Assembly: GCF_030247195.1 (NCBI RefSeq)
Contig: NC_080671.1
Coordinates: 85,868,370 to 85,932,369, forward strand
DNA: 64,000 bases
Origin: Topomyia yanbarensis
Taxonomy: Eukaryota > Arthropoda > Insecta > Diptera > Culicidae
Direction of reading: 5' to 3'
Shown: positions 1-64,000 of the stretch, piece by piece
Position numbering within the stretch: the stretch's first letter is position 1
How the letters are laid out: every line of letters begins with the position of its first letter
Translations under genes and position numbers: made by a program
Notes under the pieces: generated by a model
Seen by the model: the letters and a program-made list of their open reading frames with translations, nothing else
What the model was told of the DNA's origin: nothing
Databases searched by the model: none

Positions 1-17
1 ATTGATTGCCACCGGTG

Positions 18-131
18 TAGTGGAGTGCACTGGAACTGCACAATTTTAGCACTTTCTAGCAGAAGTGCAGAAAACTGGGTATGTTCCATTGACACTTCTG
101 CCTGAAAGTGCAACACCAGTGCACTCCACTA
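18..131. mobile_element. Short foldback (MITE-like), 114 bp
   Basis: TAGTGGAGTGCACTGG at 18-33 is inverted at 116-131, and the inner halves (GCACTTTCTAGCAGAAGTG against GCACTTTCAGGCAGAAGTG) also pair, so nearly the whole unit folds into one hairpin. No coding capacity. Confidence 0.75.
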
Positions 132-868
132 ATCAATCGAAAATTCCATAAGTTACCACGTACACAAGGTCGCATTTTTCCAACAGCGAGTCATTCATAT
201 AATCGCATACCTTGCGATTATCCTGCAAGGCACAATATTTACGATTAACATTTGTATCGCAGCACAGAGACTCCTTTCAGAATTTCAAATCGTACTTTCT
301 GGTTGACCTGAAAAATCGCTTCAACTACCAGGATTTCGATAACACCAATGAAAATTATAAACTGTATTCTTTGAACTATAAATAACAGACTATGGTAGAA
401 TACTGAACATTTTAGTAAAATTTACTAGTTTAATGGTTGTTGTTGGAGTGGCTGGTGACATGATATGTAATCGATAATCTAACTTTTCTCCAAAAATCAT
501 TTTTTGGATGATATACAGCAAAGCGCCTGTTTTCTTGGTACTGTGTGGTTTTAAATTCTGCAGATAACATAATTTGTAATTCAGACATCACTGAAATAAC
601 AATTGTGTTAGAGGAACAATAATTTTCGGTATAAAGTTACAATTTATCTTAGCTCGACTTTTATTCTGTTTATATATTTCTGCTTCAGCACTTCCATTCA
701 TTCCGGTACTCTATATTTTTATTACATTATCTGCTGCGACTATCAATTCTTTTTCACAATTCAGCTTTATGAATTATTCCGTTGTTATGAACCTGCGTGG
801 AAGGTCGCTTCTGTTGAACAAAACGGTTATATCTGTTTCTTCGATGTTGCTTGTCTTCAGTCTTTTTA

Positions 869-1805
869 GTAGGGGAGAGAGGGTAACAGTGGATCAGCAG
901 GAACTATGAAACATTCGCAATAAAATCATAATGCATGATCAGAATCGTCTCATTCCCTCATATTTCGTGATTTCTAATTCAATACACGTGTTGCTATATT
1001 TTGGAAGAGATCTGATAACTATATCTCTTTTAATGGATATTTGTTTGTTTTGTGATAGCCAGAGTAAATTTGCAATGAAAAACATTATTCCATCTTTATG
1101 AGTTACCATTCATTGAATAAATGTTTAGTCTATTGCTATTTATAGCAAATTTTATGCTCAACATTTGCCACGAACAAAGTTTTTTGGCAACTTCTCCTGG
1201 TTCTGTGTAATTTCACAATTTTCATGAATAGATCCATTGGGTAACTGTGGAACGATGGCGTATGGGGAACAGTGATTTTTGTTTGTTTTTGTGGTCTGTC
1301 TCAAAATGTGAATGGGTTCCGATTTGCCAAAGTAAATACTACTAATATAGTGCAAAATTAGTAAATTTGGGCAAGTTTTGTAGAAATTGTCCCTTATTTC
1401 AGGATTGCAGCTAATATGCATATATGGTGGTTCGATATTACGCGATGATATAGTGGATTCTTTCGTAAACAAACGATTTTCGCCTCAATGTAACTTTAAT
1501 TCAAAGCGTTAGGATCATTCTTCGTCAAAACAAAATAATGAAATTTATAAGTAGAATATTTCACTATAGACGACATCGTGTTTCATAGTTCCTACCCATG
1601 GGGCACACTGATACATTTTACCATCGACTGTTTATTATCCAAAAAATGTTATTTCCCCTGAATTTTACCAGCTGGAAAAAAATATATGTATTAGTAAACA
1701 ACAGAGTGGCACTATGTATCACTTTTAGTTATACAAATAACAAGTATTATCATCAAAATTAAATTGTAGAAAAAATCTGTTTCATTGTTACCCTCTCTCC
1801 CCTAC
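869..1805. mobile_element. Non-coding element with 23-bp terminal inverted repeats
   Basis: GTAGGGGAGAGAGGGTAAC at 869 is inverted at 1787-1805; with the next four bases 22 of 23 positions match. A sub-terminal piece, AGGAACTATGAAAC near 899, is also found inverted near 1580. The 937 bp between carry no real ORF. No clear target duplication was seen, so superfamily is open. Confidence 0.7.
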
Positions 1806-1806
1806 A

Positions 1807-2780
1807 TATCAATATCTAGGCGGTAGAGCGATCTTTTGTGAATTTTACATTTGATTTAAAAATATAAACTTGTACTTTCATTCCGGAATTTTTTGAAGGT
1901 GCTCAGCGGTTCCAACAGCTGAAATCTAATATTGAAGAGCATTAAATTTTCATTTGCTCGTTTGCGAAAAAAGATCATGTCAATAATTTACCAAAACAAA
2001 CTAATCTGAAGAAAAATAGCATACTTTGATCATGAAGTGTGTCCAGTTTAATTTTTTCGCTGCCAATTTCACCTGTCAATACGAAAGAGTTGAATAGGGT
2101 TGACTAATTTGATTATTCAGTGAGCCAAAAAATGAGGACCCTTTTGTATGGGACCTTGGCGTATTTAATTTGTATTTGGTATGACTGCATTTATGAGGTT
2201 TGTGCCTGATTCGCACTTATTAGTGTTGTCAAAAACAAAGCGATAGGTTTAACTCACTCGAGCTCTTCCAATGAATAAGGTACTTTTAGGGTATTTGATA
2301 CTATACTTAAACTTTGCTACCTATCAATGAGTTGTGAGTTTTGCCGTAACTAGATGAAAACTAACCTCAACGTAGTTTACCTAAATCCACCTTATTCAAG
2401 GATACCCCAAAATAGAACTAAAAGAACTCAATTTGAGGTAGTTTTTCGTATACGTGTGAATCACATCCCAGCTTTGTAAGACCAAAAGTTTAATAATTTC
2501 TCCTAACAAAGCTACATTGATTCGGTAGATAGACTTGTCCGATTTGATTCAAATTTAGTGGCAGGCCCGTAGCATGCAGTTGGCCGGGTTGGCCCCCATC
2601 AATGGCGCCAACCTTAGGTGGGGCGCTAAAATAAGTAGAATAGGCTTTGTAAAATAAGTGGAATAAGTCATAAAATAAGTCAGTATAAATGTACCACCGT
2701 CTGGCAAGGGAACGCTTCAGATTCGCTATTTGTGTGCGGTGCATGCAAATAGATCATGTGGACTCTCTCCATAATAGGCA
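1807..2780. other. No gene seen
   Basis: AT-rich sequence. Short AAAATAAGT repeats occur at 2628-2685, next to a GC-richer patch (2560-2610) likely to be repeat debris. Confidence 0.5.
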
Positions 2781-2815
2781 GTATTCACAATTTTAGGGTC
2801 GTGCTAATAATTCTC

Positions 2816-2950
2816 AGTGCACTTGCCACACCGGGCCTCATTGCTACGAAGGCTCATTTGCGTGTATGTACTTCAATGTTCATATGGCCAAACAGGCAGA
2901 CGAACCTTGTCGAACTAGACGTACTTGGGACTGAGAGAGCCAACCAGTAG
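2816..2950 (-). pseudogene. LINE ORF1 (gag-like) fragment
   Basis: Read on the minus strand this gives GSLSPKYV, stop, FDKVRLPV and later NEARCGKC. The same order (GSALPNYLLFDKVRLPV ... NKARCGKC) is found in the intact LINE ORF1 at 59237-60559, just ahead of and within its zinc knuckles. Stops and frame changes show it is a relic of the same or a closely related family. Confidence 0.65.
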
Positions 2951-3063
2951 CTCCACGCAAGACAAACCAAATCGGTGACGGTGATGAGAGGGTAGTAGCG
3001 TAGAATGTTGGTACCTATAGCTATTGATACCTTGTGGCGTGGCAGAGGAGTGTAGGGTGAGCG

Positions 3064-3220
3064 TCCAAGTCAGTCTCACATGGTATGCTAGAGGTGAGCA
3101 CATAAGTCAGCCTCACACGGTAAGTAAATGATGAGCACCCAAGTAAGCCTCACATGGAGTGTCAGAGCGACCGTCAGGGTGTGACAGAGCGGGCACCCAA
3201 GCAAGCCTCATACTGGATGT
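3064..3220 (+). repeat. Degenerate tandem repeat
   Basis: Four units start at about 3064, 3101, 3138 and 3196, each with a form of CCAAGTCAGCCTCACATGG followed by a TGAGCA-like end. Spacing is 37, 37 and 58 bp, the last unit carrying an insertion. A poly-C run follows at 3243-3258. Probably part of an interspersed element. Confidence 0.7.
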
Positions 3221-3841
3221 GTGCGGGAGTACAGTAAGTACTGCCCCCCCCCCCCCTCCCCAGAAGTAATGCCGGGAGGGGAAAGATGACGGAGCCCTAT
3301 GGAGTTTAGCCGGTATTACCCGTTAGGTAGTTTAGTCCTTGTCGAGCCCGCCACTCTAATACACTTCCGTGTGGTAGCAACTACTAAGCACGTGTACTGG
3401 GTCAGTGCGAAATGCATTCTTCATAGTAAAAAAATACATACATACATAGCTCTATTTAGCACAAGTTTAGAGTGTGTAACGTCGTGTCATCTAGGCTGTG
3501 TAATCCTATGAAAAATCATCCTACCATCGCCTTGGGGTCTGCGTCATATCGGAAAATTTCGCATTGAATCGGCTTCTGTCTCATCTCCTTTTTCTCTCCT
3601 GCGTCCGTCTACGTCTCTTAGATGCCAGTCCTGCACTTCTTTCCTGAACTAGCGTCATACCCACTGTCAAAAGAGTCGACAACTAGTAGGATCCACATTG
3701 TCCCCACTCAAACGAATGGATCAATCTGCAAGTAGGAGCAGATATTTACCAACCAGCCAAGAAGACTTCAAAACCAATAAAAATGGACCATGCCAGTCGA
3801 AGGCCACAGGCCCAGCGCCATCTCGTACAGTTTCTGAAATT

Positions 3842-3909
3842 AGGGGCTTTATTCTCACAGGAAATTTTCTTCTAGTCACTAGGTGACGTGACTGTGAGAA
3901 TAGGGCCCT
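3842..3909. repeat. 68-bp hairpin
   Basis: AGGGGCTTTATTCTCACAG is inverted as CTGTGAGAATAGGGCCCT around a centre with TAGTCACTAGGTGACGTGA. It resembles the paired ends of a small MITE. Confidence 0.55.
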
Positions 3910-6427
3910 AGATGTTTGTTGGTGCTACTTACAAATTTTTAATTCAATGGTAGTGTCTCATTCCCTCTTGTAAAACTCGCTTACCGCTGCTCATATCTTC
4001 CAACATTTCGACGCCGTCGGTCAACCGTCTCAATTTCTCTTATCTAATCCCCAATTTCCGTCGGAACTCGTATATGAGGCGCTCAAGGCTCGAATATCAA
4101 CTACCTGAAGCGAAAAAGACATTATTTATCACATTAAGCATATTCCCTAATCCTATAATCAATTAAAGCTGTCTGTCGATTCTAATGCAGAAACGCTAAT
4201 GATTTGACCATCAAGAATACGTCAGCTAACCTTAATTGACCCCCTTCGACACCAGTTTGACCTTACCAAGCCGTAACGCGGGTGGCGGCGTAAAAACTAC
4301 CGAATAGGGGTTGAAAACAGCGTGATCTAAGTAATATCTGATGTTTCTTCAAATGTATGTGATATCTAAGACTGACTTGGATAGTTCCATCGAGCCTAGT
4401 TGGCATACCTTACATAACTAGACCCACTGTTCTCCATTCACCCACAAAGCACTTTTATTTCACTCTCTTGTATAAAAATGAGCAGGTAATGTCTAGGACA
4501 TAATCAGGATATCGTGACGGCACTTAAACTGGTAATTCAAATCTAATAATATGCACTTCAATGTACAATCCACCAACTACAATCGCAGGTCACAGCTCCT
4601 AAAACTTGTCTGTCCTAAAACTTCAACACCTTGAAATAAGTGATTTCGCAAATCTACATATCATGATTTGCGGCTAGAATTTACATGACATGGGCGACAG
4701 TCAAACATGTACGAGCTTCAGTCGAATCCAAAGTGGACATCAAAGAGGCGCGAAACTGTGACCCCGCTAAGGGCGTCAGAATACCACGCTACGGCTCTGC
4801 TTGGTGGGAATCATTTCCGACTTGGACCGATTGAGTTTTAAAAGATTGTTTTTTTTTCTGGCCTTGAGTTCAACTTATTTTCGTATGAAGCTTCGTCTTT
4901 GGCAAAGTATCCATCTCCTTCAGAGACGTTTTCCGTACTGATGATAGCTAGGTATCAGGGATAATACATGATTTGAAAGGCGTTTCACAACATCGATTAT
5001 GCTTATTAAAGCGTTCATAACAAAATACTGGAGAAAGTATGTCCTTCATTACGTTCTCATACTGTGTAATTTTCAACAGGAGTAAACATGATAAGTAGTC
5101 AATCAGTTGCTTGTTTCTGTTTATCACAAGCCTAAATTCACTTCCTAAAGATAAATGTATAAAACTACATTCATTTGAATTATCTATTCAGGAATTCTGT
5201 TTCATCGCTTGTTTCGTGTATAATTGTTCTGGTATAACAAGTAGTTCTGGTTCGATATAAGAATAAACTAGTCATAATTAAGAAAAAGAAGAAATTATAA
5301 AGTATTTTTAATAATGGAAATAATACTATTTGCGCTTCAATTCTACATTACTGCGCAGGCTTTATTCTTAACACAAAAAAATGCAATCTTCCACAAATTC
5401 AAAATGCAAATGCCTCTTTTGTATCGCAATTCTAAAATAACTTGATCAACTGCAACAATTTCATTTACAGTTCAATCTTTTAACTGCCCTTCAGAGGCTA
5501 GTATCAATATCTAAATCCATCCCTTTCTTCCACTATCCATCATCGTTTGAGCAATCATTCTATCAAAATCGAAACCAATTACAATTAATATATGTTAAAA
5601 ATAATTCACGACAAAGAAAAACATGAGTCTGCTGTGACCGCATTCAGTTTATCGTAAAGAAATTCAAAAATAATTAATATTTCCGTTCGTCCGCATCAAA
5701 ACAGAATTTCATAAATACCTGAAGATTTCGGATGTTTCCACCTACAATATTGGCTTATGGGCTTATGGTTGCTTATGTGTAGGATATTTTTAGAAAGCTG
5801 TTCAATTTTGAAAGTAAAAAAACTGTCCTAAAAGAATTATTTCACTTTATGTTGCATCAAAATTGCATAACTTAAAATATTTCACAGGAAAACAATAAAT
5901 TTTTCATCATTTTCATCCACTTCACGGTTAAAAAAAAGTGCGAACTCAGCACACTCAAGTTAATTTCTTAGCCATTTTATGTAATGATAAGCAAATTATT
6001 CGATTATAATCAATTGACGATTTCTTTAAATGCTATTTTTATAAATAAATATGAAACTATTTCGTTTCTCTCTATTGTTCAATTTGTCTTCTTACCTCCC
6101 CTTTGCCTAACATCTCATAATTCATGCAGAGAGCGTTGATAAAACGACATAATACGTTAAAAATTGATCGAGTTTCAGTTCAGACTCAAAATAAGGATAA
6201 CGGATCCCATCAGGGGCTATCTGTTTCATTCGTTGCTTAAATCCTAATGCTGGTATCTACAGGGTACTTTTTCGTGTGGATGGATCTACTACCCACAAGC
6301 TGAATAGAGAGCAATAACTGTTCTGGAATGATGAGTTGGTAGCTTTAGTTTCGTTATAAAATTCACACTATTTCGAATCGATGTCAGGAAAAAAAATGTT
6401 GCTGGACGTTATTCGTTTCTGTTCAGT
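3910..6427. other. No gene seen; includes the Star 3' flank
   Basis: Long AT-rich stretch without a supported coding region. The part next to 6427 must hold the Star 3' UTR; I cannot fix the polyadenylation site by eye. Confidence 0.5.
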
Positions 6428-6952
6428 TCACAGGGAAGTGACCATTGGTGGTAAGCTTGTTGAACTAGTGCCGTACATTTGCGAATCTGCTTCATCCAAC
6501 CCTCGTTCCGTACTGGCAGAGGTCGGTCGGTTAGATTCGGTGGCAGCCTTCACAGTCGGTGCACTACTTATCGGCAATGGTGATAAGGTAGTACCGATTA
6601 CCTTACGCATTAGCTCGCCTTTCTCGCTGGTGCTAATCTTGTTGATAGTAGGTTTCACGTTACTAGTGCTGCTGCTTCCGCTCCCCTCGCCAGTTGACCC
6701 ATCGGGTACGCCTACTACACTGTTGACACGACTGATACTACCGCCATGACCGCCATTTGCATGCACGTACTGATAAATGAAGTTACGATCAAAGCTACGG
6801 ACCATTTTGTACGACTTGCTCAGTAGAAAACGGGTAATGTTCTGCACGTACTCGTCTACATCGATGATCAGCTCTTCCTCTTCATAGTAGTGCACCAGAT
6901 GGATCGAGATCACCTTGACATGCACGCGATCGAACGGAATCGTTTGAAGGAT
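6428..6952 (-). CDS. Star: Star, last coding exon
   Basis: The exon begins after a TATTTCAG acceptor with ILQTIPFDRVHVKVISIHL in phase 0 and ends at a stop codon at 6428-6430, giving 174 residues. This segment is the C-terminal half of the FkbM-methyltransferase-like domain of Star, a single-pass membrane protein known in Drosophila to move EGFR ligand precursors from ER to Golgi for Rhomboid cleavage. The segment ending in FDRNFIYQYV matches where the conserved domain normally stops. About 105 residues then follow that are rich in Ser, Thr, Gly and Pro and have no recognisable fold, probably a lineage-specific tail. The plus-strand reading frame over the same bases is a shadow. Assignment rests on recognising the family by eye; the exon joins in frame to the exon at 18971-19144. 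Confidence 0.85.
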   Translation of the reverse strand: MLQTIPFDRVHVKVISIHLVHYYEEEELIIDVDEYVQNITRFLLSKSYKMVRSFDRNFIYQYVHANGGHGGSISRVNSVVGVPDGSTGEGSGSSSTSNVKPTINKISTSEKGELMRKVIGTTLSPLPISSAPTVKAATESNRPTSASTERGLDEADSQMYGTSSTSLPPMVTSL

Positions 6953-7529
6953 CTGAAATAGATAGTAGATAAATGGGTGTTTTAGAACTCGTATTATAAT
7001 AGTAGTAAAAATCAGAATACATTTTCATGATAATGAGTACAAAAAAGTAGGTATTAAAAATTTCTCCTTTCAAGATAGTCCACACAGATACTTTTATCAA
7101 CCATCTCCGACAGTTTTCCGATTGTACCGTCGCTGATGGGAAGAATTGCTTTATTGTTTTGTGGCATTCTTTGATGAAAAGACATCTTCAATAAATACAC
7201 GCAGAAAAATTTAGCATATTTAACCCAAAAATATGTGTTATTGAATCCAATCATTTATTGTTTATCATTCTAACCAACGAAAATATTGGCTTGCAAATAT
7301 CTTTTTATTAGAACAACAATAAATTTTTGCTTTAAATAAAAACATTTTTAAATTCTATAATTTTCTTTTAATTTCAATAAAAAAATTAAAAAAGGGGGCG
7401 ATAAATTTTTTTACTGAACCGATAAATAAATTTTATTGAAGTCAATAAATAAATTTATTGTCTCCCGACCAATAATTTTATTTATTAAATTTAATCCACA
7501 TTTTCTTTGAACCTGCAAATCTTTTTTCT

Positions 7530-7700
7530 GCGTATAGTCTGTTACATTCAATCCTGCCGCCAGCTCGTGCATCTTTGCGAGAAAGTGAGCCGGCCGCATA
7601 CCACCTAACTCACAGGAACCTAGTAGCCGCTGCAATATGGCTTGCGCAGACACTTGAAATCATGCGACTTTCAAGTTCTCGATCGCGTCTATTGTCTCCG
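7530..7700 (-). pseudogene. LTR-retrotransposon gag fragment (gypsy-like)
   Basis: The minus strand reads ILQRLLGSCELGGMRPAHFL, then AKMHELAAGLNVTD, resembling the 'LLxxxELGDxKPSQLLRxMRELA' region in gag of Ty3/gypsy elements of the Mag type. It is isolated, with no LTR, protease or RT nearby, and sits directly next to a LINE relic, so it is a broken fragment. Family assignment is by pattern only. Confidence 0.5.
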
Positions 7701-7729
7701 TTACCGACACCTCCACTTCTTCAAGTCTC

Positions 7730-8662
7730 TCAACCATTTTTACTTTCCTGGGTGGCTACTGTATCCAGACCCCATCGTACATCCCGTTCCAAAGAGTTAG
7801 ACCGAGAATGGAGCCCTGAGGATCCCCTTCTGTAACGCGCATTGACTTCTGCCCTTCGTTCCTCGCGCACAGCAGCACTCTGCTCTAGAAGCAGCTCTTC
7901 AGGATCTGGCATAGACACGCGGGAGCCCTCATTCTGTGCAGCGCTGCGGCGATGGCTACCCAGATGGCGCTGTTAATGAATTCTTCACATTTATCGTGAC
8001 CACAGCGCAGTATCGATCTCCTCTTCGCTTTCGTTTGGATGCCTTCTCCGCATTCTCGAGCGCAGTCCGAATTGCATCCACTGTCGATGCTACTTTGCGA
8101 AATCCGAACTGCATGTTGGACAGTCTGCGCTCGCTGTTAGTGTATTTCGTCAATCTGTTAAGGATAGTTCTCTCCACGGGTTCATTTTCGCCATCACGAC
8201 TCGGTACGCCTTGCCCATGGATAGGCGTCAACTTCTCGGCACAGCTCCTTGTGGTAATCTGACTTGCTAATTTGGATCTCCCATTTTAAAGTGGCCCAGC
8301 TTCTCGAAACACTACCTTACGCTCCTCTCGATCTGCCTCCGGTACTGCTCTCTGAACCCGCCTACTGGTTCCGAGACGAGCAGCGCGCAGCGTATTGAGC
8401 GTCTCGTTCCACCAGTAAGCTGCACGCCGTCTACTGCGCGATTCCAGTTTTCGCGGTATTGTGGCGTCATAATCCTTCTTGTTAGATATACCGTATCGAC
8501 GTTCTCGGTCCCATCGTCCGGCTGAAATGCTTCAACGAAAAGGTCTTTGTTGAAATCTTTCGTCTTCAACATTCGCTCGCCGGTCATCCTTCTTCGTGCT
8601 GTAGCAGGGTTCCGTTGAATGATACGGTAGCAAATCGCCTGGTGGTCGCTATGCATATGCAT
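7730..8662 (-). pseudogene. R1-like LINE relic (endonuclease end and RT start)
   Basis: Read on the minus strand in shifting frames: SDHQAICYRI (end of an AP-type endonuclease) near 8650; LNRLTKYTNSERRLSNMQFG then FGFRKVASTVDAI (RT fingers) near 8150; VVTINVKNSL in place of the catalytic 'DVxNAF'; and GDPQGSILG then MYDGV near 7800. Order and motifs match a non-LTR retrotransposon ORF2, probably of the R1 group. Frame shifts, missing linkers and loss of RT catalytic residues show it is dead. It is cut at its lower end next to the gag fragment. Confidence 0.75.
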
Positions 8663-8669
8663 ATATAGT

Positions 8670-9840
8670 TTAGAGAAAAATCAGAAATATTTAAACAAAA
8701 ATCGTGCCTTTTATAAACATTTTTTCAGCATGGGATTTGAAGGATTTACTTTATGAAAAGCTTAGTATTTTCTTAATAATGTCATTGATTAATTGATCTT
8801 GAATCATATTTTGCAATCTATTCGTCATTTCAACACGAAACGAGCGCACAATAACGAAAGCTTATCATCACCTTCACTAGAGTCGCTTAATATTTACAAT
8901 TTTCGATATGGTTTTTATGAATGGTAACCGACTGTAAACGGTGGCAATTCAGACTGACAAACATTTTCGAAATATCTATTGTCGGTTTCTTATGGCTAAA
9001 ATGTGGTAGGTCCTCGAAAAGTATGTAAATTAAGAAGATTTTGGTAAGGGTTTTTCCGCGATATTTTAACCTCCACGCTCTTCTCTCGCTCGAGAATCCA
9101 TATACAACTATCTCTCCCTGCACGAAACGTAACCTTTCTCATTCCGACTAACGTGCGCGCGTATGGTGCAATTCAAATGCGATTCTCGTTGGTGCGAGGA
9201 GTTACCTGATATTTCTTTGACAGTTAAATGACGCTTTCATTCCCATATGACTAACGGTTTTCGGTCAATCAACTGCTCGGTTAACTGCTCCAGTTTTAGT
9301 CTGAACTGCTTCACCTTGGAAGAGCGTTGAAATGACGGGAGAAATCATTCAGGATAACAAGTTTAGCGCTGCCACGACGACGACGACGACGAGACGATTT
9401 CAACTCCGCAGGGTACAACGCTGTGGTGTTGACTTTCATTCCTATGGTTTTCTCTTGTTGTATAACAACTCTGGAGTTGGTGTCACTCAAAAATTTAATT
9501 TATTCGAAAAATATTTACAAAAATTATCCTAAAGCGTTACCCGCGCATTGATTGGAGAATCTACGTAGGCGTTGATTAAATCTGACGCAAATTTGGGTGC
9601 TCTTGAAAATTCATGCATTTTTCGTACACCAATAACGGAATGTGAAAAGAATAGTGGCTTAGAAATTACTTGTAAAAAATATGTACACGTGTGGGAGGAA
9701 TATTTCTATCTCCGATTGGCTTATTCTGCGTAGAAAGAGATCGGTTCCTGACAAGGTGTGTTTACAGAAAGTGGAAGAAGTTAGAAGTTCTTGATCTCAA
9801 AAACACGATCAAGGTAGCTGACAAATATGATTACCGTGAG
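8670..9840. other. No gene seen
   Basis: AT-rich intronic sequence; a short (ACG)n run lies at about 9376-9392. Confidence 0.45.
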
Positions 9841-9845
9841 AGGAG

Positions 9846-10106
9846 TTCTAGAGAAAATTTTCAATAGGACGTAAGTAACATTGAGAGCCTCTCTTTGTTT
9901 ACTTTCTCTTTCGTTTATTACGACGTCACTACAAAACTTTGCACTAATTTTCCAGTACATATCGAAAGCCGACGGTTTTTACTAGAATATTATGCAAAGA
10001 GTAGAGTAGTAAATGTTGAAATGGCCGAGTAATGAACAGAAGAGAAAGACACCAAAGAGAATCTCTCATTGTTACTTACGTCCTATTGTAAATTTTCTCT
10101 AGAGTT
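9846..10106. mobile_element. Palindromic MITE, copy 1
   Basis: CTAGAGAAAATTTTCAATAG at the left is inverted at the right, and pairing continues through GACGTAAGTAACA and the TTTACTTTCTCTT region for about 70 bp. Its core matches, in reverse orientation, the element at 32863-33115 (shared TTTCTCTTCTGTT, AACTCTTTGCA-like and CTTTCGAT words). No coding capacity. Confidence 0.75.
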
Positions 10107-10685
10107 CATCTGCAATAGGGTGAGAGCTATCTAATTTATTTTGTGATTGTCCAACAGCATGGTTTTGCATTGTACCTATAGTTTTGTATTAGGTTCTTTA
10201 CTGATACTGTAACCTCAGTTTGTCACCAGTTCACTAGTACTGCTTGCATGGACTTATTTTTGTGCATGACCCTATTCGCTCTAAGCAGATCGCAAAGAAA
10301 TCTAGGTCCTTGTAAACTGTACTAGTCGAACTGTCAAAGGTCAACATTCAAGAATTGTTGGGATATACGTCGGTTCAGATTGGAAAACCGGATTCACTAG
10401 TCGTTCTTCTAGTGTGAACCTCTTTTTATGGCATTCTGTGAACTATTCTTTTAATTTTCGTTCCCCACAAAAGAATTTAGTTTACTTAATGTTTCAATTG
10501 TGGATTCTCGTTGTTTCGGAGCATGTGTTATCCCGATTAAATTAACGAATTGGCAACATTCGAGTGAAAGTGACGTCTAGTCCATTACATTCCTGGCAGC
10601 AACGCAAAAATGTGTTGCCAACATTAGTTTTTTGCTTTATTTTTCATTTCAGAGTTTGAGAGCGAGTAAAGGAGCTTCATCCTAG

Positions 10686-11095
10686 GCTTATTAGCCAGGG
10701 CAAGGTGTAAATACCTCTGTCCCATCCCAAAGGACCAAAGAAGTGACATTAACCTTCTTAGCCAAGTCACTCCCATCGATTTATTATATACTCTTTAAAC
10801 TGAAACGGTCGGTACGGTTGTCCTCGTTTCTTCCTCTTTCAAAATTCAAAACAATTCGTTAATTAGATTATTCATTGAATGAATAATTTAATTGCCGTCT
10901 AATTTTGAAACATCTTCAAACCCAACTCTGCACAGTAGGCCTGGCCGTTTTAATATTTGCGACATATGAAAATATGCTTCAAATATTAATGTTGACAACA
11001 AAAACTCTTCAGAATAACTGCAGTGTTTTCCAGGATGCTTTTCAATACTGGCTGTGTAAGGGTTAGACTAGAATAGAATAGAGTAGAATAAAGCT
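10686..11095 (+). repeat. Non-LTR retroelement tail, copy 1
   Basis: About 410 bp starting GGCTTATTAGCCAGGGCAAG and ending in an AGAATAGAATAG-type simple tail. It matches 55549-55948 in the same orientation at roughly 80-85% by eye. A short A/T-rich pentamer tail is typical of non-LTR retroelement 3' ends; here I cannot find the target duplication or the 5' end. Confidence 0.75.
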
Positions 11096-11385
11096 AAGTG
11101 TTACCCGCGCGATTCATATTTGTCCCTACTAATCCTCTCATTTTTCGATATTCTCCTATTTTACGGTGTAGATTACCTATGGCCTTAGAAGAGAGCATTT
11201 CCTATTTGTTTACTTGTATATTTGGCCATGCCTCTTCAAGACTGACCTATCTGGCCGAATTACGGATTCTTGCCTACAATCCTAGTCCAGTGCCATAAGG
11301 GTTCATAAGTATGCGTTTACATTTGCACCGCTTTCTAAGTGTTAGGTACAGTTTATACGGCTATGCCACATTGCTTTTAGGTGTA

Positions 11386-12290
11386 TAGGGTTGCCACCCC
11401 TCCGGGTTTGACCCGGAGACTCCGGTTTTCGGGAGCAATCTCCGGATTTCCGGATTTTACATCAATTTCTCCGGGTTTGGTGGGAAGAAGCATAATTTCA
11501 TTTTTTTATTGAAATCACTGATTCTTTACAAAATATTTAAAAAGTCTAAGTTAACTATTACTCTGGTTCAGATTTATTTTGTCCGACTAACCCTTGATTT
11601 TTAGGTGGCAAAGATGAGTTCACCAAATATTGCTGACTTCTTTCACAAAGCAATGAAAATGAAAAACAAATCAAATTTACTATCAATTAATAAAAGTAAT
11701 ATTTCGATATATGTTACAATTGAAATATTGCATCCCACTAAGTCGCTCAATATGGTGTAAAAAGTTATTTTGCTACAATTACTTCACTGTTACACCAAGG
11801 TATGGCAGCTTTGTTCTAATCAAACTGACTAGCTGAACATCAAACGAGTTCTTCCGGTGTTGTTGCTACTCCTGCAGCGACCCTTAACTGTTGGCTAGGG
11901 AGATAAGTTTTGCCCCTTTGTTGCGACCTCTGGTGATGAATAACCGACACCACATAGTGCTTCCCATGTGATGCCGCAGCCCTGCCTTATTTGCTCTCCT
12001 TTTCCTGTTGGAGATCAATTCTCGTTCGATTTATCCTGCACAGCGAGAGTAGCTGGTGCTTTTGTATTCTCAACACTCAGTCGGGAAAGTGAAATGCTAC
12101 ATCAGATTAAACCGATAAAACCGTTCTTAAACGTTGAAATTTACAGCTTTACTTTAAAGTAGTAATAAATAGCGATTAAAGTGCTATAAAATGCCGAGCA
12201 ATCGCTTTCCGTCTAGTTCCACTCAAAATCCACCACCCCCAGGTCAGTGAAAATCTCCGGGTCAAAGCCTCTCCAGAGGTGGCAACCCTA
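11386..12290. mobile_element. Non-autonomous hAT-type element, 905 bp, perfect 8-bp TSD
   Basis: The element starts TAGGGTTGCCACC and ends with its reverse complement. It is flanked on both sides by TAGGTGTA (11378-11385 and 12291-12298). An 8-bp TSD with a 'AGGGTTGCCA' terminus is typical of hAT elements. Sub-terminal segments are rich in CTCCGG words. No transposase can be read inside, so it is an internally deleted or MITE-like copy. Confidence 0.88.
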
Positions 12291-12299
12291 TAGGTGTAC

Positions 12300-12430
12300 T
12301 GTCCGACGCCGCTGAGGTTCCGTTGCCAACGCCACAAATGCTCTTCAGGTGCAAACTGATGCATGTAGGGCGCAGTTGTCAGATCGAGCGGTGGAAGCGG
12401 AGGTCCTTGCTCAGCAAACCTGTGATTCAT
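12300..12430 (-). pseudogene. Unrecognised coding fragment flanking the hAT element
   Basis: The minus strand reads PPLPPLDLTTAPYMHQFAP then EEHLWRWQRNL, which looks like a real protein, possibly a retroelement gag. I do not recognise the family. It is cut at 12298 by the hAT insertion. Confidence 0.35.
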
Positions 12431-12833
12431 TGGTATGCTTGGTTTACTGCAACATAGGGGTTGATTCCTTTTTTAAATTGCAGTTCTTTGAGTTTGTATA
12501 CCAAATAGCCCTCGCAATCAAACTGGTGATCCACTTGTTCGCCCGGTTTACTCACATTTAGGGATTGATTCCTTCTATCTTTATCTTTGAATCTGTGCTG
12601 AATTCGAAATGTGCATTTCACATTGTCACAAAAGCTATTTTCATATTTCAATCCCATTGACCCTTATCCAATATTATAAAAGAACAATATGGTTCACTTC
12701 TACATTCCTTAAAAGACACCACACTGGCGCCACCATGGCACAAAAGGTTACTAGTACACTGTAAATTTTGCAGTACGTAATGACAATTCGCAGTTCAACA
12801 CAATTAGAGGTGGCGACATTTCTAGATTAGGGA

Positions 12834-13690
12834 CACTGAAAATAATCGAAACGATAAAACCATATGCAATTAAACATCATTCCATGTGCGTTCTCATGTT
12901 AAAAAGCAAAAAAAAATGATTTCCCTTTGAATTTCACGTGAAAATCCATTAAAAAGCATTTCATGTGGTATTTCAAATTAAATTCAAACAAATTCCACGT
13001 GAATATGACATATTTATCCATTGAATGATCATTGCCATACTATTAAATTTTCCACATGACTTTCGCATGAAAAACATGTAGGGTGAAGTGCCTATTTTCA
13101 CCATACTAAGGAGGGCGCCTCACTGAATCATTAAATACTCGGCCTACAAATAATGGAATGCGTAAAAACTGGCATCAACAGCTTTGCTTCGTTGTTAAGT
13201 ACCAAGATAATAGCATACATGCGCTGAAAACAGTGAAATTATTGTGTTTGAGCGCAACGAAAACACGAATCGAGTGCCCCCATTGTTGCGCTACCATTTG
13301 ACTCAATGCGTTGAACAAAGATGGCAGACACTGCTCTAACCAACGGATTCAAATGGGTAGCGTGATAATAGAAACATAGCGATAATGGACTCATCACCCT
13401 AGTGTATTTCTACATGTAAAACAATTGATTTCACCGATTCTTCTGCCAATGAAATCTATAAGTAAAACAATGTGATATTCACGTCTAATTCATTTAAAAA
13501 ATTAGTAAATGGTATTTCTTATGATGTTGATGTGCTTTTCACACCATGTTCGCATGAATTTCATTTGAAAACCATATCTCCCACACTCGAATGAATATTC
13601 AAGTGGCAACGGTGTGTATTTAATGTGTTTGTAGATTGAAATAATTCAATAGATTTCCACATGATGTTAACGTGTTAAGTTTTTTCAGTG
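12834..13690. mobile_element. MITE with CACTGAAAA ends, split by a nested MITE
   Basis: CACTGAAAA at 12834 is inverted as TTTTTCAGTG ending at 13690. Both halves share recurrent words such as CACATG, CACGTG and CATGAAATT-like stretches. A second TIR element sits inside it. Confidence 0.6.
13081..13399. mobile_element. Nested MITE, 319 bp, TA target duplication
   Basis: GGGTGAAGTGCC at the left pairs with GGACTCATCACCC at the right, each flanked by TA (13079-13080 and 13400-13401). TA duplication suggests a Tc1/mariner-type mover. It lies within the CACTGAAAA element and so arrived later. Confidence 0.65.
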
Positions 13691-14240
13691 GAGAAAACTT
13701 TTTTGGATTTATTATCTTCCCAGCAAGAGAAAGCTACATGATCTGGTTCTAATGATCATTTTTTTGCGTCGTCTGACCAGTTCATTAAGAGGCACAGTTT
13801 ACAGAAAAAAAGAAAACAGAAAAATATTTCGCTGACGAAAATACTGGAAATCTCATTCTCTGCTTACACTGCCCATAAAAGCATAAGAGTCCCATATGGA
13901 TTTTTGACGAAAATGAGTTATGTTGGATTGTATTCTGTATCACCACTGAATCACAATAAACAAATAACTACCAGGTTTATTATGAAAATACCGAAAAAAA
14001 TACCAAAACATGGTTGTCCCATCCATAAGGCTCAATGAGAATGTAAATCTTCAATAGTGTTTTTCTCGGCTTGCTGTTTTTCAATATGCTTTTATGGGCA
14101 GAACATGTATTTGGGATAATTTTTACTTACGCAGCTGGAGAAGATTCTGGTAGTTTAAAGCAGCATCCCTAAAATGCAGCTGATGTAAAAACAAATTACG
14201 CCGATAAACCCACGAAATATTTTACACTGAGCCCCAACTA

Positions 14241-14317
14241 TTGATTCTTACGTTGCGTAGGCCTGGCAGCACTTTTTTTCCTTCTGTTGATTCTTACGTT
14301 GCGCAGGCCTGGCAGCA
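14241..14317 (+). repeat. 31-bp direct duplication, 46-bp period
   Basis: TTGATTCTTACGTTGCGTAG begins a 31-bp word at 14241-14271 that recurs at 14287-14317 with one mismatch. The surrounding 13.7-15.0 kb holds no gene. Confidence 0.8.
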
Positions 14318-15043
14318 TACTCAAGGTTTCAGACACTCAAATACCAACACGTTAGGAAATGAACAATTTGCCCACGGCTTACATATACTAGGCTAGCTCG
14401 TTAAAGTGTAAACATTTGACGAGCGCGCGTCATAGAAATCGTCGGCGAAAACAATTACATGAAATTCCTATATTGTTTGCTGCTAACGAATGATCAACAC
14501 CAGATAAATCACAAGGAAGCTATGCCGATGTCCAATACCTTTGCTGTGAACAGAAAATTACGGCGGGATATGTTTTCTATGGCATGCAGCTAAATTCCCG
14601 ATTTACGCTAATAATCACATAGATGCACTGATTATCCACTGTGTCTAGTGTAATTATGGCGTAATTTACGTCAAGAATCCATTGCACACTATTTTTTTTT
14701 CCACCATAAGAGCTCAAATATTGTCAATTAACAACTTTCGAGAAATTTGTTTGTTAATCTCAACGATTTCTCTGACGTCACCGAAAACTGTCAATTCGCG
14801 GAGTAGCAATCCTCGTTTCAGTGAGCCGTGCAATTTGCCCACCTTTCTCTTCTATACTTCTTGGGCGCGTTTGACATTTCAATCTACGGCGCACGCTAAT
14901 CGCAGAATGATTAATTATTGAGATTAAAAACCTGTTTCGTCTACTGATGGCATTACATTTATGTCCTTTTGATTCGTATGGGATTTACAGGAGTGGACTA
15001 TATTGTTAATATACAATATTTGCCCATATTCTAAACGACTGTT

Positions 15044-16240
15044 ATGCTAAATGTCTTTCAAAGCATAGAATTTACATTTATGGCAACGGTCTTAGGCCAA
15101 ATGGCCAACTATATAATTCCTTATACCAAAACTAATTGTAGGTTCAGTAAACATGCACAACGCCGCATTATTCAACGTCGGCGACGTCGCGATGTTCCAC
15201 CAGAACAACAGGAATGTGACGATTTGAATCACATCGATGAGCGTTACACTAAAACGTTAGACAGCGAACCTTTTTTACAAGATAATAGTGACACTGATTA
15301 TGGCCCTATTCTGATTTTTGCATCGACACAGCACCTAAGAATACAAGCACAAGCAACAATGTGGATTATGGATGGAACATTCAGTACAGTTCCATGGCAA
15401 TTTGCGCAGCTCTTTACCGTCAACGGAAGTGTTGGCGAGGAAATTTTTCGTCGTTTCGTTCCATTAGTGTATATACTATTACCGAAAAAGAATGAAGTTT
15501 ACATGCGATACAGCATTCTGTGCGCTAATAGAAACAGCCGGCAAATCTCGCTGTGAATTCGTCCCCCACTACATAATATTAGATTTTGAGACAACTGTGA
15601 TAAATGTTGCTAGAAAAATTTTCCCCGGTGCTGCCCTTCACGGATTCTTTGCCATCTAAACCAAAGTTTTTTTTTCAGAAAACTAAAACAACTTGGTCAT
15701 CAGACAAAATATTCAAAAGATCACCGAATATAACTCATTTACATACAAGTTGTTGGCTTGGCCTTCTTGTTTCATCAAAATATACCAATGGCATTCGATG
15801 AATTGGGGAAATGTTGGCCAAAGGTTCTCGACGATTTTTTGGCTTACATTAGTGAAAATTATATTTTCGGTAGGAAGGAAGCTAACCAAAAAGTTTCTCG
15901 AGGGCCACTGTTCACCCCCCCCCCCCCCTCCCCCCTCCCGCTTTGTGGTCAGTTTTCTAAAATGTGTCGAAAAAGATTCCTAGGACCTCCAATAATGTGG
16001 ATGGCTGGCATAATAAATGGAACGGTTTGTTAAGCCGTGGAAATCCTACATTCTATGGTGTGTTGAAGCAGTTGCAGCTTGAAGAGAAAAACGCTAGTAC
16101 GGATGTTTTACGTACAGTACAAGCGGTACCAACAGCTACAAAGTCTAAAAAGAACTCACGAAAGGACCTAAAACTGGAAACCCTAGTTAAACCATACAAA
16201 CCAGGTGATTGGATTGGGATCCCTAATAAAAAAAATTATA
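15044..16240 (+). pseudogene. MULE (Phantom-like) transposase relic
   Basis: The first ORF (to 15556) reads ILIFASTQHLRIQAQATMW then MDGTFSTVPWQFAQLFTVNG, the start of a MULE DDE domain with its first Asp. After a frame change comes YIILDFETTVINVARKIFPG (second Asp), then in other frames MAFDELGKCWPKVLDDFLAY and NNVDGWHNKWNGLLSRGNP, the conserved C-terminal block. At least three frameshifts and an internal poly-C insertion (15917-15945) break it. Such transposases are found in insects in the Phantom branch of Mutator-like elements, often with a FLYWCH zinc finger, which I do not see here. It lies just upstream of the 16390-17028 palindrome. Confidence 0.75.
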
Positions 16241-16389
16241 CACGAACTTTAACCCATATAGTCCAACAATTCCACCTATTGTTTGGATTATACCCTGAAC
16301 AGGTCGTTAGGGTCTTGGATCATAGGATGTTTATTAGGGATAGATTTAGTGTTAATTTCTCCATAGCATTAAATGTAATAAAATTTGTA

Positions 16390-17028
16390 TTTCAGCTTAA
16401 TCAATTAATTTTCTTCAATTTACATTTCGATGTTTTTCGGGTATGTGGAATTCGGGCGAATGGCATTCGGGTTTATGTTGCATTCGGGCGAATGTCTTTT
16501 GGGTATTCGTGGCATTCGGGTAAATGACATTCGGGTTTATGTGACATTCGGGCAAATGTCATTCGGGTAAATAGCTTTCGGGCGAATGTGATAGAATCCG
16601 CTGGCAATGAATAATTAGGTTGTATACCATTCCCCCGAAAGCCATTTCCCAAAAAGCCATTTCCCAGAAAGCCATTCCCCAGAATTCCCTTCCCCAGAAT
16701 GTACCATTCCCCAGAAAGACATTTTCCAGAATGCCCCATTCCCCAGAAAGCGTATGAGCGTACTAGCACTTCTTGCATGGGGAATCTGCAGTCGCCCTCT
16801 TGTAGGCAGGGTATTTGGAACCACCTGTCTGATGGTCGTTTCCGTCCGCTGAAGTGCAAAGCATGGATTCTATCACATTCGTCCGAATGGCATTTGCCCG
16901 AATGCCACGAATACCCCAAAAGACATTCGCCCGAATGCAACATAAACCCGAATACCATTCGCCCGAATTCCATATACCCGAAAAACATCGAAATGTAAAT
17001 TGAAAAAATTTAATTTATTAAGCTGAAA
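16390..17028. repeat. 639-bp palindrome built of CATTCGGG motifs
   Basis: Arms of about 160-200 bp start TTTCAGCTTAAT and include TTTACATTTCGATGTTTTTC, then many short units such as CATTCGGGCGAATG, itself a palindrome. The centre carries a different short unit, CCATTCCCCAGAAAG, repeated about eight times. Arms match at about 90% by eye. Probably a foldback or the tandem-repeat end of a transposon; its position after the MULE relic suggests, but does not prove, a link. Confidence 0.8.
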
Positions 17029-17189
17029 GTGATGACTTTTCATCCCTATTGTTTGCAGTTAATTATTATTAAGATATAATATGCTTTCGCAGCTAAGTAT
17101 TTTTTCAGTAGGAAGTTTTAAACCTACTAGTCTTGTGAATAAGGAGCTAAACAAATCTTATAAACTAACTTATAAACTATAAAGAGAGC

Positions 17190-18258
17190 TAATCGTTGCA
17201 ATTTAAAATTGCAACGATTTTTTTCGGAAGTTGCTTATAATACTGTTCGTCATAATTTCTACTGTTTCTATGTTTGCGAGTCTGTGCAACTCATTTGTGC
17301 TAAACCAGGGAGGACGCTTCAAAATCATTTTCAGAATTTTATTCTGAATCCTTTGAAGCGTTTTCTTCCTAGTAGCACAACAACTTGCTCAGATTGGCAC
17401 TGCATATAGCATTGCCTATCTAAATATTTGTTTATAAATTAATAGTTTGTTCTTTAGGCAGAGCCTAGAATTCCTATTTATAAGAGGGTATAAACATTTT
17501 ATATATTTGTTGCATTTTGTTTGGATTCCTTCAATGTGATCCTTAAAAGTGAGTTTTTTATCGTAAATCAAACCCAAGTATTTAACTTGATCTGTCCACG
17601 TTAAATTCAAACCATTAAATTTAATAATATGGTTATTATTTGGTTTAAGAGAAGAAGCTCTAGGCTTATGTGGAAACACAATCAATTGTGCTTTTGCCGC
17701 ATTAGTGGAAATTTTCCATTTTTCAGGTAAGCTTCGTTGCAGTCAACTGCAGATAATACGAAGACTCCTCCCAGTTGCTGAGATGCTAGTATCATCACAG
17801 AAAAGTGACTTTTTACAGCCTGTAGGTAGATTTGGAAGATCACATGTAAAAATATTGTATAGGATTGGTGCGACGCTTGATCCTTGAGGGACGCCTGCTT
17901 TAACGGGTAGCTTATTAGATTTACAATTCTGATAAGAAACCTGTAGAGTACGGTTAGTAAGATAATTTTCAATTATCTTAATTATGTAAATTGGAAAATT
18001 GAAATCCCACATTTTGACAATTAATCCTTTGTGCCAAACACTGTCGAAAGCTTTTTCGATGTCTAGAAGAGCAACTCCAGTGGAATAGCCCTCTGAGATA
18101 TTTGCCTTTATCATGTTAGTTACTCTCACAAGTTGAAGTTGAATGTCCAATACGAAATCCAAACTGCTCGGGAAGAAAAATAGAATTCTCATTGATATGT
18201 GACATCATTCTAGTTAGGATCATTTTTTCAAATAATTTACTAATAGAAGAGAGTAAAC
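17190..18258 (-). pseudogene. Jockey-type LINE reverse transcriptase relic
   Basis: Read on the minus strand: FEKMILTRMMSHINENSIFL and EQFGFRIGHSTST near 18240-18130, then GVALLDIEKAFDSVWHKGL (RT motif A with Asp), AGVPQGSSVAPILYNIFT, then FCDDTSIS where FADD is usual, and later VKYLGLIYDKKLTFKDHI and NRNSRLCLKNKLLIYKQIFR. These follow jockey-clade RT order. Frameshifts near 18150, 17720 and below 17400 kill it. It is 5'-truncated at 18258 against another element's A-tail, and its low-coordinate end is near the palindrome at 17028. Confidence 0.8.
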
Positions 18259-18260
18259 TA

Positions 18261-18490
18261 TTTTTTTTTCAATTCGTTTATTTGGCACGGCTCAATGCGT
18301 CAGCTTAGAGGAGCCATGGGTCTTTTATATATTTACAAGATGTAAAAAATAAAAATCACAATACATTTTATTTTGAGCCTATAAGCAAGTGTTACCACAC
18401 TAGAAGAAATTCTATCTTGGATTTCCACATTCTCATATTTCTTTGCAGTTGTTTCAAATACTCTATTCAGGGATGAGACCTAGACGTCTT
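18261..18490 (-). repeat. 3' end of a second LINE, minus orientation
   Basis: On the minus strand the sequence runs ...GCTGACGCATTGAGCCGTGC then AAATAAACGAATTG and ends in an A-run (plus-strand T-run at 18261-18269). That is what a LINE 3' UTR with poly-A looks like. It abuts the truncated jockey relic. The 5' limit is not clear. Confidence 0.5.
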
Positions 18491-18970
18491 AATTTTTGCA
18501 CCTATTCCATTATAAGAAAAATCAACTAATCCACTCAAGGATTAATGATTTACCCTTTGTTTCCCATGCAAACCAGTATATCGTTCCAAAACTAATTAAC
18601 ACCAAACGATTACCGTTCGTTTATGATGTACAGTTAACGCCCACAATGATTGAATTATTTATCAACAACAACCTACAATTAAAACATGATGATAATTCTA
18701 ACCTAAGCTATTATAGCTCTCACCACAAAGACACGTGTACAGTTCCCACAATTTACCCTAGCTTTCTGTGCTGATACTTTACATACGTCCAGCGTGAAAA
18801 AAATTCAACCGCAAAATAGTGTTTACGAGGATAATCCAGATAACAACCGTTACCGTATTGACTAAAATCGATTTTTCTAACCACGAAGCCACTCGACCTA
18901 ACCAAGCAAACACAGTTCCTTCGTTCCAACCCATCCCCTCGACCGTTTAAATGCTTGAATTGTCGGTTAC

Positions 18971-19144
18971 CTGTAGTTCCTGTCCCTGGCAGCCAAGGCT
19001 AAGTAAATCGATCGAAGTCCTGTTGACAGCCAACATTAGCGTGTACACCGGAAAACATTTGACGCGTGGGTGGAACCATTCTGTCTCCTCATCCAGCACG
19101 CTGTTGATTCGTACTTCGCTGTCGTCGTCGTGATGAAGCGTGAC
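18971..19144 (-). CDS. Star: Star, internal coding exon (58 codons)
   Basis: This exon is too short for a simple ORF search. It is bounded by a CCGTAG acceptor and a CAG/GTAACC donor, is 174 bp long and is phase 0 at both ends. It encodes [15 protein letters not shown] early on and ends near [12 protein letters not shown], which is the middle of the Star/FkbM-like domain, where methyltransferase-like folds have the 'DLLSLGxxGxEL' core. It joins KEV of the upstream exon and ILQTIPFD of the downstream exon without a frame change. It is separated from the upstream exon by a 135-bp intron and from the last exon by about 12 kb of repeat-filled intron. Confidence 0.85.
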
Positions 19145-19279
19145 CTACGGTTAACGCAAAATGTGGTTAGCACTAGTGAATAGATTTTCAGTCTAGACCG
19201 AGGGGACGCGAGGTAACTAAATGATTGTCAATCAATCACCGGGGTTCCCTTCAGCTCAACGTTGACTTCACTAACTAAC

Positions 19280-19713
19280 CTCTTTGGGGTAGGTGTTGGG
19301 CGACAGACAGGCGTGAATAACCTGAACATTGGACCGGAAGGCATTCTGTTTGCGGAGGGAGAAATATTTTCGTGGATCAGGTTCGACCAGATATCCGCCC
19401 CAGTTCATCGTTTCCGCCAGCCACGGTGCGGTCATCATCGAATCGCTGATGCCGGTTAGCGACTGGAAGAACGTTCCGAATTTTTTCTTCCCCAGCAGAT
19501 CGGAGACGAAACGTGCCATCTCTGGGGTCAGCTCGTGCCGGTTGGTAAAGTTCAAATGTTCCACCGGAGCGTTAGCATTTCGCATGAAGGTCATCGGGTA
19601 CTTTTTCATGTGGATGTCTCGAACGTATTTCACCAGCGCCGGGTTGTCCTGGGGGACGCCCATCAGGTCGTAGTCGCGGGACATGTTCAGTCGAAACTGT
19701 TGATGTCGAATTT
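19280..19713 (-). CDS. Star: Star, exon coding for start of the lumenal domain
   Basis: The exon starts after TTTCTTTTCAG, with two bases completing a split codon, then 144 codons to a GAG/GTTAGT donor at 19280. It reads RHQQFRLNMSRDYD near the start, then HMKKYPMTFMRN and SLTGISDSMMTAPWLAE, ending with SPNTYPKE. These are strongly conserved features of Star proteins just after the transmembrane segment. A Met follows a few codons in, but the acceptor and the conserved residues before it show this is an internal exon and not the gene start. The membrane anchor and cytoplasmic N-terminus must be on exon(s) further upstream (higher coordinates), which I did not find in the window. Confidence 0.87.
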
Positions 19714-20605
19714 CTGAAAAGAAACAAAAATGACGAAATATGGTTATGAGGGTTGCTTTGAGCGTGTTACTTTTTTTTCGACACAAGGTTCGTGCCAATT
19801 GACCGCGCACTTATCGCCTCAAGATCTGGTTCTTTTGCGACAGAAAAAAACATGAACAAATTAATTATTAGCGACCGGCCCAGAGCATTTTTCTTTCTTT
19901 CCAGCAATTGCCGTCTGGCCTGTAGATGCTGAATTAAATAAATAGTAATGTAATTACGGGCATATCCACTAACCGGCTTAGCCGTGTTTGTACGGTCGAA
20001 CCACATCAAGCGTATCTAAATAGGTAATCTAACCTTAGTAAATATCGATGGTGAACTCCAGTGTACTCGACTGGACGGTGGAGTGTTGCGAATTTACATC
20101 AGACCTACATTTAGAGTAATCGTTGCCACCCACACCTAATGAGCAGTCGCACGAATGGGACATCCACATTTAATTTAGATTATGTTCGATAGGTTAAATC
20201 AATTGAAAACTTTTCCGTAGTTGGAATAAGTTATATTTGATCCAGTCCTAACCTAGTAACATGTTCCGGTGGAAGTCAATTCATTTTATAATTTATTTCA
20301 CACTCAACACAATAACAGCACAATAGGTACCTAACACTTTAAAATGCCTAATAATCAGCTTTAGCGCTACCCTACATAAATGGTAAGCCAAGTCTCAATA
20401 TACCTTTGCCCAGCTGCTAGCGGCCAGTCGAAGGTTCGAGCAGCAGATATAAGAAAACTTTAGAACCTCGAACATCGTTATTCATTTGATAAGGTTCAGC
20501 GTGATGTGCGGAAGGAACACAAAACTGCGCTAAGCGCCAAAAATACGTTACATCCTCTCTTCAAGTTCTAATTATTTTTCGTCGGCTTTTTTCCGCTACG
20601 AGGTC
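19714..20605. other. No gene seen
   Basis: Upstream of the Star exon at 19713, this is intronic. I found no exon coding for the missing Star membrane segment here. Confidence 0.5.
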
Positions 20606-20609
20606 AAAT

Positions 20610-20749
20610 ATTAGGCAATCCATGAGACGTTTCTGATCAGCTGATTATTTCTTGTTTACTTATTCTGACGTTATTCCGAGGGGTGCGACGTCCGACAATA
20701 TCGTTGATTCGATCCAACTTCAAACGAATCGGATAATGGATTGCCTAAT
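20610..20749. mobile_element. 140-bp MITE
   Basis: ATTAGGCAATCCAT at 20610-20623 is perfectly inverted at 20736-20749. No target duplication was recognised. Confidence 0.65.
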
Positions 20750-20935
20750 CGACGCCAGAGAGGTGACTCCCACTATCTGATCGACCCAGCAACAAATTCA
20801 TGGACCGGTGACCATTACCTACCTCAGATTTTTTCACCTCAGAAAAATCTTAGCTAAGATTGAACCCAGACCAACTGGTGTGAGTGGCGGTCGCGCTTAC
20901 CACTTAAACACCGGCACCGTCCATAACAACCTCAA
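20750..20935 (-). mobile_element. tRNA-derived SINE
   Basis: The minus strand starts with GGTGCCGGTGTTTAAGTGG (A-box-like TTTAAGTGGTAAGCGCG) and has GGTTCAATC as B box about 50 bp on, followed by unrelated tail sequence. This is the layout of a pol III SINE such as the Feilai type of Aedes. It ends against the MITE at 20749. It is not a tRNA gene: no stable cloverleaf was apparent. Confidence 0.6.
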
Positions 20936-21829
20936 TATTGAAATGTTTACCATTTTTCAGTTTGGGACCAAGATGCGGCGTCACACCCGTACCTGGAGCA
21001 TCTCTCCCGAATTTACCTTTGTTTTTAAAATGTTCGTGGAATTTTTTTTTTCATGACAAAAACCAGTTCAGTGTATTCTAGATACCTGTCGCAATTGATA
21101 AAAATAAAAATTTCATCATATATTGTATGGTTTGCTTTGATGCAGAATTGATTTTTAGAAATGTTCGGCATCTCGTCCGAAATTACCCAATCTGTCAGTG
21201 TCAATGCAATCAAACATGAGACCTGTCAAAAGCAGTCAAATCCAGGAAAATCTCGTCGAATCCTTCTGGCAAGTCTCGTACTCAATTGGAATGACACAAG
21301 AGATTATAACTACTACCCTGTCAAAAAAAATGCGGACGAACATGGTCAGGCGATTTAAAAAGTTTGACGTTTGAGTCAACTCACCTGTGTTAGTTGCCCC
21401 TCGGAACAAATGCAATTTGCGAATGCGATTTAAAGACAATTTCAATACTTAGACAAATATTCTGGCGGCTGAAATGGACTTGGTTGATTTTCGCGTTTTT
21501 CAAACAGGGCGGTTCATGCTTGACTTAAGCTGAAAATTGTTTTTTGAACAATTGGTGTGTTCTCCCTTGTACTTTGTTTGTTTAGTGCACTTCATTTAGC
21601 CAAAGAATGTGGGAAATTGTGGAATAGTGGAACAAGATCTCTGACCTAGAGTCTTAATGAACGTCAGATTGTGGGAAGTTTTGGAGTGCAATACCAATTT
21701 CACCATTGATTCATCCTATAATTCAGTGGTGATTACCTAGTATAGTGGTAAGTATATGTGAGTAGATAATGAATCCGAAAATAAGTATTATTTCATATTA
21801 GGCAATTAAGTGCTATTAAATGGCGCGTT

Positions 21830-22015
21830 CCGCGGGCGATTTGTGGGCGATTTAAGGGCGGGTTGGGCGGCAAAAAAATGACGGTGGCAAATCGCCCAAA
21901 TGTTGCATTTGAAATATCCCCCTAATTGCCAGCCATTTGCTGGCAAATTGAAGGGCAATTAGCGCATCCGAGTTGGCAAATAGCCCCCCGTTAGCCAGCA
22001 ACTTGCCGTTTTAGA
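21830..22015 (+). repeat. Cluster of GGCAA/GGCGA words
   Basis: GGGCGATTTGTGGGCGATTT and then TTGCCAGCCATTTGCTGGCA, GGCAAATTGAAGGGCAATTA and similar words recur in both orientations. No ORF. Nature unknown; it may be a degenerate minisatellite or MITE interior. Confidence 0.45.
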
Positions 22016-24330
22016 CTAGGTAGAGGTCGCATGTCGCTGCTAACCAACCCAGGAACAACTTGACAGATAGTGCTTGTTTCATATATGTACCACCGATTTG
22101 ATTGTGGCGCTAGTATGCCTTCTCTGTACGAGTACCACGAACAACGAAACGAAAAAGTTTCAAGAGAAAAGCGTGTTTCGTTACGTGTGTTATGAACGCC
22201 GTCAATGCGGCTAGAACGACATTTAGAAAAAGCGTATTCCAAAATGTGGATAAAGAAAACTATTAATAGAGAATAAATTTATCCCTAACTGGAAACCATC
22301 AGCAAAGTTACATAAATCTTATTATAAATTTAGCTGGAAGTTTTTTTTCCTAAAAATGTTCTGGTTTTCTTGAGTAAAGTTTATAATCGGTAAATCATTG
22401 GTCCTTTTTCCTCGAGAAATATAAATGAAAAATTTTGGCCAATGAAAGTTCATTAAGAACGTCACGAATTCTAGTATCATGATCGGGAAAATAAACAATA
22501 TATTTCTACACATTTAGCACAATTGGTTTTGAATAAAATTTGTGTGTTTTTATCAGAATTCTGGCAGCAAACCGGTAGTGCTCAGCTTCAGCAAGAATGC
22601 TGCCTGGAATGTACAATTTTGTTCGACTCCTGCCAGAGTTTTGTTCGACTATTGCAATAATTCTGTCCGGAGGATATTGCGATGGTTTTGGTATGGATCC
22701 CTTCAGAATTGTTCTGGCATTGTACTCGACTTCGGTCTTATAAAAACCCAACGGAACGGCATCTACCGAAGGATTTCATGTCTGGTGAGATGTTGATTCG
22801 ATCCGGAAGATTTTCGGGAATTCCAATATAGGTGGAAGTGGCTTGATTTCGAAAGACATCATCTTGTATTTCCGAAAATCGATTTATTTTATTTTGGATT
22901 TTTTAAATTCAAAACGTAATCTATGTTTCGCCATGACATCACCAAATCACCACAAAATTTGCTTATGAACGAAGACTGCATATCAGGAAGACTGGCAACT
23001 CTGTCCAGAATCTGGAGACAGTAACAGCCACGACACTTGCGGGTAAAGGTGGTACTTCCCATAGTGATGCACACACATATACACTATTACATTAAGCTTC
23101 CTACCTTCCTCCAATAGAGGCGCTGTAACCTCTGTCGCTTCTCGTTTGTATGGGGGAAGGAAAGAGATATCAGTCTTCTTAATATGTAGTCTTTGTTATG
23201 AGCTCAATATATGGGAGCTGTCAAGTTGTCCCCGGGCTTCTGCTAACACTGAAAATTTATCATTTCGTTCTTACATATGCTAGGCCTATTAGTTTGACAC
23301 ATATTGCCCCGGGTACACATTTTAAAGTAATGGGATACAATGTGCTAGAACGAGACCCCATGTTTCAGTCCGTGAATACATGGAGACAGTAGCGCTTTGC
23401 TCCCTCTAGTAGTTATAATCTCTTTTAATGACACTGATATGATAAACAAACGAGATAGCGACTCTTTATACCAGCGATTCAGCACAGTTTCCTGGCAACC
23501 CTATACCAACATTAAGATTTCTGACAGCTCATTTACAACCACAGATGCAATGTACCGCCAAAGGATTTTGGTTTGTTTGCCTTACGAAATACCTAACTTC
23601 AACCGGTTTTTGCAGTGCAATTTTTTTGGTTTTCCTCATGAAATAATTAAGCACCATTTCTTTTTTAACGGGAGTAGAAAGGTTAATTGAGATATCTGAC
23701 GTCTAAAATACGCACACTGAGATCTAGCATTTTTATACTACGGCCCTCTCCTTATGCCCAGAAGCACAAGAAACTGAGTCCGAGTCGCATGCAAATTGAA
23801 TAAAACTCTTGAATGACCCCAATAAATATAAAGGTAAACTTTTAAATACAGGTCGATTTGTAAATTCTTCGTTTAGGTGCGATTTTGAGGTACAAATACT
23901 TTCAAAAATTCTAAAAAGCAAACAATCGGAATCTGGCAACTATATGGTCGATTGTTGTTTTTAGGTTTTCGGCAGGGCCTAGTAGAGAAAATTATGAGCT
24001 AGACGTGTCCGATTTAGTCCAATTTGTTGCTGAAACTCCTGGTATAACTGGGGATCGATGCAAATATTATATCGTGACTACGACTAAAGTTTCAATATAG
24101 GAGCTCCTTTTCAAAATTTCAGAAACAGTAGGTAGAGTTTTAAAATACAAGTAACTTGCATTGTACTGAACGGAATTACACCATGTTTGTACTAATAAGT
24201 CGGAAAAATGAGCATCCATTTTGTATTAAATTTTGAAGTATATGTATGATTTCTATAAATAAAGCAAAATCTGATCTTCAGAAAATCTTTCGAAAGCGAC
24301 GTAGAAAATATAGGTCACACACATTCTTTT
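22016..24330. other. No gene seen
   Basis: AT-rich. The pieces around 22045 and 23215 share, inverted, words like CAACTTGACAG and look like fragments of one repeat family. Confidence 0.4.
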
Positions 24331-24339
24331 TCTATCACT

Positions 24340-24858
24340 CTTTGCTTGGATTTTGAACTAGCAAGATATGAACACGTTTCCTACCTGTGTGTAAATGTTT
24401 ATTGATCGTTCTTCACGCTGCTGTACGAAGCTAAACTTTAACTGTATCAATTTTGTCGGCTATTTTCGGCAAATTTAGGACTAAGAGAAACGAAAGCAGT
24501 GGTATTGAAAGACGAATAGGTAGTCTAGATCGAATCAGTAATAAACTTAGGACGGAAAACTAGGACTAGACAGGCTCATACGAGTATGATCGAAAGCAAA
24601 TGTGAATAATCCTTTGCCTTCTGCTGGAAGGTGTTGGGCGTTCAACCCAAGTCTACCGCAAAGTTGCTGATAGAACATAACTGATCATCATGTTCACCGC
24701 CGACGCCCAAATCCTCACAAATCCTCTCCTAGACCGACCATACAATCATTCGTTGCTTGGATTTTGAAAGAGCAACATGTAGAATGGTTGGGCACGTCAC
24801 CTAGCTATGTACAAATTTTAACGGGCGCTCCTCACTCTGCTGTCAAAGGTTAAAGTTT
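24340..24858 (+). repeat. Direct duplication of about 105 bp
   Basis: TTGCTTGGATTTTGAA near 24342 recurs near 24753, and both copies continue through a CACCTA/TACCTG word, CAAATTTTAACGGGCGCTCC-like sequence and GCTGTCAAAGGTTAAA-like sequence. Identity is about 75% by eye. Probably an interspersed repeat rather than a local duplication. Confidence 0.6.
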
Positions 24859-25190
24859 ACACACACGAATGATACTTTGTTTCATTGATCTAGTGGTTTA
24901 ATTGTAAATCTGTAAATGGTAAAATTATATCCGATTGATGACCTATATCAATCATGTCAGAAGTCTGCACCATCCAACGATCTTCGAATCCAGCGAATTA
25001 CCCATCAAAACCAACGCCAACATCAAAGGTTCTTTTTAGATCCACCGTAATTATCATAAGGAAATTTTAAAAATTCCCATTTAAATATGATTCCGTTGAG
25101 TATCGTTAGATTTGAATTAACAAGTGTAATCACGACGTTCCGGTTATGTCAGAGATATTACCCAGCCATCTTTTTTGCTTTGATTTGGTA

Positions 25191-25806
25191 AGGGGCCGTC
25201 CATATACCCCGTAGACAGTTTAGGGGAGGGTGGGGTTTTCGGCAAAGTTCACGCTTGTCCATGGAGACGGGAGTGGGAGTATAAGAATTGTCCACAAGGA
25301 CTCTTGATTACTTTTTCCTTTTTTGGAATGAAGAAAAAAATTGCACCATCATCGGCATAAGCGCTTGTTTTTTTTTTCTTCGAATTTTTTTCCAAAAGTA
25401 AGAAACTATTTGAAAAAATGCTGTTAACTGACATCACACAATTTTGCTCTCAGAAATATTTGATCCAATCAGCTGTGATTTCTTCAATTACATTTTTGGA
25501 TTTGATATCTTATTACATGACTAAATTTAACAATTCATAGGTTACTTCCATTTTGTGTTATGGATGCTATGTTACGATGACTGAAAAAATGTGTTTTTCA
25601 GACACTAAAAAACTTTTTAAACTAATAGTCCAGGACACTGGAGAAATCCATAATTTCCTGTCATTTAAAGTTCATTTATGAAATGTCCACGTGCACATCG
25701 TGGGTAGGCGGTAGGGGTACAGAGATTGTCCTTGCTTGTCCACGGAGGGGGAGATGGGGGTCAAATACCAGGGCATTTCTGTCCACATAGTATATGAACG
25801 GCCCCT
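25191..25806. mobile_element. 616-bp MITE-like element
   Basis: AGGGGCCGTCCATATACC at the left pairs with AGGGGCCGTTCATATACT read inward from 25806. Both ends are followed by purine-rich GGGGAGGG-type and GTCCAC words. No ORF inside is supported. Confidence 0.7.
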
Positions 25807-26261
25807 GAGTAGTCATGCGATTTGATTTGTTTGAATTCTTATAAATTAAAATGGAGTAATTCTGGAATTTGTTTTCCTGTGCCTTAAAAAACAATGTTTT
25901 TCCTTTATTTTGATGACGGCTCGAAGCAATATAGTATAAATAGGTATGGCAGATATCACGGTTTGCTAACGTTGGAAGCCAAAAATTCGTAAACAATCCA
26001 GAAGCACAACGGGACGTCATAGCGTTCACACGATTCAATGGAAATGGAACGAACGGTATGACAAAAGCAAGTCGATTTACTATCACCACCACTAACTAAT
26101 CACTCATGTAAGATTCGTTTTACGAATACCAAAATGCCATCTTAGCCACCATCATCATCTGACAAGGTCAAAAAAGTAGACAATTGTTTTGAGTTGATGA
26201 CGACTATGAGTCGAAGTGTGATACCTTTGAAACAGATCGAAAAATAAATATTAGTATAGGG

Positions 26262-26400
26262 TTGGCATCCCAGAAACAAAATATTCCGCTCTGCTGGCTG
26301 GATTGGAACCTAGCTTCAACAGAGACTCCGGTGTTAACGCTTTACTGTATACTGCAGCACAGTTCTGGTTGGAGAACTGACACTATGCATGAGAAATAAA
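26262..26400 (-). mobile_element. tRNA-related SINE
   Basis: The minus strand contains GTTAACACCGGAGTCTC followed by GGTTCCAATCC (B-box-like). The A box is poor, so this is a weaker call than the SINE at 20750. Confidence 0.45.
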
Positions 26401-26499
26401 ACGGGTATTGAAACATCTCAGACGGCCAGTTCGACTGTCTGCTCTTGAAAGATATTTTTTGCAGGTAATTCTCTTATTTCACTATGGTTCAGATGTGGA

Positions 26500-27065
26500 G
26501 AGACGTGGAGAATTCATGATCGCGTGGGAACGAGCGTTTATATGTTCGCGCTTGAGACCGCGTTTTTAAATTTGTAGGTACTAAAACGTTCAATTAATTT
26601 TCGGGGCATTTTCATGTATGCGAGATCACGCGTACGTGGATTAACATGATCACGTGGAAGTTTATTTGTCGCGTGTGGTAGTCTGTATATAAGTTCACGT
26701 TGATAAATTCAATAGTGTAATCGTATGGTAATTTTCATTTTCTCGTTTATAAAGTGAAAGTGCTAACGAGTTGATTTGATCACCGAAGCGTTTTTATCGC
26801 GGGCGTTAACGTGTTTGATTGCGTGGGCGTTTTCAGTACGCCTATGCTAGCGTTTGTATAGCTTTGCGTGTTCGAATTCGTTTATATAAATGTGTATGCT
26901 TGTTCCTGCCAACCGTCATTTTGATGTTTGATTCTGACTGTACGGTTCAGATGAAGGAAGAAAATGAGCTGCTCATCTCACTGGAGACTCCAACTACGAT
27001 GGCCTAACACTTGTTGTCCAGTTTTTATACGTCCCGTAATTTAGAGTGGGAGTTCCCGTAATTCG
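26500..27065 (+). repeat. CGTTTGT-type repeat, copy at 26.5 kb
   Basis: It contains TTCGCGCTTGAGACCGCGTT, ACTAAAACGTTCA, GTATGCGAGATCACG and, near the end, TACGGTTCAGATG, words that recur in order at 35.9-36.6 and 38.6-39.4 kb. No ORF supported. Confidence 0.7.
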
Positions 27066-27454
27066 TAATTGTTAAGGGGAGCGTCTGGTATAAAGTGCTC
27101 AAACCGAAAGTTTTGTTTTACTATTTTGAAGGCAAAACAACAATGGATCTTTTGTGTAATATCAAGAACTATTTATATATTCATTGTGCATGAAAAAAAA
27201 TTCTCGGTCATGCACAGCCACACATGTGAGCGTTCCAAGAGTAGCCCTCCAACCATTTCCAAGTCGAGGAGCGCCGCGGCGAATACGATAACTTTTGATA
27301 AAATTATCTGACATATGAAATTCAATAAGATTTGTAAAGCTTACACTTGTAGTTACTCGATGAACTAAAAATGGAAAAAAAAAAAGTTCGAGTTCCGGAA
27401 AATGGCTTCATGAAAACCGTAAAATCTCATATTTTCCTGTAAAATTCGCTCTTT

Positions 27455-29315
27455 TTGCCTTTCTCATACAAAGAAAGGCTATGCAATCACTGTAAAAATC
27501 GACTTTTTAACCGAGGCCCGGAGGGCCGAGTGTCAAACACCATTCGATTCAGTTCGTCGAGATCGGCAAATGTCTGTGTGTGTATGTATGTGTGTGTATG
27601 TGTAAGTATGTGTGTGTGTGTGTGTCATTTAAACTCACACAATTTTCTCAGAGATGGCTGAACCGATTTTCGCAAATTTTCAAATAGTTTCATCTGAAAG
27701 GTATAGCGCTCCCATAAGCTGCTATTGAATTTTTAGCTGATCCGACTTCCGGTTCCGGAGTTACGGGTTGAAGAGTGCGGTCACACAGCAAATTCCCATA
27801 TAAACTGGTACCACCATGATGTTCAAATGATGTAAAACATATTAAAATAGATGTAACATTACTCTAGTTTGCGGGTCTGGATCACTAATGATCAATCAAA
27901 GCAGCTTTGACCACATTGGCCACCTATGACGGTTCATGACGCCCCCGGGGAACCCGCCAAGTTCCTAAGCTAATATCACACCTATTCCCCAACGAATTCT
28001 CTACCGATTTTTACAAACTTGATTTCAAATGAAACATACAGTAATACCATTGACTGCTACTGAATTTCATTCGGTTCTGACTCTTACTTCCGGAGTTACA
28101 GGGGTGTTAGTAAGGATACACTGGAATTTCCCATATAAATCGGTACAATCGTAATACCTCAGAGGCTAAAAACTATTGAAATGGTCACCAAATTACTTCT
28201 AATCGCAGATCTAGATCACTTGCCAATCAAACATTCTTTGAATATATTGTCCGCTATCGACGATTCCGGAAGTCCGGAATTCCAGGCATATTCCACAATT
28301 AAAGTCACATCGGTTCTTCGGTGATGACTGAACCGATTTTCTCAAACCAAGTCTCAAATGGAAGGCAAAATATGCAGTTGAGCATTGCGTTGCCGCCCCT
28401 ACCCCCCCCCCCCGCCTTGCCCTTACACCACCCTCCTTCATCACTCCCCTCCCCTTGGACCACCCTTACGCCCGCATTTCCTTCATCCGCCCCGTATACC
28501 GAAATAAGATGAAGGATTTCTGACGCATCCGCCACTCCCACTTTACTAACCCCCATTTTTACAAACTAAGATTCAAATGAAAGGTATAATATTCCCATAG
28601 GTTGCTATTGAATTTTATTTTCAACCGACATCTTGTTCCGGATTACGAGTTGAAGAGTATGGTTACAAAACAAAATTTGTTGTCCACATGGGTTTCCCGG
28701 AATTTTCTGAACCGATTTTGACAAACTTGATTTTAAATGAAATGTCCATCAGCTGATGTTGAATTTTGTGTGGATCCGTGTTCTGGTTCCTGAATTACAG
28801 GGTCATACATACGATCACGCAGCAAATCCCGATTCTAACAAATTCTGCGATGAATGTAAAAAGGTGAAATTTTTTCCAAAATGTGAACACAACTGTTGAA
28901 TTTGTAGATCTAGGTCACCAACAGTCATTCAAAGTCTCTTTGGCCACACTGGCCACCATCGGCGGATCCGGAAGCATCCAAATTCAGAATAACGGTTATA
29001 TTGGTTTCTCGAAAATGGCTAGATCGATTTGATCAACTTAGTCTCAAATGAAAGGTGTTGCGTCCCCGGAAACTGATATTAAATTCCATCTCCATCCGAC
29101 TTCCGGCTCCGGAGTTACGGGTTGTAAAGTGCGATCACATAGAAAACTCCGATTCAAACCGATACCGCGATGAATGCAAAAAGGTGCTCTTATATATACT
29201 TGCCAAGTATAATAAGAGTGAAAGACATTTCCATGATGTTATATTGTTCGAACCTGCTATTAAATCATAGTTTGGAGAAATGAGAAAGGCACAATTGCAC
29301 CTCTAGGTGGATTAA
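27455..29315 (+). mobile_element. Multi-unit mosquito repeat with GT tract
   Basis: It starts GCCTTTCTCATACAAAGAAA and ends near ATGAGAAAGGCACAATTGC then TAGGTGGATTAAAACAGG, so the ends carry inverted CCTTTCTCAT. After a (GT)n tract (27575-27628) come about five degenerate units of roughly 330 bp, each with CTGAACCGATTTT, TCAAATGAAAGGT, a CTATTGAATTT word and CGACTTCCGGTTCCGGAGTT. One unit (about 28395-28560) is interrupted by a C-rich insertion. Non-coding as far as I can see. Confidence 0.75.
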
Positions 29316-29319
29316 AACA

Positions 29320-29990
29320 GGTTTTTCTTCTAAGTAATAGGGAGATTAAAAATTTATATGGTTTTCTGTGGTTCATCGACAGGCTACACATATTGTGCAT
29401 TCTCGTAAAAATAAAATCAAGACAATTCGTTGATTATGTTTTGAGTTACCGAGTTCACCAATTTGAAAAACGCAGTTTCGAGAAAAACGCTACTAAAGGG
29501 TGTCCCACATCAAATTGCATCGCGGAAAAAACGCTGTAGAAAATGACCCATTGGGTATTTTCTCTTGAACATTTGGGTAGAAGTAGTTTAGAGTGTATTG
29601 TGTTATAGCAAAAACACGCGAGGAATGCGTGGCTGTTTAAAACAAAAGAAGTTCACCTGGTCACCGATTGCGGGAGACTCTTCTAGGGGTTCAATACTAA
29701 CAATTAAGCGGATAAAAAAGAACTCGATTTTTTGCCCACTACACCAGGCATGTCAATTTAAAAAAAATGTCAAATGAGTTTTTTTACCTACGTCAAAATT
29801 AATGCTGAACACAAGTATTGCGTTGGTTTTTCGACATTTTTGTTTCTGAAACTTACACGGACATCAACATGAAACATGCGCTTGGGGGCACGATAGGTCG
29901 TTTGGGGGCATTACAGGTTAATACTATAATGTAAATTTGATTTATTTTGAAAGGAAAATTGTGCGTATTTTGCGGGAAAGACGCCAAAAC
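29320..29990. other. No gene seen
   Basis: A terminus-like AAAGGGTGTCCCACATC lies at about 29497 and may be one end of a Tc1/mariner-type relic; its partner was not found. GCACGATAGGTC at 29888 has an inverted partner near 30613. Confidence 0.4.
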
Positions 29991-30004
29991 GGAGAAAAGA
30001 GGAA

Positions 30005-30160
30005 ATAAAGAACGCAACTGCTTCTGTTCAAGATGGCACCAGTATTCGATCAGCCTCTAAACAATTGAAGGTTCCGTGCGAAACATTTCGTGCTCATATG
30101 AAACGAAATGGTTCGTCACCAATGAAAGTGCTTCAGACATTTCGCATGAGTAAACAATAT
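30005..30160 (+). pseudogene. HTH-psq transposase fragment (pogo-like)
   Basis: The frame reads EEIKNATASVQDGTSIRSAS then KQLKVPCETFRAHMKRNG, which is the shape of a pipsqueak-type helix-turn-helix at the N-terminus of pogo/Tigger transposases. The rest of the transposase is missing. Inverted GCACGATAGGTC / GTACGATAGGTC words at about 29888 and 30613 could be its ends. Confidence 0.45.
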
Positions 30161-31117
30161 AATAATTTAAGGTTTTGTTGAAGTGGATAATCGAAAAAAG
30201 CATAAACAAAAAAGAGAAGGAAAAGAAATCTAAAAAAATGCTCTAAACCACAAACGAGGACGTCACGCAACTAAGCAACCACGTAAGCCGCAATGAACAA
30301 CTTCAATTCCACACTCTGGCGGCGACGACGACACCGAAGAAGTCATTTGCAAGTACAAAATCAGACACATATGCTGAAACAAAATGTTTTTTCAACATTT
30401 CTTTCGGTGGTTTCATGTTTTTTCACATCATTTGCCACTTCCTCATTTTCTTAACTGCACGACGTCAATGGATTGCATTTATTATTTGTGTCAAGAATTT
30501 GTAAGTAATCTGCAATATTCAAACTCTTCAAATAAAATAGTAGAACCGCTGATTTTTTAGGCGCGTACATTTTTTTATTCAACCTTGAATATAGTGACCT
30601 ATCGTACCTTCCGATTTTGAAAACATCGAAAAAAGGACTTTCGCCTTATTGGATTTAGCCATGCATAAAATCATTATTGCTAAAATGTTGATAGATGTAT
30701 AACCTTTTGCTTGTTTGTCAAAATCAGGCCAAAAATACCATCGCACGAGCTCGCCAAAAAAATGATATACCTGACCCCACTCTACTCTAATAAATAAAAA
30801 AGTTATTAACCTATTTTCGATTTTTTCCCATGTTTTTAACATAAATTTTGAAGGGAACGATAGTCAGACATTTTGCGAATATTTAATTTTTTTAAGTAGA
30901 TCGTTCGGAATCGTGGTGGTCAGTTGAAAAAAGAACGATAAAAACGCGCTTGCGCCTCGAGCGCCCCAAACCTCGAGAGGTATCAACATGTTTGGGCCTT
31001 ATTTGAAACCCTCCGGTGGATAAGTAGGTTAAATCTAAGGGTATGTGAAAAAATGATTTTTTGAAAAAAGATTACCCTACTAGCCATTTAACCTTCTTTA
31101 GATGTAAACTTTTTAAA

Positions 31118-31236
31118 ACCCTCCCGAAGTCGCCCTTATGGCCCACTGAACGAGTAGCCGCTGGTGCCCTAAGACGATTTCGCTAGATTTTCAGAGGAGC
31201 ATGCACTCAGTGCACTAGCGCGACTTCCGGAAGGGT
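31118..31236 (+). mobile_element. Short MITE, copy 1 (119 bp)
   Basis: ACCCTCCCGAAGTCGC at the left pairs with GCGACTTCCGGAAGGGT at the right. The middle has CACTGAACGAG and CTAAGACGATTTCGCTAGAT. A second copy lies at 35729-35839 in the same orientation. Confidence 0.75.
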
Positions 31237-31244
31237 AACGAATA

Positions 31245-32156
31245 AGGTGTTAGCGGGTCATATTGACCCCGATTTCGAACTCAGTTTTAAGGCACATTTT
31301 CAACCAAATCTATATGAACTGGTACTTAAATTGTTTGTTAGAGTTTCAATTTTCAGTTTCTGGTAAATATTACCGTTTCGACCTGGTTGGTCAGTGGTAA
31401 TCGGTTCCGTATGAGGTCATGTTTGGCATCCATAGATGTATGCAGAACCGTCATCATAAATCACAGGTTTATTGACAGAATACTAATTATAAACAAACAA
31501 AACAAAAATTAGAATGTATATATTAAATTTGGACATGATACGACCGATCTTGGACTACGATTCCGGAAGATCTGGAACATCCGTATAACTGTCTACTTTT
31601 ACGGATGTTTCGGATCTTCCGGATGATTTTCACGTAGAATCCAGGATCAGTATTTGCATCAGAGTATCAATATCATTTTAGATGGGAGTTTATATAAACT
31701 TATAAACTTGCTAAATAAACTTGCTTGACAAATTACAAATTTTTGGGATCAGTTTCATTGATTGACCACATCGTCGCTTGATCAATATTATGAGAAATAC
31801 TATTGTACCACCTGAACCGGCATCGGAATCGCAATCCGGGACATCCAAGATCGGTCGTATCATGTCCAAATTTAATATATACATTCTCATTTTAGTTTTG
31901 TTTGTGTTTATAATTCGTATTCTGTCAATAAACCTGCGATTTATGTTGATGGCTCTGCATACGTCTATGGATGCCGAACATGACCTCATTCGGCACCGAT
32001 TCCCACAGACCAATCCGTTCAAAAACGGTAATATTTACCAGAAACTGAAAATTGAAACCCTAACAAAAAATTTCAGTATAAGTTCATACAGATTTGGTTG
32101 AAAATGTGTCTTAAAACTAAGTTCGAAATCGGGGTCAATATGACCCGCCAGCACCT
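31245..32156. mobile_element. 912-bp foldback, about 310-bp arms, TA duplication
   Basis: The ends read AGGTGTTAGCGGGTCATATT and AGGTGCTGGCGGGTCATATT (right end reverse-complemented), each flanked by TA. The arms match for about 310 bp at roughly 88-90% by eye. The terminal region itself includes GGGTCATATTGACCC, a small palindrome. ORFs in the arms on both strands are mirror images of each other and are not genes. Confidence 0.85.
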
Positions 32157-32158
32157 TA

Positions 32159-32411
32159 GGGACCATTCATAAATTACATAACGCTTTTAGGGGGGAGGGG
32201 GTACGACAAGTTGTGACATGTTGTGATATAGGGGGAGGGGGAGTAAGCTAGATCGTTACGTAACATGTTTTCAACGAATTCAATTTTTTTTTCAAAGAAT
32301 TTGTTACGTAATAGAAGAGGGGTTGGAGAAATTTGTGACAATTGGTTACATGGGGGGAGGGGGGAATCAATTTTGGGCAATTTTTGCGTTACGTAATTTA
32401 AGAATGGTCCC
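32159..32411. mobile_element. 253-bp MITE, GGGACCATTC ends
   Basis: GGGACCATTCATAAATTAC at the left pairs with GGGACCATTCTTAAATTAC from the right; both continue into GTAACG and G-rich AGGGGGAGGGG-type stretches. It lies directly against the foldback end at 32156. Confidence 0.8.
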
Positions 32412-32590
32412 ATTATTCGTAACTTTTTTGTACTGCCCTTCAGGAATGAGCTAAAATTTTGAACTCTATTGAAAATCATTGCTCTCCATGAAAGAGGAAA
32501 AGTCAAGAAATTCTTAACTTCTAGGTGCAAAACATAAAAAGTTATCGCATTTTGAAAGTTCATTTGGGGTCATATTGACCACAACACCTA
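32412..32590. other. Stray second terminus of the foldback family
   Basis: GGGGTCATATTGACCACAAC followed by ACCTA at 32566-32590 is, inverted, another AGGTGTT...GGTCA end like those at 31245 and 32156. It suggests a second related copy or a longer original element. Confidence 0.5.
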
Positions 32591-32594
32591 AAGA

Positions 32595-33620
32595 ATTACC
32601 ATATCGTGGGAATAGATATGCGTGAATGATCGCATTTGCGATAGGGTTTGAATTGTGGCGAAAAGTTCGTTCGTTTGTATGCAATGGTACGCATTCTTTT
32701 CTGCATGTGGGCGTTTGAATGTCACGTACGCTAGCGCGTGTGTACTTTCGTGTATATTAATGCGTTTCTATAACCGTATGATCGTTCTATATTTCTGCGT
32801 GCTTTTGAGTGTCGTCGAGGAAGAAACAGCCAAAGAAGAAATAACACATTTATTAGACATTTCTTGAGCGTTTTTTCTAAACATCATATCTGCAATGAGT
32901 TACTCTCTTTGTTTACTTTCTCTTCTGTTAATAATTCGGTCACTTTAACATTTATCCCTCAACTCTTTGCAGAATATGCTAGTTAAAACCATCGTCTTTC
33001 GATCTGTACTGTAAAATAAGTGAAAAGTGTTATAGTGACGCCGTAAAAATCGAAAGAAAAAGTAAACAAAGAGAGTGACTCATTGCAGATATGACGTTTT
33101 GAAAAAACGCTCAAGATTTATTCAGTAAAGGTTCGATGGCATAAGTGTCGTTTATACGATATATTATAGAAATATAAATACATCCATTCGGTCTGTCGGA
33201 GTTATTTGCCTTGATAAATGTATTTTAGCGGATCGCGAGTCTGATATTAGATTTTGAGTGTACTGCTCAGATTTTTAAACTGAAGGCATGATACAAGGGT
33301 GATAGGACCCAGGGGAAGGACTTCCGGTTCGCATGAACGACAGGGTTTGTATTGTTGCGAATGTTTCGAGCGTTTGTATATCATTGTGGCCGTTCATTTT
33401 ATTGCGCAGGAGTTTGTGTCGCGTATGCTAGCGCGTTTGGAATTTCACGTATACTAATGCATTTCTATAACCGTGTTGTCGTTTGAACATTCACGTGTGC
33501 TTTTGAGTGTCTCAGAAAAAGAAACACCAAAGAAAAAGACAACACATCAATTAGACATAATTTCAGTAAAGGTTGGGTGGACTTACGACACGTATGCTGC
33601 AATATATTAGAGAAAGACAT
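32595..33620 (+). repeat. CGTTTGT-type repeat, two units, one interrupted
   Basis: Two successive units share words such as GTACGCTAGCGCGTGTG / GTATGCTAGCGCGTTTG, TTCTATAACCGT, TGCTTTTGAGTGTC and AACACAT..ATTAGACAT. The first is split by the MITE at 32863-33115; the second shows the uninterrupted form. Confidence 0.7.
32863..33115. mobile_element. Palindromic MITE, copy 2 (253 bp) with ATTT duplication
   Basis: CTTGAGCGTTTTTTC is inverted at 33101-33115. ATTT flanks both sides (32859-32862, 33116-33119). The inner sequence matches copy 1 (9846-10106) in opposite orientation. The paralogous uninterrupted unit at 33550-33573 reads ATTAGACATAATTTCAG, the expected empty site. Confidence 0.82.
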
Positions 33621-33624
33621 TCGA

Positions 33625-34275
33625 TATTGAGAAAATAATGCGCAGAACGGGAAAAAAAAAATAAAATAACTGGAGAGAAAAGCCAGCTTGATTATTACAG
33701 TCGAGGTCTATTGAAAACATGGAAGTGTGTGTGGAAAGTTTTTATGCATCTTGATGAAACTTTCATTACCGAACAACCAACCCTCCTGATTACAACGTTG
33801 TTATTAGTTTCTAGCGACAACCACAGGTGCTACAGTAATTAATAAGCAGCTTCTAAATTAAACACACTTAACGAGCAGTAGGAATAAGGATAACGGTTAT
33901 TGGTTCTTTTTGATCACGTGCCTGTTGTGACTGTACAAATGCGCTTTGTTTGGTTTGTCAGTGTACTTTTTGTGCGACCTAACAGCAGATGTATCTTTAA
34001 CATCGTGGTGTTCAACGGGGTAAAAAAGAACCAAACAATGAATTCATCGTCACATGGTCAGAGAGTGCAATTGTTTAGCGCATTTCATTGGACTCCGACT
34101 TCACACAATATTATTCGATTTTCGAAACTATTAATAACATTGGCTTATTGATTAGAACTCGGAATCCAAGTAATTCAAAATAGATGTGATAAAAATAAGT
34201 TCGCTTGTGGCAACACTACACATTTCTGCTTGTTGCCAAAATCGGACCCAAACTGTAATTTATGCAAATTTGCTG
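33625..34275. other. No gene seen
   Basis: AT-rich; short ORFs look random. Confidence 0.45.
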
Positions 34276-34279
34276 AATT

Positions 34280-34990
34280 ATTAAATTGAAGCGAAAAATT
34301 GGGAGGCCAATAACACTGCGGCCCCACCAACCGAAGTCGGAGTCAGCCAGCCAGTCAGTCAGTCAGTTGGTGCGGTGTGCGGTCATCCACTCTCTCTTTC
34401 TTTCTCTCGTTATCGTTTTGCCCAGATCGGAACCCTTGGCCCGCCGGTGTGTGCCCTCTATTGTTAGTATGCTAACCGGACTATGCCGTACCAGATCAAT
34501 ATCGAGAACGGAAAGAAGCCCAATAAATTAATTTAAATACCGCATCCTCCAGTTATAAAATTATATGTTCTGTGGTTCTTCGTGTTTTCTTCCTCCATCT
34601 AGTCCGGGCTGGGGGCTTTGCGTTGTTGTTTGGTTTCCACCTTGTGGTTATCCGGGTCAAATTCTGGGTGTAATTTTCGCCGGCTACACTACCACCTACC
34701 AACCTTAAGCCTTTCCCTTCTCCTGGCCTACTGTTGCACAACGCACACTGTTGCTATTCGATCACCCGCGATAGATTACATGACCCGGACGTGGCTGGTT
34801 TGTGGTAGATTATACCGAAGAGAACATGAGAATTGTGTATGATTGGATTTGGCGTGCGAAGGAACACCGCAGACAGACCGCGACCGGGCGGGAAAGAACA
34901 ACAAGTGTTGTTAGTTCTGCCCTTTGGTTAATTAGACACCCGTCGCGAGCCCTCTGATTAGTCCGCAATGAGTCTGCAAAGTTCCTGTTG
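34280..34990. promoter_or_regulatory. GC-richer, apparently unique segment
   Basis: This is the only long part of 20-60 kb with little repeat character and raised GC. It contains a CAGCCAGCCAGTCAGTCAGT run with initiator-like TCAGT words, and a CTCTCTTTCTTTCTCTC (GAGA-type) tract. It could be a promoter, untranslated exon or enhancer of Star or of an unseen transcript. No protein was recognised on either strand. Confidence 0.3.
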
Positions 34991-35725
34991 GGAGGGGGTT
35001 TCTTCGATGGGATGTGATTGAATATACGCAGAAAAGAATTCAATTTGCTTAGTTGAAAAGAGTAAAACTGACGGATTGGAAAATTCAGCAGAACTGATTG
35101 AAGTTTCTGTTGTTGTAAATGGAAAATCTTCAGCTGGAACCTATTACACATCGTACCCTACAGAGGATTCCGAAGACCGATCAAGGTTCTCTCAGGTCAT
35201 AAAATTGACTCTACTTGGTATTTTTTCGCAGAATAAGGCTGGCTAGTTTCGGATGGTCAGGTGAAATGACACGGCATAATGTGAATGAATGTGCGTGGCG
35301 CTCGAGTAGCAGCGAGTCCAGACAATAAATTGGAATCGTGCTATCATCCCATGAACAACGTTGATTGATTGTTTAATGACGTGTCCGATCAGACCGGTTA
35401 ATGAGTTCAAGGTAGATCAGATGTGGTATACACAGGCGGGTCCAGCCCGATGGCAAAGGAATAAGGAATTCTATCTTTTTCTCGATCTAGAAAACACAAC
35501 TTCATGTGTAGTTAGTTAATAATTGGACAAATTAGACTGTCCTTACAGAAAATAACTACTGTTTAGAACTTTTTTTTTTCAAGGAGTCGATTTTGCATTT
35601 GATTCATTTGTTTTCGGGAGTTGTCCCACTAAAGCTGTAGAGCTAAGGTCTCGGAAGAGCTCCACGTCATAATCACTCACTACAATTGCAGACGAGACGG
35701 GAAATGTTACCTACTAAAACACTGC
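34991..35725. other. No gene seen
   Basis: Mixed unique and AT-rich sequence; no supported ORF. Confidence 0.4.
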
Positions 35726-35728
35726 TTA

Positions 35729-35839
35729 ACCCACTGGAAGTCGCGCAAATGGCTCACTGAACGAGCAGCCGCAGCTGCTCTAAGACGATTTCACTAGATT
35801 TTCATAGCAGCGTGCACTAGTGCGACTTCCGGACAGTTA
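35729..35839 (+). mobile_element. Short MITE, copy 2 (111 bp)
   Basis: CCCACTGGAAGTCGCGC at the left pairs partly with GCGACTTCCGGACAGTT at the right. The interior matches copy 1 at 31118-31236 at roughly 78% by eye. Confidence 0.7.
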
Positions 35840-35869
35840 GGGCCAATTTCATCGGGTTGTGATTCTAAA

Positions 35870-38800
35870 TGTAATATTCAGATATGTGCGGACGTAGGAA
35901 CATCACGATCGCGTGTACCATCGCGAAGGTATCGAGCGTTTGTACGTTAACGTGGTCGATCACGTGGGCGTTTGTACGTCGCGTGTACTAACGTGTGTGA
36001 AACTTTGCGTGTATAAGTCCGACTACTATTTTGAAATAAAGGATGCTAGGGTCGAGAATAGGGACTTAGGGATGTAACCGACAGGGGCGTGTGTAGGTTC
36101 ACTCTTAATACTGCGTTTGTAAATTTATAAGTACTAAAACGTTCACTTAGTCATCGAGGCGTTATCCTGTTTGCGAGAGCGCAGGCGTAGGTAAACGTAG
36201 ATGATCATGAAGGGATTGAGCGTTTGTATGTTAACGTGTTTATCGCAAGTGTGTATGTAACTTCGCGTGCCAAAATTCGATTTTATAAAAGTGTGGTAAT
36301 CCGCAGCTTCGTGTGTGTTCTTGAATGATCGCGCGCAGACCGTAAATCTGATACTTAATTTTTAGTGTATGATTCAGATGCTAAAAGAGAATAAGTTTCC
36401 TCATAACACTAGAGTCCTCAGTCATGTCGCCATGGAACGTGTTGTTTAGTGAATATGAGCGTAATTTTTATTGGTCCAACTGAAGGCATGGACCTAGGCT
36501 GCTAAGACCGATGGAAGAGATTTCTGGACGTGACTGACGCATTATCGCGCGAACGGGGGCATAAATCGGTTCCCGCTTGAGACCGCGTTGACGTAGGTGT
36601 GCGTTAGGGCATTGCAAAATTATTTTTTTTTAATTCTCAAAGGCCCCCTTTCTCATATTGTGACAAATATCAAAGTAAGCTCAGATGCCAAATTTCACAT
36701 CATTTGAACGATTCTAAACTCCCGCCCACTTCGCTTGAAATTTTTGAATTTGGTATTATGGGAAAATATGGAGGAAAAATATATTAAATGCTTTAACTTT
36801 TGAAGTAGCAATCGGGAAAATTACAATTTATACCTCTTTTAAAGGAAATAACCTTAGTATTTGAATGGAGACGTTTTCGTTTCCAGAAAAATGCGGGAAT
36901 GTGGGGTACTGGGTCATTTTTTCCCCAAAATCCCCTATTTTTAATAATTGTTCTGCTCCGTGATGCAAATCTTACATATTTTGCAGTTTTTCTAATCACA
37001 TTTTTTTCATTAAATGCCCTAATACCCCAACTTCCCCTATTTTTCCAGTATGGAAATATTTCTTATGTGATTCCCAAGCGTACTTTACACTTGAACTATC
37101 AAAGTAAATAAGAATTTTGTTGTTGAACCTTAGGCGCAATAATTTTTCTAAAATATCACAAAGCTTTAGGAGAATTGTATTGTATGTATTGTAGAATTGT
37201 ATATTCTGTGCATAATCCTTGTTTAGGTAGTTCTTAACAAAATATAATTTTTTCAGCGTTTCAAAAAATTGAATTCATTAAAAATTATTGGTTGCCAAAA
37301 AATGGAGAAAAATGACATTTTAAAAACGCTGCGGGTAAGACCGACACCCCAAAGGGGCAAGAGCGACCCCCTTTTGAACTTTCTTTTTGTCCAATTTTTT
37401 TCCATTAAAAATGTATTGTGTATGTGTGATAAAGTGCAATTATGTGTATATGAGTATGTGTGATGCAAACGCATGCTTTTTGTAGTTTCATCACGTAGCA
37501 AGAGGAAGAACATTCGTATGCGTGGTGTTATGAATAAATAATAATGGTTCATATTATGGAACGGATTTTCTCAAGTAATTCTTTCGAGCTTTATTGCCAC
37601 TTGTATAGCAATTATAACAAAGAAGAGCTGTTCTGCAAGCAGATTATATACGCTGTTACTAGGACCCATTCACTTAAAAGTGACGCACGCTTCGTAGTAA
37701 GCTATCCGGTTCGTGTTGTGATTTTTCGGAACACTGTTGATCAATAATCCGACGGTCAATGAAAATTTTTCATCAATATTATTTGAAATTCTCATATTAG
37801 ATTATACTTTTCATTTCTTTTTGTAATATTATTAGTTCAATTTAAATTTTAATTTGTTTGGTCGGCTTGAGACAATACTGATAAATAAATGCAAAAAACA
37901 TAGTTTCCGTGTATTTCAATTATTAACATGACGTAATTATAGTATAATCGAACACAACAAATATACCGAGTCGTTTGTATCGAATCAAAAACGAACCCAA
38001 TCATCCAAACACCGTGTCGGTCTTACCCCACCCAAAAACTGTCGGTCTTACCCCAACAGCGCACATTTTTGTTAAATGCTTAATTAACAGTATTGAAATA
38101 CTCAAACTTATCTTCAATTCACTCAAATAACGATATGGAGAGTAGAATAGAATGTGTGACACAAAAACTGGTCATTTTCAAAGCTTTTGTGTTATTGAAA
38201 CCTTAAAATGTATGAACTAAAAATAACATTCAAAAACGCATCAACTTTGCTTTCGCTTGTTTTGTTTATTTTGTTGACGTTTAATGAATCCATATGGCAA
38301 CGATATGTATCGAAATGCCTAAAATAGTCGTGGGAAAAGTCGTGGGGTGTCGGGCTTACCCAGGGTGTCAGGCTTCCCCCCATTTCCCCTAAATTGTAAT
38401 TTTCCGATTGCTACTTCAAAAGGTATAGCATTTAATATATTGTTCCTCCATATTTTCCCATAATACCAATTTCAAAAATTTCAAGCAAAGTGAGCGGGAG
38501 TCTAGAGTTGTCCAAATGATGTGAAATTTGGCATCTGAGCTTACTTTGACATTTGTCACAATATGTGAAGGGGGGGGGGGCTTTGAGAATTAATTTTTTT
38601 TGCAATGCCCTAGTTTGCGTGGATAATCGCGAAGGTCTTAAGCGTTTGTAGGTTAATGTGCTAAATGCTAGAAGTGAGATTCCCCATATCACCGAAGTTT
38701 CCGGTCATGTCGCCATAGGACGCGTTGTTTAATGGATGTCATTTTTTTAAATGGTTCAAGTAAAGGCTGAAGGCTACTAGAGCCGAGAGTAAGGAACTTT

Positions 38801-39410
38801 CGGACGTGACCGATTTATGATCGCGCGTGTTTGTAGATCCACGCATGAGGCCGCGTTTGTGAGTTCACGAGTGCTAACCACCGGGGTGTTTTCATGTTTG
38901 CCAGATCGCCAACGTAGTTGTGCGTGGACGAAGCTCAAGCGTTTGTATTTGTCGCGTATGTTAGCGTGTATGTAACTTCGCGTGGATAAATTCGATTTTA
39001 TAACTGTGTGGCCATTTGCATGTTCGCGTGTGTACTTGAATGAATGTGCGGACCGTGACCCTGATGCTTAATTTTTAGAGCGCGGTTCAGATACTAGAAG
39101 AGAGTTCCCCCATATCATTAGAGCTTTCAGTCATGTCGCCATGGAACGTGTTGTCTAGTGAATATGGGCGTCATTTTTTTGATTGGATATCCAGACGTGA
39201 CCGATTCATAATCGCGCTCGGTAACCCATGCTTGAGCGTTTGAAAATTTATAAGTTCTAAAACGTTCACTTAATTACCGGGGTGTTTTACTGTTGGCGTG
39301 ATCGTGGGTAAGTATGTGAGGATGATTGCAGCTGCACGTTCGCGTTTGCGATCAGGTTTGTGTTATCGAGAAGGCCACAAGCGCTTGTACGTGTTGAATA
39401 AGAGAGATTG
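35870..39410 (+). repeat. Tandem CGTTTGT-type repeat, about 400-450 bp units
   Basis: Excluding the 2-kb insertion at 36605-38612, about 1.5 kb remains, made of three to four units. GTCATGTCGCCATGGAACGT occurs at 36421 and 39130, and in altered form at 38704; 38704 to 39130 is about 426 bp. Each unit also has ACTAAAACGTTCACTTA and a CGCTTGAGACCGCG-like word. No ORF. Related copies are at 26.5 and 32.6-33.6 kb. Confidence 0.7.
36605..38612. mobile_element. 2008-bp element with about 230-bp TIRs and 8-bp TSD
   Basis: The ends are TAGGGCATTGCAAAA and its reverse complement; arms match for about 230 bp at 85-90% by eye (including GCCAAATTTCACATCATTTG). Flanks are GTGTGCGT (36597-36604) and GTTTGCGT (38613-38620), an 8-bp duplication with one mismatch. 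This is hAT-like size. The interior has several GGTAAGACCGACA words in both orientations (37338, 38012, 38041, 38348) and no transposase. Confidence 0.8.
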
Positions 39411-39419
39411 TGAGTGTAT

Positions 39420-40130
39420 ATGAGAGCATATGCATTTGATTGTGTTAGTGAGTGTTAGTATGAATATAATTTAAGATAGAGTATTAAAAGTAAAAGTAAA
39501 AATTCCGAGTTAAGTAAAAAAAGATTCAAAGAGATTAACTAAAAGCGTATAAATTGGCCGATGTTATATATGGTACACGTGAGTAGATTTACCATTAACC
39601 ACAATTGCATTCTGTTAGAATGCTTACTGGGAATGGATGATTCACGTATGTCGGTAAATTAATCTTACCTTAATTTATCCAATCCGATCTTCCCGATTGA
39701 ATCGATTCAAAAAAAGTGACCAACGAATACTAGGAAGGATTACCCACTATTTAATCATATACGCCAGTGAAAGGTTAGGGTATTACGACTACATTCTTCT
39801 TCGGAGTGAATTTGCTTAAACGCTCCCTACTGGAAAAATGTCTTTGGGTAAAATTTCAAATACATGCCACCCCATCAACTTTATACTATAAGTATATCAC
39901 CAGGCATACCAAATAAAGCTGGGAAGTGGTTCGTTTGTAGGGTTTTCTCCTCACACACCCACCCAGCATGACAAAATAAGTTAGCAGGAAGACAACATTG
40001 GTACTAATGCTGACTAGAGTGATTCACCGTCGACACGTAGCTCATCAAGTTCGTGGCTGGCGAGCCTTTGTGTATAGGTGCAAAGTGTACTAGGAATGTA
40101 ATGGACATTTCCACAATTTTATTGAACATA
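39420..40130. other. No gene seen
   Basis: AT-rich, with GTGTTAGTGAGTGTTAG-type simple sequence near 39440. Confidence 0.4.
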
Positions 40131-40135
40131 ACCAG

Positions 40136-40202
40136 CCGTGGAATTATAGTTTGGAGAAATGAGACAGGCACAGTTGCACCATTAGGTGGATTAAAACAGG
40201 GT
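40136..40202 (+). repeat. Solo end of the multi-unit mosquito repeat
   Basis: TAGTTTGGAGAAATGAGA then AGGCACAGTTGCACC and TAGGTGGATTAAAACAGG match 29267-29318 almost base for base. Confidence 0.75.
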
Positions 40203-42527
40203 TTTTTTTTTTAATCGGATGCAAATTGCTCCTAAATCACATACTATTCAATCATGCAAAGAATCGATAGATAATTTTTGCTATCAATTTTCGCTCCTAG
40301 GTTCTCACGATGCACTTATTGTTGCAACCAGCAGCCATATTTTAGTGTATTTCTATGGTTTCCTATTAATGTCAAATTTAGTTTTAATATGACCTAACAA
40401 TACAGCGAACAGTCGTCGATAGGCAACCACGGAGAGCGACTAAAATGTTGTAACTGGTTGAATCTATAAGTCAATAAGTTGGGACAAACGTTTCGATTTC
40501 ATGTATTCAATATTGACATTCACTCGTTTTACATTTCTTAGAAATGAATAGAATATATATACTTATATATCAATCGACTCAGCTCGACGATTTGGGACAA
40601 TGTGTGTGTGTGTGGCTGTGTGTGTATGTAATGGACAAACTCTCATTCGTGTTTCTCAGCAATGGCTGAACCGCTCTTATCCAAATCCAATTTTAAAAAT
40701 CACCCAGACAGAACGCTATTGAATGGTTTTTGATTCTGATGTTTAGTTTCCAAGATAGGAATGTTTGAAGGCGCAAAAATCGCGTTTTTGGTAGTTTTTG
40801 GAAATTTTCTTGTCGAAATTGACGACGTAACTAAACAATTCATATTATTTTAGAAAGCTTATACGAATACCATTCGAACGAACTATAAATTGTTGAAACT
40901 ATTATTATCGGACTATTATCAAAAGAGATATTTACCATTAAATGCGGACGAAAGATTTTTATTATTTCCCATAGCCAGAAATAAGACCAAAAACATTCAA
41001 TGTATTGTTAGCGCCAAAACGGATAATTTTAGGTCAATAGTATCTTCGGGGAATTTAAAGCATACAATATGCCCTTTCTTTTGGTGTTGTGATTTTACTG
41101 AATAATCCCCCTAAGAATAAGATATTTTCATAAATTTACTTGGAAGTGATTGTATTGAAATAATGCCTTCAGCAAATTTGTAGCTCTTACATTTGTGAAT
41201 AACTTTACTGAAGGCATCAAATACATATTTCGAATACTTTAAAAGTTATGGCTTGTTGTTTGTGGATTACCCTTTGTCGCCTATGTATTGTTCAATATAC
41301 TAATAATACATTTAAATAAGCCAAATATTATTTCGATAAAACGAATTTCGTATTTCATTTTTCTATCTACAACCGCTAGAATAACCACCGAACAATGCCA
41401 AGTTGTCTAGATGGAACTTGATCACTTATCGGTGCAAAAATTTTCATTTGCGCGAATCTTCTGACTTATAACCATCGGATCGATCTGAAACATATCTCGA
41501 AAAATGAAAAGCGAAATGAATAACTCCAAGCAGTAGTGTAGCCAAGAGGATGCTTTGTGGTTTAACCACCCCCTCCCCTCTCACCCAAAAAGAAATAATT
41601 GGATTGAAGTTAAAAATTAATTGATGCTGACTGATTTAAATCAATATTACAATAATAATTATCTGATCAGTACATTGATAACCTGTTGTTTGAAACATCA
41701 TGAGGACCTTTGAAAAATTGTGGGAATGCGATCCTGATCTGTAACTGATCTATCTCACAGTTGTCGAATAACATCAATATCAAATACTTGTCTAAAAACA
41801 CTCCAATAGAAACTCATTCCAGAGTTCTGAAATCAATCATAATCATAATCATAATTTCCTATCATAATGAGTTCAGTTTTGAAGGGGTGTACTGTAATAT
41901 GGATTAGGGTCTTTTTTAATGGGAAGCGAAACTGGAATTACTTTAATGTCTATGAAACTTAGAACTGCTCACCAAAAAATTGCATAATTTCCAACATTTG
42001 CTGAAAATGTTTTTATTTTGGGAATGCGTCGAGTTGAGACGAAAACGTTATAGAATTATTAACGAGAAAACCACCTACCAAAAGTAGGGGAAATAATGAA
42101 AAATGTCGTTTTCCGTTCCGCCAATTTCGCAGGTTTAGTATCTTCGATGAATTTTACAAACTTAAACAGCACACCAATTGATTAATCAATTTTGACGTTA
42201 TATCCTCCAAAAAGTATTTATGGCAAATTTACTCTTCAAACTAATTTAGTTCCAGACTTAATGTCTTCAGCAAAATTTTGGGGAATGCTATTACAAACCA
42301 CTTTGTTGAAGACATGAAGGCTCCATGTGTTCAAGGTATTAACATATTTTAGGCTATTTCTATTTAATTTTGAATTAAATTATTATGATTTTACTGTTTA
42401 TGATATCTTTGCTATTGTTTATAAACGATAAAATATTTTATCCAAAGTTTGAGTTTGTGAAGCTCACAATAGAAAGTTATTTTAGAAAACAAAAACTAGA
42501 TTAAGGAACACTTCGTAAATAGCATTG

Positions 42528-43427
42528 CACAGTGGTCCAGATCGCTAATTTAGGAGGAATTTTTACTTTCTGACAAACCTGTATAATTTAGCCGTATCAT
42601 GTCTTAGGATGAATTTGTGTACTTTAGAAGATGCTTCTTTTTATTGGAATAGTTATTAGGGTGGTTCTAATTTATCTAAAATACGAAAATAAACTTTTTA
42701 CTGATGAAAGATAGAGCTCCACAGTCTTCCACAAAGTTGTAAAGTAACTTATTTTGAATAAATTTGTTGAACATATTAAAGCCTTATCTCTTTTAGTTTT
42801 TGTTATACAAGAAATTTAAAAAAAAAGATTAGGGTGTTCCTGAAAAAAACGTTTTTTTAGTATAACTTTCGTATCTTTTATTTTTTGTTAACACAACCTT
42901 TGAACAGCTTATTGAAAACTTCAAGCCGAGTATTTTTCTCCAAGACACCGAAGGTCTAACTTTTTTCTTTAAAAAGTTATGGACACTTTTCGTTAAAAAA
43001 ATAGCCTATTTCAAGGCTCAATATCGCTGATGCGGGCACCTAAAATTGAATTCTGTTTCCACCACATGAAAGACCATACTTATTAGTATATTTGAGCAAA
43101 AATTGGCGAATACGATATTTTTTTAAAATTTGCAATTTAGATTTAAAGTTTGTAGTTTTGCAGGTTCAACGCATTAAAGCATTTACACACATATCGTTGT
43201 ATTATGAAAAAAGCCACTTTCAAATATCATTCTCTCATCGCAGCAAGCTTTGCATAAGTGAAACGACTGTCAAAAAAGGTTTCTGATTTTATTCGTTTTA
43301 AATAAAACTAGTAAATATGGATATTAGTCGAAGAGAGTTGGCGAATTTGCTTATTGCTGGTAAAAAGACAGATGAACTGCTTAAGTTCATTACAAGTAGT
43401 AATCCAAATGTAAAATTGAGACTTGTT
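42528..43427 (+). repeat. Transib left terminal inverted repeat, about 900 bp
   Basis: The repeat starts with heptamer CACAGTG and runs through the non-coding leader, the presumed transposase promoter, the ATG at 43317 and about 37 codons. The ATG sits 789 bp from the end, exactly as in the right arm, so the arms have no net indel over that length. It contains several poly-T/poly-A runs and no ORF apart from the gene start. Confidence 0.9.
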
Positions 43428-45373
43428 AGTGCTCGGAAGAAAATAAAAATCTTCATGTTGGAATTTAGAAGGTTGTGGATTCGGAGTAAGCGCACGCAAA
43501 TTCGGTTTGAGCTGGAAAATTTTGTGTGGCTTGAAGGAAAGCTAAGATTCGAAGTCGAAGGTAAAGGTAAAGGCCGAAAGAGGAAACCATTTTCCGAAAT
43601 ATGTCGCAGAGCCAAAATAAAAAGATTAGGAAAGTTGCGCGATAAGTATTCCACGGAAGAACTTGGTTTAGCGTCAGCCGTCAACGCTAATTCTACTGGT
43701 TTCCGTTTAGTTGGCAGACAAATCGCACGATTGTCGAAAAGTCCCGTCAGATCTACCGTAGAGAATTTAGGATCTATGGCTGTCCCGATTGCAGAAGCGT
43801 TTACTGCGGAGGAGGCACTTAGATTTATTTGTGAAAATGATTTTTCTAAGGCGCAGTACCAAAACATACGCAGCTCAGTTATGCAGAAGGGTTTGGACAT
43901 TTATCCCGCGTATAATAAAATAGTAGAAGAAAAGAAACTATGCTATCCGATCGGTATGTACTATTCTCAAAGATTCGTCCCTGAATCAACAGTTTTTTTC
44001 AGGAATTTCTGTTCAGCCTTCTTGTGCGTATGTTCCCCTTCAAGCTCTTGTTAACCATACCGTGGAACGACTCATCTCGTTTCTGAATATTGGAGTTCTA
44101 CCACTGCATCCTGAGGATAATACGTTTGTTATCTTTAAGTGGGGCTGCGATGGAAGCAGCAACCATTCCCGGTAGGCAACATTATTTTTCTTCTAAACTT
44201 TGACTGACAGTCTCTTTTCCACTTGAACATAGATACAAGCAAATGTGCGTTGACGAAGATGAAAATGGAGAACTATTCGAGTATAACGATTCGCATATAT
44301 TTGCTCTATCTATAGTACCTTTACGTGTAGTTAGTCGCCGGAAAGATGAGTCAAGAGATTGCATTCTTTGGAATAATGATTTTCCATCTTCAGTATCCCT
44401 GTGCCGACCAGTTAAATTAATTTTCAAGAAGGAAAATCCTGAACTAACAAAGGATGAAGTTGCCGCGATGAACAAGCAAATCGATGAATTAGTCCCGACT
44501 ATAGTAAATGTTAATATGCGCAAGATTCCGATTAGTTCAAGCTTCATATTTTCCATGGTTGATACGAAGGTAGTGAATGACGTAACAGGCACACCGTCTC
44601 AAGCGTGTTATATATGCAAACGCTCCGGAAAGCGATTGAATGATCCTTTACTGGAAGCCAGCGATCCACCGGATAGTTTATATGTTTTTTCACCTTTACA
44701 TGCATTAATACGAGCAATGGAGTTACTATTGAATATTGCTTACCGTTTAGCTCTAGCAAAACCGCGTTGGCGCGTAGGCAAAAATACCAGCGAGCTTAAG
44801 GAACGACAAATAAAAATTCGACAAGCGTTACGTGACCGTTTAGGTCTTCGTATTAGCGAACCTTTGCCAGGTGGCGGAAATTCTAACGATGGTAACACAG
44901 CTCGAAAATTTTTCAGAAACCGAGATGTCGTTGCAGAAGAAACCGGGTTGGACGAAATGTTGCTAGAACGTATGTATGTGCTATTAACAATCATCAACAG
45001 CAAATTGGGAATTAACGCGGATGCTTACCGGAGTTACGCCGAAGATACACGATTGCTTTATGTACGCCTGTATGGTTGGTACGCTCTCTCACCAACCGTG
45101 CATAAACTCCTGGTCCATGGAGGAAGCATTATTCAACATAACATGCTGCCAGTAGGTATGTGCAGTGAAGAAGTTCAAGAAACCAGGAATAAAAGTATTC
45201 GCAGATTCCGAGAATTCCACGCACGCAAATTCGATCGACTCGTCAATCTTGATGACGTTTTCAAGAGACTTCTTGTTTCATCAGATCCTATAATTTCTCT
45301 TAAATGTAAACGTCGAATTCAACGAGCACCGCTGGATATACCTGAAAATGCAATGCATCTACTTTTGAATTAA
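43317..45373 (+). CDS. Transib transposase, intact, two short introns
   Basis: Three exons are proposed: 43317-43953, 44003-44171 and 44233-45373, giving 648 residues. Intron 1 (49 bp) has GTATGT...TTTTTTTCAG; intron 2 (61 bp) has GTAGGC...AACATAG. Without splicing the gene looks like two ORFs, but the missing middle encodes FKWGCDGSSNHSR, which carries the first catalytic Asp (D262). The second Asp is in FSMVDTKVV (D379) and the Glu in VQETRNK (E585), aligning with the RAG1 DDE triad. The zinc-binding pair C394/C397 (CYIC) and H559/H564 (HKLLVH) also match RAG1. The C-terminal stretch with RRFREFHARK corresponds to RAG1 RRFRKMNARQ. The element codes for cut-and-paste transposition acting on its own ends. 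The start codon lies inside the left inverted repeat. AATAAA lies 10 bp after the stop. Confidence 0.92.
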
Positions 45374-45524
45374 TTGGCATTGAATAAATTCTCCTTATAT
45401 AAATCATAAATTGTTGTCATAGCCAAATTATTTTTAATGAACACATTCTGTATTGTTGATATGTAAGCAAAACAGAAAAGGAAATACAAAGGCTTTAGGC
45501 AATTTCTTTTATGTCGCTATGCGA

Positions 45525-45810
45525 TAAAATTTAAAACTTTGGTTAGTAAATTTAAAATTACATGCTTAAAAAAAATAATATTTTCCAATTTTTGCTCAAA
45601 TATACTTAAAAGTATGTTCTTTTCTATGGTTCAATCCGAACTTACTTTTATTTGCCCCAATCAGAGATAATGACATTTGAAAAAGGGCTATTTATGAGCG
45701 AAAAGTTTCCATAACTTTTGAAAGTATAAAGTTAGACTTTCAGAGTTATGAAAAAACGTGGATTGAAGTTTTCTAAAAGCTGTTCAAAGGTTGTTTTAAC
45801 AAAATATAAA
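45525..45810 (-). repeat. Older diverged copy of an internal TIR segment
   Basis: Reading leftward from 45810, the bases follow the same order as the inner part of the terminal repeat (AACAACCTTTGAACAGCTT, later TATATTTGAGCAAAAATTGG) but with roughly a quarter to a third of positions changed. The right end of the Transib therefore holds two successive versions of the repeat, an inner diverged one and an outer fresh one. Confidence 0.75.
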
Positions 45811-45937
45811 ATTTCTTTCGAACATTAACAAGTCTCAATTTTACATTTGGATTACTACTTGTAATGAACTTAAGCAGTTCATCTGTCTTTTTACCAGCAA
45901 TAAGCAAATTCGCCAACTCTCTTCGACTAATATCCAT
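45773..45937 (-). CDS. 54-codon truncated copy of the transposase N-terminus
   Basis: Because the right inverted repeat includes the gene start, it carries an ATG at 45937 reading leftward. Its first 37 residues (MDISRRELANLL...) are identical to the transposase. It then departs into unrelated sequence and stops at 45773-45775. The upstream 789 bp equals the sequence upstream of the real gene, so if that sequence is a promoter this copy should be transcribed too, antisense to the 3' end of the transposase gene. Whether any protein is made or matters is unknown; it may be a passive by-product of arm copying. Confidence 0.6.
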   Translation of the reverse strand: MDISRRELANLLIAGKKTDELLKFITSSNPNVKLRLVNVRKKFYILLKQPLNSF

Positions 45938-46726
45938 ATTTACTAGTTTTATTTAAAACAAATAAAATCAGAAAACTTTTTTGACAGTCGTTTCACTTAT
46001 GCAAAGCTTGCTGCGATGAGAGAATGATATTTGAAAGTGGCTTTTTTCATAATACAACGATATGTGTGTAAATGCTTTAATGCGTTGAACCTGCAAAACT
46101 ACAAACTTTAAATCTAAATTGCAAATTTTAAAAAAATATCGTATTCGCCAATTTTTGCTCAAATATACTAATAAGTATGGTCTTTCATGTGGTGGAAACA
46201 GAATTCAATTTTAGGTGCCCGCATCAGCGATATTGAGCCTTGAAATAGGCTATTTTTTTAACGAAAAGTGTCCATAACTTTTTAAAGAAAAAAGTTAGAC
46301 CTTCGGTGTCTTGGAGAAAAATACTCGGCTTGAAGTTTTCAATAAGCTGTTCAAAGGTTGTGTTAACAAAAAGTAAAAGATACGAAAGTTATACTAAAAA
46401 AACGTTTTTTTCAGGAACACCCTAATCTTTTTTTTTAAATTTCTTGTATAACAAAAACTAAAAGAGATAGAGCTTTAATATGTTCAACAAATTTATTCAA
46501 AATAAGTTACTTTACAACTTTGTGGAAGACTGTGGAGCTCTATCTTTCATAAGTAAAAAGTTTATTTTCGTATTTTAGATAAATTAGAACCACCCTAATA
46601 ACTATTCCAATAAAAAGAAGCATCTTCTAAAGTACACAAATTCATCCTAAGACATGATACGGCTAAATTATACAGGTTTGTCAGAAAGTAAAAATTCCTC
46701 CTAAATTAGCGATCTGGACCACTGTG
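45827..46726 (-). repeat. Transib right terminal inverted repeat, about 900 bp
   Basis: This is the reverse complement of the left arm. Mismatches seen include one in the segment about 185 bp from the end, a two-base change in the AGCTC/GCCTT segment, and a few near the start codon (for example AAAGTTT against AAAGGTT). Homology stops inside the coding region, just after codon 37. Confidence 0.9.
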
Positions 46727-47599
46727 CATTGTATGACTCGATATACTCCATATACGTAGTATTTATGCCTACAATAAAGTTGTATTAAATGAAAATCTCA
46801 ACAAATTCGTGAAAGACAGGAACTCTGTTACAATTTTTTGAAAAACTGATTCTCCATAATTTTAAAACTTCAAAGATGGCAGTTTCGTAATTATGCCATT
46901 TGGACAAAAAGTGAGATTTTCACCAATCCCCACCCAACCGAATTTCTAACTACGCCGCTGACTTCAAGTAAGTGGAAACAAAGTCGTTCTACACTCGTCC
47001 ACAAGAAACTTCTTCGAATACTGCCTATCTCATTGAAGACCCGATTTGATCAGCCCCCAATTTTATCAGCCTCATATGAAAATATGTTTGATGTACTCTG
47101 GCAGACAAACAAGGGTAAATTTTAGTTAATCCTTTCTTGACCATATTTTCCTTATCTTAACATCGCGAAGCATCAAGTTCTAAATTTTCTCAATCGTTAT
47201 AATACCCGAAGAAAGCGATAAGAGCGAAATATATCATCACACTGTTAGGTGGATTAAAAGCGTTTTCTATAGAAAATTTACCATGCACGATTATGACACG
47301 CAATACAAATTTTGTCATCAATACACAGTACACACCTATGACACGTGTGAGTGCGACTTTTGTTTACATTTTTAGTAAAAACTCGCCACATAGTAAACCG
47401 TAAACTGAACTTCGTAATATTTGAGAGATTGATACAGAATAGATAGAAGCATCAATTGTCTTCTTTGAACTGCTTATACAAATTATCACTTTCAAGATAT
47501 TCAACTTCAAACTTTAAAAATCGTTTTTCTGGAAATGTGCTAAATAGCGCTTGTCGTAAGATAGCACAACAGCGGCGAAATGCCGATATCTGAGGTCAT

Positions 47600-48060
47600 T
47601 TTGAATACCAAGATGACGAATCCCGGTTAAGTGGGCTTCACCAAAACCCCACTAATATGGGTATTTTTGGAACGGGCTTGACGAATAAACGCCAAATATT
47701 GATGTTTGAGGCCATTTTGAAAACCATTATGATGACTTCCAGTATAGCGAAATTCTCTATAACCCTGTCAATATAGGTATTTTTGGAACGAGCTTAACAA
47801 GTAGATGTCAAAAATCTATGCCTGGGGACATTCTAAAATGAATCCGGTTAAGTGGAATTCTCTAAAACCCATTCAGTATGCATATTTTCAGAGCGGGTTT
47901 AATGGACGCATGATAAATATCAATGTTCTGAGGCCATTTACAAAATGGTGACCACCGGCTTAGCGACATTCTGTATAACTCAGATAACATGTTTTGGACC
48001 GGACTTGTCAAATATGCAGTTACCAGAGGTCTGATGTCATTTTAATATCCAAGAAGGTTC
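47600..48060 (+). repeat. Tandem array, about 105-118 bp units, plus orientation
   Basis: About four units, each with a form of CCGGTTAAGTGGAATTCTCT, TATGGGTATTTTTGGAACGG and GAGGCCATTTTGAAAACC. The same unit is found inverted at 49920-50265. Confidence 0.75.
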
Positions 48061-48959
48061 TGAATATTTAACATAAATATTACTTGAGAAGGTCTTCCAG
48101 TGCAATACAAAAAGATGCTTTTATTTTTGTATATTTTGCATTTAATAGGTAGATGCAGGGCCGTCGAGAGCCGCGTCGGGCCCCAAGGCTTGTATTGTCC
48201 GTGGTTCCTATTAAACTCCGGTTGACTCATATTGCCACATCTACAGATAGCGTGCCAGACAGGCGAATTTCGACAGCTTCTTATTTCACGGTATCCAAAT
48301 AGGGTAAAATTGCCATAGTTATAAGTTTTTAAATTTGTGGGTATTCAGGAATCAGTAGCGTCTGGCTCAAATGGCACATTCCCTATGTAGATCGGAGATC
48401 TGTGCCTTACCATGAATCGTTTTTTTATCTTTTCCCTGATGTGAAGTTGGGGAAGTGGTAAGGTTAGGGGTAAGGCAAATAGGATCTGCAGGTGCTACAA
48501 TAGCAGGAATAATACTTCCAACCCACGGAGGGATTTAGAATTTGTATTTTAACAATGAGCGATACAAACGCTTCTGTTCCATTGATGGTCTGGAACATAA
48601 TCAGCACGCTATGTCTAACATGGTGAAATTGTATGGTGTAAACATTGGCCATCTTTAGCTCCATTTGTACTTTTAACAACAGATCTTAAGGAACGTCTCG
48701 AAAAGTAAATAGGAATATATTTTGACCGCAATAGGCCACTTTCTGCTTGTAATCGTCACTCATTTTTTTCGACACAGTAGCTTGGAACATAATATTTTGC
48801 TTCTACTGTGCAGACAAAGCGACACATGGACGCGACAACAATATAGTACGTACTATAACAATACAAAAATATGAAAATTAACCATTTTATTCAACGGTTA
48901 GTTAAGCTCAGTCTATCTTCTCATCTCGCCGAGAGTAGAAACTAAAAATCGTTCCGCTA

Positions 48960-49570
48960 TAGATACACGGTAAAAACGACTGCAGAACAATTGTGTTGCT
49001 ATTGATTTTTGGAAATGTCCTGTAAGACCAGCTACTCGAGAAGTGAAACAATTACTAAACGTGCAGAGATACGCTTACATGAATTATCTCCACACACCCC
49101 TGACATCGTGATTAACAAATTTATGTCAAGATACGGAGAAGTGCTTTTCATAACAGCTGAAACATCGCATTTTCCCGGATGTCCCTAACGTTGTTCTTAT
49201 GGTGAGAATGCTTCCGTACAAACCAACTCCTTCATACGTAACCATTATACGCGGATCAACCGAAAATGGGACGTTTCATCAGACAACACTGATTAATGAT
49301 TATGCACCCATGGAAGATTCCTATGCACGAATTCTTCAAAAAGACACACCACGCAAAACTTTGTGCAAAAGAGCAAAAAGCCCACTTGCTATAACGTAAA
49401 CAGCACACCGTTATCTTATGCCAAACCACAAACGACTACAAAATCAATATTCAAAGGAACAAATATTCACTCAACAACAATCACGCGCAGTATCTCCACG
49501 CCAACAACCAGCAAAGAAGCGAACGTAGAAGAGGACGGATGCGTTTGTCCGTGCGCTCGCATTCCTGTTT
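48960..49570 (+). pseudogene. L1-type ORF1 (gag-like) relic
   Basis: Fragments in shifting frames read FWKCPVRPATREVKQLLNVQ, TEKCFS-like, then FPDVPNVVLMVRMLPYKPTP and SYVTI, the layout of ORF1 proteins from mosquito L1-type LINEs (usually followed by CCHC knuckles, absent here). A Lys/Thr/Ser-rich tail follows to 49570. Broken by several stops. It lies between the two inverted tandem arrays. Confidence 0.55.
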
Positions 49571-49919
49571 GACGCTCTGTTGCTTTCGTCGAACATACTT
49601 TGAATTGGCTTCTCAATATGTCGTAGTGTATTCCTCGATTCAAGTAATAACACTCGCTTTTTTAACTTGTACACAAAGTAGACAAATCCCTTAAGAACGT
49701 TTGTTTTAACAAATGTCAACTATCAAATAAAGTTTCCGTTTTTTTACGCTTCCATCATACAATAATTTAATAATATGAATGATTACAAAGAAATTACTAT
49801 TGATATTTTTATTGCTCTTCTATGAATACCGCACGTGTTCGCCCATCTACCGGGTAAAAACGCGGGCCCCCAAATACGACCCGGGCCCCAGATAACATCT
49901 TGGATTGAAACACCCATTT

Positions 49920-50265
49920 CAGAATTGGTATCCGGTATCTATTCATCATTCGAAAATTCTCATTGTTGTGGTTATTGAAAATTTTACTAAACCTAGGCGG
50001 CCATCTTGGTTTTCAAAATGACCTAAAGCATCGATATCTGGCGTCTATTTGTCAATCCCGTTCCATAAATACCCATACTGGTAAGGTTTTAGAGAATTCC
50101 ACTGAACCGACAGTCGCCATCTTGATTTTCAAACCCTCAAACATCGATATTTATTGTCTACTTGTCAAGCCCGTTCCAAAAATAACTATATTGATTGGGT
50201 TTTGAAGTATTCCGCGAAACCGGTTTGGTTTTCAACATGGCGTCAGACAGACATTTGGCACTACT
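49920..50265 (-). repeat. Tandem array, inverted partner of 47600-48060
   Basis: Units with CATCTTGGTTTTCAAAATGA, CAATCCCGTTCCATAAATAC and TTTTAGAGAATTCCACTGAA are the reverse complement of the plus array; two clear units are about 115 bp apart. Confidence 0.72.
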
Positions 50266-50289
50266 ACTCAATACTGTTTCGAAAACAAC

Positions 50290-51490
50290 AATATTATTGA
50301 AGTGCGGGCCAAAAAGAAACGTTAAGATCTGCTTTTCGCGCTATTCCAAAAATTCCATGTTCTACGTTCTTTGCCTTTGAAAAATCTGTCCAAAAAATCG
50401 CCTAAGTTTCTTGCTTAAAAGAACTTAGAAAGCAACGATGAAAATGACTGGTCTACCTTTTACCTTCTGAACTAGAAAAATCATTCTGCGATATCTTTAA
50501 TTCATAAGTCCAATGGAGTAAAAAGCATCGATTTCATAAAAAACTACGAGGGACAAACCCAAGGGGTTGTACGAACTGTTGACGTAAGACTGCAAAAAAA
50601 AATTCATTTCTTATTACATTTGGATTAATAATTAATCAAATATTATTCTTTCTGCAGTTCACTTCACGTACAACCAATCAACATCGAATGGTACATATAT
50701 TGAACCAAACCGTCTTGCTCATCAGGTCATTTTATTTATAATGGGCGATCAAATCCAACTAAACCTATTTAAGAAGATATTAAAAAAGCAGATAGAAAAC
50801 TGCGATCGAAATTCGAACTAATATCTAGAACTTTTTAAATCTTTATGGGAGATTCTCAGTCTTAAAAAAAAGCTTTTCGACGTTATTATAATTAAGTACA
50901 CATATAAATGTCGCGAATGCAGTGGTCTTAAAACGAAGCAAAACATACACAAGAATCGAAAATAACTTTATATATGAACTGCGTTTTTGCAACGGTTTTT
51001 TGAGTAACAGTGTATTCATTCATAAATGGTCTTTGAAGCACTTATGTATTAGGAGAATCAAATTGGGATAGGTTGAAAGGAAATGAATCTCGTGGAATCA
51101 ATAAATTGATGGAATTATTTATTTTCGTTACGCGTTCCATCAATTCGCATAAATTTGTTGCTAAGAAAGTTTTCGTCTCCTTAGCCTGTGATAGAGATGA
51201 CAATACAAAGAAAAATAAACGTTTTCGCTTCGCGCAAATCTCAGAGACTCAAATGTCTATCATACACGCATGTGACCGCAACAACTTGAATACACCTACA
51301 CATTCACCTCAAACAATAAACCCAATCGAACGGTGTACAGTGCTCGAATCAAAGAGCTATGACAGTACATCGTATCCGTACACGAATGGAAGATACGTAC
51401 CAAGCAAAATGAGCCAACGATAGTGATGATATGAATTAGATTGTACATGAAATGTGTGATTGAAACGAGCACGACACAAGGGAAAGCATG
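50290..51490. other. No gene seen
   Basis: AT-rich; the 116-residue ORF at 51073-51423 has no recognised features and looks random. Confidence 0.4.
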
Positions 51491-51494
51491 GTGT

Positions 51495-51655
51495 TCGATC
51501 GGACAAGCTCAGTCGCCAGTTGAACTGTACTGCGTAGCGTGTCTCCACAGTCAGTGTAACAGACTTAATAGTCTGCTACACTGGCTGTGAAAGCAAGCAG
51601 CGCAGTGCTCTGTCCTGGCTACCGTTCAACAGGCAACTGAGCTTGCTCGACCAAA
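51495..51655. repeat. Imperfect palindrome, about 160 bp
   Basis: Centre AGACTTAATAGTCT; arms include AGCTCAGTCGCCAGTTGAAC against AGCTCAGTTGCCTGTTGAAC and CACAGTCAGTGTAACAGAC against its partner. Likely a small foldback element. Confidence 0.7.
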
Positions 51656-51759
51656 TCTGTCCTTTAAATAGTCGATGATGACGTCATTCATAGAAGCGTA
51701 GCGCATTAGGTACATAAATCTGTCGTGCCAGACTAGGGAAGCGCAGCCTTCTGTGTGTA

Positions 51760-54700
51760 AATGCGTGGTATTTTGACTATGTTATACATAGTTTAAATTT
51801 GTAATGCCATGATATTAAAGTCTTTGGGTTTATCTATTGGAATCTATTCTTAGAAGTATTTCTGAGCGATATGCGAAAAAAATGTGAAAATTTACCGTGA
51901 GATGGTTGAATTATAAGCGTTTAAAATTGGACTACTTTTCGTTACATACCATTTTTGTCGAATTTGCAAAGTGCACCCCCATATCGAAAACAAAGACGTA
52001 GTCCTACGTAAAAAGTTGGGATTTGTGAAATAATCTGAACACTTAAATAGATAAATAAATATTGCCAAAGATGAACTGTAATATATCATAAAGTTGAGTT
52101 AACACAAACTTCGGGTACCACAGCACTAGTAATAGTTGCAAGCCGCCTAATTATACATTTGAACCGTTTCTCCGGATCTACAAATCGTCTGCCTGTTCAG
52201 AAGATTTAGAGCAAATTTCGACATTCTCTTTGTTCGAACATTCTCTACAACGATAAACTTGGATTTCACGCTGATACATTGCTATCACTGGAAATAATCT
52301 TGACGTAGGTTTCGTCCTCCATCACAGTGCAGCACGATTTGGGTAGTAAATGTGTGTTCGGGAGACGGGTTTTTGGGATAGTTTTCTACTTATTCCACCT
52401 TACTTGTTACAGATAACATATTTTAAGGATTTTCCGTGTTTATTGTTTTAGTTTTGGAACTGTTTTCACTAAATGTTTTTAAAATTACATTCAGCTTCCA
52501 GTGTCTATCAGTGGCTACGGTCCTGCACGGACCTGGCTTCAGACTGCATAGCCTTTCTCATATAAGAAAGGCCAAAAGTATGCACTTTCATCTGAGCTTG
52601 GGCACACCACAAAATCGACCCCATTTTCGAAGGCCGTTCTTCTCTGTTACTTCGACAGGTTGCTAACCCAGTCTACTGAACTCTTGTCGACCGTTGTAGG
52701 TATTGTAGTGTACCTCAAACCGCAAAAAAAAGAACGAAGAGCACAAAAAGGTATCAAGCCCTCGAAATTATATGGTCATCCAGCCCCCCTTACCACCAGC
52801 GGCTGGGCTGTTTATTATTTGAAGGTATGTTTATTAGGGTGGTACGACGGTGTTCTTTCACCTTTGTTTTAATTTGATGTTTTCGTTTTATCGCAGATAG
52901 TATTTGGAATTGGTTCATAGAGTACATCGATTCTTAAAATTAAGGTTAAGTTTCGACCTCACGAGATATTTTTATGAATTTACTTACTGAACGAGTGTCA
53001 GACCAACGACAACCTGAACCATCCTATCGCATGTCGAGAGCTCGAAATTTTCGGGGGTTCCCCGCCCTAATGTAATCGTTATGGTTTCTCGTTCGTGGGG
53101 GCAGCCTCATAAAAATGGGGACCGGCTGATAAAAAAAAAATGTTGGGAAACAATAACCTGATGAAGGGAGTTGATAAAATGGTTAACACCGGTAGTGGAT
53201 TATTTTACTTAAACCTCCACTGATGTTGTTAGCCTCTGGCAGTATTTTTTGCTCAGTTTTTTACCTTCCACATGATTCCGTTTCTGATTAGTTTTTTTTC
53301 TCTTTCCCCACAGCACTCAACGGCTTATTTGGCGGGAAATGAATCCAGCGATGCGTACAACCCAACCTGTGGAGTACTCAGCTCCAGTGGAGAGTCAGTA
53401 TGAAGCAACTCTAGCATATTTCAGACAATCAAAAGGAACGACTGGGAATTAAATTGCTTCCCTAATAAAACAATTTTGAACCATCTCTGCTTTGGAAGCG
53501 TATCACGTACCAGACATCAGACCGACTAATTAACTGATTTTTGAATAGTCCGAATCTTAATGCAAAGCTGCTAATTTATTCAAGCTTCAAACAATAGGAA
53601 AATCGTCTGCCGTTTGTTCGGAACCGGACAATCCCCCCCCCCCCCCGGTCAAAATTCAATGACCTTTTGGACCTACATGTGGCTGTGCACCCGCACATCC
53701 ATAATTCAGCGCCTGAACGGTCACTCAGCCAAAGTGCACTGCCCTCGGCATTCGTAATGCGTCGTTAAATGAAGAGCGGTAGAAGAAGAAAAAAACTTAC
53801 ACAAAGCTCTTTCGTAAGCAGCATTATGAGTAAGTAACTTTAAACTGAACCGGAAGAAGGTACCACCAACGCTGCTGCTGCAGTGGCAACAGCACAGAAA
53901 CTAAAACCATAAAACCGATACGACAAATGAAGTTGTCGTTTTCCGCCGTTGCTGTTCGTGTACCTAATTGTTGGCATGCGAAAAAAATAATACCTGACCG
54001 GGAGTTTCAGCGGAAAGACGCTGACACAAAAAGAAACGAAACACCAAAGTAAGCAAATCTATCGGTAGCTTATGCCTTCGGTTGGTCAAAGTCTACGTAC
54101 GTAACGTACTATAAATTAGCTTTGGGCAATTGAAACAGCACCAGTGTGCCGAGTAAGCATTCTGTTGCCACAAAACAACTGCGGTAAAGTTTCGATTTCG
54201 AATGCCCTAATTTTATCAGTTTTTGTCATTGTTTTTGTTAGCTCGGAATGCACACTAACGAACTAAGTAGTCATCTTCATCGTGCGCTGCCGTGTGTCGT
54301 GAGGTGATTAATTTCATTTCACTCTAGGTGACCATTTTCGAGAGGTAAAATTACCTACTGCCATTAAATCGTCATCTCACGTCACCTGCGTGACCAATGA
54401 AAAAAAAAATATTTTAAAGTCACGTAAATAAAAATAAACCAAAAAATCACGTCACCTAAAATGATTCTTCAGAATCGGGTGAGGAAAGTCGTAGTTAGAT
54501 TAGTCGTCTCACGTCTCACACCGCGCAGATGGAGGGTGGATAACTGACATATCAAAAATGCATCAGAAAAAAAATTTCATGAAACTGACAAAATCGCGAT
54601 GTATAACGTCGCCCGACGAAAACCAACAACTTGGAAGTGATGAATCCGCATGCTGTTTTTCGGAAAGTAGGAAGAAAATGATGAAATGAGGTGTTTTCCG

Positions 54701-54805
54701 TTTGTCTCTAGTACGCCAGAGTAGGATTTAATGAACAATTGAAGATTTTTTGTATTATCAATTATAAAAAGAGCCGGTTGAAATTTAAGCAAGATTAGAA
54801 GTATT
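51760..54805. other. No supported gene
   Basis: A fragment of the multi-unit repeat end (GCCTTTCTCATATAAGAAAG) lies at 52552-52574 and a poly-C run at 53632-53647. A good acceptor-like TTTTTTTCTCTTTCCCCACAG ends near 53311, followed by short open frames of no recognised family. Confidence 0.4.
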
Positions 54806-54833
54806 AAGCAAAATAAGAAGGTGAAGTAAGTGG

Positions 54834-55948
54834 GATTAGTAGGCGAGATCTGATTCGAGACAATTCATTTTTTCTGTCGACAATTTTTTTCGCGATATTT
54901 TCTACGATTTTGATAGTTTTTTCTTAGTAACACCGATTTCGAGATTTTAATATCGATAGTGTTTGGCTGTTTATTCTCGGAAGAAGTGGAGGGACTTTCC
55001 GGAAGAGCTGAAGAGGCAAGCGATCCAATACGACAGGCATTCCGCAACATTAAAGGAAGGCCCAAGCAAGATATCAGGATATAGGAGTGAAGAAGAGTAT
55101 GAAGCCGCCTGGTTTGAATAGTTTTGGACCCCAAGTCTGTTTCCGGTGAGCTTGTTCCGGTTATATTTTATGTTCCATGTAGTTTCTATTTTGTATATTT
55201 CTCAATTGAGTTTTACTGTGTTTTTATTTATTTAAAAACTCCACTAATGGCTTAATAACGTCAGCTTAAATGATGTAAAGTATCGGACGGCTGCAATCCG
55301 CTGATGCAATGAATTCCTGCTTCCATGTCCATCTGAATTTTCTGCTTTTCGGACAGTAAATTGTCAGATCCGAATTGAAAATAACATAATTAACAAATGG
55401 TATTCGAACTCATCAATTTTCAGTTACCAAAATTATTTCATCTTTCCTTTATTTTGCTGATGAAATAATATTGAAGCCCATATAAACCCATATACCAAAA
55501 GTTATTTTCTTTAACCCTTAACTGCGCAATGTTATTTTAAATTTAAATAGGCTCATTAGTCAGGGCAAGGTGTAAATACCTCTGTCCCATCCAAGAGGAC
55601 CAAAGGAGTGACATTAACCTTCTTAGCCAAGTCACTCCCAACGATTTAACCCAACCCCCTTCTAATCTGAAACGGTCGGTACGGTTGTCCTCGTTTCATC
55701 CGCATCCAAGCTTCAAAACGATTCGTTGGTTAAATTGTTCATTAAATGAATAATTCAATTGCCGGATAATATTGAAACATCTTCAAACCCAACTCTGCAC
55801 AGTAGGCCTGGCCGTTTTAATATTTGCGACATATTATAATATGCTTCAAATATTAATGTAGACAAGAAAAACACTAAAGTATAACTGCAGTGTTTTCCAG
55901 GATGCTTTTCAATACTGGCTGTGTAAGGGTTAGAATAGAATAGAATAG
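54834..55948 (+). mobile_element. Non-LTR retroelement insertion with 23-bp TSD
   Basis: AAATAAGAAGGTGAAGTAAG followed by TGG occurs at 54811-54833 and again at 55949-55971, identical over 23 bp. The second copy directly follows a TAGAATAGAATAG tail. That is the mark of target-primed reverse transcription, so the 1115 bp between is one insertion, probably 5'-truncated. Its last 400 bp match 10686-11095. No RT motif is present, so it is LINE 3' UTR or a large SINE-like unit. Confidence 0.8.
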
Positions 55949-55971
55949 AAATAAGAAGGTGAAGTAAGTGG

Positions 55972-56205
55972 TTATTTACCCTTAAATTTGAGTGCTGAGT
56001 AGGATGGGGTAGTTTGATTTTGTATATACGGTCGCGTTCTCAAGTTATGCACTTTTAATATCAAGAATACGTAAATAAAGGGTGTTATGATGAAAAATTT
56101 GTCAACTTCAACATGACGCATTTTTTTCACCGTCCACTAAAAAAACTAAAAACCACTCATTTTATAGATGTATGTATGTAGCATCATACATACTGTTTGA
56201 TTTTG
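55972..56205. other. No gene seen
   Basis: AT-rich upstream of the mariner relic; no clear inverted repeat found. Confidence 0.35.
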
Positions 56206-56209
56206 ACAT

Positions 56210-56990
56210 TTGCTCTCCAGTTGTGAAAATAGCATCGAAGCAAGAGGAGCAACGGAACAAAATTTTGATCGGGCATCGCGAAAATCCGCACTATTCGCTC
56301 ACCAAGTTGGCGACATAGTTGAATGTGTCCAAATCAACCAATGTAATGAAAGAGTTCGGAAAACTGGATTGGAAGGCAATCGGAAGCCGAAGACCGCAAA
56401 AATGACGAAAAGAGTGGCCAGCTTTTTCAAACGGAACCTGAACTTCTTCTTCCGAAATGTTGCAAGCAAGCTGGAAGTGTCTACAACCGTCAATCGAACT
56501 AAAATACTAGCAGGACTGTCGACTTACAAGAAGCTGGTGACTCTAAATCGTTACGATAAGCAAAACAATTTGCCCAAAGAAAGATTGCGGATGCTGTACA
56601 TGACGACGCTGGCGAAGTTTGATTGCGTGGTACAGGAATACGTAACTTGCGTCAAAGCAGACATTGAACAGCTTCTTGGACAGGAATATTATACGGCGAC
56701 TGGAAGAGGAAAGCTGGCAAAGATTTTAAAAACATCAAGCTGTCGAAGTTCGCCAAGAAATATATCGTGTGGCAGGGCATCTGTTTGTGTGGCTTGAAGA
56801 GAGACATTTACATTTCAACCGGGACCATCAAGCTGGAATTTTATGTGTAGGAATACCTGGAAAGACATCTGTTACCTTTACCCAATCAACACAATTGTTC
56901 CTTCTGTTTTGGCTGGATTTGACATCTGGTCATTACAGAAAAATGGCCATGGAGTGGTATGTCGTGCAGGTGGCGCCCTAGGACATGAAT
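56210..56990 (+). pseudogene. Tc1/mariner transposase relic (ITmD37E-like)
   Basis: The frame from 56210 gives LRMLYMTTLAKFDCVVQEY then VTCVKADIEQLLGQEYYTA. In mosquito mariner-type transposases this block is usually ...DDETYVKADF...GQEFYTA, so the first catalytic Asp appears replaced. A frameshift near 56717 leads to LSKFAKKYIVWQGICLCGLK, then a stop, and a third frame has FWLDLTSGHYRKMAMEWY with the second Asp. The final Glu block is not seen. Dead copy. Confidence 0.72.
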
Positions 56991-57034
56991 CTTCCTAACA
57001 CGACAGAGCTCCGCCTAATAGAATCTCAACCATT

Positions 57035-58314
57035 ACAGAGTTATTGAACTTCTTCCGTAAATAACTGTTTTTTCTTACAATACCTCTAACTCAAAAAGCA
57101 TACTTTGTATTTCTAAACTAACAGGTCCATTTGAAAGCTGAGAAAATTTTCTACTAAATAAAGCCATCATGTTTTTCAGTTAATTAAGAAACCTTCTATT
57201 GTTGAATTAGTTAAGCATGAGTATTTTGATATGTTTTTTGATAATTTTGTACAAATAATGAATCATGAACATAAGAATAAATATTATCGAAAAGTTGTGT
57301 TTCAAGACGGTTCCTAATTTGTTCTTAAAACTATAGTAAAAAAAATGCAATATATCCTTATTCCAAAAGTTTCTTTAGAAACTGAGAAATTTTTCTATCG
57401 AATTAAATACAAACATCACTTAGTTAGGAGTACTGACTTTTCACTACCTAAATAGTTAAAATAGTTCTACTTAAATACTTTAAACTACTTAAATAATTCC
57501 ACATTAGTATTTTTCGAAGAGTTTTGTGATTTTTCTTATTAATAATTAAAAAAAAATTATAACTGCGATTGTACATTTGATGTTCTTTCTATATAGCTGG
57601 TTCTTTAGCACTTTATACCCATCTCTTTCTTTTTCGCTGTAATTTAATAGTTGACACAACATGATGTCACGCCAAATGCACTGGGTTCGAAATCATTGTT
57701 TCTGCATATGAAATGATGTGATCAAAATAATTTTGCGTTGAAACGAAAAGAGATTTTATTAATTTACTTTTTCATGAAAAGTAACAAAAATGCTAATAAT
57801 AACACTAACTTTAAACTAACATACTACTAAAAGAATACTAAATTTACTCAACTGAAAAATATTAGTGCATTTTTCTCTGTGAAATTTTGTTAGCTTTCCA
57901 ATGAAAATTAAAAAAATAAGTTAAGTAATTTACTTTTTCAAGTAGTGCTAGCATAAGAGCACATAAGATATAAAATATTGAACTTCAATAACTCAAACAG
58001 AAATAAGAAAATATAAGTGCCCTATGTCAAAGAACAAATTTTGCGGCATTTTAAGATAAACAATCTGGATTATTAAAATGACGATATGACCTATACAGAT
58101 TTTTGAGAAGTGATTAAAAAAGTGAAGAAACTTTTAAATAAATTACTTCTATAAGGTTCCTTAAACTCATTAACGGAAAGATATGAGAAAACCACCTGAC
58201 AAGAATTCTCTCACCTTTGAAATATAAAGATTTAAAAAACAAAGTATACTTATTGAGTTAGAGATATTTAAAGACAAACAAGTTATTTATAGGGAAAAAG
58301 TCCAATAACTCTGT
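57035..58314. mobile_element. 1280-bp foldback-like element
   Basis: ACAGAGTTATTG at the left is inverted at the right, and pairing continues for about 120 bp through CCTCTAACTCAAAAAG and ATACTTTGT at roughly 70%. The interior is very AT-rich and lacks ORFs. Each end abuts a dead element: mariner relic on the left and truncated LINE on the right. Confidence 0.65.
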
Positions 58315-58353
58315 GTCGGCTCAGATTTAAAGGTGCATAACGGTTTTTTTCCC

Positions 58354-59244
58354 TCATGGATTGGGAGGACGCCCGCGTGAATTCGCGTCTGGTACGCGTT
58401 TAGTCTGAGCTTGAATCGCGGTATCGAGAATCAAGCCAGCCAGGAACCCGTACTCTTCCTCCGGAGGAAGCTCTTGTGTCGATTCTACTTTTTCGGATAT
58501 CGCGGACGCGTAGCTCTTCCAATCAATATTTCGTGTGAGGTCATACGAAACATTGATTGTATTCGGTGGCCCTGAACCGTTAGCAATATTAATTACGATT
58601 GGCAGATGGTCGCTGCCGTGGGGATCAGAGACTACCTTCCACATGCAATCTAACCGCAGCGATGTCGAGCAGAGGGACAGGTCTAAGGCGCTCGGACGCG
58701 CTGGAGGGGCAGGAATCCGTGTCATTTCACCCGTATTCAAAATAGTCATATTGAAGTTGTCGCAAAGCTCATGGAGTAGGGTAGATCGATTATCGTCATG
58801 AAGGCAACCCCATGCCGTGCCGTGGGAGTTGAAGTCACCTAAAACTAGCCTCGGTGCGGGGAGGAGTTCCGCAATATCGCAAAGCCGTCGGTGGCTAACT
58901 GAGGCTCTAGGGGGGATGTAGGTGGAAGCAATGCAAATTCTGGTTTGGCAAGCGACAACTTCAATGCCTGGTGTCGAGGGGAGGTCGATCCGATTGAAAG
59001 AATAGCACTTTTTGATCCCCAAAAGTACTCCTCCGTAAGAGTCTTCTCGATCCAAGCGAATAATATTAAAATCGTGGAAGTGTAGGGTTATTTCTGAAGT
59101 GAGCCATGTCTCGCATAGGGCAAATGCATCGCATTTCAAATTATTTAGTAAGATTTTAAACGAATCGATTTTCGGGATAATGCTTCTGCAATTCCACTGT
59201 AGAACAGTGATTAAATCCTTGACCTCGTTCGATGAATTAGCCAT
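58354..59244 (-). pseudogene. LINE ORF2, endonuclease part only (truncated)
   Basis: The ATG at 59244 gives ITVLQWNCRSI, CETWLTS, LVLGDFNSHGTAWG and DPHGSDHLPI, the Asn, Glu, Asp/Asn and Ser-Asp-His blocks of an apurinic-type endonuclease, all present. Reading stops at 58354, just where the linker to RT (RGRPPNPWW-type) should continue; no RT follows. The ATG overlaps the ORF1 stop by 8 bases (ATGGCTAA), a usual arrangement in two-ORF LINEs of the jockey/I group. An upstream in-frame TTG at 59256 is not needed as a start. Confidence 0.85.
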
Positions 59245-60559
59245 CGAAGGATACAATCGCTGAAAGAAGGGGCCATTTCGCAGTGAACTGCATCAAAAAT
59301 GTTTTTACTGCGGGGAGAAAGCTTATCAAGATACTTTTAAGGGGGTCAGAAATGTTTAACGCTGTAAGAATACGGTCCACAATGTCAGAGAAATTTATTA
59401 AGCCAGCACTGTTTTCTTTCTCTGGCTGAGATATGGGAACACTTGGGGTTTTTGATGTTCCTGGAAGTGCTGGGAACTCCTTTTCTGAGCTCAGGTTACT
59501 GAGACCGTTAGCGACTTGCTTCGGTTTTGCACCAGTACTTCCTTGAGTAGTTATTTTAGGGGGACCATGAAGAGACACCTTCTGGCCTTTACGACGAAGC
59601 TTGGAAGAAGAAATGTTCTTCCTTTTTCTACTACTTCTAGGCACAGCAGAAGATGTTCCCTCCTGGGGTTCATCACAGTCGCCTTCGTCAGTAGACAAGT
59701 TGGTAAAGATGTTCGTAGAGACAGGTGGCGTAGCTATCTTAAGCATTTCTGCAAAAGATCGCTTAGAGCGTCCCTGAAGGGAACGCTTAAGATTTTCCTC
59801 GCGCTGTTTGTACGCGGGACATGAAGGGAGATCATGTGGGTTTCCCCCACAGTAGAGACACTTTTCGACATCTCTACCACAGGAATCATCCGCATGATTC
59901 CCACCGCATTTCCCACAGCGGGCTTTATTGCTACAATGGGAGGCTGTGTGTCCCAATTGTTTGCAATTAGTATAGTTCATGACCCGCGGCACAAAGAGGC
60001 GAACAGGTAGACGAACCTTGTCAAAGAGGAGGTAATTGGGCAGGGCAGAGCCGGCGAAGGTCACCCGATAAGAGTCTGAGTTGACGTATATTTTCTTGCC
60101 GTCAGCTGCGACTGATGCTGAATGCAAACGTTTGCATTCCAGTATCTTCACTGGCTTAAGCATGGGGTCTTTGAAACAGCCAGTCCCACATTTTAGCAGG
60201 TCCTCGCAATTCAGACTCGAATCGGAAACGACCCCACTGACTTCAACCCTGCTAGCTGGAATATAAACCCGGTACTCCTTCGTAAAGGGCTCGTAGCCAG
60301 CAATATCGTTTGCCTGAGTAGAACTGTTAACCACCACCCGAAGCTTATCAGGGCGAATTTTCGATATTTCTGTCACGGCCGAATACCGATCTGTCAGAAC
60401 TCGAGAAATCTGCAACAGATTCAAACACTTTTTTTCTTTGGTCCGGAAGAAGATCACAAATGGCCCGGTGGCCGAGCTCGGATATACCTTGAGCCGGGGA
60501 GCCGATTTTATTTCGACGTCCATCTCACCTTGAGATGAACCGCCGTCAGGGGAAGTCAT
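59237..60559 (-). CDS. LINE ORF1 nucleic-acid-binding protein, intact (440 aa)
   Basis: The open frame encodes a gag-like ORF1: an N-terminal part (residues 20-190) with alternating strands that looks RRM-like, then three zinc knuckles at about 196-209, 215-227 and 234-247, then a basic and Ser-rich stretch and a hydrophobic C-terminus (LKSILISFLPAVKTFLMQF). Knuckles 2 (CGKC...H...C) and 3 (CLYC...H...C) are complete. Knuckle 1 has Tyr196 where the first Cys is expected, a likely damaging change. ORF1 proteins bind the LINE RNA and help carry it to the nucleus. It is followed, with 8-base overlap, by the truncated ORF2. Family is jockey/I-like; I do not name it further. Confidence 0.85.
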   Translation of the reverse strand: MTSPDGGSSQGEMDVEIKSAPRLKVYPSSATGPFVIFFRTKEKKCLNLLQISRVLTDRYSAVTEISKIRPDKLRVVVNSSTQANDIAGYEPFTKEYRVYIPASRVEVSGVVSDSSLNCEDLLKCGTGCFKDPMLKPVKILECKRLHSASVAADGKKIYVNSDSYRVTFAGSALPNYLLFDKVRLPVRLFVPRVMNYTNCKQLGHTASHCSNKARCGKCGGNHADDSCGRDVEKCLYCGGNPHDLPSCPAYKQREENLKRSLQGRSKRSFAEMLKIATPPVSTNIFTNLSTDEGDCDEPQEGTSSAVPRSSRKRKNISSSKLRRKGQKVSLHGPPKITTQGSTGAKPKQVANGLSNLSSEKEFPALPGTSKTPSVPISQPEKENSAGLINFSDIVDRILTALNISDPLKSILISFLPAVKTFLMQFTAKWPLLSAIVSFDG

Positions 60560-60740
60560 TTTTGCACGGGCCTATTGCCCAGTGCACGTTATTAAGACAA
60601 CCAAGAAGGGGAAACGAAAACTAATACTTAGCTTGTGTATGTAACGGTATCCAGACGGCTTACTAAAAGAACACTGCTTCACTTCACTGACCGGCTAACG
60701 GTACTCAGAAACAGAAACACAAAAGAAGGGAAAAATAATG
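60560..60740 (-). promoter_or_regulatory. Probable 5' UTR and internal promoter of the LINE
   Basis: About 180 bp upstream of the ORF1 ATG contain CGGTCAGTGAAG, an initiator-like word, with no TATA box needed in such LINEs. The exact 5' end and target duplication were not located. Confidence 0.4.
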
Positions 60741-60744
60741 AAAC

Positions 60745-61935
60745 CTCAACTAGGCGTAGAGTGTGCCAATAACCTTGAACGCGGATTAACACTATTTGTC
60801 GCTATAGAGTGTACGGACCGATGACAAAAGACTTCTATCTCGACTGAGTGCTCGATAACGAATGGTTCAAGAAATATATGTTGATCAAAGTTAATTCTGT
60901 TTAGTTTTTCTGAAAAATTTATTTCTTGAATTAAAATCGCTCTTGACCACATGCTGTGATGCGTTTGTGAAAGGGAAATTATTCGATCGTACTAATCCCC
61001 TGATTTTTCTACAGAATATATGACTTTAACACATCAAGTTGAGGTAGAATTGACTGAGAAATCAAAAAATTAAGTAAAAAATGTTTGGAAAGAAATCTCA
61101 AGTAAAAATATAATTTAAAAATATGAAGTTTCTGAAAAATGTTATACTTCGCAAATTTCTAGACCCCGAAAAGTTTTTACGACAAGCTTATAGTCCTAAG
61201 TTTACTTAAAATCTCATCCATGCAAACCTACCCTAGGTTATTGCAAAGACCTAGAATGCATTTAAAATTGTCATTTTTTCATGGTAAAATATGAATGTTT
61301 TTCGATTCATCTTTTTTAAATCGAAAAGGGATGTCAAATTTGACCCCCCCCCCCCAAGGCCTTTTCAGAAAAACTAACCAGAATATAGCTTCATCAAGTT
61401 ATACCAGAGTTGGCGAGATTTTAAAATTTCGACCTATTTATTTGGTCCAATTTTCAATGCCTGTTAAAACCAACTTCCCCACAAAGTATGAATTGAATAT
61501 TTGATCGGAGTCCATCCCACATATACACAAACAAGCGATGACTGAAATATTCATCTAAATCGGAGCACATCAATTCAACTTCTGGAACAAAGCGGCGCCC
61601 ACTTTTGAAAAACTGGCTCTTTAAAAAAATATTCATCGAGCATTTATTAAATTTTTCCAAGATTTTGCTTTTCGATTGGTGCTTGTTATTGATGACTCTG
61701 CCCGAGATATGCCTGGAAATATCACTTACTCCGCATCGTTTTGGAAATCATTTTTTCTTTATTAATGAAAGACGTACGATACTTCAAAATTTCGTATAAA
61801 TTTGATGAACATTGTCTAACTAAATAGTACAAAGATTTTAATTTCATTCAGCACAACAAAAGCTGAAAAACGTTAAATATCGTACGCTGTTGTTTTTCCG
61901 AAATTTATAAATGATGATAAATCCTTAGAAATATG
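60745..61935. other. No gene seen
   Basis: AT-rich with a poly-C run at 61344-61354. Confidence 0.4.
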
Positions 61936-61939
61936 TTTT

Positions 61940-62096
61940 TTTGTTATAGGGCTTTTAAACTTATGGTCACTCGCCTCTTTTCGAGTTAGAAAAATCTCTT
62001 TTTGATTCTCGAACTCTATGTGCGGGGTTGGGAATTGAACCCAGGTGAGCTGTGCTCAAGGCAATCCATTTTACATACTACACTATGCTCGCCCTA
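61940..62096 (-). mobile_element. tRNA-derived SINE (Feilai-like)
   Basis: The minus strand begins GGGCGAGCATAGTGTAGTAT (A-box region) and has GGTTCAATTCCC as B box about 50 bp on, then TTTTTCTAACTCGAAAAGAG and GCGAGTGACC, which I recall as a body typical of Aedes SINEs. Not a working tRNA: the stems do not pair well. Confidence 0.65.
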
Positions 62097-62372
62097 CTTA
62101 GAAATATTCTACTTGAATATTTTTATGAGCGTTCTTGAATCAACGTAATACTGCATGAGCGAGTTAAATTCTAAACCTTTATTTACAGACAATAAAAGAC
62201 AATTGCTAAAGCGAATTATGTGCCACGTTGCTATTCCATGTTTCATACATGACTGCTTTGAAAATAATTCTTACCGCCCATATTTATAGATTCGAGTTAT
62301 TTTAATGTTTAACTTTGAATACAATTTTTTCCTTTTTTATTTCGACTATGTTAGTCACATTTTCTTTTTTAC

Positions 62373-62672
62373 ATTTTAACGACATTCAATTAGCTAGAGA
62401 TTACTGTCACGGTAAAGATAGACACGTCTACCTTTATCAGGACACATGTTAGTGAACGCGGGTGATTCGTAGTTATTCTGCCTAAGCTCGACTCTCATTA
62501 ACAGAAGACAAAGATTAAGCCCGTACAATATTAAGCCTGTTCTAATGACCCTGCCACTTCTAGTTTTCCAATCTGTTTACTTCACATCCTTGCTCTCACT
62601 TGAGTACTATAGCTCTAAGTTTCATAACTTTCCCTACCCAGTAATCTCTAACTAATTGAATGTCGTTAAAAT
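62373..62672. mobile_element. 300-bp MITE with 35-bp TIRs
   Basis: ATTTTAACGACATTCAATTA at the left is inverted at the right; pairing runs through TAGAGATTACTG for about 35 bp with one mismatch. No ORF. Confidence 0.82.
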
Positions 62673-62674
62673 TT

Positions 62675-63880
62675 GAAAACAATTTTAAACGAACTTCACC
62701 GCTTTACAGACATTCCTGAGTTGGCCACATTGAACGTGTGCACAAGACGTCTCTCAAAACCTATAACAAGGAAGCTACTCCAACAATAATTTGTACAGAA
62801 ACAGATTAAATAACGAAGGACCATTATTTCTATTCCAGCAGCTCCGATAATCAAAGATAAATAAATCTCAAGAGATCAATAGAATATGAAATTGATTCCA
62901 ACGTCATCTGCTAGCGAAATGGAATGTATATTAAAAAAGAGAATGTGGCCTTTCCGGAGTTGGAAATAGCCTTTGGTTTGCGTTTTATCGTATCAGTTAC
63001 ATTGTACAGATTCAACACTGTTTGAATCGTAGATAAGGCATATAATTACTAATCGTGTAACAACAATACATGGTCAAATGGAGTGGTCAGACGAATCCTT
63101 GACATATCTACTTCTGATTTCCGTTAGCTAAGTACAAAAACAAATCCAGCACGTTAATGGAGTGCAACTTTACATCTGTTTACATTTGTTGAATTATAGA
63201 GGCCACTCACTGATGGTCAGAGACCCCGGAAGGTCTTAAGAAAGTTTTGTTGGATGTTGATGCCCGTAACCAGGTTTAGGAATTGTCTAATCCCCAAGAA
63301 AGAGGCAAATTACCCTAAGGACAAATCCTCTATGAATGAAAATAAAAAACAATATTTAGCAAACATTTCAACCACAATTAGGTGACTCGCTCTATAGATT
63401 TATTGTTCAGTTTTGTTATACTCTATAACATATTTATCAAAAATATAGAACATATCAATATTTCTTAATATTCGTTTTTAGTTTGTCGCGTTATTTGCGG
63501 TCTTATGAAATTGTTGCAATTATGCCTGAAAAAAGTACTTTGGGTATAAAAATAAAGAACTATCTATAGAGTCGTAAAATTGTGGCGAGATAACCTCGAT
63601 TCTTGCCACACCGTTTACATGCTTTTTAACATTCAGTCGAGCCCTTCAGAACGGTCTAATCTATCCTACGGACTACCAGCTCACTCGAGACCCTCCGAAA
63701 AGCAGAAACGCAGACTAGCTATCAGTTAATTAATCGCGAAGCTAAATCACTTTTATAAACATGCAGGAAAGCAACCCCAACCGTCTGATGAGCTATTTTT
63801 TATACGTAAAAAAAAAGAAAGCCGATTTCGCGACCGCATTGTGGTCCCCACATTCAAATTCCTCAATGGTTTTAATTAGT
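62675..63880. other. No gene seen
   Basis: AT-rich; no repeat structure recognised. Confidence 0.4.
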
Positions 63881-63884
63881 CTCC

Positions 63885-64000
63885 GACCCCGCGGAAGAAA
63901 GTTACGGCCGACTTTTCCCCGCCATACCACTGCAGCCGCCGCCGTCGCCGCGCGGTTAATTTGGCGCCGGCTTCCTTCAACCGTTTCTGGGCCGACATTA
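63885..64000. other. GC-rich edge of the window
   Basis: GC content rises sharply, with CAGCCGCCGCCGTCGCCGCG. On the minus strand two frames are open, one starting ATGTCGGCCCAGAAACGG. It could be the edge of an exon, 5' UTR or promoter, possibly the missing 5' part of Star, but too little is visible to decide. Confidence 0.3.

Follow-up and report, generated by a model that had tools for sequence, protein, structure and literature searches.

An Apparently Recently Multiplied Transib Transposon Family with Long Near-Identical Arms and Evidence of Exchange between Them

Introduction

The superfamily definition in extracts of a 2015 paper (PMC4411706) gives Transib elements a single transposase gene and no RAG2-like gene, and the same extracts report that an autonomous Transib is typically present as a single copy or as a few copies at most, the cause not being understood. 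For Hztransib, the extracted description mentions a 5-bp target site duplication (TSD) and "long TIRs", like those of the element presented here, together with a reported TSD of GCTCG, unlike that of our element (PMC1852546). For Drosophila hopper and transib2, the published description as extracted gives a 5-bp TSD and the target CCANTGG, as in our element, and a table of that study contains 533 sites of hopper inserts in natural populations (PMC3276498). For one Drosophila simulans population, another study estimates that each genotype carries about 55 copies of transib2 (PMC7141027). Galileo of Drosophila is described as having arms that are long, variable and able to incorporate transposase sequence, with gap repair and template switching being invoked (PMC4168063), and arm conversion is described for a bacterial insertion sequence (PMC3004938). 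Of nine papers found on Transib, gene conversion and terminal inverted repeats, none appears to deal with Transib arms, judging by titles and abstract openings.

Here we describe a Transib element from a 64-kb window of Topomyia yanbarensis DNA (the whole stretch that was analysed). We consider it very likely that the element belongs to an autonomous cut-and-paste family which multiplied recently and moved until very recently, perhaps still moving, that its arms have been kept alike by one arm templating the other, and that faulty repair has given rise to derivatives moved in trans.

Results and Discussion

Structure of the Element

The features of the locus, in positions of the window, are as follows.

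42523..42527, no strand: left target site duplication, CATTG
42528..46726, plus strand: Transib element, 4199 bp
42528..43442, plus strand: 5' arm, about 915 bp, starting with CACAGTG and including the transposase start codon; 901 bp free of mismatches in the majority sequence
42876..43145, plus strand: stretch of the 5' arm (arm positions 349-618) with a diverged second inverted copy at 45547-45811 (77% over 272 columns)
43317..43953, plus strand: transposase exon 1, starting inside the 5' arm
43954..44002, plus strand: intron 1, 49 bp, GT-AG, splicing predicted from the open product
44003..44171, plus strand: transposase exon 2, carrying the putative catalytic Asp262
44172..44232, plus strand: intron 2, 61 bp, GT-AG, splicing predicted from the open product
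44233..45373, plus strand: transposase exon 3 and stop, with putative catalytic Asp379 and Glu585, and Cys394, Cys397, His559 and His564
45547..45811, minus strand: older 3' arm remnant, 77% to arm positions 349-618
45773..45937, minus strand: mirror open reading frame in the 3' arm, 54 aa, predicted from sequence; its first 37 aa equal the transposase N-terminus exactly
45812..46726, minus strand: 3' arm, about 915 bp, inverted copy of the 5' arm, ending with CACTGTG
46727..46731, no strand: right target site duplication, CATTG

The span given in the initial annotation (42523..46731) consists of the element plus both CATTG duplications. That annotation had read the locus as a complete Transib with a perfect 5-bp TSD, near-identical arms and an unbroken transposase after splicing, and it was right on each count: CATTG is present on both sides of the CACAGTG and CACTGTG ends, the two arms of the window copy mismatch at 6 of the first 901 positions, and the three exons, when spliced at the GT-AG introns, encode an uninterrupted protein of 648 residues. 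The six arm differences are private to this copy, being absent from the other 34 aligned copies (see below). The termini are heptamer-like (CAC...GTG), and the right end is altered in one of 35 copies (L027).

The transposase gene is the only one of the element, without a RAG2-like ORF, and no other ORF of at least 150 aa was found within the element except on the strand opposite exon 1. Inspection of the element by eye revealed no V(D)J-like nonamer, and a blastn search (E up to 0.01) found no further pieces of the element elsewhere in the 64-kb window. Since the start codon and the first 37 codons of the transposase lie inside the arm, the 3' arm has a mirror start with a 54-codon frame; inward transcription from the 3' arm (45773-45937, minus strand) would yield antisense RNA or a 54-aa N-terminal peptide. 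Elsewhere in the window, by eye, two overlapping long ORFs (58354-60571, minus strand) are reminiscent of a non-LTR retrotransposon, namely of its gag-like and endonuclease regions, and a 179-aa ORF (19271-19810, minus strand) resembles an exon of a host gene and not a repeat.

Transposase Identity and Relatives

The relationship to Transib and RAG1 that the initial annotation proposed to verify by alignment is borne out, weakly on the RAG1 side. In a phmmer search against solved structures, residues 161-626 of the transposase matched PDB entry 6pqn with E = 7.7e-82; the entry is named as a DNA-mediated transposase, and we take it to be the HzTransib transposase of Helicoverpa zea. The same search matched vertebrate RAG1 chains with E = 0.00088 at best, and Pfam found RAG1 in the transposase at E = 4.2e-6 and in one of three relatives.

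A protein search gave 52 relatives among 7996 candidates scored, the best with 49% identity over 99%. The nearest named proteins are AAEL003578 of Aedes aegypti (55% identity over 64% of the query) and a Transib-like protein of Culex quinquefasciatus (59% over 41%), and a quick 53-row tree places the transposase in a ten-row clade with the Aedes aegypti and Culex quinquefasciatus proteins (SH-aLRT 100). The DDE triad (D262, D379, E585) and the CxxC...HxxxxH zinc residues (C394, C397, H559, H564) are present and conserved. Among the 52 database hits, D262 is kept in 48 (4 gaps), D379 in 50, E585 in 46 (4 gaps), and C394 and C397 in all. Relatives of the long exon were not found in viral contigs (six pattern stretches, none confirmed).

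Judged from transposase homology, the DDE and zinc residues, the 5-bp TSD, the heptamer-like ends and the single gene, the element is a member of the Transib superfamily; the pair of RAG1L and RAG2L genes that marks RAG-like elements (ProtoRAG/TransibSU) is not present. It is a new family within a known superfamily, ordinary in kind and unusual in copy number and arm dynamics.

Copy Number in the Genome

A 32-bp end pattern with up to 3 mismatches matched the genome 870 times (431 + 439; reversed control 0), and these 870 ends correspond to about 435 elements. A 40-base exon-2 pattern matched 277 times (135 + 142; reversed control 0), which is an undercount, because the 5-bp exon 2 deletion of the type seen in L074 falls inside the search pattern. 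An intronless subfamily with open frames of about 680-690 aa had been considered and was dropped; L074, the one member fetched, is an ordinary copy with that deletion.

On chromosome C1, 88 of the 100 exact-end matches listed could be paired by position into 44 elements, leaving 12 single; 16 of the 44 are 4179-4201 bp long, and several shorter size classes recur. Two derivatives of 2924 and 2923 bp (G000:C1:87703505 and 87714844) lie about 11 kb apart, perhaps through local duplication.

For comparison of copies, we used the 35 full-length copies that scored best of 1088 candidates in a DNA search of the source genome, a choice biased to young copies. The transposase is open, with splice sites and DDE, in 28 of these 35. 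The initial annotation had singled out the window copy as an intact element standing out on its own; the intactness stands and the singularity does not, given about 435 elements and 28 open genes among the 35 best-scoring copies.

Target Site and Insertion Sites

Perfect 5-bp TSDs flank 29 of the 35 copies (the others being L004, L006, L009, L013, L025 and L027), and 15 of 15 elements in a chromosome C1 sample for which exact 32-bp ends were the sole criterion (the 15 end pairs at the head of the list, one of which is a locus also counted among the 35). In 19 of the 29 perfect cases the TSD reads CANTG, in eight it is one base off and in two it is two bases off; against the CANTG frequency of the window, the binomial estimate is 3e-40. 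C and G are favoured beside the TSD, giving the target cCANTGg, and CANTG is duplicated in 11 of the 14 further C1 copies.

The window copy sits within another repeat, the joined flanks of which were spanned, without the element, in 40 of 40 scored places (of 1491 candidates) at 90-92% identity. Empty paralogous sites which read across one target copy were also seen for L005 (88%) and L011 (77%) against their own flanks, and for L020, L023 and L030 (74-78%) against repeats in the window. These five sites support clean insertion, and the empty site of L004 suggests that one duplicated base was lost there. L009 is flanked by the unlike 5-mers CATTG and CAATG, which are reverse complements of each other; this could mean that the copy has recombined or been inverted. 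The right flank of L003 and of L028 contains another CACTGTG and then CAC 9 bp away, as if each copy had landed in the end of a different Transib-like element.

Derivatives

Shorter forms of the element are dispersed as well. Class A (L060, L067, L068 and L069; 28 places genome-wide, control 0) has a 1445-bp internal deletion of majority positions 988-2432 or 986-2430, the ends of which share 2 bp, while class B (L070, L071 and also L046; 19 places genome-wide, control 0) is a 3169-bp fold-back of two 3' halves. A second 3'-3' fold-back, L036, differs from these in its breakpoints; L066 is a 452-bp miniature and L073 a 2531-bp form. All ten derivatives examined at both ends (L036, L060 and L066-L073, picked by exact ends) have perfect 5-bp duplications, and L070 and L071 are identical over 3169 bp with different TSDs. 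Since the derivatives examined are without an intact transposase gene or without most of it, their mobilisation presumably relied on transposase supplied from elsewhere.

Age and Recent Movement

Copies above 99% identity, which the initial annotation had proposed as a sign of recent activity, are numerous. The 35 best-scoring copies lie on average 7.3 substitutions per 4199 bp (0.17%) from the majority, and 157 of their 201 variable columns are single-copy; the 14 further C1 copies, chosen only by their ends, give 82 substitutions in 37,284 aligned bp (0.22%). With a fly-like mutation rate of about 3e-9 per site per generation, the average copy would be very roughly 0.6-0.7 million generations old.

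More recent events can be recognised among the 35 copies as twins with different flanks and TSDs. L028 and L034 do not differ from each other and exclusively share 11 changes, L029 and L032 have two differences and seven exclusive changes, and L031 and L035 two differences and 11 exclusive changes. Such near-identity at different sites supports recent movement. Codon 106 is a stop in both L029 and L032, which points to probable movement of a defective copy in trans, by transposase from elsewhere, although conversion between copies could in principle account for the shared stop.

It seems rather unlikely that the family is recently dead, i.e., that the burst is over and its near-identical copies are now immobile. 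What speaks for this is that coding changes are neutral in pattern (67 of 85, i.e., 79%, nonsynonymous, with 76% expected), and the copies therefore decay after insertion, that 7 of the 35 carry premature stops, and that a mean divergence of about 0.2% means most insertions are not brand new. However, the twins at different sites, including the identical 3169-bp fold-backs, indicate that the latest movements detected long postdate the main burst. We thus favour recent multiplication with movement that went on until very recently and may continue, as the similarity of these copies suggests. A caution against ready claims of activity comes from a proteomic study of Aedes aegypti Aag2 cells, in which no Transib protein was detected, although other Transibs were concerned there (PMC5248466).

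Arms and Inter-Arm Conversion

In the majority sequence, 901 of 901 arm positions are identical, the match fading near 915. Fourteen symmetric changes, i.e., the same change at mirrored positions of both arms in the same copy, occur in 9 of the 35 copies. Re-pairing arms between copies gave a mean of 0.31 (none of 10,000 shuffles reached 14), and register shifts of 1-3 gave zero. The excess argues that the arms copy each other, and gene conversion between arms is supported by this pattern. Ten of the 14 alleles were found in one copy only and the other four in two to five copies, so not all 14 need be conversions within a copy. We also weighed the inner remnant as a donor converting both arms and rejected it, since the variant is unlike the base of the remnant in all eight symmetric changes at which the remnant aligns.

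An old 1650-bp copy, L072, has the same junction of remnant and 3' arm as the majority, and its own arms differ from each other at 49 of 632 columns; compared with the majority over these columns, it has 16 and 32 one-sided arm changes, one column changed differently in each arm and nine changes common to both. Taken with the identical arms of the majority, this would mean that the arm duplication is old and that the arms of the active lineage have been kept alike, an argument built on one old copy and on the assumption of similar mutation rates.

Alternatively, a single duplication might have placed a copy of the 5' end at the 3' end shortly before the burst, the arms having exchanged nothing since; the identity of the majority arms over 901 bp agrees with this, as does the older 77% remnant just inside the 3' arm, which is expected if a new end was added. 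We find this improbable in view of the 14 symmetric changes within copies, ten of them with alleles found in a single copy, and of the diverged arms at the same junction in L072. Equally improbable as a full account is an assembly or polishing artefact in which one arm was written over the other: near-perfect 915-bp repeat arms are hard for short reads, and the symmetric changes could in part have such an origin, but most arm changes are one-sided (86 of 114 substitutions lie outside symmetric pairs) and L072 independently indicates long-term homogeneity of the arms.

Proposed Mechanism and Significance

For the autonomous, recently mobile family that we prefer, the following steps would apply. 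The RAG1-like transposase would bind the CACAGTG ends and excise the element, its catalysis being predicted from homology, and insertion would take place at cCANTGg with 5 bp duplicated, the target and the duplication being those observed at the copies. During repair, presumably of the gap left after excision, one 915-bp arm would be copied into the other. Faulty repair of this kind would most likely produce the internally deleted and the 3'-3' fold-back derivatives, the fold-backs dispersed at 19 places probably having arisen by repair similar to arm copying, and intact copies would then mobilise such derivatives in trans.

To hypothesize further, inter-arm copying may regularly accompany Transib transposition, with the opposite arm often being the template after RAG-like hairpin excision, which would keep 0.9-kb arms identical over the long term and continually yield 3'-3' fold-backs that are good substrates themselves. 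We put this forward tentatively, as a conjecture that may well fail; if true, the generation of fold-backs would help explain the rise of the family to about 435 copies. With 277 exon-2 copies, and a transposase gene that is open in 28 of the best-scoring 35, the family offers abundant natural material for studying a RAG1 relative, namely its target rule, presumed failed repairs and presumably trans-mobilised derivatives. Two questions become testable with it, namely what limits the copy number of Transibs and whether RAG-type excision leads to arm-templated repair.

Comparison with Known Systems

The transposase of HzTransib (Helicoverpa zea; 6pqn) is homologous to that of our element across the catalytic core, although HzTransib is a different family, and its solved chain has 497 residues compared with 648 in the product described here. 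The likeness of Drosophila hopper and transib2 to our element consists of the target motif and the TSD length and is drawn from their published description. The Aedes aegypti (AAEL003578) and Culex quinquefasciatus proteins differ from our transposase in 41-45% of aligned residues, and by eye these records contain unrelated parts or miss parts. Galileo belongs to the P superfamily and has mostly 7-bp TSDs, so it resembles our element in behaviour only. With respect to vertebrate RAG1 and its recombination signals, the heptamer of the element, CACAGTG, is the canonical V(D)J heptamer, whereas the two ends of the element are alike and not of the 12/23 kind, and the element has no RAG2-like ORF.
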